Positions 1 to 42,584 of a stretch of 42,584 nucleotides of DNA are shown piece by piece (the first letter of the stretch is position 1; every line of letters starts with the position of its first letter). This stretch comes from Hydrogenimonas sp. (lineage in GTDB: Bacteria > Campylobacterota > Campylobacteria > Campylobacterales > Hydrogenimonadaceae), in NCBI GenBank assembly GCA_015484905.1, contig WFUN01000012.1, positions 1-42,584 of the forward strand, in the 5' to 3' direction. Both the position numbers and the translations under genes were made by a program. A model generated the notes under the pieces. It made no database searches. It worked only from the letters and a program-made list of their open reading frames with translations, and had not been told where the DNA came from.

Positions 1-1
1 G

Positions 2-517
2 CTTTCTATAAATTATATCACTGCAAAAAAATTCTATAACAAAATTCGCAGACTTCTCATAATCGTGCTTCAAAAAAATTATGCCGATCACTATGAGGAT
101 GTATTGGAGTACGATGAATATCTCTACCTGGATCACTCCAAACGAAAAGACAAAAGATATATTTTCGATGCTCACAACTTTCTTACATTCGACTACGGAG
201 GAAAAGTTTACAACATACTCTTGCCATCGTTGAACCGTTATAAAAACGGATTTCAAACCGGCGAGGATGAACTTCAGTACAAGGAAATTTCAAGATTCTT
301 AAAGCTTAACCGTATTGCCAAACTGGAATCTTTCGATAACACAATAGAGAGATTCTGGATGTACTTTGATGGATTTATGAAAAAATACAGAGGAATCAAG
401 AGTGAAAATTTCATCTACTATCTCAAAGAGGCCGAATACAAATTCAACTACGAATCGAACGAAAGGATAGAAACGTTAAAAAAACTTTGGCTACGATACA
501 GACTGCAAAATCCTTGA
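2..517 (+). pseudogene. ISXO2/IS1595-like transposase, C-terminal part, degenerate and cut by the window edge
   Basis: The frame is open from base 2 with no start codon forced; a GTG at 65 is the first formal start inside the window. The C-terminal half, around the residues NTIERFW followed by KKYRGI and YYLKEAEYKFN, matches the end of ISXO2-like DDE transposases (usual form NGIE-x-FW, then KFRGI and HLKECEFRFN). The region that should carry the first acidic residue is still visible as EYDEYLYLD (family form E-x-DE-x-YFG). The middle section with the usual TDGW motif is unrecognisable. I infer an inactivated or strongly diverged insertion-sequence remnant. No terminal inverted repeats were found on the right side. 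A domesticated transposase-like protein is the alternative. Confidence 0.5.
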
Positions 518-579
518 GCGGTCTGGCTACAATATCTTCATTCTGTCCGTTCTTCTGAAAAGTGGTCCAATATATTTTT

Positions 580-596
580 GATAACGATTATCACTT
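580..596. promoter_or_regulatory. Fur-box-like dyad upstream of the porin
   Basis: The stretch GATAACGATTATCACTT closely resembles the 19-bp Fur consensus of alternating GATAAT/ATTATC units. It lies about 80 bp before the porin start and overlaps or adjoins likely -35/-10 sequence (TATAAG at 605-610, TATAAA at 612-617). Iron-dependent repression is inferred from the motif alone. Confidence 0.55.
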
Positions 597-641
597 TATT
601 GAAATATAAGCTATAAAAAGTAACAATACCACGAATGTTTT

Positions 642-661
642 GATATTGATTATCAATTATA
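642..661. promoter_or_regulatory. Second Fur-box-like dyad, just before the porin ribosome binding site
   Basis: The stretch GATATTGATTATCAATTATA is a second copy of a Fur-like dyad, with TTGATTATCAA as its symmetric core. It ends against the AGGGG Shine-Dalgarno sequence (661-665) of the porin gene. Two sites about 60 bp apart in one leader make regulation by Fur more credible than either alone. The core TTGAT-ATCAA also resembles an FNR/CRP half-site pair but lacks the usual four-base spacer. Confidence 0.5.
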
Positions 662-673
662 GGGGCTCTTTCC

Positions 674-1930
674 ATGAGAAGACTAATAACAGTCGCAGCT
701 ACCGTTTTGGTGATTTCAAATCTCGCCGCCGACGACCTCAACAAAAAAGAGGGAATAAAGACCATGCGTGAAAGCATAGGTGAAGTTCTGATGCTTGAAC
801 ACGCTTTGGCGCAGATTCGTGGGGGTTTTATCATGAGAGACGACAACAAAGATGCTACACATGAGAAAAAGGCAGTGGCAACAGGAGGGCATATCCATCT
901 TAAGACGAAAAGGCTCTATGGAGTCAATGCCGCTGCGGAGCTCTACACGGTACAGGATATGGGAGTACAAAAAAATGATCCCAACAGAATAGAGCCCACC
1001 TTTTTCGATGCGAAAAAATCGGGGTTTACAACTCTTTCTCAGGCGTATATCGATACAGCATGGGGAAATACGAATATAAGAGTCGGTCGACAGATGATCG
1101 ATACTCCACATGCAGATTCTGACGACATTCGTATGATGCCAAACTACTTTATGGCCTATACGGTAACAAATAGCGATATCGATGAAGTTACATTGAGAGC
1201 CGGAAAGATTGAACAGATGGCAGGATGGGAAAATGGTATCGATGCATCGAAGTTCATAAATGTTGGCAGATCTTTCGGAGCCGACGAAGATACGAGAGGT
1301 ATATATTTCGCTTCAGCGCTTTATGCCAGTCAGGAGGATAGCGTATTGCAGGCATGGTACTACAACTTTACAGATATCGCCGAGGTGGTATATTTTGAAG
1401 CTGCACATGAATTTTATACCGAGTCAGCCCATACCGTCGTCGGGCTACAGTATAACAGAGCGAAAGGAGCAGGCAGAGAGCTTCTTGGTGCGAAAGACTC
1501 TTTGACGCTGGGTTTGAGTGTACAAATCAGCTTTAAAAACAGAGGGCTTGGAATCATAGGAGCCTACAACCGTGAAAACGGCAGCAGCGGAGCATTCGGT
1601 AGCCTGGGTGGAGGACCCTATTTTACATCATTGGAAGATCAGACTCTTGATAACATCGGGACCAAAGGTGCGGCCTGGATAGCAGGAGTCTCTTACAGCT
1701 TTGCAAACAGCGTAATGGAAGGGCTTTGTATCGAGGCAGTCTATGGCGGTTTCAGGGCCGATGATGCATCCTTTTTCGAAACCTCAGAAACGGATATAAT
1801 CGTCACGCACGATATCCATGATAGAGTGAGCCTGGTTGCAGCTTTCGCTTTCATCGACGACAAAACGGCTTCAAACGACGACTACTCGCAACTAAGGCTC
1901 ATAGCGAACTACAACTTCAAAGGTCCGTAA
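674..1930 (+). CDS. Opr/OprD-like outer-membrane porin
   Basis: A 418-residue protein with an N-terminal signal peptide of about 19 residues (MRR, then a short hydrophobic stretch ending in Ala-Ala-Asp). It is followed by the layout of the Campylobacterota Opr family: a short helical segment with GIKTMRESIGEVLMLEHAL, then many alternating beta-strands such as GGHIHLKTKRLYGVNAAAELYT, and a final strand LRLIANYNFKGP. The family forms 16- or 18-stranded beta-barrels for passive uptake of small solutes. The substrate cannot be read from the sequence. AGGGG at 661-665 serves the ATG at 674. The two Fur-like sites in the leader suggest induction under iron limitation, so uptake of a chelate or metabolite needed then is an inference. 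The gene converges on hypF with 11 bases between. Confidence 0.75.
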   Translation: MRRLITVAATVLVISNLAADDLNKKEGIKTMRESIGEVLMLEHALAQIRGGFIMRDDNKDATHEKKAVATGGHIHLKTKRLYGVNAAAELYTVQDMGVQKNDPNRIEPTFFDAKKSGFTTLSQAYIDTAWGNTNIRVGRQMIDTPHADSDDIRMMPNYFMAYTVTNSDIDEVTLRAGKIEQMAGWENGIDASKFINVGRSFGADEDTRGIYFASALYASQEDSVLQAWYYNFTDIAEVVYFEAAHEFYTESAHTVVGLQYNRAKGAGRELLGAKDSLTLGLSVQISFKNRGLGIIGAYNRENGSSGAFGSLGGGPYFTSLEDQTLDNIGTKGAAWIAGVSYSFANSVMEGLCIEAVYGGFRADDASFFETSETDIIVTHDIHDRVSLVAAFAFIDDKTASNDDYSQLRLIANYNFKGP

Positions 1931-1941
1931 AACCCTTCTCA

Positions 1942-4197
1942 TCACTCGGTATGAAGCGCATACCATGCCTGTCCAAGAGCTATCGAGCCGTCGTTGGGTG
2001 GAACGTTGAGCGGGTGCAGCAAAGTTCTGTTCATACTTTGTAGCGCACACTTTGCAGCTCTGTAAAGGGTTCGGTTCTGAAACACGCCTCCGGTCATGAC
2101 GATTGGGACTTCACGATACTCTTTCGCAATTTTTACCATGATCCAAACCAGCGTAGCGATAAAACGATCCGCAACCATATCCGGTCTCTCTTCGACTATC
2201 TTCCTGACTACCGGTCTCCAATCTATAACTCCTTTGTCGACGCTCAGTGGCAGCGGTATCGGTTTTTCTCCACCTGCAGCAGCTTCCATCCGAAGTCCAC
2301 TCTCGCCTTCATATGTAACGTACTGGCATATTCCCTCAAGAGATGCCACCGCATCGAAAAGACGCCCCATCGAGGTGGTTAAAGGAGAGTTTATTCCTCT
2401 TTGCCACATTTGATGAAGCAGACTGATTTCTGATGGCTTAAACGCCGCAACGGTGGGTGAATCGAGCTTCGTAATCTCCTCTTTCGTGTAACACTCGAAA
2501 AGAAGAGACAGAGCGCTTCGACGCGGCTCACGGATAGCCTTTTCTCCTCCCAAGAGTCTAAACGGCCTTAAAGAGGCGACTCTTTCAAAACCTTTCACAT
2601 CACACAAAAGTACCTCTCCTCCCCATATCGTCCCATCTTCTGCATATCCTGTACCGTCCCATACGAAGGAGAGGACGCTATCTGTTATACCGTATTCGGC
2701 CATCACGGCGAGGGTATGTGCAAAATGGTGCTGTACGGTTTGAATGTGAAGTGTGTCGCGTATAGCGGATAGATTTTTTGTCCATTTTGTCGTTTCGTAG
2801 CGCGGATGTTTGTCGCATACGACGATATCGGGTTCAAAATCGTAAAAACGTCTGAAAGTCTCTACAGTTCTTTGAAAATAATCCATCGACCCAATAGAAC
2901 CCAGATCCCCGATATGGGGAGAAAGAACGATCCTCTCTCCATGTACGAGAGCGATGCTGTTTTTCTGATTCGCTCCAACCGCCAAAATCTTTTTTCCGGA
3001 AGCCTTTTCAAGCGGCATGGTCAAAGGAGCTATACCTCGTGCCACTCTGATCCACTGTATACGGGAGTCGACGATCTGTACCACCGAATCGTCGCAGGCG
3101 TTCACGATCTCTCTGTCATGATCAAGTATCGCATCTACTACATCACCGAGCTTTCGCTGCAGCTCTTTGGCACCTCTGATTATAGGCTCACCACCCAGAT
3201 TCGCACTTGTTGCTACGAGTGGATTCTCGAGATGATCTAAAAGAAGAAGGTGCAGCGGCGTAGAGGGAAGCATTATACCTATACGGTCTATGGCGGGCGC
3301 CACTGCATCCGAAAGAGCTTGCAAGGGGGTTTTGTCAGACTTTTTCATAATAACTACAGGCCTGATTACGGATGCAAGCAGCTCTTTTTCGGTCGAATCC
3401 GCATCTGCAAGCTCTACAGCCGTCTGCAGATCCTTTACCATAATTGCAAAGGGTTTGAAGGGGCGCTGTTTTCTCTCTCTGAGTCTCTTTACAGCCGCAT
3501 CGTTTGATGCGTCACACATAAGATGGAATCCTCCCATCCCTTTGACTGCCACTATTTTACCCTCCTTGAACAGTCTGGCCGTCTCTTTTACAATGTCTCT
3601 TTTTTTCATGTCAAACCTGGTATCGCCTACAAGAAGAGATAGAGTCGGGCCGCAATCATGACAGCTTATCGGCTGAGCGTGATATCTGCGGTTCATTGGA
3701 TCCTCATACTCTTCGCGGCATCTTGAACACATTTCGAAACGTTCCATAGAAGTGTTTGGTCTGTCATAAGGAACGGTAACGGTAATGGTGTAACGCGGTC
3801 CGCAGTCGGTGCAGTTTATAAAGGGGTAGAGATATCTGCGGTTTTTTGGATCTCTCATCTCCTCGATACAACTGTCACAGATCGTCATATCCGGACCTAC
3901 GGCTGTCCTTTTGGAACTTCCGGCGTCTGAAGCCATAATGTGAAAGCCTCTCTCGCCCAAACTTTCTACCACACACTTTTTCAAAGAATCTATTCGAGCA
4001 AGAGGAGGAAGTTCATTGTAAAACCTCTTGAAAAAGAGTTCTATCGACTCGTTCTCTCCCTCCAGCTCCAGCGTTACACCGTTTCCATCATTGAGCACAT
4101 AACCGCCAAGCCCAGCCTCCTGTGCAAGACGATACACAAAGGGTCTGAAGCCGACTCCCTGTACGATGCCGGTTATCTGATATCTGTATCTTCTCAT
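1942..4197 (-). CDS. hypF: Carbamoyltransferase HypF, [NiFe]-hydrogenase maturation
   Basis: HypF converts carbamoyl phosphate and ATP to a carbamoyl adenylate and hands the carbamoyl group to the C-terminal Cys of HypE, the source of the cyanide ligands of the NiFe site. All domains are present in 751 residues, the usual length. An acylphosphatase domain carries GVGFRP at 14-19. Two zinc fingers have Cys 107/110-129/132 and 157/160-179/182. A YrdC-like adenylation domain spans roughly 200-385 (KGMGGFHLMCDA). A Kae1-like carbamoyl transfer domain follows, with HHFAH at 490-494, DGTGYAEDG, GGVFQNRTL and a C-terminal NDGSIALGQ. It is the last gene of the hyd operon, starting three bases after the hydE stop, so it is probably translationally coupled. 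hypA, hypB, hypC, hypD and hypE are not in this window. Confidence 0.96.
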   Translation of the reverse strand: MRRYRYQITGIVQGVGFRPFVYRLAQEAGLGGYVLNDGNGVTLELEGENESIELFFKRFYNELPPLARIDSLKKCVVESLGERGFHIMASDAGSSKRTAVGPDMTICDSCIEEMRDPKNRRYLYPFINCTDCGPRYTITVTVPYDRPNTSMERFEMCSRCREEYEDPMNRRYHAQPISCHDCGPTLSLLVGDTRFDMKKRDIVKETARLFKEGKIVAVKGMGGFHLMCDASNDAAVKRLRERKQRPFKPFAIMVKDLQTAVELADADSTEKELLASVIRPVVIMKKSDKTPLQALSDAVAPAIDRIGIMLPSTPLHLLLLDHLENPLVATSANLGGEPIIRGAKELQRKLGDVVDAILDHDREIVNACDDSVVQIVDSRIQWIRVARGIAPLTMPLEKASGKKILAVGANQKNSIALVHGERIVLSPHIGDLGSIGSMDYFQRTVETFRRFYDFEPDIVVCDKHPRYETTKWTKNLSAIRDTLHIQTVQHHFAHTLAVMAEYGITDSVLSFVWDGTGYAEDGTIWGGEVLLCDVKGFERVASLRPFRLLGGEKAIREPRRSALSLLFECYTKEEITKLDSPTVAAFKPSEISLLHQMWQRGINSPLTTSMGRLFDAVASLEGICQYVTYEGESGLRMEAAAGGEKPIPLPLSVDKGVIDWRPVVRKIVEERPDMVADRFIATLVWIMVKIAKEYREVPIVMTGGVFQNRTLYRAAKCALQSMNRTLLHPLNVPPNDGSIALGQAWYALHTE

Positions 4198-4200
4198 ACG

Positions 4201-6129
4201 TTAAATATAAAGAGCCCCTATCAAAGCACTCTTTCTGTCCATCGGATAAAAACGGTTCATGTAGAAGGAGTCTTTTGCCATTTTGCTCTCCACCCTACTG
4301 TATAAAGAGGGAGTTGCAAATACTTTGCCACACAATGCTGTTTTCTTTGCTTTCGCCCGCTGCTTCAGTTTCGAAGAGACATCTACAATATAGTCGCCAA
4401 ACGATTCAAAAATGGAAAACGCAACGAGCGGAGCTTCGGCATCCGCCATCCTGTAGCTCATGAGGCTCGCCAAAAATGCATATGGGTCGAATCTGCTGCC
4501 GTTTAGAGTCATGTCCACCTGAAGGCCCCCTCTTGCAGAAAACTTAAGTGCCTCTTTTTGCAGTGCATCTATTCCGATATCTTTGAGATCCAGAATAATG
4601 GAGGCTGCGTCGAAAACACTCTTTATACGATAGCCGCCAAACAACCTTTCAGCAGTGTTTGGAAACCTTTTTGAGAAATTCATCGTTAATCTTTCCGACC
4701 CATCTCTCAACTCCAAAATCCTCTTTTCAAGATTTTGCGATTCGAACTTCACGGAAGGAACGGCACAGATACACCTTTTCCCATCGTAATAGAGAAATAT
4801 CGGCTCCTCTTCGAAATATACACCCACACTCTTTGTACCCAGTGCACCGTTTTCTGCCAATACGGAAAGGATGGAAGCTTCAGCCTGCGAAAAAAAATGT
4901 CTGTTGGAGTGGCTTGGTATTTCCATTTCATCATCAACGACAAAAAGCTCTTTCCCGGCAGCACTGCCGAACTTTTCACTTCTGTCTATCTTTATACCGT
5001 TTTGTATAGGGATCGCTGCCATTTCATGGGCATAAACTATCCTTTCGCTACCGATATTCAAAGAGAATGGAAAAACTGCTCTCTCTCCCTCCGCTACAAA
5101 TCTTACACCCTTGTTTACGAAGAGCTTCAAATCTTTTTGGGGCTCTATTTTAAGATCATAATCTAAAATCCAATCGCTCTCTTCTCTCTCTTTGCACTCG
5201 ATATATGCGATATGGCTGCGGCCCAATGCAAGCAGCTCTTTTGAAAGAAGAATCGTAAATCCGTCATCTGGATGCTTTACCAGCGCGGATCTGCCGTAGA
5301 GGCCAGCCAGAGAGTCGTCTGCGACAGTGAGATTCAAAAGAGGCTTCTCTATACTCAGCAGAAGATTTTTTTCATCATCTATTACACTACATATATGAGC
5401 AATTTTCGTCGCATCCACAATAAGCATTTTCATCGACCCACGAGGCTGAAACCGGATGGGATCGAAAAAGAGTCGCCATCCGTTTAGGCTCTTTACGAGA
5501 ACTCTCCTGCCAGAGTCTATCTCTTTGGCGGCCGTTTCGAACAAGCGCTTGTAACTCTCTTTTTCATCTGCATACAGTTTCGATTTTTTCGAACCCATTT
5601 CGATGGGGACTCCACACTCTGTGCAAGATATATCCGGCATACTCTTTCTAAACGCACTCTTTTCAAACTCAAACAGGCATGAATCACACATCTTAAGAGG
5701 GCTCAAACCCGTATTCTCTCTAATATAGGGGTATCTCTCAAGAAGAGGGTAGTGGTAACCGCAGCAGTTGCATGAAGTGAACGGATAGTAGTAACGTCTT
5801 GAAGAGGGATCAAATATCTCTCTCAAACATCTTGGGCACAAAGAGACGCTAAAAGGTGACAGCTCGTCGGATCCGTTAGCCAAAGATACCCGAGTCTCCT
5901 CCTCGATTTTGCAGGAAAAGTCTTTCATAAATATTGATGCGGGAAGTGTCGAAGCGAGTCTATGTATGAATAGCTCAAAAGAGGCGTCATTTTCATCAGC
6001 TATCACACTTATACTGTTGTCCGACTGCGAAACGAAAATATCGACTCTCTCCTCTTTTGCCAGAGCCTCTATAAATCTCTTTATATATTTTTGCTTCGAG
6101 ACAAATCCTATCTCCATTACCAACGCCAT
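4201..6129 (-). CDS. hydE: HydE, HypF-like hydrogenase accessory protein lacking catalytic motifs
   Basis: The gene occupies the hydE position (after the protease) of the Wolinella/Helicobacter hyd operon; HydE is known to be needed for hydrogenase activity in Helicobacter pylori. By eye the 642 residues follow HypF end to end. An acylphosphatase-like start has SKQKYIKR where HypF has GVGFRP. Two intact zinc fingers follow (Cys 98/101-120/123 and 148/151-169/172). Next comes a YrdC-like segment (RRVLVKSLNGWRLFFDP near 208-224), then a Kae1-like part in which HHFAH has become HFFSQ near 411-415. The C-terminal NDGSIALGQAWY has become MDRKSALIGALY. The catalytic signatures are therefore gone while the fold and zinc sites remain. 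AAAGGAGTTGA precedes the ATG, giving a firm start. I infer a scaffold or client-binding role in cofactor assembly. Membership of the HydE family is inferred from position and resemblance, without a search. Confidence 0.78.
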   Translation of the reverse strand: MALVMEIGFVSKQKYIKRFIEALAKEERVDIFVSQSDNSISVIADENDASFELFIHRLASTLPASIFMKDFSCKIEEETRVSLANGSDELSPFSVSLCPRCLREIFDPSSRRYYYPFTSCNCCGYHYPLLERYPYIRENTGLSPLKMCDSCLFEFEKSAFRKSMPDISCTECGVPIEMGSKKSKLYADEKESYKRLFETAAKEIDSGRRVLVKSLNGWRLFFDPIRFQPRGSMKMLIVDATKIAHICSVIDDEKNLLLSIEKPLLNLTVADDSLAGLYGRSALVKHPDDGFTILLSKELLALGRSHIAYIECKEREESDWILDYDLKIEPQKDLKLFVNKGVRFVAEGERAVFPFSLNIGSERIVYAHEMAAIPIQNGIKIDRSEKFGSAAGKELFVVDDEMEIPSHSNRHFFSQAEASILSVLAENGALGTKSVGVYFEEEPIFLYYDGKRCICAVPSVKFESQNLEKRILELRDGSERLTMNFSKRFPNTAERLFGGYRIKSVFDAASIILDLKDIGIDALQKEALKFSARGGLQVDMTLNGSRFDPYAFLASLMSYRMADAEAPLVAFSIFESFGDYIVDVSSKLKQRAKAKKTALCGKVFATPSLYSRVESKMAKDSFYMNRFYPMDRKSALIGALYI

Positions 6130-6166
6130 TCAACTCCTTTATAATAAATTCGCCAAACAACGAAAC

Positions 6167-6715
6167 TCAAGTGGATAAGTGAAGAGCATTTTGTGATGGT
6201 GAATTGTAGGAGGCGATTATCTTTTCGAGTGAAAAGTCTCTCTTTCTTGAAACTTTTACCCCGCATCGTCTCAACTCTTTTACGGCTTCATCTATCAATC
6301 CGCCAAATCCGTTTTTCACACTATCGCTAAGAGAGATATCCACACTCTTTATATCTTCCGGGATTATCCCTATCACACTCACTTGCGCAATCGACTCCAG
6401 CATGGAACATATCTCGAGCATTTCTACTACTTCGACCTCATGCGCCGTTTTGCGGTAATTTCCAAGACCAATCAAAGCTTCCGAGGGAAGATTGTATACC
6501 GTACCAGGCGTATCGTTTATGGAGAGGGTATCCAAAATGAGAACCTTTTTGTATGTCTGGTAGTAACTCATCAGACCAAAACCCAGCGTCCCTCCGTCGA
6601 TCATATCTACAGGAGGAAAGAAATCGTAATTCTCCTCCAGGTATCTTACGGCATAGACTCCCACCCCTTCATCTTTAAAGAGTATATTGCCTATACCGAT
6701 TATCACAATATCCAC
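6167..6715 (-). CDS. hydD: Hydrogenase maturation protease HydD (HyaD/HybD family)
   Basis: An endopeptidase that removes the C-terminal peptide of the large subunit once nickel is in place. The three nickel-sensing ligands of HybD (Glu16, Asp62, His93) are matched here by Glu16 in GIGNILFKDEGVG, Asp62 in LILDTLSIND and His92 in RKTAHEVE. The start is a GTG at 6715, preceded by GGAGGTAG nine bases upstream; that Shine-Dalgarno overlaps the hydC stop codon, so the two genes are coupled. The C-terminal 25 or so residues after RKRDF run beyond the usual HybD length (about 164 residues) and show no recognisable motif. The substrate is almost certainly HydB, two genes upstream. Confidence 0.95.
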   Translation of the reverse strand: MDIVIIGIGNILFKDEGVGVYAVRYLEENYDFFPPVDMIDGGTLGFGLMSYYQTYKKVLILDTLSINDTPGTVYNLPSEALIGLGNYRKTAHEVEVVEMLEICSMLESIAQVSVIGIIPEDIKSVDISLSDSVKNGFGGLIDEAVKELRRCGVKVSRKRDFSLEKIIASYNSPSQNALHLST

Positions 6716-6721
6716 TCTCGG

Positions 6722-7426
6722 CTACCTCCGCTTTTCGACATATTTGCTGCCACCAAATACAATTGCAATATCGCCCTCCTGCCAATATATTGTTCGCCAT
6801 ATCTGATAGTATATATGAAACACTACCCACGAGACGATCCACCACATTGTAGTGTGATGGGAGATGCGTACATCCATCAGTGTACCACCTGTTGCGGCGA
6901 TAGTCCAGTCGGTAGCGTTATGCAGAAGTGCCGGCCACCACTTTCCGATCGAACTCAGCCCAGACTCGAGTCCTTGAACATAGAGCTGAAGACCGGTAAA
7001 AAGCATCCAGACAAGCAATAGATGCAAAATAGCGAAGTAGACCACATTGAAGCTGTCACGGTGTGTCGAGTCGAATCTCTTTCTGCGGTTGAAAGTGAGC
7101 AGATTGAAAATCACCTCGAAAAACTCTTTGACATTCTTTCCGGTAGGGATCAGCTTTTTGTAGGCCTTTTCGAAGCGGCTGAAAAAGTAGAGATAGGCTA
7201 TAACTATCAATGTTACATCGAGTATGATAGCTCCTATGAAGTGGATCCATCTGTTCCACGCCATCACATATTTATCTACGGCCGGATCGGCTATCAGTGT
7301 CTGATAGTACGGGTGTGCTATATATAGACCGGTTATCACGGCGGTCAGTATACATATGGCATTGATCCAGTGTATTACACGACCGGTCGCGGTCATCCGC
7401 CTGACCCTCTTATATAACGGTTTCAT
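6722..7426 (-). CDS. hydC: Hydrogenase membrane cytochrome b subunit HydC
   Basis: A di-haem b membrane protein that takes electrons from the HydA iron-sulfur chain and reduces the quinone pool. Four or five hydrophobic helices are visible. The likely haem ligands His19 (RVIHW), His62 (RWIHF), His190 or His191 (ISHHTT) and His204 (VVFHIYY) keep the spacing of the Wolinella HydC ligands; the last pair is 14 or 13 apart. I place the start at ATG 7426, behind a perfect AAAGGAGG with four bases spacing. An upstream in-frame start at 7555 would run 119 bases into hydB and has no support. The resulting 234 residues match the family length. The hydB stop is ten bases upstream. Confidence 0.93.
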   Translation of the reverse strand: MKPLYKRVRRMTATGRVIHWINAICILTAVITGLYIAHPYYQTLIADPAVDKYVMAWNRWIHFIGAIILDVTLIVIAYLYFFSRFEKAYKKLIPTGKNVKEFFEVIFNLLTFNRRKRFDSTHRDSFNVVYFAILHLLLVWMLFTGLQLYVQGLESGLSSIGKWWPALLHNATDWTIAATGGTLMDVRISHHTTMWWIVSWVVFHIYYQIWRTIYWQEGDIAIVFGGSKYVEKRR

Positions 7427-7436
7427 GCTACCTCCT

Positions 7437-9167
7437 TTATGTAGAGCAGCTCGTGTCGACCTTGTATACTCCAAGCTCTTTTCCTTTTGTGTCGACAATA
7501 TGTACGGCACAGGCGATACAGGGATCGAAACTGTGAATTGTGCGCAAAATTTCAAGCGGCTGATTCGGATCTGTCACTTTGATACCCACAAGGCTCGCCT
7601 CATACGCACCTTTTCTTCCCTTACGGTCACGAGGAGAAGCGTTCCATGTCGAAGGAACCACTATCTGGTAATTGGCGACTTTTCCGTTTTCTATGCGTAT
7701 CCAGTGTCCAAGAGCGCCTCTTGGAGCCTCGGCGAGACCGTATCCTTTAGCTTCGCTGCTTACCTTTTTGAAGTCAAATTCTATCCAGGTCGACAGATCT
7801 CCAGAAGCTGCGTTTGAAGCCAGCTCGTCGACCCATTCAACCAATACATCTGCCATAAGCTCAGTCTCAATGGCACGTGCCGCGGTTCTGCCGACTGTCG
7901 AAAAGAGAACTTCCGTTGGGAATTTCGCGTTTTTAAGAAAGCGGGTCACATATTCGGTAACTCTTCTATCCTTCCTGGCAACACCCACTATCATGCGTGC
8001 CAGTGGTCCTACTTCAACCCGACTGTCATCATAAACTGGAGCTTTTATCCAGCTGTACTTGTTTTTTGTATCAAGATATACCACTCCATTCTCTTTTCGT
8101 CCAAACCCGGTATATTCAGGATCGGTCTTTCCATCAAACGGATGCAGCGGCTTCTCTCCTTTATACCATGCGTGAGCGACATCCTCCGTTATGCTTTCCG
8201 GATCGAAATTAAGAGGTCTTTCAAGATCTCCATTTAAAACGACCCCGTTTGGAAAGAGCAGTTTTGAATTGTAAAAACCGGTATCGTCCAGCCGAAAATC
8301 TCCATATGACATGTAACTTTTAAGTCCAGCACCTGTTGCACTCAAAGCTTCATCCGCATACATCGTTCCAGCCATATATACATCAGGCAGATAGGCCTGT
8401 TTGATAAATTTTCTATATTTCATAAGCAGTGTTTTGTAGAGTGCGATACGCGAAGGATTTTCAATATCCTGGACACATGTCACACCTCCTACAACGATAC
8501 TTTGCGGATGGGGGTTTTTACCGCCGAATATAGCCATCATCTTCGCCGCATCACGCTGTAAATCGAGTGCCTGAAGATAGTGCGTGACACCGACTAAATT
8601 CTGCTCTGGCGTCAGTTTGTAGCTTCCATTGCCCCAGTATCCGTTTCCAAAAATTCCAAGACGCCCCTGTTTTACAAACTTTTCAAGCCTTGTTTTTACC
8701 TGCCTGAAAGCGCTTTGTGCATCTGTCCACGGTTCGACTCCGGCTACCTTTGCCCATTTCGCAGCTTCTGCAGCCGCCTTTTTGGGGTCGGCTTTCAATG
8801 CCGAAACGATATCTACCCAATCAAGCGCATGCAGATGGTAGAAGTGAACGACATGATCGTGGACATAAAGGGCTCCTTGTATAAGGTTTCGGACAATCCT
8901 CGCATTCTTGGGAATGGTGATGCCGAATGCATGCTCTACAGCCTCTATGCTGCGCTGATAGTGTGTACCTGTACAGACTCCGCATATTCGCATTGCAAGC
9001 AATCCGCAGTCACGCGGATCACGTCCTTGAAGTATGGTTTCTATTCCACGAAACATTGTAGAAGAGCTGTATGCATCTACAATATTGTTATTGTCATCGA
9101 TTACGGCTTCTATTCTCAAATGGCCCTCGATCCTTGTAATTGGATCCACTACGATATGTCTGCTCAT
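7437..9167 (-). CDS. hydB: [NiFe]-hydrogenase large subunit HydB
   Basis: The catalytic subunit that binds the NiFe(CN)2CO centre. The N-terminal ligand motif RICGVCTGTH and the C-terminal DPCIACAVH are both complete. Maturation cleavage is expected after that His, releasing a 20-residue tail ending in Cys-Ser-Thr. The length of 576 residues is normal for a membrane-bound uptake (group 1) enzyme. The start ATG overlaps the hydA stop as ATGA, which fixes the start and implies translational coupling. There is no signal peptide, as expected, because it is carried out with HydA by the Tat system. Together with HydA and HydC it should form a periplasm-facing, quinone-reducing H2 oxidase. Confidence 0.97.
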   Translation of the reverse strand: MSRHIVVDPITRIEGHLRIEAVIDDNNNIVDAYSSSTMFRGIETILQGRDPRDCGLLAMRICGVCTGTHYQRSIEAVEHAFGITIPKNARIVRNLIQGALYVHDHVVHFYHLHALDWVDIVSALKADPKKAAAEAAKWAKVAGVEPWTDAQSAFRQVKTRLEKFVKQGRLGIFGNGYWGNGSYKLTPEQNLVGVTHYLQALDLQRDAAKMMAIFGGKNPHPQSIVVGGVTCVQDIENPSRIALYKTLLMKYRKFIKQAYLPDVYMAGTMYADEALSATGAGLKSYMSYGDFRLDDTGFYNSKLLFPNGVVLNGDLERPLNFDPESITEDVAHAWYKGEKPLHPFDGKTDPEYTGFGRKENGVVYLDTKNKYSWIKAPVYDDSRVEVGPLARMIVGVARKDRRVTEYVTRFLKNAKFPTEVLFSTVGRTAARAIETELMADVLVEWVDELASNAASGDLSTWIEFDFKKVSSEAKGYGLAEAPRGALGHWIRIENGKVANYQIVVPSTWNASPRDRKGRKGAYEASLVGIKVTDPNQPLEILRTIHSFDPCIACAVHIVDTKGKELGVYKVDTSCST

Positions 9168-10402
9168 GATGCATCCTCTCCGTCAGATTTCTTACCTGCA
9201 AACAGACTCGCTGCCGCATGAATCGCTATACCGATACCAGTAGCTGTGAGTATACCGAGTCCGAATTCATCCACACTCTTTTCAACTCCACCGGCCGGAG
9301 CTTTTATATTTGCATCCGCCATCGGTCTTTCATAGGCGTATTTATCCCAAAAATCTGGCTCCGAGCACCCTATGCATCCATGCCCCACACCTACCGGCCA
9401 ACTCACCGATTCGTTATAACGTATAATGGAGCAGTTATTGAAGGTCATGGGACCTTTGCATCCCATTTTGTAGAGACAGAAATTGTTTTTCGCCCCTTCG
9501 TCCCCCCACTCTTCCACAAACTCTCCGGCATCAAAATGTGCACGTCTTTCACAATTATCGTGGATTCTGTACCCGAAAGCGAATTTGGGGCGCAAAAGAG
9601 AGTCGAGCTCCGGAATCTGCCCTGTAAGGACATAGTGAAGAATCACTCCTACCATATTCGCAGGATTTGCGGGACAGGCAGGAATGTTTATTATAGGTTT
9701 TCCGTTAATGACATCCATGACGCCTTTGGCTCCGGTCGGATTCGGAGATGCGGCAGGAACACCGCCGAACGTCGCACATGTCCCCACCGCTACGATAGCG
9801 GCCGCATCGGCTGCAAGAGAGGTGAGCTGCTCTATAAAAGTCTCCCCTGCCGGACCCGTCGTACCATATATTCCATTTTCGGCCAAAGGTATCGCACCTT
9901 CAACGAAAAGAAGATATTTTCCTTTGAAAGTCTCTCTCGCATCGTCAAGTTGTCTTTCAGCCTGAAATCCGGCCGGAGCCATAAGAGTTTCGTGAAATTC
10001 CAGACTTATAATATCGAGTATGATATCGTCTATTTTCGGCCCGTCGCTTCGTATGAAGGCCTCCGTATTGCCGGCACAGTCCTGATATTCGACCCATATA
10101 ACCGGTATTCGGTTCATCATTTCAGCCGCTTCTGCTACAAGAGGTTCGAAAAAACCGGGCAGCATCAACATAGCGGTTGTGGCACTCGTCCATTTCATGA
10201 AGTCGCGCCTGCTGTAACCTTCATCTGAAAGAATTTCACTCAGCTCCGCTTTAGAGCCAAAAGATTCCATCGATTTAAGCTCTTCAATGCGCTTTTTGCA
10301 TCTGACATACAGCTCTTTGTAATATCTCTCTCCTCTGTTTGTATCCACCCGTGAATTTTTTGCGGTAAAGACTCTTTTTACCGCTTCCGCTCTGTCCGTC
10401 AT
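9164..10402 (-). CDS. hydA: [NiFe]-hydrogenase small subunit HydA with long Tat leader
   Basis: The electron-transfer subunit. The start at 10402 is well supported by GGAGGTGA just upstream. This places the Tat motif SRRDFMK at residues 64-70, unusually deep, after a charged, probably helical extension. A second ATG at 10270 has only a weak site. Distal-cluster ligands are His281, Cys284, Cys309 and Cys315. Medial [3Fe-4S] ligands are Cys324, Cys343 and Cys346. For the proximal cluster Cys109, Cys209 and Cys243 are present. The fourth position, normally Cys in a C-x-x-C pair, is Asn112 (DCAGN). A hydrophobic helix near 380-402 anchors the protein in the membrane next to HydC. It is the first gene of the hyd operon. 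Identity is secure; the effect of Asn112 is open. Confidence 0.96.
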   Translation of the reverse strand: MTDRAEAVKRVFTAKNSRVDTNRGERYYKELYVRCKKRIEELKSMESFGSKAELSEILSDEGYSRRDFMKWTSATTAMLMLPGFFEPLVAEAAEMMNRIPVIWVEYQDCAGNTEAFIRSDGPKIDDIILDIISLEFHETLMAPAGFQAERQLDDARETFKGKYLLFVEGAIPLAENGIYGTTGPAGETFIEQLTSLAADAAAIVAVGTCATFGGVPAASPNPTGAKGVMDVINGKPIINIPACPANPANMVGVILHYVLTGQIPELDSLLRPKFAFGYRIHDNCERRAHFDAGEFVEEWGDEGAKNNFCLYKMGCKGPMTFNNCSIIRYNESVSWPVGVGHGCIGCSEPDFWDKYAYERPMADANIKAPAGGVEKSVDEFGLGILTATGIGIAIHAAASLFAGKKSDGEDAS

Positions 10403-10642
10403 AAATCACCTCCAAATAGTGACCGATCTTTCGAACCCAAGTCTGTAGAGACAACAGATAACCCAAACTGTTTCCATCATATAGCGATAGTACTTAAACC
10501 GGAATAAATATAATAAAAAATATATTAAAATATTTATTGTTATATACTTTTGGGACCATCCGATCTATTTGTAATTCTTTACCAAACAAACCGTAACTTC
10601 ATATCATCATGGTATAATGGAGAAAAATATTGAGCGGAAGGA
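10403..10642. promoter_or_regulatory. Divergent promoter region, hyd operon and PDC-like gene
   Basis: This AT-rich spacer separates the minus-strand hyd operon from a plus-strand gene. For the plus strand, TATAAT at 10613-10618 is a perfect -10 element about 25 bp before the gene. For hydA the leader ends in GGAGGTGA. A run of A/T from about 10500 to 10545 is the likeliest place for the hyd promoter, but no element there is convincing. No sigma-54 -24/-12 pair was found. Confidence 0.45.
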
Positions 10643-11080
10643 ATGGACTTGAGCGAAGAGATGGAAAAAATCGAGGAGATCTACTGTCTTAACAAAGAGA
10701 GTATCCGTAGCTATCTGATCGGTCTTTTAAACAGATACGAAAGCAACGACTATTCGATCGATGGGTTGAAAAAAGTGGTCAAAGAGACCCCTTATCTGAT
10801 GGTTGCCTATATTGTAAATGATGATTGCATTCAGGAATCTCCCAATATATACAAAGATCATATAAACGATGCGAAACAGGGAATGAACCGCCGATCATTT
10901 TTACGTTACATACGCACCAAAAGGGACCGCTTTTTTCTGAGTGATCCATACTACAACGAAACGTCAGGCAAAATATATGTTCTTTTGTATGAAGAACATG
11001 AAAACAAAATGCTCTTTTTCAACTTCGATATAAAAGCGGTTATTCAACATCTTGGGCTCTGGGAAACTCTGGATAGTTAG
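10643..11080 (+). CDS. Small soluble protein with a PDC/Cache-like sensor fold
   Basis: The 145-residue product has no signal peptide or membrane helix. Its second half (KRDRFFLSDPYYNETSGKIY, then VLLYEE and FFNFDIKAVI) resembles the end of PDC/Cache ligand-binding domains, where SDPY-x-S-x-TG-x-P is followed by a G-x-DIDL-like strand. Such domains normally sit outside the membrane in chemoreceptors and kinases; this is a free-standing cytoplasmic version, known from some proteobacterial small proteins. The start is uncertain: GGAAGGA abuts the ATG at 10643 with almost no spacing but is well placed (six bases) for the in-frame TTG at 10649. A good TATAAT lies upstream, so the gene is probably transcribed. 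Its ligand and partner are unknown. Confidence 0.6.
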   Translation: MDLSEEMEKIEEIYCLNKESIRSYLIGLLNRYESNDYSIDGLKKVVKETPYLMVAYIVNDDCIQESPNIYKDHINDAKQGMNRRSFLRYIRTKRDRFFLSDPYYNETSGKIYVLLYEEHENKMLFFNFDIKAVIQHLGLWETLDS

Positions 11081-11420
11081 TAAGAGCGCTCTATGGATAT
11101 CGAAATCTTTTGAAACAATGTAACGGCAAGCCTTAGGTCAAAGTGCAAAAATACTCTTTTGTATCTTTGCTCGCTTTTATACAACTTTGCAAACCGGCCG
11201 CTTTTTATATATTTTCAAGAGCAGGTAACAGTACTCTTATACACTTCTACCGTACTTTATATCACTCAGCCCTTCAAAGGCATGTTCGCCCACACTATAA
11301 GCTCATCGTAACACAGAGCGACGAAACCGGGAAGAGAGCCCCTATTAAACGATACTTTCCCTCCTTTTCATGGAGAGCGGGAGATAAAAAATCAACACTT
11401 TCCGCAGACAGAACACCAAA
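11081..11420. other. Intergenic stretch between convergent genes, nothing convincing
   Basis: 340 bases between the PDC-like gene and the pckA stop. No coding frame with a ribosome site was seen. The only weak symmetry is CTCC/GGAG around 11360-11375. It lacks a T-run, so I do not call it a terminator. Confidence 0.4.
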
Positions 11421-13001
11421 TCACAACTGTGGGCCGGCAGCAGAAAAGTCGAATTCACTGCTGACGCTGTCATAGCGGTGGAAATTCTCCCTAAACATGT
11501 AGCCCAGCTTTTTAAGGCTCTGCATATAGGTCTCTTTATCTCTCCATGTATTCATCGGATTTAGAACTTCCGTATTTACTCCCTGCAATGTTTTTGGAAT
11601 CTGGAGATTGAATATAGGAAGCATCTCGAACTCGCTCTCATTGATAGCGCCGCTCAAGATCGCATTTATACAGCCACGCGTATCTTTTATACTCATACGG
11701 TGCCCCACTCCATAAGGACCGCCTGTCCATCCCGTATTGACGAGATATACGTTGACACCGTATTTCTCTATCTTTTCACCGAGAAGCTTTGCATAGACTG
11801 TAGGATGCAAAGGCAAAAACGCCTCTCCAAAACAGGCGCTGAATGTGGCTACAGGCTCTGTAATTCCCCGTTCAGTCCCTGCAACTTTGGCTGTATACCC
11901 GCTTAGAAAATAATACATTGCCTGCTCTTTTGTCAGTCTGCTTACAGGAGGAAGCACTCCAAAGGCGTCAGCGGAGAGAAAAATGATATTTTTGGGATGG
12001 TCGCCCATCAAGGTGCATTCATAATTTTCGATATGCTCTATCGGGTAGCTTACACGTGTATTTTCTGTTTTGCTTCCATCGCCGTAATCTACATTTCCCT
12101 CTTCATCGACAACCACATTTTCAAGGAGCGCGCCTCTTCTGATGGCTCTGTATATTTCCGGTTCGCTATTCGGATCCAAGTTGATCACTTTGGCGTAACA
12201 TCCGCCTTCGAAATTGAAAACGCCGTTTTCGTCCCAGCCGTGTTCATCATCTCCTATAAGGCGGCGATTGGGATCTGTAGAGAGCGTTGTTTTGCCTGTC
12301 CCGCTAAGGCCGAAAAAGAGTGCCACGTCATCATCTTTTCCGATATTGGCCGAACAGTGCATGGAGAGCTTTCCCTCAAGCGGCAGCCAGTAGTTCATCA
12401 TTGTAAAGATACCCTTTTTCATTTCACCGCCATACCAGGTACCGCCGATGATAGCTACATTCTCTTCAATATTGAAGACTACGAAAACTTCGGAGTTCAG
12501 ACCATGCTCTCTCCACTTTTCATTCGTTACCTGACATGCGTTGTAGAGTGTGAAATCAGGAGTAAAGTTTTCAAGTTCCTCTTTGCTTGGACGTATGAAC
12601 ATGTTTTTTACAAAGTGAGCCTGCCACGCAATTTCACTGACAAACCGTATAGATCTGCGGCTTGTCGGACTTGCACCGACAAAGACATCTGTAATATAGA
12701 GATTTTTTCCCGACAGCTCTTCTTTGGTAATCTCAAAAAGTTCCTCATATATCTCTTTTGAGACAGGCTGGTTTATATCGCCCCACGCTATATATTTTTC
12801 ACTGGGCGGCTGTTTGACAAAATATTTGTCTTTGGGGCTTCGACCTGTGAAGATCCCGGTATCCACAGTTGTCGCGCCACTTTTTGTCAACTTCGCTTCG
12901 CCACGTTCGAGTGTATGCCTGATCACCTCGTCATAATCAAGGTTATAAAAAACCTTACCTATATTATCAAGTCCAAGTTGGTCGAGTCCCTTAGGTGTCA
13001 T
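11421..13001 (-). CDS. pckA: ATP-dependent phosphoenolpyruvate carboxykinase
   Basis: Interconverts oxaloacetate plus ATP with PEP, CO2 and ADP; in autotrophs using the reductive TCA cycle it feeds gluconeogenesis. Clear family motifs are [10 protein letters not shown], the kinase-1a P-loop [11 protein letters not shown], the metal-binding LIGDDEHGW and [10 protein letters not shown] choose ATG 13001 (526 residues): AAAAGG sits five bases upstream and [11 protein letters not shown] aligns with the usual N-terminus. An in-frame ATG at 13016 would add five residues with poorer ribosome-site spacing. The gene stands alone, with about 190 bases of upstream leader and a downstream stretch without a clear terminator. 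Confidence 0.97.
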
Positions 13002-13204
13002 TGTACCTTTTCCCATATTTGAATCTTTAGCAACACCTCAGAAGAAATCGAGGCATCTTTTAATAGTGTAATTTTACTCTTCTATTCTTTGACAAAACAA
13101 AAATTACAGCTCTATTACAAAAAAAATTCTCTTTTTGTTATTATAAATCGAACAAAAGGGAGATCGAAACAAGTTTTGTGCCAAATAGACAAATTACGTT
13201 CAAA

Positions 13205-13762
13205 CTATTTTCTAACAGCGCGGGAAATCGAGTATGCTATAGCGGATACTATCAAAACTCCTATCATTGGCATTATCCATGGATTCTCCTTTGCCCCTTC
13301 CAGAAGAGACAAAACCGTTTTCCCGCCATAATAACTAAACCCTCCAACCACTGCAGCCCAAAGTGCCGAAGCAAGAAGGTTGAAAATCGCGAATTTGACG
13401 GTATCATAACGTGTAAGACCTATCGCTATGGGAACAAGCGTTTTTACACCATATATATATTTTTGTAAAAATATCACCCAGACTCCATATTTTTTCATAA
13501 GCAGATGAGAGTAGGCAAGTTTTCTTCTATGCTTTTTGAGATAATCCATCATTGTATGTTTGTTGAATCTGGTAAAAAGCAGTAGGGCCATATCACCTAT
13601 GAAATTGGCGGCAAATCCTACAGCGACGCTCGTGTATATATCCATTTTTCCCATCGAAGAGAGCACACCGGCTGTAGCGAGAGCGAAAAACCCGCCTCCG
13701 AGGGTATAAAAGAACAAGATTATATATCCGTACGCTATCAGGCTGTCGATTATCTCGTGCAA
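13205..13762 (-). CDS. DedA/VTT-family inner-membrane protein
   Basis: 185 residues with hydrophobic stretches near 8-36, 41-64, 110-140 and 160-180 and a DedA-like central segment: LATAGVLSSMGKMD, FAANFIGD, then KYGVWVIFLQKYIYGVKTLVPIAIG. In DedA proteins this part contains re-entrant loops with Gly-x-x-(V/I)-P-hydrophobic signatures. The family is linked to proton-motive-force upkeep and lipid or carrier flipping. The start codon is TTG at 13762, backed by AAGGG six bases upstream. The protein is divergent from E. coli DedA/YqjA, so a specific function should not be assumed. The gene diverges from ovoA. Confidence 0.72.
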   Translation of the reverse strand: MHEIIDSLIAYGYIILFFYTLGGGFFALATAGVLSSMGKMDIYTSVAVGFAANFIGDMALLLFTRFNKHTMMDYLKKHRRKLAYSHLLMKKYGVWVIFLQKYIYGVKTLVPIAIGLTRYDTVKFAIFNLLASALWAAVVGGFSYYGGKTVLSLLEGAKENPWIMPMIGVLIVSAIAYSISRAVRK

Positions 13763-13930
13763 ATCGGACCCTTTTATACTTTTAAGCGTGATTGTACCCG
13801 GTTTTGATAAAATATTACATAATTCATATTGACATTACTTTGCAAAAAGCGAAATTCGCATAAAGTTGGCCAATTGCGAAACAGCTGTATGTTGGACAAG
13901 AGCGAAACAATAAAAAACCGGAGTTTTACA

Positions 13931-16027
13931 ATGACAAAAACAGAACACATTCCGACGCTTCTTGCCGGCGATCCGGAGTCGAAACGCGAGGAGATTCGAC
14001 GCTATTTTCATGATTCATGCAGAAGATACGAGTCGCTTTTTTCACTTTTGAAAAGTGACGAATCCTTCTATAATCGCCCTGAGCCGCTTCGGCACCCGCA
14101 TATATTTTATTATGGGCATACAGCTGCTTTCTATATCAATAAATTGATTCTTGCGAAACTGATAGAAAAAAGGGTCGATCCAAAGCTTGAGTCCATATTC
14201 GCGGTCGGAGTTGATGAAATGAGTTGGGACGATCTTGATGGAACCGGCTATCGCTGGCCTTCGGTTGAAAAAGTGCGCTCATATAGAGCGGAAGTCAGAA
14301 AGCTCGTAGACGGCCTTATCGATTCTATGAGTCTTGAACTTCCGATTACCTGGGAGTCTCCATGGTGGGTAATTCTCATGGGAATAGAGCATGAAAGAAT
14401 ACATATAGAGACATCGTCGGTATTGATAAGGCAGACAGATCTGTCGCTTCTCCGTCCACCAAAATCCTGGAAAATCCACCCATCTGGTTCCGATGCCCCA
14501 CGTAACTCTTTAATCGAAGTTCCCGGCGGAAGAGTCACGATAGGGAAGAAAAGAGACGACGACTATTATGGATGGGATAACGAATATGGATGCCATGAAG
14601 CCGATATTCCGGGTTTCAGAGCTTCAAAATATATTGTCAGTAACGCAGAGTTTCTGGATTTTGTAAAAAGTGGCGGTTATGAAAACGATTCTTGGTGGGA
14701 GGAGGAGGGGCTTGCATGGCGTAATTACAAAGAAGCGAAACATCCATGCTTCTGGATTCCGGATAATGGAAATTACAAATACAGGGCTCTTGCAGAAGTT
14801 ATACAGATGCCGATGGATTGGCCTGTTGAGGTAAACTATCATGAAGCCAAAGCTTTTTGCAACTGGCTTGGCAACAAGAGCGGCACCAGGCTGCGTCTAC
14901 CTACGGAAGACGAATGGTATCGTCTATATGACTATTGCGATATACCTGAAATTGTGCAACAAAAGGGAAAAATAGGAGCAAATATCGGATTGCGATTTTT
15001 TACCTCCTCTCCTGTAGATATGTTTAAACATGGCGACTTTTACGATATTGTAGGCAATGTATGGCAATGGACCGAAACTCCTATATATCCTTTTGAAGGT
15101 TTCGAAGTACATCCGATTTATGACGACTTTACAACACCTACATACGACGGCCGTCACAATCTGATAAAAGGGGGCTCTTTTGCAAGTACCGGAAACGAAA
15201 CACTAAAAAGCTCGCGTTACGCTTTCAGGCGTCACTTTTTTCAGCATGCCGGATTCCGCTATGTCGAAAGCTGCTATGAAGAGAGGGTCGGCTCTGCCTC
15301 ATACGAATCCGATGAGCAGATAGGCCGATACTGCGAATTCGGATGGGGAGAGACTTACTTCAACATACCGAACTATTCGCAAAACTGTGCCAGAACTGCT
15401 CTTGAGTTCTGTAAAAATAGAAGACGACTCAAAGCTCTTGATATAGGGTGCGCCACTGGGCGAAGCACATTGGAGCTCGCAACGCAATTTGAATCGGTTA
15501 CAGGAGTCGATTTCTCCGCCCGTTTCATAGGAGCTGCGGAAAAGATTCGCAGCGAAGGAGAGATAAGCTATATGATACCTACAGAAGGGGATCTGACAGA
15601 ACAGAAAAAAATTGATCTGCCGGATTATCTGAAAAAGGTGGTAGAAAGGGTCGATTTCCAGCAAGGGGACGCCTGCAACCTCAAGCCTTCTTTCAAAGAG
15701 TACGACCTGGTCACTGCATTCAATCTGATAGACCGACTTTACGATCCGGAAAAATTCCTGCGTGATATAACAGAGCGCATAAACAGAGGTGGAATATTTG
15801 TTTTAAGCTCTCCTTATACATGGCAAGAAGAGTATACACCCAAAAAAAAGTGGCTTGGAGGATTTCGACGAAACAATGGGTCTGTTACGACTATGGAGAG
15901 ATTGAAAAAGGTGCTTGAACCCGAATTCAGGCTGATGGAAATATGTGATATGGAGTTTGTAATACGTGAAACGAGCCGTAAATTTCAACACTCTTTGGCA
16001 CAGCTTTCAATCTGGGAGAGGTTATGA
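13931..16027 (+). CDS. ovoA: 5-histidylcysteine sulfoxide synthase / mercaptohistidine N-methyltransferase OvoA
   Basis: OvoA joins cysteine to C5 of histidine with O2 at a non-haem iron, and its C-terminal methyltransferase later makes ovothiol A. The 698 residues show the three expected parts. A DinB-like domain carries the iron ligands His63 (YGHTAA), His154 and His158 (EHERIHIE). An FGE-sulfatase/EgtB-like domain follows at about 175-450 (GNVWQWTET, then GGSFAST and HAGFRYV). A SAM methyltransferase spans about 490-698 (LDIGCATGRS). ATG 13931 is chosen because GGAG lies eight bases before it; upstream in-frame starts at 13829 and 13889 have no ribosome site. The stop overlaps the ovoB start as ATGA. 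A selenium- or ergothioneine-type homologue is less likely, because EgtB lacks the fused methyltransferase. Confidence 0.92.
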   Translation: MTKTEHIPTLLAGDPESKREEIRRYFHDSCRRYESLFSLLKSDESFYNRPEPLRHPHIFYYGHTAAFYINKLILAKLIEKRVDPKLESIFAVGVDEMSWDDLDGTGYRWPSVEKVRSYRAEVRKLVDGLIDSMSLELPITWESPWWVILMGIEHERIHIETSSVLIRQTDLSLLRPPKSWKIHPSGSDAPRNSLIEVPGGRVTIGKKRDDDYYGWDNEYGCHEADIPGFRASKYIVSNAEFLDFVKSGGYENDSWWEEEGLAWRNYKEAKHPCFWIPDNGNYKYRALAEVIQMPMDWPVEVNYHEAKAFCNWLGNKSGTRLRLPTEDEWYRLYDYCDIPEIVQQKGKIGANIGLRFFTSSPVDMFKHGDFYDIVGNVWQWTETPIYPFEGFEVHPIYDDFTTPTYDGRHNLIKGGSFASTGNETLKSSRYAFRRHFFQHAGFRYVESCYEERVGSASYESDEQIGRYCEFGWGETYFNIPNYSQNCARTALEFCKNRRRLKALDIGCATGRSTLELATQFESVTGVDFSARFIGAAEKIRSEGEISYMIPTEGDLTEQKKIDLPDYLKKVVERVDFQQGDACNLKPSFKEYDLVTAFNLIDRLYDPEKFLRDITERINRGGIFVLSSPYTWQEEYTPKKKWLGGFRRNNGSVTTMERLKKVLEPEFRLMEICDMEFVIRETSRKFQHSLAQLSIWERL

Positions 16028-17190
16028 GACCATTTGAAACACAGATAGATAGAAGTGGCACATACACCCTGCAGTGGGATGGAAGAGAAAAAAGGTTCGA
16101 CTCGTCCGAGATACTGCCGTTATGGGTCGCAGATATGGATCTTCCGTCTCCGGAATGTATAACGAACGCTTTAAAGAGGCGTGCCGGGCATCCGATCTAT
16201 GGCTACACCATCTACCCGGAGAGATTTTTTGAAGCAATTTGCGGCTGGATGAAAAGCATGCATGGGTGGAATATAGAAAAAAACAGTATCGTACCAGTAC
16301 CCGGGGTCGTTCCTGCACTCAATTTTCTGGTAAACGCCTTCAGCAGACCCCAGGATGGGATAATCATACAACCTCCGGTCTACCACCCATTTTTCCGCCT
16401 GGGCAAAAACCATAACAGAAGGTTGCTCGAAAACAGACTTCTACTTGAAAACGGCCGCTACAAAATTGATTTTGACGATTTCTACACAAAAGCCAAGGAG
16501 GCGAAACTCTTTATACTCTGCTCTCCCCACAATCCTGTAGGACGGGTATGGGAGAGAGAGGAACTCGAGAAAATGGTAGAGATATGTCTAAGTGAAAATC
16601 TGCTTATAATAAGTGACGAGATTCATGCAGATATTGTATTTGCTCCAAACAGACATATCCCAACGGCTCTCATCTCCCGGGAGGCGGCGGATATTACGAT
16701 CACGCTCAACGCTCCATCCAAATCATTCAACATAGCCGGATTAAACACGGCATACGCAATAGTCGAAAATGAAACGAAAAAAAGGCGTTTTGAAACAGAG
16801 TTGGAGCGCTATGATCTTACAATGGGTAATCTTTTCGGTATAGAGGCGCTGATTTGGGCCTATGAAGAGGGCGAAGACTGGATAAAAAAACTTCTCAAAC
16901 ACCTGAAAGGAAATATAGAGTATGTAAAATCTTTTCTTGATGAGGCTTCATCTTCTGTCCACCCTTTGAATCCGGAAGCCACATATCTGATGTGGCTCGA
17001 CTGCCGTGGCCTTGGAATGGATGACAGAGAGCTTACTGATTTTTTTGTAAAAAAGGCGAAACTCGGATTGAACAGCGGTATAAGTTTCGGTACCGGAGGC
17101 AGCGGTTTCATGCGTTTGAATATCGGATGCAGCAGAAAAAAACTTGAAAGGGCCATGCTGCAGTTAAAAAACGCTTTGGACGAGCTTTGA
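16024..17190 (+). CDS. ovoB: PLP-dependent C-S lyase of MalY/PatB type, probable OvoB
   Basis: A fold-type I aminotransferase-like protein of 388 residues, close to MalY/PatB cystathionine beta-lyases. The PLP Lys is Lys233 in APSKSFNIAGL. SDEIHAD at 197-203 holds the Asp that pairs with the pyridine nitrogen, and CSPHNPVG at 166-173 carries the substrate-side Asn. The start overlaps the ovoA stop by four bases, so the two are co-translated. In the known ovothiol route, the sulfoxide made by OvoA is split by a PLP lyase of exactly this family (OvoB) to 5-mercaptohistidine, which the OvoA methyltransferase then methylates. The function is therefore inferred from family plus tight coupling. General cystathionine beta-lyase activity remains possible. 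It converges on a membrane-protein gene with ten bases between. Confidence 0.82.
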   Translation: MRPFETQIDRSGTYTLQWDGREKRFDSSEILPLWVADMDLPSPECITNALKRRAGHPIYGYTIYPERFFEAICGWMKSMHGWNIEKNSIVPVPGVVPALNFLVNAFSRPQDGIIIQPPVYHPFFRLGKNHNRRLLENRLLLENGRYKIDFDDFYTKAKEAKLFILCSPHNPVGRVWEREELEKMVEICLSENLLIISDEIHADIVFAPNRHIPTALISREAADITITLNAPSKSFNIAGLNTAYAIVENETKKRRFETELERYDLTMGNLFGIEALIWAYEEGEDWIKKLLKHLKGNIEYVKSFLDEASSSVHPLNPEATYLMWLDCRGLGMDDRELTDFFVKKAKLGLNSGISFGTGGSGFMRLNIGCSRKKLERAMLQLKNALDEL

Positions 17191-17200
17191 TGTTGGAACT

Positions 17201-18427
17201 CTATCCATTGGCAGGAATACCGAATATTACTACCGTCAAAGATATGGAAGCTACAAACGAAAAAGCGAAAAATTTCAGAATCCGAAACGGTATCTCTTTA
17301 TGCTTTAAGGCGGTCAAAGCGGCAACAGAAGCCTGCAAAAAATAATAGAACGCAAAAGCTTTTGATGCGTATACAATAACTTCGAATACGTTGGAACTCC
17401 AAACTATAACAAGACCTCCTACAGCAATGAGAGTATACCCCAGAGCCAAAGAGATTTTTTTCCTGCTCAGCTCATATAAAAGACCGCTGCCTCCCTGGGC
17501 ATCAGCAACGGCTGCATCGAACTGAGCGATTAGAGCAAGAGCTACAAGCATCACCGGCAGAATCGTGGCGATATGACGTGAAATAGTGATTATTGCGGTA
17601 TCCTGTCCTGCGGAGGGAAGAGGATAGTGGAAATAATAGAGCATCAGACCGATATATACTACATATACCGCACCGGATATCCATTGGGCATATCGCATGG
17701 TCCTGATCCTAAGCTTCGGCGGAAACCTCTCTCCAAGATATCGGGATGTCTCGAACCCCTGAACGACTATCAACATTCCAAGAACCATCCGCAGCTCATC
17801 CCATCCAACTCCGGTATCGCTTTTAGGCAGCGACCACACTCCATGCAGCAGAGCTTCGCTGTTTCCGAAAACAAGTCCGGCTATCAGTCCTCCTATAATA
17901 CCAAGCTTTACCGCCTCAAAGCGGCCAAGAAAACCGAATCCGCGATGTTGTCCGTAAAACGCTATAAAGATTATGACTGCCGATGTTACACTTTTTGAAA
18001 TAAGCGGATTTATAATATCGGCACCACGCAGCAAAAAGTCTCCAAAAAGGGTAAGATAGTAGGTTACTGAGACTATATAGGCAAACGAAAGAGCCCACTG
18101 TGAAAGTCTCTCCAGCACATAAGGAGCTCTGTGCAGTGTATTGGCAGCCAGCCTCGGTTCGACATACTCTATGTTGAAACGGATTGCCGAGCCGATCGTA
18201 TATGCGAAAATGACCAGAAAAAGCATGGCCACCGCAGCCAAATTTCCAACGCTCATCTGTAATATAGGAGCCACAACAAGAAAACCGCTTCCGATAATCG
18301 AAGCGAGAGGAACAGTCGTTGCAGCCCACCAGCCACTCTTTTCTACCGGTTTGCTGAAAAGTAATACCGTAATGAGCAAAGTAGCAGATATGACTACAAT
18401 ATTGGGAGTGATATCGGCATCTGTCAC
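17201..18427 (-). CDS. LeuT/APC-fold-like membrane transporter, substrate unknown
   Basis: About 408 residues with 10-12 hydrophobic helices and no soluble domain. The first helices carry SIIGSGFLVVAP, like the broken G-S-G helix 1 of APC-type carriers. A later helix has VVQGFETSRYLGERF, like the broken helix 6. I cannot assign a family name or substrate. GTG at 18427 is the preferred start: AGGAAG lies six bases upstream and it overlaps the TGA of the upstream ORF (GTGA). An in-frame ATG at 18451 is the alternative. It is the last gene of a unit that begins with a small protein and a beta-carbonic anhydrase, so uptake of an inorganic-carbon species is one possibility; amino-acid transport is the default. 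Confidence 0.6.
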   Translation of the reverse strand: MTDADITPNIVVISATLLITVLLFSKPVEKSGWWAATTVPLASIIGSGFLVVAPILQMSVGNLAAVAMLFLVIFAYTIGSAIRFNIEYVEPRLAANTLHRAPYVLERLSQWALSFAYIVSVTYYLTLFGDFLLRGADIINPLISKSVTSAVIIFIAFYGQHRGFGFLGRFEAVKLGIIGGLIAGLVFGNSEALLHGVWSLPKSDTGVGWDELRMVLGMLIVVQGFETSRYLGERFPPKLRIRTMRYAQWISGAVYVVYIGLMLYYFHYPLPSAGQDTAIITISRHIATILPVMLVALALIAQFDAAVADAQGGSGLLYELSRKKISLALGYTLIAVGGLVIVWSSNVFEVIVYASKAFAFYYFLQASVAALTALKHKEIPFRILKFFAFSFVASISLTVVIFGIPANG

Positions 18428-18909
18428 TTCCAACTTCCTCGACAGAACCATCCGGTTTCAGTTTTTTTATGGCAACCAAGCGCTGTCTGTGTCACAAGAC
18501 CTGATCTTTTAATATGTGAAATTTTATAAACAGCTCTGCCAGCCACCCGGTCACGCAGATATTTCCATTGGACCATTTCACTGTTTTCAAAGCCGCTACA
18601 AAGTGGTACAAACGGGGTATTGTCAGAGGCTGCAGGATAGATGAAACGCACTGCCTTGTCAAGATCATAATATCTTTTGGTGCAAAATGGTACGACATCC
18701 GGATACTCTTTAAAATCTACCAAATCATCGTAAACCCTATACGGTTCGATAGATATTTTTTTATTGTTCAACTCAACACATATACCACGACATTTTATCG
18801 CCTTATGCGGCCTGCCGCGCGCGACAAGACGGATCTTCTCTTTGACGCGCGCAGGCATGACGGCTACAAAACCGCCGATACCTCCCCCTGCTACAACGGT
18901 GATTTTCAT
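18424..18909 (-). CDS. PanE/ApbA-like N-terminal domain only, probably a truncated remnant
   Basis: 161 residues opening with VVAGGGIGGF and LVARGRPHKAI, the Rossmann NADP-binding start of ketopantoate reductases (family form GAGGIGG and ARG). A KRYYDLDKAV segment resembles the family K-SYDL, and PLCSGFENSEMVQ resembles the Q-NG-x-DN motif. Ketopantoate reductases have about 300 residues; here the frame ends at about half of that and the catalytic C-terminal helical domain is missing. It begins seven bases after the carbonic anhydrase stop with only a weak ribosome site, and its TGA overlaps the next gene's GTG. It is either a decayed gene retained as a translational link, or a stand-alone NADP-binding protein. 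No panE activity should be assumed. Confidence 0.5.
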   Translation of the reverse strand: MKITVVAGGGIGGFVAVMPARVKEKIRLVARGRPHKAIKCRGICVELNNKKISIEPYRVYDDLVDFKEYPDVVPFCTKRYYDLDKAVRFIYPAASDNTPFVPLCSGFENSEMVQWKYLRDRVAGRAVYKISHIKRSGLVTQTALGCHKKTETGWFCRGSWK

Positions 18910-18916
18910 CTTTTAT

Positions 18917-19555
18917 TTACTTTTCAAGAGGCAAGAAAGTACGTTTGTCAAGATCGTAATATTCTACCTTTCCCGTCTCGATTCGATAGTGCCAGCCATG
19001 CAAAAACAACTCACCGGATTCTACTTTCCGGCGAACGTTGGGATATGTCAAAAGATTTTGCAGCTGAAAGATGACTGAAAACTTTTCAGTCTCTTCCTGC
19101 AATTTCTCACTGTTTCCGTCAGTTACTCTTTTTAATGCCATCTCTTTAGCCGGCATGCCGAGTTCGAGCCATTTTATTGTATGGATCATATCCTCTTCAT
19201 GACCGCTATGGTCTTCGTAAAGCGCCTTGCAGGCTCCACAATGGCTGTGGCCGCAAATGATTATCTCTTTTACTTTCAAATGGTTGACCGCATATTCAAT
19301 TCCTGCAGCAGTAGAATGAAAATCGTTATCCGGTTTAAACGGCGGAACAAAATTTCCAACATTCCGCATGACAAAAAGATCACCCGGTCCTGTCGAAGTT
19401 ATGAGATTCGGAAGCACTCTGGAATCGCTGCATCCGATGAAAAGCGCTCTTGGACTTTGCCCTTTCTCAACAAGTTCGAGAAACTCCTTTTCATGCTCCT
19501 TGAAGTGTTCGGAACGAAATGCCTCCACTCCCTTGACCCAATATTCGTGTTTCAT
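18917..19555 (-). CDS. Beta-class carbonic anhydrase
   Basis: Interconverts CO2 and bicarbonate. The zinc ligands and catalytic dyad are all present: Cys42, Asp44 and Arg46 in GCSDSR, and His103 with Cys106 in CGHSHCGAC. 212 residues is typical of the cab/can-type bacterial enzymes. No signal peptide, so it is cytoplasmic. AGGAGG five bases before the ATG fixes the start. It follows a small gene by eight bases and is followed after seven bases by the PanE-like ORF and the transporter, giving a four-gene unit. In an autotroph it would supply bicarbonate or CO2 to carboxylases; a role coupled to the linked transporter is inference. Confidence 0.96.
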   Translation of the reverse strand: MKHEYWVKGVEAFRSEHFKEHEKEFLELVEKGQSPRALFIGCSDSRVLPNLITSTGPGDLFVMRNVGNFVPPFKPDNDFHSTAAGIEYAVNHLKVKEIIICGHSHCGACKALYEDHSGHEEDMIHTIKWLELGMPAKEMALKRVTDGNSEKLQEETEKFSVIFQLQNLLTYPNVRRKVESGELFLHGWHYRIETGKVEYYDLDKRTFLPLEK

Positions 19556-19563
19556 CTTGCCTC

Positions 19564-19773
19564 CTAGTAGTTGTCGTACTTACCGGTTTCCACTTCCTCT
19601 TTAAGGCGGTTTATTGCCTCCTCCATAGCCGTGATTATGAGCCTTGCAGATTTCCGACCGTCATTTTCGGGTATATCCCAGTCGAATATCTTCATATTTG
19701 CCTTGAATATGGTCCTTATCTCGGTCTCTATCTCTCCTTTCATCTTCTCGTATTCTCTGTGCTGAGCATCCAT
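19564..19773 (-). CDS. Small charged helical protein, unknown function
   Basis: 69 residues, nearly all predicted helix by eye, rich in Glu, Lys and Arg, with FDWDIPENDGRKSARLIITAMEEAINRL in the middle. No membrane segment, Cys pair or known motif. A good ribosome site (AGAGGTAGAAA) precedes the ATG, and its stop lies eight bases before the carbonic anhydrase start, so it is a real first gene of that operon. I do not recognise a family. A small regulatory or structural partner of the carbonic anhydrase is possible but unsupported. Confidence 0.6.
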   Translation of the reverse strand: MDAQHREYEKMKGEIETEIRTIFKANMKIFDWDIPENDGRKSARLIITAMEEAINRLKEEVETGKYDNY

Positions 19774-19795
19774 TTTTCTACCTCTGGTTTTTCTT

Positions 19796-19854
19796 ACTCC
19801 ACCAACAATGCATTGTCAAACCATGAATTCGACATACACATATGTCGGTGGAGT
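19796..19854. promoter_or_regulatory. Nested dyads able to form a three-way junction, upstream of the carbonic anhydrase operon
   Basis: An outer pair ACTCCACC (19796-19803) / GGTGGAGT (19847-19854) encloses two inner perfect dyads: the palindrome ACAATGCATTGT (19805-19816) and CGACATA-CACA-TATGTCG (19830-19847). The outer and second inner stems share base 19847. The block lies 23-81 bases before the small gene that starts the carbonic anhydrase operon. It could be a pair of repressor operators or an RNA leader fold. No protein partner can be named. Confidence 0.45.
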
Positions 19855-20263
19855 CATTATTGTATAGATTTTTGGAGAAAATGGCAATAACTGGCGAGAC
19901 TGTTTTCTTGAATACAAAAGCGCTGTTTTTTACACCATTCATCATAAAAACCCTGCCGTGCCGTTTTGGAGAAAGAGACTATCGAACCTTTCAAAAACCC
20001 AGAATTTTAAAATTTCAGAATATTCAGCGCAAAGCAGATCACGACAGTAGCGACTTTTCAGATATCCTTAGATCTCGCTTTCGATAAAAAAACAAAATAC
20101 TGTGCAGCAAGAGACAAAGGTGTTTTGTATGTGATAAAAATCATGATACATATAAAACAGAATCGAAAAGATTTTACCGCCATATCCGTAACACGAAAAG
20201 GCGATCCGCTTCTTTTGGAAAGAGAATACAATCTTTTTTAAACAGTGTGATTTATCGATAGCC
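19855..20263. other. Intergenic DNA with an open but startless frame
   Basis: About 400 bases without a supported gene. On the plus strand a frame is open from 20011 to about 20240, reading protein-like near its end (RDKGVLYVIKI, then GDPLLLEREYNLF), but it has no ribosome site and only internal weak starts. It may be a gene remnant. A second plus-strand frame starting at 19842 begins inside the dyad block and looks spurious. Confidence 0.3.
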
Positions 20264-20749
20264 CTACCGTTTTCTCACTTTTCTTTCACGATTGACAGAG
20301 CGTATCCAGAGCCAGTTGATGAGATAATATACCGTAATTGAAACGACCACTGAGTAGAAAAAGGTTCCCACATATAGAGGAATAAAAATATCGTCGAGAT
20401 GGCTTTGAAACCATTCGATTGTCATCTGTACATCGCCAAGTGGCTCAGTTCTTAAAATCCATGTACCGGTAAGATACTCCATATAGTACATAGGTGGCAT
20501 AGTAATAGGGTTGGAGAGCCAAACCATTGATATTGCTATAGGAATATTGAAACGAACAAAAAAGGAGACAGCAAGAACGGCAAGCATCTGAAAAGGCATC
20601 GGAATAAAAGCTATGAATATCCCAACAAGCAGCGCCTTTGTTACAGACCTCCTGTTGACTGAAAGAAATTCTCTTGGAATCTTGTATTTTTGTATAAACG
20701 CCTCTATTTTGCCATTGTGACGCTTCTTTTTGAAAACTTTTCTAACCAT
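20264..20749 (-). CDS. DUF2062 membrane protein
   Basis: 161 residues with the DUF2062 layout: a basic N-terminus, SVTKALLVGIFIAFIPMPFQM, then a second helix around AISMVWLSNPITMPPMYYMEYLTG, and a C-terminal helix near 122-146 followed by a basic tail. The conserved NP-x-T-x-PP motif of the family is present as NPITMPP. The biochemical role of DUF2062 is unknown; some members lie next to glycosyltransferases or phospholipid genes. Here it stands alone. GGAG is three bases upstream of ATG 20749. Confidence 0.85.
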   Translation of the reverse strand: MVRKVFKKKRHNGKIEAFIQKYKIPREFLSVNRRSVTKALLVGIFIAFIPMPFQMLAVLAVSFFVRFNIPIAISMVWLSNPITMPPMYYMEYLTGTWILRTEPLGDVQMTIEWFQSHLDDIFIPLYVGTFFYSVVVSITVYYLINWLWIRSVNRERKVRKR

Positions 20750-20837
20750 ATACTCCGCTTAGATGCATGTTCTTTCTTTTTTATTTTCCAACTTTTCACT
20801 TTTTGCAGACTCGTGGGCCCATATGAAGATTATATGC

Positions 20838-20853
20838 CTTTGCAAATGCAAAG
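20838..20853. repeat. Perfect palindrome upstream of the DUF2062 gene
   Basis: CTTTGCAAATGCAAAG is a 7+2+7 perfect inverted repeat, about 90 bases before the DUF2062 start, in a spacer that lacks a supported gene. It could be an operator; no partner is known. Confidence 0.3.
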
Positions 20854-20945
20854 TCAAGTCGGTTTCAGAGTAAAAGATTTGGTCAAATCGTACATGCAAG
20901 CTTGGTTTTATAAAGATCCGGTAACCAGACTGATCTTTGTTTGCC

Positions 20946-22214
20946 TCAAAAAATAAGACGTTCCGAAACGAGCAGTCCTGCAAGCATAATTCCCAGTGTA
21001 ATCATAAAAAACTGCATCAGCTTCCACCCCAGCCTGGCTCCACCGATCCAATAGACAATAATCAGTTTTACAATCGAGTTGGTCACTGAGGCGATAACTA
21101 TACCGTTCATCGATGCCTCGTTTGCCAATTTTGAATCCTTTGCCATCTGGCTCAGTGAAAGCGTAATAGCATCTACATCGGTTATACCGGAGACCAGCGA
21201 TACGATATATACTCCTATATTACCGTAACGTGTCTGAACAAATGCGATGGCTCCATATATGATTCCGAAAATAAGGCCAAATTTTATCGCCTCACTAAGC
21301 TGCAACGGATTTTTCGCTATTGAAGGGTTTTCGAGACTGATTTCAACTGCTTTGGAGTGGATGAAAAGATAATAGCTGAAAACCAGCCCTGCCAAAGATG
21401 CGCCAATATAGGCAGGGGCAAGTCTGACAGCGAGCTCCGGATGAATGACAAACGCTTCAAAAAGTACTCTTAAGTACATAAAAGTGGCTGCAACGGCAAT
21501 GCCGCCGGCATAATTGTTTAGCAGCTCGTTTCGCTTTTGAAACATTTTAGACAAAGAGACGGAGACGGCAGTAGAAGAGATCAGTCCACCTGCAGCACCT
21601 GTCAGAAATACTCCATGTTTTTGACCAAGGACTTTGATGGCCACATACCCTACGAAAGAGATCCCTGATATAATTACGGCCATTAGCCATGTCTTATACG
21701 GATTGAAGAGTTTGTAAGGGCCTATCATTTGGTCCGGCAAAACCGGCAAAACTACAAAACTCATGGCCAGAAGCAAAATAACGGCACTTGTATCGGTTGT
21801 GGAGATATGAGACTCTATCCTACGAAGCCTGGGCTTTATTTCAAGAAGAATTATCATGATGACACCGATAAAAACGGCGTAGTTTTCCAGGTCGAACCAT
21901 ACCATAAGTCCAAGAACGAATGTGATTATAGCGGCGATCTGTGTCGTCATGCCTCTTTTTTGAGAGGTTTTGACTTTCAGAAAGTATGACAAACCCACCA
22001 AAAAACCGATGACTGCCATTGCGATAAAAATAAAACCTGAGATATACCTTTCCAGCCATCCGGCGAGATATCCGGCAAGAGCTATCAACGCAAAGGTACG
22101 GGAACCGGCAAAGGTCTGCTCTTTTTTGTAAATATAGGTCATAGAGCGTTGCATGCCAATCGCAAAACCGAGCAAAATAGCTATCAAAAGAGATTTTACG
22201 ATGTCATACTCCAC
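20946..22214 (-). CDS. MgtC/SapB plus DUF4010 membrane protein
   Basis: 422 residues, about 12 hydrophobic helices. The N-terminal third (LLGFAIGMQRSMTYI, then AGSRTFALIALAGYLAG) is the MgtC/SapB domain. The remainder carries DUF4010 signatures: STTDTSAVILLLAMSFVVLPVLPD, GLISSTAVSVSLS and VSGITDVDAITLSL. Proteins of this build are annotated as possible Mg2+ or small-molecule carriers, but transport is unproven. The start is GTG at 22214, seven bases after GGAG in the end of the upstream gene. The two genes overlap by 11 bases, so it is probably co-translated with the antiporter/P-ATPase fusion. Confidence 0.82.
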   Translation of the reverse strand: MEYDIVKSLLIAILLGFAIGMQRSMTYIYKKEQTFAGSRTFALIALAGYLAGWLERYISGFIFIAMAVIGFLVGLSYFLKVKTSQKRGMTTQIAAIITFVLGLMVWFDLENYAVFIGVIMIILLEIKPRLRRIESHISTTDTSAVILLLAMSFVVLPVLPDQMIGPYKLFNPYKTWLMAVIISGISFVGYVAIKVLGQKHGVFLTGAAGGLISSTAVSVSLSKMFQKRNELLNNYAGGIAVAATFMYLRVLFEAFVIHPELAVRLAPAYIGASLAGLVFSYYLFIHSKAVEISLENPSIAKNPLQLSEAIKFGLIFGIIYGAIAFVQTRYGNIGVYIVSLVSGITDVDAITLSLSQMAKDSKLANEASMNGIVIASVTNSIVKLIIVYWIGGARLGWKLMQFFMITLGIMLAGLLVSERLIF

Positions 22215-25200
22215 TCTTTTCTCCTTTGTTCTTTCGTTTCACAATCCACCACTCGAAAGATTTATACAATTCTACCGCAATAAAGATCGGCACCGCCACT
22301 TCAAAGATCAACAGCCAATCTTCCCATCGAAGTGGTACTGTATGCAGAGCTTCTTGCAAAAAAGGAACGTATATGGCGGCAACCTGCGAGGCGACCGTAA
22401 GGATCCATGCCCCCAGTACCCACGGATTTGAAAAGAAGCCGATCACCGGCATCGGCGCACGCAGACTGCGATAGTTGAAGACATTCATCTTCTCCAGGAT
22501 TATGATGCCGGTAAACGCTACAGTCTGAGCCAAAGCGACCGCTTCGTGTTCGGGCAAGCCGGAAGAGAGATAGCGGTGAAAAAGCCAGAGCGATCCAAAG
22601 CCTATGTATGAGCCTAGAAGCAGTATCATTACTATACCTCTAAGCTGCAAGAAAGGGGCGTTTATGGAGTGTGGAGGGCGCTCCATAATTCCCTTTTCAG
22701 CCGGTTCCAGCCCAAGTGCTACAGCAGTCATACCGTCTGTGACCAAGTTCATCCACAAAATCTGTACCGGTAGCAGAATCAACGGACCTCCCATAAGGAT
22801 ATTGACAAATATAGCTATCACCTCGCCCATGTTGGATGAGAGAAGATATGTGACGAACTTCTTTATGTTGTCATACTGTCGGCGCCCCTCTTTGACCGCT
22901 TTTACAATAGAGGCGAAGTTGTCGTCCAGCAGTATCATATCGGCTGCACCTTTGGCGACATCCGTACCGCGTTTTCCCATAGCTATACCGATATCGGCCC
23001 GTTTAAGAGCAGGGGCGTCGTTGACACCATCCCCGGTCATAGCCGTCACGAGTCCCTCCGACTGCAGTAAAGATACGATGCGCAGTTTGTCCTGCGGTGT
23101 CGTACGTGCAAAAATCAATCCCTCTTTGAGTGCGGTTTTGAGCGCATCGTCATCCATACGGGCCAGTTCGTCTCCGGTGATCGCCCGAGTAGCTTTCAGC
23201 CCGATCTCCTTTGCGATCGCCAACGCGGTAAGCGGAGCGTCCCCCGTGATCATCACAACCTCTATTCCGGCTCTGCGTGCCGTCTCTATCGCTTCCGGAA
23301 CTTCAGGCCTTGGCGGATCTATTATCCCCACAACTCCCAGCAGTATCAGATCTTTTTCGACATCTTCCGGATCGAGTTTCGTATCGGGCGGAAGAACACG
23401 CTTTGCCATAGCAAGAGTGCGCAATCCCCTTTTGGCCAAATTTACGTAAGCCTTTTCGAACGCCTCTTTCATCCTATCGTCGAGCGGTTTTTTTCCGGTA
23501 CCGTCGTAGTAGTATTTCGCCCGCTCAAGCAAGATCTCCGGTGCACCCTTGACATAAGCAACCCTCTTTCCACTCTCCTCTACGACAACCGTCATTCTCT
23601 TTCGTTTGGAGTTGAACGAAAACTCGCTCACCACTTTAGGCTCACCGGGCACCAACCACGCTTTGTAGGCGGCCACTATCAAAGAGGCCTCCGTAGGCTC
23701 ACCTGCAATCTTCCACCCATCTTTCTCTTTGGTGAGTGAAGCGTGGTTGCACAGATATCCGGTCTTTAGAAGCAGAAGCAGATCTCTTCTGCTTTTGTAG
23801 TCGAGTCTCTCTCCATCGACCTCGAAATGGCCAGCCGGGTCGTAACCGCTTCCAGTGACATCAACGCCTCCGCCAAAAAGCCAGATCTTTTTGACCGTCA
23901 TCTGATTCTTTGTCAGCGTACCGGTCTTGTCGGTACATATGACATTGGCACTACCCAGGTTTTCGGCAGCCTGCAGCCTGCGCAAAAGAGCGTTGCGGCG
24001 AACCATCGCCTTGACTCCAAGTGCCAGCGTTATCGTAACGACTGCCGGCAGCCCTTCCGGCACTACCGCCACGGCCAGAGATACTCCGGTAAGGAACATT
24101 TCCATCAGATCTTTGCCAAAAATATATCCAACGACGACAACAAGTGCCGATATGGCCACCGAAAGAACGCCCAGTTTCTTGCCCAAAACCGCCAACTTTC
24201 TCTGCAGCGGCGTTGCTGTCTGTTTCACTTCGCTTGTCAGTTTGGCTATCTTTCCGAACTCTGTAGACATACCGGTCGCTACTACCACCCCTTTGGCATA
24301 ACCGTTGGTAACGTTCGTACCCATCCAGACCATATCACTCCGCTCGGCCAAAGGTGCAGCCTCCGGCACCGCTTTCACCCTCTTGACGACAGAGACGGAC
24401 TCGCCGGTCAGCGCCGACTCGTCCACTTTCAGGTTGACCGCCTCGAGCAACCTGAGATCTGCAGGAACACGATCGCCAATCTCCAGCAAAACTATGTCGC
24501 CCGGCACCAGCTGCGAGGCGTCGATGCGGCTCTCTTTTCCGTCACGAACGACCCGGCACGAGGGAGATAGCATCTTTTGCAGCGCCTCTATGGCCCTTTC
24601 GGCTTTGAACTCCTGCACAAAACCGAGTATACCGTTTAGAATGACTATCGCCATAATCGTTACGGCATCTCCTATCTCTCCTATCGCGAACGAAATGCCG
24701 GCGGCTATGAGCAAAATCAGTATCAGCACATCTGTAAACTGTCTCAGAAAAACCAGGTACCACTTCTCTTTGTGTACTGCCTCTATTCGGTTGTAGCCGT
24801 ACTCTCCAAGACGCTTGCGCACCTCCTGTGCAAACAATCCCTTTTTCGGATCGCTTCGCAGAAGCTTCAAAACCTCATCCGCCCTCCTGGCGTACCACTT
24901 TGTCACCGCTTCGCCGACCGCTATAGCCTCCGGTGCGGCTTTGGGAACGGGAGTGCTCTTCATAAGCATAAGCTCGGACCGCCATCTTGCCACAAGAACC
25001 GAGAAGGTCAGCGGTACGATTATCGTCGAGACTGAAGAGGCAGCGACAAGCGCGGTAAACAGCTTAATATCTATAATATGGGCATCAAGAAGAAGTTTGG
25101 CAACGATGATCTCCGTCGTCAGTCTCGCATTGAGACCGATACCTATGGTCCATGCCTCTTTCACCGTCAGTTTTCTCATCGGAACCAAAAAAAATATTCC

Positions 25201-26172
25201 GACAAGCTTGCCGACAAAAGCCGCCAGAAAGAGCAATATAGCCAGCTCCGGAGCTTTCACCATCCCCTCCAGATCTACACTCATACCGACCCAGAGAAAA
25301 AAGATTATTCCGAAAAAGCCGTAGCTTACCGCACGTACCGCACGGGTGGCATGCTCACCGGCTACGCCGGCGGCATCGAATACCGGGCGCATCAACATAC
25401 CCGCCACGATAGCACCTACAACCAACCCCAGATCCGAATATTCGGCAAATCCTCCAAACAGGAAAAGGACCAGTATCATCAAAATTATCAGGTTTGAAAC
25501 CTTTATTTCTGTCCAGCGAGAGAGCGGGACCAGAATGAAACGGCGGGAAAACCATGCGATTGACGTAAATATGGCGATATTTAAAGCGATATCGGCAATC
25601 TCTTTCGTATCGTTTGTTACGAGACCGCCTTCGGTGCCTATCCAGACCGATACGAAAGCGACAAGAAAAACCTCTATGACATCGTCCATAACGCCGGCAC
25701 CGATGATATAACTGCCCACTCTGGTTCTTATGAGATTGAACTCATCGAGTATCGGAACTATGACAGCCTCGGCCGTGGGCATTCTGGTTACCCCTATGAC
25801 AAACGCCAGCATCCAACCGTAATCGAGATAGAGCATAACCACCACACCCATCAGGAAAGGTATTACCGTATTGAGCACTGTCGCCCATGCGATATCGCCG
25901 CTTTGGCGCCTCATCTCTTTCATATCGATTTGAAGGCCTATAAAAAAGAGCAAAAAAAGCACACCAAGATCGGCCAGTACCGTAAATATATCGCCATTTA
26001 GACCGGTAGTCAGAATATTCCCAACCGGGGTATAGTGGATGCCCATTGCGACAAAAAGCGCCGCAATGATGCCGGGTATTTTAAGACGCTCGAAAAATCC
26101 GGCCAGAAAATAGGTAAGGCCGAAAAGAAGAGAAAGCAGAAGAAGAAATTCACCCAAAAGTTGATCGTTCAT
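22204..26172 (-). CDS. CPA2 cation:proton antiporter fused to a Ca2+-type P-ATPase
   Basis: A single uninterrupted frame of 1322 residues. Residues 1-400 form a CPA2 (KefB/NapA-like) antiporter with 12 or so helices, a TRMPTAEAVIVP broken-helix segment near 129-140 and the ion-binding Asp163-Asp164 pair (VMDD). A short linker (401-420) leads to a complete P2-type ATPase. It has the cation-ATPase N-domain (421-490), the actuator TGES motif, phosphorylated Asp748 in CTDKTGT and GDGVNDAP. It also has the SERCA-type ion residues Glu706 in VPEGLP, Asn and Glu in SSNMGEV, and NLVTD. Residues for both SERCA calcium sites appear present. Normally the two activities are separate proteins. I infer coordinated Ca2+ (or Na+/H+) export across the inner membrane. 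It is followed by the overlapping MgtC/DUF4010 gene. Confidence 0.9.
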   Translation of the reverse strand: MNDQLLGEFLLLLSLLFGLTYFLAGFFERLKIPGIIAALFVAMGIHYTPVGNILTTGLNGDIFTVLADLGVLFLLFFIGLQIDMKEMRRQSGDIAWATVLNTVIPFLMGVVVMLYLDYGWMLAFVIGVTRMPTAEAVIVPILDEFNLIRTRVGSYIIGAGVMDDVIEVFLVAFVSVWIGTEGGLVTNDTKEIADIALNIAIFTSIAWFSRRFILVPLSRWTEIKVSNLIILMILVLFLFGGFAEYSDLGLVVGAIVAGMLMRPVFDAAGVAGEHATRAVRAVSYGFFGIIFFLWVGMSVDLEGMVKAPELAILLFLAAFVGKLVGIFFLVPMRKLTVKEAWTIGIGLNARLTTEIIVAKLLLDAHIIDIKLFTALVAASSVSTIIVPLTFSVLVARWRSELMLMKSTPVPKAAPEAIAVGEAVTKWYARRADEVLKLLRSDPKKGLFAQEVRKRLGEYGYNRIEAVHKEKWYLVFLRQFTDVLILILLIAAGISFAIGEIGDAVTIMAIVILNGILGFVQEFKAERAIEALQKMLSPSCRVVRDGKESRIDASQLVPGDIVLLEIGDRVPADLRLLEAVNLKVDESALTGESVSVVKRVKAVPEAAPLAERSDMVWMGTNVTNGYAKGVVVATGMSTEFGKIAKLTSEVKQTATPLQRKLAVLGKKLGVLSVAISALVVVVGYIFGKDLMEMFLTGVSLAVAVVPEGLPAVVTITLALGVKAMVRRNALLRRLQAAENLGSANVICTDKTGTLTKNQMTVKKIWLFGGGVDVTGSGYDPAGHFEVDGERLDYKSRRDLLLLLKTGYLCNHASLTKEKDGWKIAGEPTEASLIVAAYKAWLVPGEPKVVSEFSFNSKRKRMTVVVEESGKRVAYVKGAPEILLERAKYYYDGTGKKPLDDRMKEAFEKAYVNLAKRGLRTLAMAKRVLPPDTKLDPEDVEKDLILLGVVGIIDPPRPEVPEAIETARRAGIEVVMITGDAPLTALAIAKEIGLKATRAITGDELARMDDDALKTALKEGLIFARTTPQDKLRIVSLLQSEGLVTAMTGDGVNDAPALKRADIGIAMGKRGTDVAKGAADMILLDDNFASIVKAVKEGRRQYDNIKKFVTYLLSSNMGEVIAIFVNILMGGPLILLPVQILWMNLVTDGMTAVALGLEPAEKGIMERPPHSINAPFLQLRGIVMILLLGSYIGFGSLWLFHRYLSSGLPEHEAVALAQTVAFTGIIILEKMNVFNYRSLRAPMPVIGFFSNPWVLGAWILTVASQVAAIYVPFLQEALHTVPLRWEDWLLIFEVAVPIFIAVELYKSFEWWIVKRKNKGEKSGV

Positions 26173-26351
26173 GAAAATTCCATAAAAATTTCTTTTTTTA
26201 ATTGTACTCCCATGTCACTTCATAATATTTTAAGATTCAAGCAGCTTACACAGAGACCTAACACTCGGTAAAAAACAGAACTTGCACGAATATTACACAT
26301 GATTCGACTACAATAGAGCGAAAAAGAGATATGCCTGAAGGAGGGTTGTTT

Positions 26352-28742
26352 ATGTATAAAGATGTTGTCTGCGGAATGGACGTCCCCAAAACCACAAAAT
26401 ACCAGGCGGAATATAAGGGGAAGATGTACTATTTTTGCAGTGAAGGCTGCCTCGAAAAATTTACAAAATCTCCTGAACTCTATCTTGATAAGGAAAAAGA
26501 AAAGAGTTTAACCGTTGGCAGAAACAAAAGACCGGAGCCATCGATGGACGCTACTCAATCGCACGGTTGCTGCTCTGGTAAGCATGATGTTTCTCATACG
26601 GTCGGCACAGCGAAACCCAAAGGCGACAATACTGTATATACATGCCCAATGCACCCCGAAATTGAGCAGACAGGCCCCGGGAACTGCTCCAAGTGCGGTA
26701 TGGCTCTCGAGCCTCGTACGGTAGAGACAGAAGAGGATACAAGCGAACTCGACGATATGACACGCCGCTTCTGGATCAGTACGATTCTCGCCGTACCTGT
26801 ATTTTTCAGTGCAATGGCCGCCGAATTTCGACCTGAACTGATAAACGGCCTTATCGAGCCCAAAATACGTCAATGGATCGAACTTCTTCTCTCTACTCCA
26901 GTCGTATGGTGGGGAGGCTGGATATTTTTCAAACGGGGCTGGCAATCGATAATTACGAGAAACCTCAATATGTTCACCCTAATTTCAATCGGCGTAGGAA
27001 TAGCATGGATTTACAGCTTTATAGCCGTTGTTGCGCCAGGAATCTTTCCTCCGGATGTTTTCAATGAATATGGAGTGGTACCGGTCTATTTCGAGGCTGC
27101 TGCAGTCATAACCGCACTCGTTTTACTGGGCCAGGTCCTCGAACTTCGTGCACGCCGACAGACCAACAGCGCCATAAGACTGCTGCTTGGCCTCGCGCCC
27201 AAAAAAGCGAGAATAGTTCACGAAGATGGAACGGAAGAAGATATTCCTTTGGAACATGTAAAACCGGGAGATATCCTTCGTATTCGACCTGGAGAAAAGA
27301 TACCGGTAGATGGCGAGGTGATAGAGGGCGAAAGCAATGTAGATGAATCGATGGTTACGGGCGAACCGATTCCTGTAGCGAAATCGGCGGGGGACAAAGT
27401 GATCGGAGCTACGGTCAACGGCAACGGTACTCTTCTTATGCGAGCGGAAAAGGTGGGAGCGGATACACTACTTGCGCAGATAGTCAATATGGTCGCAGAA
27501 GCGCAGCGTTCACGCGCACCGATCCAGAAGCTCGCCGACAAAGTTGCCGGTTATTTCGTACCGGCGGTTGTGTTGGTGGCTATCATCACATTCATTGTAT
27601 GGAGTCAGTGGGGACCGGAACCCGCTATCGCATATGCAGTGATCAATGCGGTAGCGGTTCTGATCATAGCATGTCCATGCGCTCTGGGACTGGCGACTCC
27701 AGTATCCATTATGGTAGGTACAGGCAGAGGGGCCATGATGGGTGTACTGATAAAAAATGCCGAAGCGCTGGAAGTTATGGAAAAAGTGGACACTTTAGTC
27801 GTTGACAAGACCGGTACACTAACGGAAGGAAAACCCAAATTGGTATCTGTCATACCATTCGATGGATTCAATGAACAAGATATTCTTCTATTGGCGGCAA
27901 GTCTTGAACATGTTAGTGAACATCCTCTTGCAGAGGCAATTGTAAACGGAGCTCAGGAAAAGGGGATCGTCCCGACCAGAGTAGAAGAGTTCCAATCAAT
28001 AACCGGCAAAGGTGTTTTGGGAACGGTCAATGGCAAAATGGTAGCCCTTGGAAATCTGAAACTGATGAAGAGTCTTGGTGTTGAGATGAAGAATCTGCCA
28101 GAAATGGCCGACAAGCTCAGAAAAAAGGGGCAGACTGTAATGTTTATTGCCATAGATAAAAAAGCAGCAGGTCTTATAGGGGTCGCCGACCCAATCAAAA
28201 AGAGTACACCTGAGGCTATACGAAATCTGCATGATGAAAACATCAGAGTCGTCATGCTTACCGGCGATAGCCGCAAGACAGCGGAAGCGGTAGCGAAAGC
28301 GCTTGGCATCGACCGGGTTTATGCCGAAGTCCTTCCGGAACAAAAAGCCGAAATAGTAAAAGAACTTCAGAAAAAAGGACATGTAGTTGCCATGGCGGGT
28401 GACGGCATAAACGACGCACCTGCTCTAGCCCAGGCAGATGTTGGAATTGCGATGGGAACCGGTACCGATGTCGCAATGGAGAGTGCAGGAGTGACGCTGG
28501 TGAAAGGAGATATGCGCGCAATTGTACGGGCATTTCGTCTAAGTCGTGCCACAATGAGAAATATAAAAGAGAATCTGTTTTTCGCATTTGTATACAATAG
28601 TGCCGGAATACCCATCGCTGCGGGGATACTATATCCTTTCTTCGGTATTCTGCTCTCACCCATGATTGCTGCTGCTGCCATGAGCTTCAGCTCGGTATCT
28701 GTAATAGCGAATGCGCTTAGACTCAAAAAAGTACAGATTTGA
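26352..28742 (+). CDS. copA: Copper-exporting P1B-type ATPase with YHS and CxMHP metal-binding N-terminus
   Basis: Uses ATP to export Cu(I) or Ag(I) from the cytoplasm. The start at ATG 26352 has GAAGGAGGG at ideal spacing; an in-frame ATG at 26331 has none. The N-terminus lacks the usual HMA (GMTCxxC) domain. It begins with a YHS domain ([12 protein letters not shown] to YYFCSEGC, residues 7-33), then a Cys/His patch HGCCSGKH, then a heavy-metal-binding segment [17 protein letters not shown] with Cys112 and Cys115. The core is complete: eight helices, TGEP in the actuator domain, CPC at 441-443, Asp485 in DKTGT, a SEHPLAEAI nucleotide motif and GDGINDAP. This build matches SilP/CopA-like ATPases. 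It diverges from the antiporter/ATPase gene across a 179-base spacer. The following 256 bases to cfa hold only small hairpins and no supported gene. Confidence 0.94.
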
Positions 28743-28998
28743 TGCAAACTGTTCAAAAAGTTATATATGAGAACCGAAAAAACTTTTCAATCAACAGCCG
28801 GTGCCGGACCGGCAGAGAGACATTCAACGACAATGAAACGTTGAGTGCAGCCATTTTGGATCGGTTCATCCACCACTCTCATCGATCGACATCCGAAAGA
28901 GGAACTACAGACTCGGATAAAAATGAGAGCTGTCATATCCGACAATAGTGTGCACTATCGTAAATATCTATCTTCATGATTTTTTTGTAAATAAATTG

Positions 28999-30147
28999 TT
29001 ATCTTAAACTTTTATAACCCTTTTTAACGCCTTCTTTAGAAAGAACGATCTGCCATACCTGATTGATTCTTGCACTGAATGTAGCTGCCGAAGAGAGAAG
29101 ATATAAAACCCACATTCTGTAAAAACGTTTATCATAATATTTATTGATAATCGGCCAGGAATGGACAAAATTTTCATACCATGCCATCAGTGTACGATAA
29201 TATTGATAACCAAAACTATGCCAATCCTCGATAACGAAAAGCTTTTCGACCGCTTTGGATATCTGAACAGCCGAAGGGGTCATGGAGTTGGGAAAAATAT
29301 ATTTATCAATCCAAGGATCGGCAGAATTACGACTGACAGAGCTTCCAATCGTATGTAACAGAAAAAGACCATCTTTCTTAAGACATCTGTGAACTACTTC
29401 CATATACTTTCTATAATTCTTTACTCCTACATGTTCAAACATACCAATTGAAACGATATGATCGAACGGCTCATCCAGACTTTTGTAATCTAAGAATCTA
29501 TATTCAATGGGAAGGCCGTTTCTATTTTCATTACCATGTTTGACCTGTTCTTTTGAAATAGAGATACCAACGCAATTGACGTTATATTTTTCTGCTGCAT
29601 ATCTAATAAAGCTTCCCCAACCACAACCAATATCAAGCACTCTATCGCCTTTTTTAAGACCGATTTTTCTGCATATCATCTCCAATTTATGTTCTTGGGC
29701 TTCATCGAGTGTTTTAGCTTCCGGTAACTCTTGAAAACTTTCCCAATAACCACAAGTGTATGTCATACGTTTATCAAGCATATGGGTATATAGATCGTTT
29801 CCTATGTCATAATGTGTTTGACCTACCTTATATGAACGATTTCCATTTTGGGTATTCATTAATAGACTTTTTAAATAGTATGGTAACAATGTAACGGGCC
29901 GGATTTTTTCATCTATATGTGCGGTAAAAATTTTTTCAAAAAAAAGTTCAAGACGTTCAACATCCCACCATCCATCCATGTAAGCTTCTCCAACGCTTAT
30001 GGTACCACCTAACAAAGTACGTTCATACAGCCGATCGTTGTGAACTTGAATATCCCATGGTTCACTTCCGTCTATTTTGATGCCGGCCTCGTCTAACAGG
30101 GAAAGAACTTTTTTTTTGAAATCCAAACACATGATACTATTTTGCAT
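28999..30147 (-). CDS. cfa: Cyclopropane fatty acid synthase
   Basis: Transfers a methylene group from SAM to double bonds of unsaturated phospholipid chains at the inner membrane. The SAM site is LDIGCGWGSFIRYAAE. Further family landmarks are GQTHYDIGNDLY, MTYTCGYW, IGMFEHVG, and YIFPNSMTPS. ATG 30147 (382 residues) is supported by AAAGGA seven bases upstream; an ATG at 30201 would add 18 residues with no family match. The AT-rich 282 bases upstream should hold its promoter (TATACT in the minus-strand leader). The gene is monocistronic. In related bacteria it stiffens membranes against acid or stationary-phase stress. Confidence 0.95.
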   Translation of the reverse strand: MQNSIMCLDFKKKVLSLLDEAGIKIDGSEPWDIQVHNDRLYERTLLGGTISVGEAYMDGWWDVERLELFFEKIFTAHIDEKIRPVTLLPYYLKSLLMNTQNGNRSYKVGQTHYDIGNDLYTHMLDKRMTYTCGYWESFQELPEAKTLDEAQEHKLEMICRKIGLKKGDRVLDIGCGWGSFIRYAAEKYNVNCVGISISKEQVKHGNENRNGLPIEYRFLDYKSLDEPFDHIVSIGMFEHVGVKNYRKYMEVVHRCLKKDGLFLLHTIGSSVSRNSADPWIDKYIFPNSMTPSAVQISKAVEKLFVIEDWHSFGYQYYRTLMAWYENFVHSWPIINKYYDKRFYRMWVLYLLSSAATFSARINQVWQIVLSKEGVKKGYKSLR

Positions 30148-30429
30148 TTTTTTTCCTTTATGATAATGAAATCGGCTATAAAAGAAATTTACGACTCGCA
30201 CACAACAGATGCATGAAATTTAGTATATTTGATTAATGTGTATGTTTTGTGTAATTTTTATAATTATTATTAGATAAAATGTATGTGTTGAAATTGAGAT
30301 TTTCAGGAAAGTTGCGGTATGTATGACTTTGCAGTTATAAATTCACGTTTTGTTTGAAAATTAGAAACAGAAGATATTTAAGAGATTTTTGGATGATTTA
30401 ACGGATATTGTTTTTATATTTATTGAGGT

Positions 30430-30816
30430 TCATGCCAGCTTTTGGCTGCCACTGTAAACCTCTTCTACATGCAAAACGACAGCCGCTTTGGCATTCATAT
30501 GCGGATGTTTAACATGAACCCAGTCTACAACCGACTGAAAAAGTTCTCCATTTGTTATTATATCGACTCTTCCTTTAACCTGGTAAGATTTGTCGATATC
30601 TGGATCAAATATTACAAATGCAAGTCTATTGTTCTCTTCAAGATTAGCTCTGGTTTTGTCAAACTTATTGTCAACGATCAGTACTGTTTCATCGTCAATA
30701 CATTTTATATAAGTGACTATGACAACATTGGGAACTGCATTTTTATCGGCGGTAGCTACACTCACTAAAGATATTTTGTCGATTGTCTTTTTTACATTAT
30801 CCGGTAATTTTGCCAT
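30430..30816 (-). CDS. PNPOx-like (pyridoxamine phosphate oxidase family) flavoprotein
   Basis: 128 residues with the split-barrel fold sequence pattern: LVSVATADKNAVPNVVIVTYI, then DNKFDKTRANLEENNRLAFVIFD and YQVKGRVDIITNG. These proteins bind FMN, F420 or haem and are often called general-stress or nitroreductase-like proteins; the true pyridoxine oxidase is longer. AGGA seven bases upstream supports the ATG. Its start lies only 22 bases beyond the hairpin that ends the nar operon on the same strand, leaving no room for a separate promoter between. It is probably reached by read-through or from a promoter inside the end of narK. Confidence 0.85.
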   Translation of the reverse strand: MAKLPDNVKKTIDKISLVSVATADKNAVPNVVIVTYIKCIDDETVLIVDNKFDKTRANLEENNRLAFVIFDPDIDKSYQVKGRVDIITNGELFQSVVDWVHVKHPHMNAKAAVVLHVEEVYSGSQKLA

Positions 30817-30837
30817 AAATAGTCCTGCATAAAATTA

Positions 30838-30866
30838 GACAACTCCTCTTTGTCGGAGGAGTTGTC
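30838..30866 (-). terminator. Rho-independent terminator or attenuator after the nar operon
   Basis: An 11-bp perfect stem, GACAACTCCTC / GAGGAGTTGTC, with a seven-base loop. Read on the minus strand it is followed by TAATTTTA, a short T-rich tract. It begins 18 bases past the narK stop at 30884 and closes the nar operon. The tract is weak, so partial read-through into the PNPOx-like gene is plausible. Confidence 0.82.
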
Positions 30867-30883
30867 GATGAGATAGATGTCGA

Positions 30884-32419
30884 TTAGCACTTGACTTCAG
30901 AATTTTTTCTGTCGTAATACCACCAGTTGAGAATCAGACATACTATATAGTATGCGGCAAAACCGTAAACAGCATATTCTGCGTGCCCTGCCTTGATTTG
31001 CTGACCAAAGAGTTTTGGCATAATGAACGCTCCATATGCGGCAATTGCAGCAGTCCATCCCAACACAGGACCGGCAAGAGTTTTGCTGAAAATGTATGGA
31101 ATACTTCTAAATGTTGAACCATTTCCTATTCCTGTACCGGCAAATTGAGCCATAAATGCCCAGAAGAATGGCCACCAGTAAACAGTAGGATCTTCCGCTT
31201 CTCTTGCTTTGATAACATAATATGCAATAGCAAATGCAGATACGATCTGCAGTATCGTACTCCAGGTAGTAACTTTTGAGCCACTTCCAACCTTATCTGC
31301 AAGCCAGCCACCGAGCGGTCTGATCAACGCTCCAAGTAAAGGTCCCAAAAACGCGTATTGGAAGGCGTTGATCTGTCCACCGAAAACGTCTTGTATCAAT
31401 TTCGGGAAAGATGCGGCAAATCCGATAAAAGAACCGAATGTCATCGTATAGATGATTGTCATGATCCAGGTATGTTTATTTTTGAAAATTGCAAACTGTG
31501 CATCGAGATTGCTCTTCAACTCTTTTGGAGACAAAAACTTCATCAATAGCAGTGTAATAACAACTGCAGTCGGAAGGACGATCCACATATTGATTTTAAG
31601 AGCAATCAACATATAGCCGGCAATACCGGCACCGATAACACCGAAAATGAGCAACAGAATTGTTTTGCCGAATTCTGCGGCATAGTTACCAAGATCTGGA
31701 GTTGCAGACTTCAAGTTGTTCATACCAAAAAAGGCAGCTATTGAAAGAACAGCCAGGAACGGTGCCCAGATCCATGCAGCATCTTGCAGATAGACAACTT
31801 TGTCAGATCCAGGTATTTGCATACCGGCACTGAAAGCTCCTGTTGAAAGAACGATAGGAATAACAAACTGCATGACGCTGACGCCAAGGTTTCCAAGTCC
31901 TGCATTCAGACCCAGAGCGGTTCCTTGCATTCTTTTAGGAAAGAAATAGCTGATATTTGACATCGAAGACGAGAAGTTTCCGCCACCGAAACCAGATGTA
32001 GCAGCCAATACAGCCAAAACACCATAAGAGACATCTTTGTTACCCAATGCCCAACCAGTACCAACAGAAGGTATGAGCAGAAGCAAAGTTGTCAGGAAGA
32101 TAACGTTTCTACCTCCACCAACTGCAATAAGAAAACCATTCGGAATTCTAAGAGTAGCGCCTGAAAGCCCGGCAATAGCAGGCAGCGTCCACAACATTGC
32201 ATTGATATTTTTCCAATCCTCCGGTGTTTGTGGGTTCATACCGAGTGTAAAACCCATCTTCTTCATCTGAACGATAAGCATACCCCACATCAACCATACA
32301 GAGAATGCCAACAACAGTGCCGGTATAGAAATAACCAGGTTTCTGTAAGCGATACTTTTACCTTTGGTTCTCCAATACTCTTCGTTTTCGACATCATAAT
32401 CTTTGATATTAATTGCCAT
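30884..32419 (-). CDS. narK: NarK-type nitrate/nitrite transporter (second copy)
   Basis: 511 residues, 12 membrane helices of the major facilitator superfamily. The nitrate-signature helices are clear: SGFGGGNFSSSMSNISYFFPKRMQGTALGLNAGLGNLG in the first half and FAGTGIGNGSTFRSIPYIF in the second, both Gly-rich as in NarK. The Arg of each half that binds the anion is expected in helices 2 and 8 (ATLRIPNGF, and ALIRPLGGW). It probably exchanges nitrate for nitrite or imports nitrate with protons. It is the last gene of the nar operon and overlaps the hemerythrin gene by 11 bases. The two NarK proteins are divergent, not a recent duplication. Confidence 0.95.
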   Translation of the reverse strand: MAINIKDYDVENEEYWRTKGKSIAYRNLVISIPALLLAFSVWLMWGMLIVQMKKMGFTLGMNPQTPEDWKNINAMLWTLPAIAGLSGATLRIPNGFLIAVGGGRNVIFLTTLLLLIPSVGTGWALGNKDVSYGVLAVLAATSGFGGGNFSSSMSNISYFFPKRMQGTALGLNAGLGNLGVSVMQFVIPIVLSTGAFSAGMQIPGSDKVVYLQDAAWIWAPFLAVLSIAAFFGMNNLKSATPDLGNYAAEFGKTILLLIFGVIGAGIAGYMLIALKINMWIVLPTAVVITLLLMKFLSPKELKSNLDAQFAIFKNKHTWIMTIIYTMTFGSFIGFAASFPKLIQDVFGGQINAFQYAFLGPLLGALIRPLGGWLADKVGSGSKVTTWSTILQIVSAFAIAYYVIKAREAEDPTVYWWPFFWAFMAQFAGTGIGNGSTFRSIPYIFSKTLAGPVLGWTAAIAAYGAFIMPKLFGQQIKAGHAEYAVYGFAAYYIVCLILNWWYYDRKNSEVKC

Positions 32420-33062
32420 CTGTTTCCTCCATAACTTTATTCAACATTTCTGTCATCTCACTTTCAGAAAGATTTTTTTGTGCATAATTGAAAATAATTG
32501 TATCTTCTCTAAAAATGTGCACTTTCAACAACTCTACCAGCTCTTTGGCTTTGTTGAGAGCGACATCGAGAATAATAATGCGCGATTTCTCGTCCGGTAT
32601 TCTGGAAAAAAGTGCAAAAAGATTGAATGTCACTGCAGTGAGTTGCAAAGCTCTGGTATGCTCGTCTTCCAAGACGTCAATCGCATTAAACTGTTCTCTG
32701 CCGTTTGAATGGTCACCGGCTTCATTCATCTTTTTACTTATTACGGGAAAAATAGTTTTTTCTTCTTTGATATTGTGTTCACGAATCTCATTATCAAAGT
32801 GCGAATAGAAATCACGCAATCTTTTATCGACCTCTTTATCGACTCTACCGGATTCCATCATTTGCAGAGTCTCTTCAAAAGCGGTCAGTTTTTCAGAATA
32901 GACTTTGTGTTCGTCTATAAACATCTGCAATAACGGATGCATCTGTTCATATGGAATCTGTTCATCGATTTTGGGTGGATTATAAGCCTCGGGAGGCGAA
33001 AAAGGCGACAAGCCAGCTCCCGAATCTATTTGTGGCTCTTCTTCATTCGTAGCCATATTCAT
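32409..33062 (-). CDS. Hemerythrin-like (HHE) di-iron protein of the nar operon
   Basis: 217 residues, soluble, four-helix HHE domain after a Pro-rich 40-residue N-terminus. Probable iron ligands are His52 (DEHKVYSE), His96 and Glu100 (REHNIKEE), His135 (EDEHTR), and His182 with Glu186 (KVHIFRED), the pattern of the family. Related proteins (for example YtfE and other RIC-type repair proteins) deal with NO damage to iron centres or sense O2. It sits between two narK genes with 4- and 11-base overlaps, so it is made together with the nitrate reductase. A role in protecting or repairing Nar iron-sulfur clusters, or sensing NO/O2, is inference from this position. Confidence 0.85.
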   Translation of the reverse strand: MNMATNEEEPQIDSGAGLSPFSPPEAYNPPKIDEQIPYEQMHPLLQMFIDEHKVYSEKLTAFEETLQMMESGRVDKEVDKRLRDFYSHFDNEIREHNIKEEKTIFPVISKKMNEAGDHSNGREQFNAIDVLEDEHTRALQLTAVTFNLFALFSRIPDEKSRIIILDVALNKAKELVELLKVHIFREDTIIFNYAQKNLSESEMTEMLNKVMEETDGN

Positions 33063-34543
33063 CTATTTCTCTCCTTTGCATTTTGTAATTCTGCATCTTT
33101 TTTGTCAGCCAGAATCCACCATAGTCCCAATATTGACAGAAGTGCCATAAACATCCATGCACTTGTCCAGAGTCCAGTCCATTTTAACAGGTATCCGAAA
33201 ATAACGGGAGTGAAAAAGCCACCCAATCCTCCCATAACACCGACTACACCCCCTACAACGCCGACATCGTTCGGATAGTACTCGGGAATATACTTGTATA
33301 CACCTGCCTTACCGATTCCCCATACTGCACCCACGATAATCGCCAATATGGCAAATATCCATACATTTGCCTGGAACGAAATTCTGGTAATACCTTTGGC
33401 AAGCAGCTGTTTCTTTTTGACTTTATCGCCAACTTTGACGACAACTTCTTGCCAGGATGTCTTTTGTGGCAACACAAGAAACTTATCTGTATCTATCAGG
33501 TTGACTTCATGCTCTTCGGTTTTTGGTTTGTAATGGTAAACGAATTTTCCTACTTTGATCGTGTTTTCTGTTATTTCGGTAACGGTACCTGGTATTTTGG
33601 CGATAACACCTTTTCCTGGAGAATAAACATCCATTTTTGGTACCATCAACATGATCGATATGATTGAAGAGAGTCCCAAAACCCAGATCATTACTTTTCT
33701 CTCTCCATATATATCCGACAACCATCCGCCAAGCGCTCGGATAACTCCAGAAGGAAAACTGAATGCAGCCGCAAGAATACCGGCAGTTACCAAAGGCAGA
33801 TAGTAAACATTAACAAAATAGGGGATCAACCACTGTGAAAACGCAACGAAACAACCAAAAACGAGAAAATACCAGAATCCAAACTGCCAAACTCTCAAAT
33901 CTTTCAAAGGAACCATCATCTGTGCAAAAGTCTTCTTAGCCGCAGTAGTCTTCTTGTTTTCGGTACCCAACAGAAAAATAATACCCATTGCTGCAAGAAT
34001 GATTGCATAATAGACCGGAAGCTTTCTCCACTCGTCAAGATTTGCACCATTGTTCGTCAAATGTTTCAGTACTGTAGGTGCAAAAAGTGAAGTGATTGCC
34101 GCTCCGGCGTTACCGGCACCAAAAATACCCAGTGCCAAACCCTGATTTTTTTTGGGATACCATACTGATGTAAATGCGATACCAACTGCAAAGCTTGCAC
34201 CTGTAATACCAAATCCCAAACTATACCAGGCGTACTCCATAAAAGAATCGGCGGTAGACAACAGATACATGGGGATGGCTGACAAAATTATCAGAAATCC
34301 GTATACGTATTTTCCGCCAAATTTATCCGATAAAATTCCTACCGGAAACCTAACAAGCGCTCCCGTCAAAACCGGGATGCCTATAAGCCATCCCATCTGG
34401 ACGGGTGTCCAGTCAAAAACCTGATTTGTGACCAGAAACGATACCAATACACCATTTAACATCCACGCTGCAAAGCAGACTGTGAATGCAAGTGTATTAA
34501 AAAATAACATTCTATGCGATTTGCCTGTAGCTGCTTCAACCAT
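33059..34543 (-). CDS. narK: NarK-type transporter with an inserted periplasmic domain (first copy)
   Basis: 494 residues, 12 MFS helices with NarK signatures (GALVRFPVGILSD, FGAGNAGAAITSL, and GVIRALGGWLSD). Unlike ordinary NarK it carries about 85 extra residues (303-390) between helices 9 and 10, on the periplasmic side if the N-terminus is inside. The insert is beta-rich (GKGVIAKIPGTVTEI, then VGKFVYHYKP) and ends in VVVKVGDKVKKKQLLAKGI, which resembles a biotinyl/lipoyl-like half-barrel as seen in HlyD-type proteins. It is likely the proton-coupled nitrate importer that serves NarG. It starts 32 bases after the narI stop and overlaps the hemerythrin start as ATGA. The role of the insert is unknown. 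Confidence 0.92.
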   Translation of the reverse strand: MVEAATGKSHRMLFFNTLAFTVCFAAWMLNGVLVSFLVTNQVFDWTPVQMGWLIGIPVLTGALVRFPVGILSDKFGGKYVYGFLIILSAIPMYLLSTADSFMEYAWYSLGFGITGASFAVGIAFTSVWYPKKNQGLALGIFGAGNAGAAITSLFAPTVLKHLTNNGANLDEWRKLPVYYAIILAAMGIIFLLGTENKKTTAAKKTFAQMMVPLKDLRVWQFGFWYFLVFGCFVAFSQWLIPYFVNVYYLPLVTAGILAAAFSFPSGVIRALGGWLSDIYGERKVMIWVLGLSSIISIMLMVPKMDVYSPGKGVIAKIPGTVTEITENTIKVGKFVYHYKPKTEEHEVNLIDTDKFLVLPQKTSWQEVVVKVGDKVKKKQLLAKGITRISFQANVWIFAILAIIVGAVWGIGKAGVYKYIPEYYPNDVGVVGGVVGVMGGLGGFFTPVIFGYLLKWTGLWTSAWMFMALLSILGLWWILADKKDAELQNAKERNR

Positions 34544-34575
34544 AGAACCTACCTCCTTTTAAAAGAACCGAACCA

Positions 34576-35295
34576 CTAATTGTTTTGTGGCGACTTAATC
34601 GTCTCTCTCCATGGCGTATTTGGATCTCTGATTGTTTTTCGGTCCCAATTCCATCTAACAACCTGATAGGCTCTGGAAATGTAGTGGAACGGTGCAACCA
34701 GGAAGTGAACCAAACGTGAAAAAGGAATCAAAAGAATGATCAGAAATGCTCCGATTACATGGAGTTTGACCAAAAGAGGCATTGCAGCAACTGCAGATGC
34801 ATCAGGATTGAATGTAAACAGTGACCACAGATACGGAGCCATATCGGCTGAATACCATCCTGCACCCCATTTATACATAATAGCAGTCAATACTCCAAGC
34901 AGAATTTGCAGAATCAACAAAATTTCAATAACAATATCCATCTTGTTGGTAACCATCTGCAATCTCTCATTCTGCAGTCTTCGTATGAAGAGCATAATGA
35001 TTCCAAAGAGAGCCAGAAAACCAAAAATCAATCCAATCGTTTCAAAGACAACGAGAGTTGTACCTCCCAATGATATATTGATTGGCGGAATAATAAAACC
35101 TATTAAATGGAATAGAAAAATAACGATAATACCTACGTGAAAAGGAACAGAAGCCAAGTACAGTTTTTGCGTCTCCAAAAATTGCGAGGAGAGCGTCGAA
35201 TACTTGAAACCAAATTTATACCGATAGATCGAGCCTATCAGGAATACAACGATCGCAACATAGGGGAAGGCGATGTATAACACATTGTCTACCAT
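34576..35295 (-). CDS. narI: Respiratory nitrate reductase gamma subunit NarI (cytochrome b)
   Basis: The membrane subunit that oxidises quinol at the periplasmic side and passes electrons to NarH through two b haems. Five helices. The four haem ligands align with E. coli NarI: His53 and His63 (FHVGIIVIFLFH), His179 and His197 (KLHVIGAF, and RLVHF) with the identical 18-residue gap. 239 residues is slightly longer than the E. coli protein, with a soluble tail RDPNTPWRETIKSPQ. It follows narJ by 15 bases. Quinol type (menaquinone) is assumed from the lineage, not read here. Confidence 0.96.
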   Translation of the reverse strand: MVDNVLYIAFPYVAIVVFLIGSIYRYKFGFKYSTLSSQFLETQKLYLASVPFHVGIIVIFLFHLIGFIIPPINISLGGTTLVVFETIGLIFGFLALFGIIMLFIRRLQNERLQMVTNKMDIVIEILLILQILLGVLTAIMYKWGAGWYSADMAPYLWSLFTFNPDASAVAAMPLLVKLHVIGAFLIILLIPFSRLVHFLVAPFHYISRAYQVVRWNWDRKTIRDPNTPWRETIKSPQNN

Positions 35296-35310
35296 TTTTT
35301 ACTCCTTTGA

Positions 35311-36036
35311 TTAATTTACACTGCAACTACTGGTTGGTATACCGGCAGGATTAAAGCTCATACTACAGCTGTTCGTACTCTTTTTGCCCTCTTCTACCTC
35401 AAGCTCGTTTTTCAAAAACTTGAAAAAACTTGCATCGGCAAAGAGTTGTTTCTCTTTTTCGAGTGTAAAATCATTTTCCAGCATTGAATACAACGCTTCA
35501 AGCAGATGCAAAAAAATTGTTGCCGGATAAGAGGACTCGATTATTGTCTTGTACTGTTTTTTGTACAGCTCTTTTTTGTTATCGATACTTGTCGGATGAA
35601 ACTCTTTGATCATTATCTCGACTGCCGGAGCGAGCATCAATACTACAAGATCATTCAAAATCTCTCGATCTTCCATTTTTGGAATAAGAGTCAAAACATT
35701 CGATAGATGATCCGGTAACTCGCCACGACAATCGTTGGCTACTTTTTTATGTTCGTTGTTCAGATTTGACATTACAAGTCCTCTTGTATAGTCGTCACCA
35801 TAAAGAACGTAGCCAATTTCAAGTGATGTGATCGCCTGTACTTCAAATGCCTTTTCATACAACTCCTGAAGATCACTTGTCTGGGTCGGAAGAGGTTTTA
35901 AAAACTCTTCCAACTTTTTTGAAGCTTCAGGGTGACTTTCCGACAAAGTTTCAATACATTTTTTTATATTCGATATGTAATTTGAATCCGGGTATACAAA
36001 TAGCTCTGCTATACTGGAATAATGATTCAAACTCAT
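35311..36036 (-). CDS. narJ: Nitrate reductase assembly chaperone NarJ with a Cys-containing tail
   Basis: A cytoplasmic chaperone that holds NarGH while molybdenum cofactor is inserted. The family pattern is visible near 55-95 (LYEKAFEVQAITSLEIGYVLYGDDYTRG; usual form Y-V-x-TFD-x-x-x-x-x-L-x-L-x-x-x-x). The ATG at 36036 overlaps the narH stop as TGATG; a GTG directly before it would add one residue. The C-terminus has an extra tail of about 25 residues, KKSTNSCSMSFNPAGIPTSSC, with two Cys spaced 16 apart, not typical of E. coli NarJ. It may be a metal or redox switch, but this is guesswork. Confidence 0.92.
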   Translation of the reverse strand: MSLNHYSSIAELFVYPDSNYISNIKKCIETLSESHPEASKKLEEFLKPLPTQTSDLQELYEKAFEVQAITSLEIGYVLYGDDYTRGLVMSNLNNEHKKVANDCRGELPDHLSNVLTLIPKMEDREILNDLVVLMLAPAVEIMIKEFHPTSIDNKKELYKKQYKTIIESSYPATIFLHLLEALYSMLENDFTLEKEKQLFADASFFKFLKNELEVEEGKKSTNSCSMSFNPAGIPTSSCSVN

Positions 36037-37580
36037 CACAGCCCCCTGACCGGTCTCTCTATAAATCCAAATCCTTCGCTACCTTTGACATCTGCAGTCG
36101 ACTCGAGCATTTCGATAGACTGCTCTCTATGTGCCGCAGGAATCACAAAGCGCTCTTCGAACTTAGCAAGAGTTGTCAGGTTAAACAGAGCTTCGGCCTC
36201 ACTTTCGCTTAGACCCACTTTTCTCAACGCTTCATCAGACTTCTCTTTGGATATGTCACCTACAGTCTTGTGTCTGCGATAAATTCTAACAGCCATCAGC
36301 TTGTTGAGCTTGTCTGCCATCAGTTTTTCATCACCGGCACCAAACAGATTGGCCATATATTTCAATGGGAATCTTGTCTGTTCGATCGTTCCAAAAATTT
36401 CATCCAGACTGGTGTCATAGAGCCATTTATCATCCCATTGCTTGGATATTTCATTCACTTTTGGCGAATTGCTTCTTTCACTGATAGTAGCCATTACCGG
36501 CAACAACGGTGGAACATAGAAGAGGTTTGGCAATGTTCTGAACTCAGCATGCAACGGAAGTGCCACTTTCCACTCTTTTACAAACTTATAAACAGGTGAC
36601 TCTTGAGCAGCCTGTATCGTCGAGTCTGCAATTCCATTCGCTTTTGCTGCAGCAATAACATCTGGATCGAATGGATCAAGATAGATATCCATTTGTGCAG
36701 AAATCAGATCTTTTTCATCTGCGGAAGCTGCAGCTTCGATTTTGTCTGCATCATACAGAAGTACCCCAAGATATCTGATTCTACCGACACACGTATGCAT
36801 ACATGCTGGTGCTATTCCAGCTTCAATTCTCGGGAAGCATAGCAGACATTTTTCAGACTTACCGGTACTCCAGTTGTAATATGTCTTTTTATATGGACAT
36901 GCAGTTATACACATCCTCCAGGCGCGGCAAACCTCCTGATTGATCAAAACCACACCATCTTCACCACGCTTATAGATAGCGCCTGACGGACAAGAGGCTA
37001 CACATGCAGGATTCAGACAGTGATTACATATTCTTGGAAGGTAGTAAAACGCCATTTTTTCCAACTGGAACATCGCTTCCTGCTCAGCAGGAGAGAGATT
37101 TTCCAAGTTGGGGTCTTTTCTTGCGAAGTCCGGCGTACCACTCAAATCGTCATCCCAGTTCGGACCCATTTTAATATCAATAGGCTTGCCGGTAATCAAA
37201 GATACCGGTCTTGCAACAGGCTGAACATCCTGTTGCGGAGATTCGATCAAATCGAGATACTTATAGGTAAAAGGCTCATAATAGTCATCTATTACCGGGA
37301 GGTTCGGATTATAGAAAATATTTACAAGGCCTTTAAGCTTGCCGGCACCTTTCAATTCGATGCCGCCGGTGTTGGTTTTCTCCCAACCACCCTTATATAT
37401 GTCCTGGTCTTCCCATTTTGTAGGATACCCGGTGCCAGGTTTCGTTTCAACGTTGTTGAACCACATATACTCGGCACCTTTTCGATCGGTCCATATGTTT
37501 TTACACGCTACAGAGCACGTATGACAACCCAAACATTTGTCCAGGTGAAACACCATAGACATTTGTGATCTTACATCCAT
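36036..37580 (-). CDS. narH: Respiratory nitrate reductase beta subunit NarH
   Basis: The iron-sulfur subunit bridging NarI and NarG; carries three [4Fe-4S] and one [3Fe-4S] cluster. The Cys motifs match E. coli NarH closely: CLGCHTCSVACKN at the start, then CNHCLNPACVASCPSGAIY, CRAWRMCITACPYKK (Trp in place of Cys, the [3Fe-4S] site), and CLLCFPRIEAG followed by CMHTC. 514 residues, almost the E. coli length. No signal peptide, consistent with a cytoplasmic location. AAAAAGGAG lies upstream. It is 24 bases behind narG and overlaps narJ. Confidence 0.97.
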   Translation of the reverse strand: MDVRSQMSMVFHLDKCLGCHTCSVACKNIWTDRKGAEYMWFNNVETKPGTGYPTKWEDQDIYKGGWEKTNTGGIELKGAGKLKGLVNIFYNPNLPVIDDYYEPFTYKYLDLIESPQQDVQPVARPVSLITGKPIDIKMGPNWDDDLSGTPDFARKDPNLENLSPAEQEAMFQLEKMAFYYLPRICNHCLNPACVASCPSGAIYKRGEDGVVLINQEVCRAWRMCITACPYKKTYYNWSTGKSEKCLLCFPRIEAGIAPACMHTCVGRIRYLGVLLYDADKIEAAASADEKDLISAQMDIYLDPFDPDVIAAAKANGIADSTIQAAQESPVYKFVKEWKVALPLHAEFRTLPNLFYVPPLLPVMATISERSNSPKVNEISKQWDDKWLYDTSLDEIFGTIEQTRFPLKYMANLFGAGDEKLMADKLNKLMAVRIYRRHKTVGDISKEKSDEALRKVGLSESEAEALFNLTTLAKFEERFVIPAAHREQSIEMLESTADVKGSEGFGFIERPVRGL

Positions 37581-37604
37581 ATTTTTCTCCTTTTTATCTA
37601 TCTC

Positions 37605-40600
37605 TTAGAAAACGACTTTGTTCATTTTTTTGATTATGACATGAGTATCTCTGTTGACTGCAACCGGACCCCAGTAATTCAGATAGAATGTAAACTGTCC
37701 ATATCCGCCAGCCAAAAGATTAGGTTTCAAACGAACTCTTGTCACTGCATTGTTACCACCACTTCTCTTGTTGTCACGTGATGGCGACAGTGGCAGACCG
37801 ATCGTTCTCTCGATTGTATGATAAAGGATAGTCAAACCTTTTGGAACCCTTGAACTGACAACTGCTCTTGTACAATAAACTCCATTGTCGTTCAACACTT
37901 CAACCCAGTCATTATCGTTGATACCAAGATCTTTGGCATCCTCTTCGCTGATCCAGATAGGCTCGATACCTCTTGAGAGGGTAAGCATTCTCAAGTTATC
38001 CATATAAGTCGAGTGGATATGCCATTTTCCATGCGGTGTAATACATGCAAGCACTTTTGCATTGCCGGATTTCACAGTTTCTCCTAGATCTCCATATACC
38101 TCCGGTCTTGGGGATGGTTTGTAAGTCGGCATATGTTCACCGAATTTGATGTACATTTCGTGATCAAGATATGTGTGTTGCCTTCCTGTCAATGTTCTCC
38201 ATGGAACCATTTTTTCAATATTGTAAGTGTAAGCAGAATATGCTCTGTCATCGTTCATAAGACCGGACCATACCGGAGATGAGTGGTATCTGTGAGGCGC
38301 TTTCTGCAAATCTCTATATTGCATTCGGACACCTTTGCTGTCCTCACCCAGGTCTTTGAGTTTCAAACCGGTTTTCTTTTCACTGTTTTCATACGCTCTT
38401 ACAGCGAGCTCTCCGTTTGTAACACTTGAAAGATTAAGAACGGCATTGATTGCAGAGATATCTTTTTTAAGTGACGGATAGACTTTTCCATCAATCTTCT
38501 CAGTAGCAAAATGGTAGGATTTTGTCATTTCATCATAGAAGTCTGCACAGTCATAGTGGTTACCGTGAGCACCAAGGCCGTTTTTCTTGACATTTTCGCC
38601 AAGTGCGATGAATTTCTCATACAGCTTGGTGTAATCTCTCTCCTGAATCGCTATTTTATGCATAGTTTTTCCAGGAATAGGCTCACACTCGCCTTTATAC
38701 CAGTCTTTGATTTCAGTCTGCGCGATCTCATCCGGCGTATCGTGTGCAAGAGGCGCTGTAACGATATCTTTTTGTACTCCGTTAAGATGGACTTTTGCAA
38801 CTTCGCTTGTTGCTTTGGCGATATTGGAGAAGATATCCCAGTCTGTTTTCGCTTCCCATACCGGAGGCACAGCTTCAGAGAGCGGATGGATGAACGAATG
38901 CATGTCTGTACTGTTGATATCAGCCTTTTCATACCATGAAGCTGAAGGAAGAACTATATCTGAATAGAGTGCCGAGGAATCCATTCTAAAGTTAAGATCA
39001 ACAACCAGGTCCATTTTTCCTACAGGAGCCACATCATGCCATTTGATCTCTTTTGTTTTGTCCTGATCTACCGCAATAGTATTGTTGTGTGTACCAAGAT
39101 AATGTTTCAGACAATACTCCTGCCCTTTCATACTTCCGCTGATAGCGTTACCTCTCCAGATATACCAAACGCGTGGGAAGTTTTCTTCGGCATCGGGATC
39201 TGCGATAGAGTACTCTATTTTTTTGTTGACCAGTGAATCGAGCACATATTTTTTGATCTCTTCATCGCTTTTTGCACCACTGTTTTCCGCTTCTTTGCTT
39301 AATGTCAGCGGGTTTTTGTTGAATTGCGGATAATACGGCATCCATCCCATTCTGACAGATTTGAATATATCGTCTGCCATATGGTTTTGTGTCATTTCGT
39401 TTTTAGGTACAGCATTGTATTTGGAGTGCAGTCCGTCATATCTGTACTGATCGGTATTGATGTAGTGCCACAGCGGTGCCTGCTGCAATCTTGCAGTACT
39501 GTTCCAGTCTTTCGCAAAAGCGATACTACCCCAAGAATCTACCGGAGCAAGTTTTTCCTGTCCGACATAATGGTTCAGTCCGCCACCGTTTTTACCGATA
39601 CTTCCGGTAAAGATAAGTGCCATTGCAGCCGCACGATACATAATGTTACAGTGATACCAGTGGTTGATACCGGCACCGACAATAACCATATTCTTGCCTT
39701 CGGTCACTTCACCGTTGTTACCCCACTCTCTGGCGATACTGATGATTGTTTTGGAGTCTACACCTGTAAACACTTCCTGCCAAGCTGGAGTGTATGCAGC
39801 ATTTTTGTCAGTGTAGTCTTTGGGATATTCACCCTTCAATCCTCTGGGCACACCGTACTGTGCCATAAGTACGTCAAAGATTGTGGCTACAGCGACTTTT
39901 TTACCACCGGCTGTTTTAATATATTTGACCGGTACGCCTCTTTTGGAAGTTTTGTCAAGGCCAAAGTCATCAAATGATGCCAGCAATACTTCATCATTGT
40001 TGTCAATCAGAGTCAAAACAGGATCATATGGTTTGTCATCTATACTGTTTTCAAGCTTGGTGTTCCATTTGCCGGTCTCTTTTTTATCCCATCTGTGTCC
40101 GACGCTTCCTTTTGGAACAACAAACGAGTTTGTCTTGCTGTCTATCTGGATAAATTTCCAGTCGCCGTTTTCGATATCTTTGAATTCAGCCAACTCGTTT
40201 GCACGCAGCAGTTTGCCGGGTCTGAAGGTATCTCCCTCTTTCTCCAGTTTAACGAGGAACGGAGTATCAGAATATTTTTTGAGGTAGTCTATGAAATATG
40301 GGACCTGTCTGTCAACATAAAACTCTTTTAGAAGAACATGTGTTATTGCCTGCCAGAATGCTGCATCGCTTCCTGCATGGAGCGGTACCCACTGATCTGC
40401 AAACTTGCTTACCATGCTGAAATCTGGTGAGCATACGATAGTTTTTGTTCCATTATGCCTTGCTTCGGTGAAGAAGTGGCAATCCGGCGTCCTTGTCATA
40501 TTCAGACAAGCACCCATATCGATGATCATTTTCGCGTTATACCAGTCGGCACTTTCACAAACATCTGTCTGTTCTCCCCAGATTTCAGGGAACGCCGGCG

Positions 40601-41225
40601 GAAGATCGCAATACCAGTCATAGAAACTAAGGTTGACACCACCGAATAGTTGCGTAAACCTTGAACCAGCCGCAAAACTGAGCATGGACATCGCAGGAAT
40701 AGGAGAGAAACTTACAACACGATCGGGACCGTACTTTTTGGCTGTATAGATATTCGCTACAGAAATGATCTCCATAGCCTCTTCCCATGTAGCCCTTCTG
40801 AATCCGCCTTTTCCTCTGGCCTGCTGATACTTTCTTCTTTTTGCTTTGTCAGCCTGAAGAGCTTCCCAGGCTTTCATCGCATCGCCACCTGCCTTTTTCT
40901 TCTCTTCTCTGAATGCATCGAGCAGTGCACCTCTAATTAGAGGAAACTTGATTCTTATCGGACTATAGATATACCACGAAAATGAGATACCTCTTTGGCA
41001 CCCTCTGGGCTCATAAGGCGGCAGAGAACTCTCAAGCAACGGATAGTCCAGTTGCTGCGTTTCCCATACTACAATACCATCTTTTACAGCTACCTGCCAG
41101 GAACAGCTACCGGTACAGTTGACACCGTGTGTACTTCTTACGATTTTATCGTGTTGAAATCTGTTTCTATAAAATTGTTCCCATTTGCGTGTTTCGGGAC
41201 TAACAATATCTTGTATCCAGCTCAT
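37605..41225 (-). CDS. narG: Respiratory nitrate reductase alpha subunit NarG
   Basis: The catalytic molybdo-bis-MGD subunit that reduces nitrate to nitrite. 1206 residues. The N-terminal cluster FS0 is ligated by His33, Cys37, Cys41 and Cys76 (STHGVNCTGSC and EPRGC). The Mo ligand is Asp207 in WYCDLPPAFPEIWGEQTD, matching Asp222 of E. coli NarG. There is no Arg-Arg Tat motif at the N-terminus, so this is the cytoplasm-facing type and needs the NarK transporters in the same operon. GGAGG lies nine bases before the ATG, inside the end of the cytochrome gene. A periplasmic NapA or an outward-facing archaeal-type Nar is excluded by the lack of signal and by the His/Cys pattern. Confidence 0.98.
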   Translation of the reverse strand: MSWIQDIVSPETRKWEQFYRNRFQHDKIVRSTHGVNCTGSCSWQVAVKDGIVVWETQQLDYPLLESSLPPYEPRGCQRGISFSWYIYSPIRIKFPLIRGALLDAFREEKKKAGGDAMKAWEALQADKAKRRKYQQARGKGGFRRATWEEAMEIISVANIYTAKKYGPDRVVSFSPIPAMSMLSFAAGSRFTQLFGGVNLSFYDWYCDLPPAFPEIWGEQTDVCESADWYNAKMIIDMGACLNMTRTPDCHFFTEARHNGTKTIVCSPDFSMVSKFADQWVPLHAGSDAAFWQAITHVLLKEFYVDRQVPYFIDYLKKYSDTPFLVKLEKEGDTFRPGKLLRANELAEFKDIENGDWKFIQIDSKTNSFVVPKGSVGHRWDKKETGKWNTKLENSIDDKPYDPVLTLIDNNDEVLLASFDDFGLDKTSKRGVPVKYIKTAGGKKVAVATIFDVLMAQYGVPRGLKGEYPKDYTDKNAAYTPAWQEVFTGVDSKTIISIAREWGNNGEVTEGKNMVIVGAGINHWYHCNIMYRAAAMALIFTGSIGKNGGGLNHYVGQEKLAPVDSWGSIAFAKDWNSTARLQQAPLWHYINTDQYRYDGLHSKYNAVPKNEMTQNHMADDIFKSVRMGWMPYYPQFNKNPLTLSKEAENSGAKSDEEIKKYVLDSLVNKKIEYSIADPDAEENFPRVWYIWRGNAISGSMKGQEYCLKHYLGTHNNTIAVDQDKTKEIKWHDVAPVGKMDLVVDLNFRMDSSALYSDIVLPSASWYEKADINSTDMHSFIHPLSEAVPPVWEAKTDWDIFSNIAKATSEVAKVHLNGVQKDIVTAPLAHDTPDEIAQTEIKDWYKGECEPIPGKTMHKIAIQERDYTKLYEKFIALGENVKKNGLGAHGNHYDCADFYDEMTKSYHFATEKIDGKVYPSLKKDISAINAVLNLSSVTNGELAVRAYENSEKKTGLKLKDLGEDSKGVRMQYRDLQKAPHRYHSSPVWSGLMNDDRAYSAYTYNIEKMVPWRTLTGRQHTYLDHEMYIKFGEHMPTYKPSPRPEVYGDLGETVKSGNAKVLACITPHGKWHIHSTYMDNLRMLTLSRGIEPIWISEEDAKDLGINDNDWVEVLNDNGVYCTRAVVSSRVPKGLTILYHTIERTIGLPLSPSRDNKRSGGNNAVTRVRLKPNLLAGGYGQFTFYLNYWGPVAVNRDTHVIIKKMNKVVF

Positions 41226-41228
41226 TGG

Positions 41229-41762
41229 TTAACTCCTCCATGTAGATTTTAATTGTCTGTCATATAGTTTTTGGTTGACTGATAATGCTTTCCTTTTGCC
41301 ACCAAATCGCACTAACAAAATCAAAAGTATAACAGCGCCAATTAAGGCCGATATGATAAAGCCTGCCGAAGAGTTGGATATGTTCTCGTTTTTTTCGTCG
41401 GCATTTACAAAAAAATCAACGAGATTGTTGATCTCTTTATCTGTCAACTCACTGCCTTTGTATGCTTTGACCATTACCGGTGAAGGCATATCGGAAGCCT
41501 TTTGCAACATCGCCTTGAGCACTGGACCTCCGGCTTCGGCTCCACCATAAGAAGAGATTATCTTTGTCAAATCCTTTGCCAAAGCTCCACCGCTTATAAC
41601 ACGATCGTCACTCACATTATGACAATGAACACATGCCGGTCCTCCATTTTTAAACGAAATCGAGCCGTCAAAAAGTTTTGCGCCAGTATTGGCATCGGCA
41701 AATAGACTGGTTATTGACAAACTGCCAACCACGATTGCTACCCATATATACCTCAAACCCAT
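41229..41762 (-). CDS. Membrane-anchored monohaem cytochrome c of the nar operon
   Basis: 177 residues. A signal peptide (about 22 residues, ending FADA) is followed by a class I c-type domain with the haem site Cys44-Val-His-Cys47-His48 and a likely distal Met in ASDMPSP. A hydrophobic helix at about 131-154 then anchors it, with a basic cytoplasmic tail. Thus it faces the periplasm. It is the first gene of the operon, three bases from narG, with AAAGGAGG before its start. Thermus nar operons begin with a similar NarC cytochrome that assists NarGHI assembly or electron delivery; equivalence here is inference because sequence similarity was not tested. Confidence 0.9.
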   Translation of the reverse strand: MGLRYIWVAIVVGSLSITSLFADANTGAKLFDGSISFKNGGPACVHCHNVSDDRVISGGALAKDLTKIISSYGGAEAGGPVLKAMLQKASDMPSPVMVKAYKGSELTDKEINNLVDFFVNADEKNENISNSSAGFIISALIGAVILLILLVRFGGKRKALSVNQKLYDRQLKSTWRS

Positions 41763-42199
41763 ATGAATTTCCTCCTTTTATTTAAGTTTAGGTCCCAATA
41801 TCCCAAATTGCTACATTTACAGTATTTTCTACTTTTAACGATTAAGCTTAAAGCAGAAAAAACCGTTAATGGCAAAGAAAATCTGACTTCAATTGTGAAG
41901 CAGCTTTCCGGTATCGCTTTATCATTTCGCTAAACCTTGCCAAAATTATTGAAAAGGCGCCAAATGAATCGACCGAAAATTGCACCATATTCGTGTTTTG
42001 CACGCATAGCTGCAGTTCGGCCAAAAAGCAATTCAACTATAGGTTTCAGACTATTCAAGATCTGACGAACCCCAATAATTCGAGTATATTGCAAACTGTT
42101 GACGTCATTTTATCTGCGGACACAGATCAGGATTGTTTTAACAGATGCTTAAGCTTTGGATGCTCAGGAATTATTGTAACACAATTTAAGATATATCTA

Positions 42200-42224
42200 T
42201 CCTTAAAGTACATGGTTTTAAGGA
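42200..42224. repeat. Inverted repeat in the nar upstream spacer
   Basis: TCCTTAAA (42200-42207) and TTTAAGGA (42217-42224) form a perfect 8-bp stem around a nine-base loop. No T-run follows on either strand, so a terminator is unlikely; an operator or RNA hairpin is possible. Confidence 0.35.
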
Positions 42225-42310
42225 CCATTTCATGCTAACGTTCCCATAAGTTTGCAAAGGTGACAAGATTGTATTTTTTTTGTTTGTTGACGTGCATATT
42301 ATCCTGATAT

Positions 42311-42325
42311 ACTGTTTTAAACAGT
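42311..42325. repeat. Perfect palindrome ACTGTTTTAAACAGT, operator candidate
   Basis: A 7+1+7 palindrome. It overlaps a possible plus-strand promoter (TTGACG at 42287-42292 and TATACT at 42308-42313, spacer 15, shorter than usual). Such placement suits a repressor, but no open frame follows in the remaining 260 bases on that strand. Confidence 0.35.
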
Positions 42326-42499
42326 CTCTAATATGTAAGATTCGATTTTCAACATTAATCATGCAAATTATATTTTTTTATATTTTTTATAAATTTTAAC
42401 GCATCAACAACAAAAAGCTGATTCTCATATGCCTCAGAGTACTTTATTTTCGCATTTAAAAAAATTGTCGCTTAAAAATTTTCAAAGGCTCTTTTGAAA

Positions 42500-42520
42500 A
42501 CCATCTCAAAGAGAGATGGT
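42500..42520 (-). terminator. Hairpin, probable terminator of a minus-strand gene at the right edge
   Basis: ACCATCTC and GAGATGGT form a perfect 8-bp stem with a five-base loop. On the minus strand it runs into TTTTC and a second A/T-rich dyad (TTTTCAAA / TTTGAAAA, 42479-42500). It lies 11 bases past a stop codon of an edge-truncated frame, as a terminator would. Confidence 0.5.
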
Positions 42521-42530
42521 GCCCGAATTT

Positions 42531-42584
42531 TCAAATATGTTCATCACTTTGTCTGATCCAAAGACTCTCTTTGTCGATATACCC
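42531..42584 (-). CDS. Possible C-terminal end of a gene continuing past the right edge
   Basis: On the minus strand the last 17 sense codons read GYIDKESLWIRQSDEHI before a TGA at 42531-42533, and a hairpin follows at once. That pairing is the only support. The piece is too short to identify. Confidence 0.3.
   Translation of the reverse strand, partial: GYIDKESLWIRQSDEHI

Follow-up and report, generated by a model that had tools for sequence, protein, structure and literature searches.

A NapA-type antiporter and a P2A-type ATPase joined in one chain in Hydrogenimonas and encoded by adjacent genes in other phyla

Na+/H+ exchangers and ATP-driven calcium-type pumps are ordinarily two separate membrane proteins. 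In the known case of KdpFABC, a P-type ATPase is combined with a transporter-like subunit, and KefC and other CPA2 relatives carry regulatory domains at their C-terminal position. Bacterial relatives of SERCA and PMCA commonly neighbour Na+-H+ exchangers (PMC7016017), so that an exchanger gene stands beside a P-type ATPase gene as in several of the loci described below; the available text of that survey names neither a fusion nor the antiporter subfamily, the Usp gene or the DUF4010 partner that we report here. Our literature searches, with most subscription papers outside their scope, found no published description of the fusion, and such chains may well be present in databases as automatically made entries.

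The gene described here lies in a stretch of 42,584 nucleotides (contig WFUN01000012.1; hereafter the window) from a genome of 158 contigs, 1.84 Mb and 99.8% completeness, which the ATPase tree places closest, among named organisms, to Hydrogenimonas (Campylobacterota). It comprises 1322 codons and a stop, with its ATG at the complement of 26170-26172 and its stop codon at 22204-22206, and it encodes a NapA-type CPA2 antiporter (residues 1-402), a linker of ~24 residues and a P2A ATPase (residues 427-1322).

22204..26172, minus strand: fused CPA2 antiporter and P2A ATPase gene (ORF, translation, Pfam, orthologous fusions)
24967..26172, minus strand: antiporter half, residues 1-402, NhaA fold with broken helices at 129-134 and 347-351 (Pfam, AlphaFold, Foldseek)
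24895..24966, minus strand: linker, residues 403-426, coil (alignment; low-confidence prediction)
22207..24894, minus strand: P2A ATPase half, residues 427-1322 (Pfam, NCBIfam, matches to SPCA1, LMCA1 and SERCA)

Pfam assigns Na_H_Exchanger to residues 19-395 (4.6e-44), followed by Cation_ATPase_N (426-494), E1-E2_ATPase (533-726), Hydrolase (744-1060), Cation_ATPase (807-887) and Cation_ATPase_C (1130-1306), in agreement with the two families, CPA2 antiporter and P-type ATPase, named in the initial annotation. Its reading of the locus as one 1322-residue protein is borne out by the ORF, by the translation and by the same frame in other genomes, and Asp163-Asp164 and Asp748 fall where it had placed them. 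It had the extent of the gene right and gave no strand; the gene is on the minus strand. Plus-strand coding over 22204-26172 is ruled out by many stops in that reading.

AlphaFold models the antiporter half with a pLDDT of 87 and a pTM of 0.83, and the model contains the crossed broken helices listed above. Foldseek ranks NapA (4bwz) first, with a TM of 0.79 and 24% identity in that alignment, and by sequence, too, NapA is the closest of the solved relatives (E 1e-14), with KefC and NHA2 next.

25681..25686, minus strand: Asp163-Asp164, equivalent to NapA Asp156-Asp157 (alignment to NapA)
25768..25770, minus strand: Glu135 at the broken helix TM4, Val in NapA (NapA alignment, relatives, model)
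25207..25209, minus strand: Lys322, equivalent to NapA Lys305 (alignment to NapA)

All four residues are invariant in 56 of 56 antiporter relatives. A full-length Na_H_Exchanger domain, the NhaA fold and the Asp-Asp pair on a core helix together with the Lys identify a CPA2 antiporter of the NapA type. The half thus resembles NapA of Thermus thermophilus (CPA2; PDB 4bwz, 5bz2) in its fold, its Asp-Asp pair and Lys and its 13-helix plan, and differs from it in its low identity, in the invariant Glu135 and in carrying, as NapA does not, a whole P-type ATPase at its C-terminus. KefC likewise extends a CPA2 membrane domain with a cytoplasmic C-terminal domain, but there the addition is an RCK regulatory domain, whereas here Pfam finds an ion pump in place of RCK/TrkA_N. 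With its DD/Lys set, the antiporter half would be expected to exchange Na+ and H+ as NapA does. The DD motif is no proof of electrogenic exchange, however, because human NHA2 has it and is electroneutral (PMC9408914).

The ATPase half has A, P and N domains, a 10-helix C-terminal region and the DKTGTLT motif, together with the ligands of SERCA sites I and II (E309, N768, E771, N796, T799, D800 and E908), the M8 Glu lying on a weaker stretch of the alignment. From M5 to M6 it aligns with SERCA1a without gaps.

24055..24057, minus strand: Glu706 (PEGLP, M4), equivalent to SERCA Glu309 (sequence; invariant in 37 paired ATPases)
23929..23931, minus strand: Asp748, phosphorylated Asp of DKTGTLT (sequence; invariant in 37 paired ATPases)
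22822..22833, minus strand: Asn1114 and Glu1117 (M5), equivalent to SERCA Asn768 and Glu771 (ungapped SERCA1a alignment)
22735..22749, minus strand: Asn1142, Thr1145 and Asp1146 (M6), equivalent to SERCA Asn796, Thr799 and Asp800 (SERCA1a alignment)
22492..22494, minus strand: Glu1227 (M8), equivalent to SERCA Glu908 (weaker alignment stretch; invariant in 37 paired ATPases)

The seven ligands and Asp748 are invariant in 37 of 37 ATPases paired with such an antiporter. SPCA1 and LMCA1 are the best solved relatives, and the resemblance to SERCA, SPCA1/PMR1 and Listeria LMCA1 runs over the whole length of the pump, which differs from these P2A Ca2+-ATPases in being preceded by a 13-helix antiporter; it also has a Glu in M5 and another in M8, both absent from LMCA1 and SPCA1 in the alignments. 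Because it scores just below the equivalog cut-offs of both the PMR1-type model (TIGR01522, 769.1 bits against 798.3) and the SERCA-type model (TIGR01116, 662.6 against 703.4), we file it as P2A and as neither of these types. The earlier description "SERCA-like" holds for the seven side-chain ligands, although the family scores fall just short. A P2 paralogue in the same genome (42% identity) has Ala where the fused pump has the M6 residue Asp1146, which suggests that the Ca2+-type pump of the two is the fused one. In this genus a second P2 ATPase (L002 at G000:C65, L019 and L020) has Ala for the M6 Asp, with the motif NMVTAVT, and so probably transports another ion. With KdpFABC the fused chain shares the physical tie between a P-type ATPase and another transporter-type protein, but Kdp consists of separate chains from other families (a P1A pump and an SKT channel), and where Kdp has P1-type KdpB and the channel-like KdpA, this chain has a P2A ATPase and Na_H_Exchanger.

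The linker (~403-426) varies among relatives in both sequence and length, and residues 404-429 have a pLDDT below 50 within a whole-chain model that is itself poor (pLDDT 55, pTM 0.39, residues 1-1190 of 1322). No interface between the halves is seen in that model, which at this pLDDT and with 1190 of 1322 residues is too poor to judge. The antiporter half has 13 predicted helices, and the positive residues in its loops, together with NapA homology, would place its C-terminus in the cytoplasm. The join appears topologically sound, because the N-terminus of the ATPase is cytoplasmic as well.

The one-chain form is found mostly in deep-sea-vent bacteria, and 10 of 60 relatives carry the whole chain in one open frame at 59-83% identity. 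We sampled 399 genomes of the order, accepting antiporters at E up to 1e-60 and the cognate ATPase at E up to 1e-240, and found the former in 36 and the latter in 30. All but one of the ATPase-bearing genomes (29 of 30) also have the antiporter, the exception (G204) beginning inside the ATPase at a contig end. A search for the joint architecture in other genomes, as the initial annotation had proposed, thus finds it as a single open frame in 26 of the 29 Campylobacterota genomes with both parts, across several families. These 26 include closed, single-contig chromosomes read directly (L137-L141), and a true split into two adjacent genes occurs in another closed chromosome (G134, L136). Where Campylobacterota have the two as separate genes, the start of the ATPase gene overlaps the stop of the antiporter gene or is only a few codons away. 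The locus of G319 looks frameshifted, and G065 (L135, G065:C1) has the gene in several frames, a decaying copy.

Five genomes (G055, G077, G138, G158, G251) have the antiporter without the ATPase. These lone antiporters are still constrained (Ka/Ks 0.05-0.13) and retain an intact ion site, and in G077, a single-contig chromosome, a DUF4010 gene directly follows. The same arrangement, antiporter then MgtC/DUF4010 and no ATPase, is seen at L044, L083, L084 (G055), L095 and L134 (G077), an apparent loss of the ATPase. Among the genomes that can be judged, the ATPase does not occur without the antiporter, whereas the reverse does, a one-sided dependence that supports cooperation between the two. 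In the window the corresponding gene is:

20946..22214, minus strand: MgtC and DUF4010 membrane protein, 422 aa (ORF, Pfam)

It begins inside the 3' end of the fused gene, with an 11-nt overlap, and in nearly all Campylobacterota loci its counterparts come next after the fused gene or after an antiporter on its own; in that phylum it probably belongs to the module as a third component. A literature search found no paper on DUF4010 with MgtC. On the other side the fused gene adjoins a divergent copper-type heavy-metal P1B ATPase with YHS and HMBD domains (26331-28742, plus strand). Farther off, a protein with DinB_2, FGE-sulfatase and methyltransferase domains is followed by an aminotransferase (13829-17190, plus strand), a pair that resembles OvoA and OvoB of ovothiol biosynthesis, and a second HypF-like protein of 642 aa, with one HypF zinc finger and a weak HypF_C_2 (4201-6129, minus strand), stands beside a complete HypF (1942-4197). 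No RNA elements or tRNAs were found in the window.

Two antiporter motifs, the only query in a scan of 84,980 species genomes, returned 65 loci, of which 53 had enough sequence; the antiporter was fused to the cognate ATPase or lay just upstream of it in 46 of these and not in 7. Fusions in the scan were confined to Campylobacterota. Separate adjacent genes were found in Pseudomonadota, Thermodesulfobacteriota, Myxococcota, Nitrospirota, Methylomirabilota, Aquificota, Actinomycetota, Hydrogenedentota and one archaeon of the Archaeoglobales, and since many of these loci are metagenome bins, individual taxon labels may be in error. A gene of ~150 residues often stands between the two at these loci, matching Usp (PF00582) in three examples; such single-domain Usp genes occur at L049:7199-7663, L063:7214-7660, L090:7214-7678 and similar places. 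In the Archaeoglobales locus the ATPase is in two overlapping frames (L094:2900-4627 and 4596-5774), divided near ATPase residue 502, which may be a frameshift or a real split. At four Pseudomonadota and Aquificota loci the cluster consists of an H+ pump, the antiporter and the Ca2+-type pump, the first being a P3A proton-efflux ATPase (TIGR01647, 870-958 bits) on the same strand as the antiporter:

L049:3298-5910, L054:2995-5844, L060:2036-4702 and L080:1475-4150: P3A ATPases upstream of the antiporter

The ATPase tree groups the paired ATPases in one clade, separate from their paralogues. Distances between loci in one part correlate with those in the other over 37 loci (Mantel r 0.886, against at most 0.306 in 2000 shuffles), a correlation to which shared species history also contributes. 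A plasmid search yielded no record with both parts over 80% of the chain, and the ATPase relatives found there stand alone. A single fused clade, that is, one fusion and no reversal, was rejected on the ATPase tree (AU p 2.9e-38), which requires at least three changes; fusion or fission therefore happened more than once. The best explanation of these patterns would be that the genes for antiporter and ATPase were passed on side by side over a long time and were then joined in Campylobacterota.

Since the catalytic residues are invariant and Ka/Ks is ~0.05 in both halves, both probably transport. We consider there to be about an even chance that the chain is a tethered Na+/H+ antiporter and Ca2+-export pump, one module of cation homeostasis in which each half is active and retains a transport cycle of its own. 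The pump half would move Ca2+ out at the expense of ATP and bring H+ in, and the antiporter half would exchange Na+ for H+ beside it. A flexible linker of ~24 residues would lead from the cytoplasmic end of the antiporter into the cytoplasmic N-terminus of the pump, setting the halves at 1:1 in the same membrane patch and allowing a local balance of Ca2+ and Na+ export with the resulting movements of H+ and charge. Because both halves are conserved and the lone antiporters remain constrained, the tether most likely makes a co-located 1:1 exporter of Ca2+ and Na+ rather than a shared ion path. Antiporters with the DD/Lys set of NapA normally take H+ in and Na+ out, which is the same H+ direction as that of a P2A pump. 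The H+ return that the initial annotation had suggested as a partner to Ca2+ export would thus need reverse antiport, because both halves normally bring H+ in. The proton pumps upstream in other phyla would fit a module whose H+ is supplied separately.

A somewhat doubtful alternative is that the fusion is one of convenience, in which overlapping genes of the same stress response were fused through small indels with no gain beyond co-expression. The near-contiguous genes of the split Campylobacterota loci, the mixture of fused and split forms in the ATPase tree and the freely varying linker are as this would predict, and the interchange of fused and split forms, which shows the covalent tie to be inessential, counts against the tethered module. 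Yet the fused state is retained in 26 of 29 genomes from several families, and within the order no ATPase of this kind is seen on its own, although elsewhere relatives among the P2A ATPases, at ~50% identity, do stand alone. Co-inheritance and the one-sided dependence of the ATPase support functional cooperation of the halves, and that dependence leaves room for direct mechanical coupling, which is possible. Its strong form, a Kdp-like machine in which the antiporter half is a pump subunit and ATP hydrolysis and antiport are mechanically coupled, we consider unlikely: KdpFABC offers a precedent, both parts are co-inherited over phyla and only the antiporter is found alone, but each half has a complete ion site, that of the antiporter stays intact under purifying selection where the ATPase has been lost, a Usp gene separates the two genes in many phyla, and no interface is predicted, albeit from a poor whole-chain model. 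A marginally smaller likelihood attaches to a single coupled machine with a common interface, in which Ca2+ export driven by ATP and Na+/H+ antiport would each gate the other, the split pairs being the same complex built from two subunits.

It is very improbable that the antiporter half has lost transport and serves as a sensor or regulator of the pump, as the regulatory domains at the same C-terminal position in CPA2 relatives such as KefC might suggest, given that all its catalytic residues are invariant and that it survives alone with a DUF4010 gene where the ATPase is gone. The least credible reading, two genes joined by an assembly or sequencing artefact, found no support, frameshifts in some MAG copies (L040/G319, L059/G277) notwithstanding, and it is refuted by a joint frame open in many independent genomes, closed chromosomes among them, which with purifying selection on both halves (synonymous sites near saturation) excludes chance as well as artefact.

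Most work on primary pumps and on secondary exchangers treats them as independent proteins, linked only through bulk gradients. The tethered antiporter and pump would be a natural, repeatedly formed one-chain version of such a pair, and thus a system in which direct coupling of a P-type ATPase and an antiporter can be tested against coupling by proximity; it also suggests that in many other bacteria the split pair, which is conserved across many phyla, forms a partner complex.
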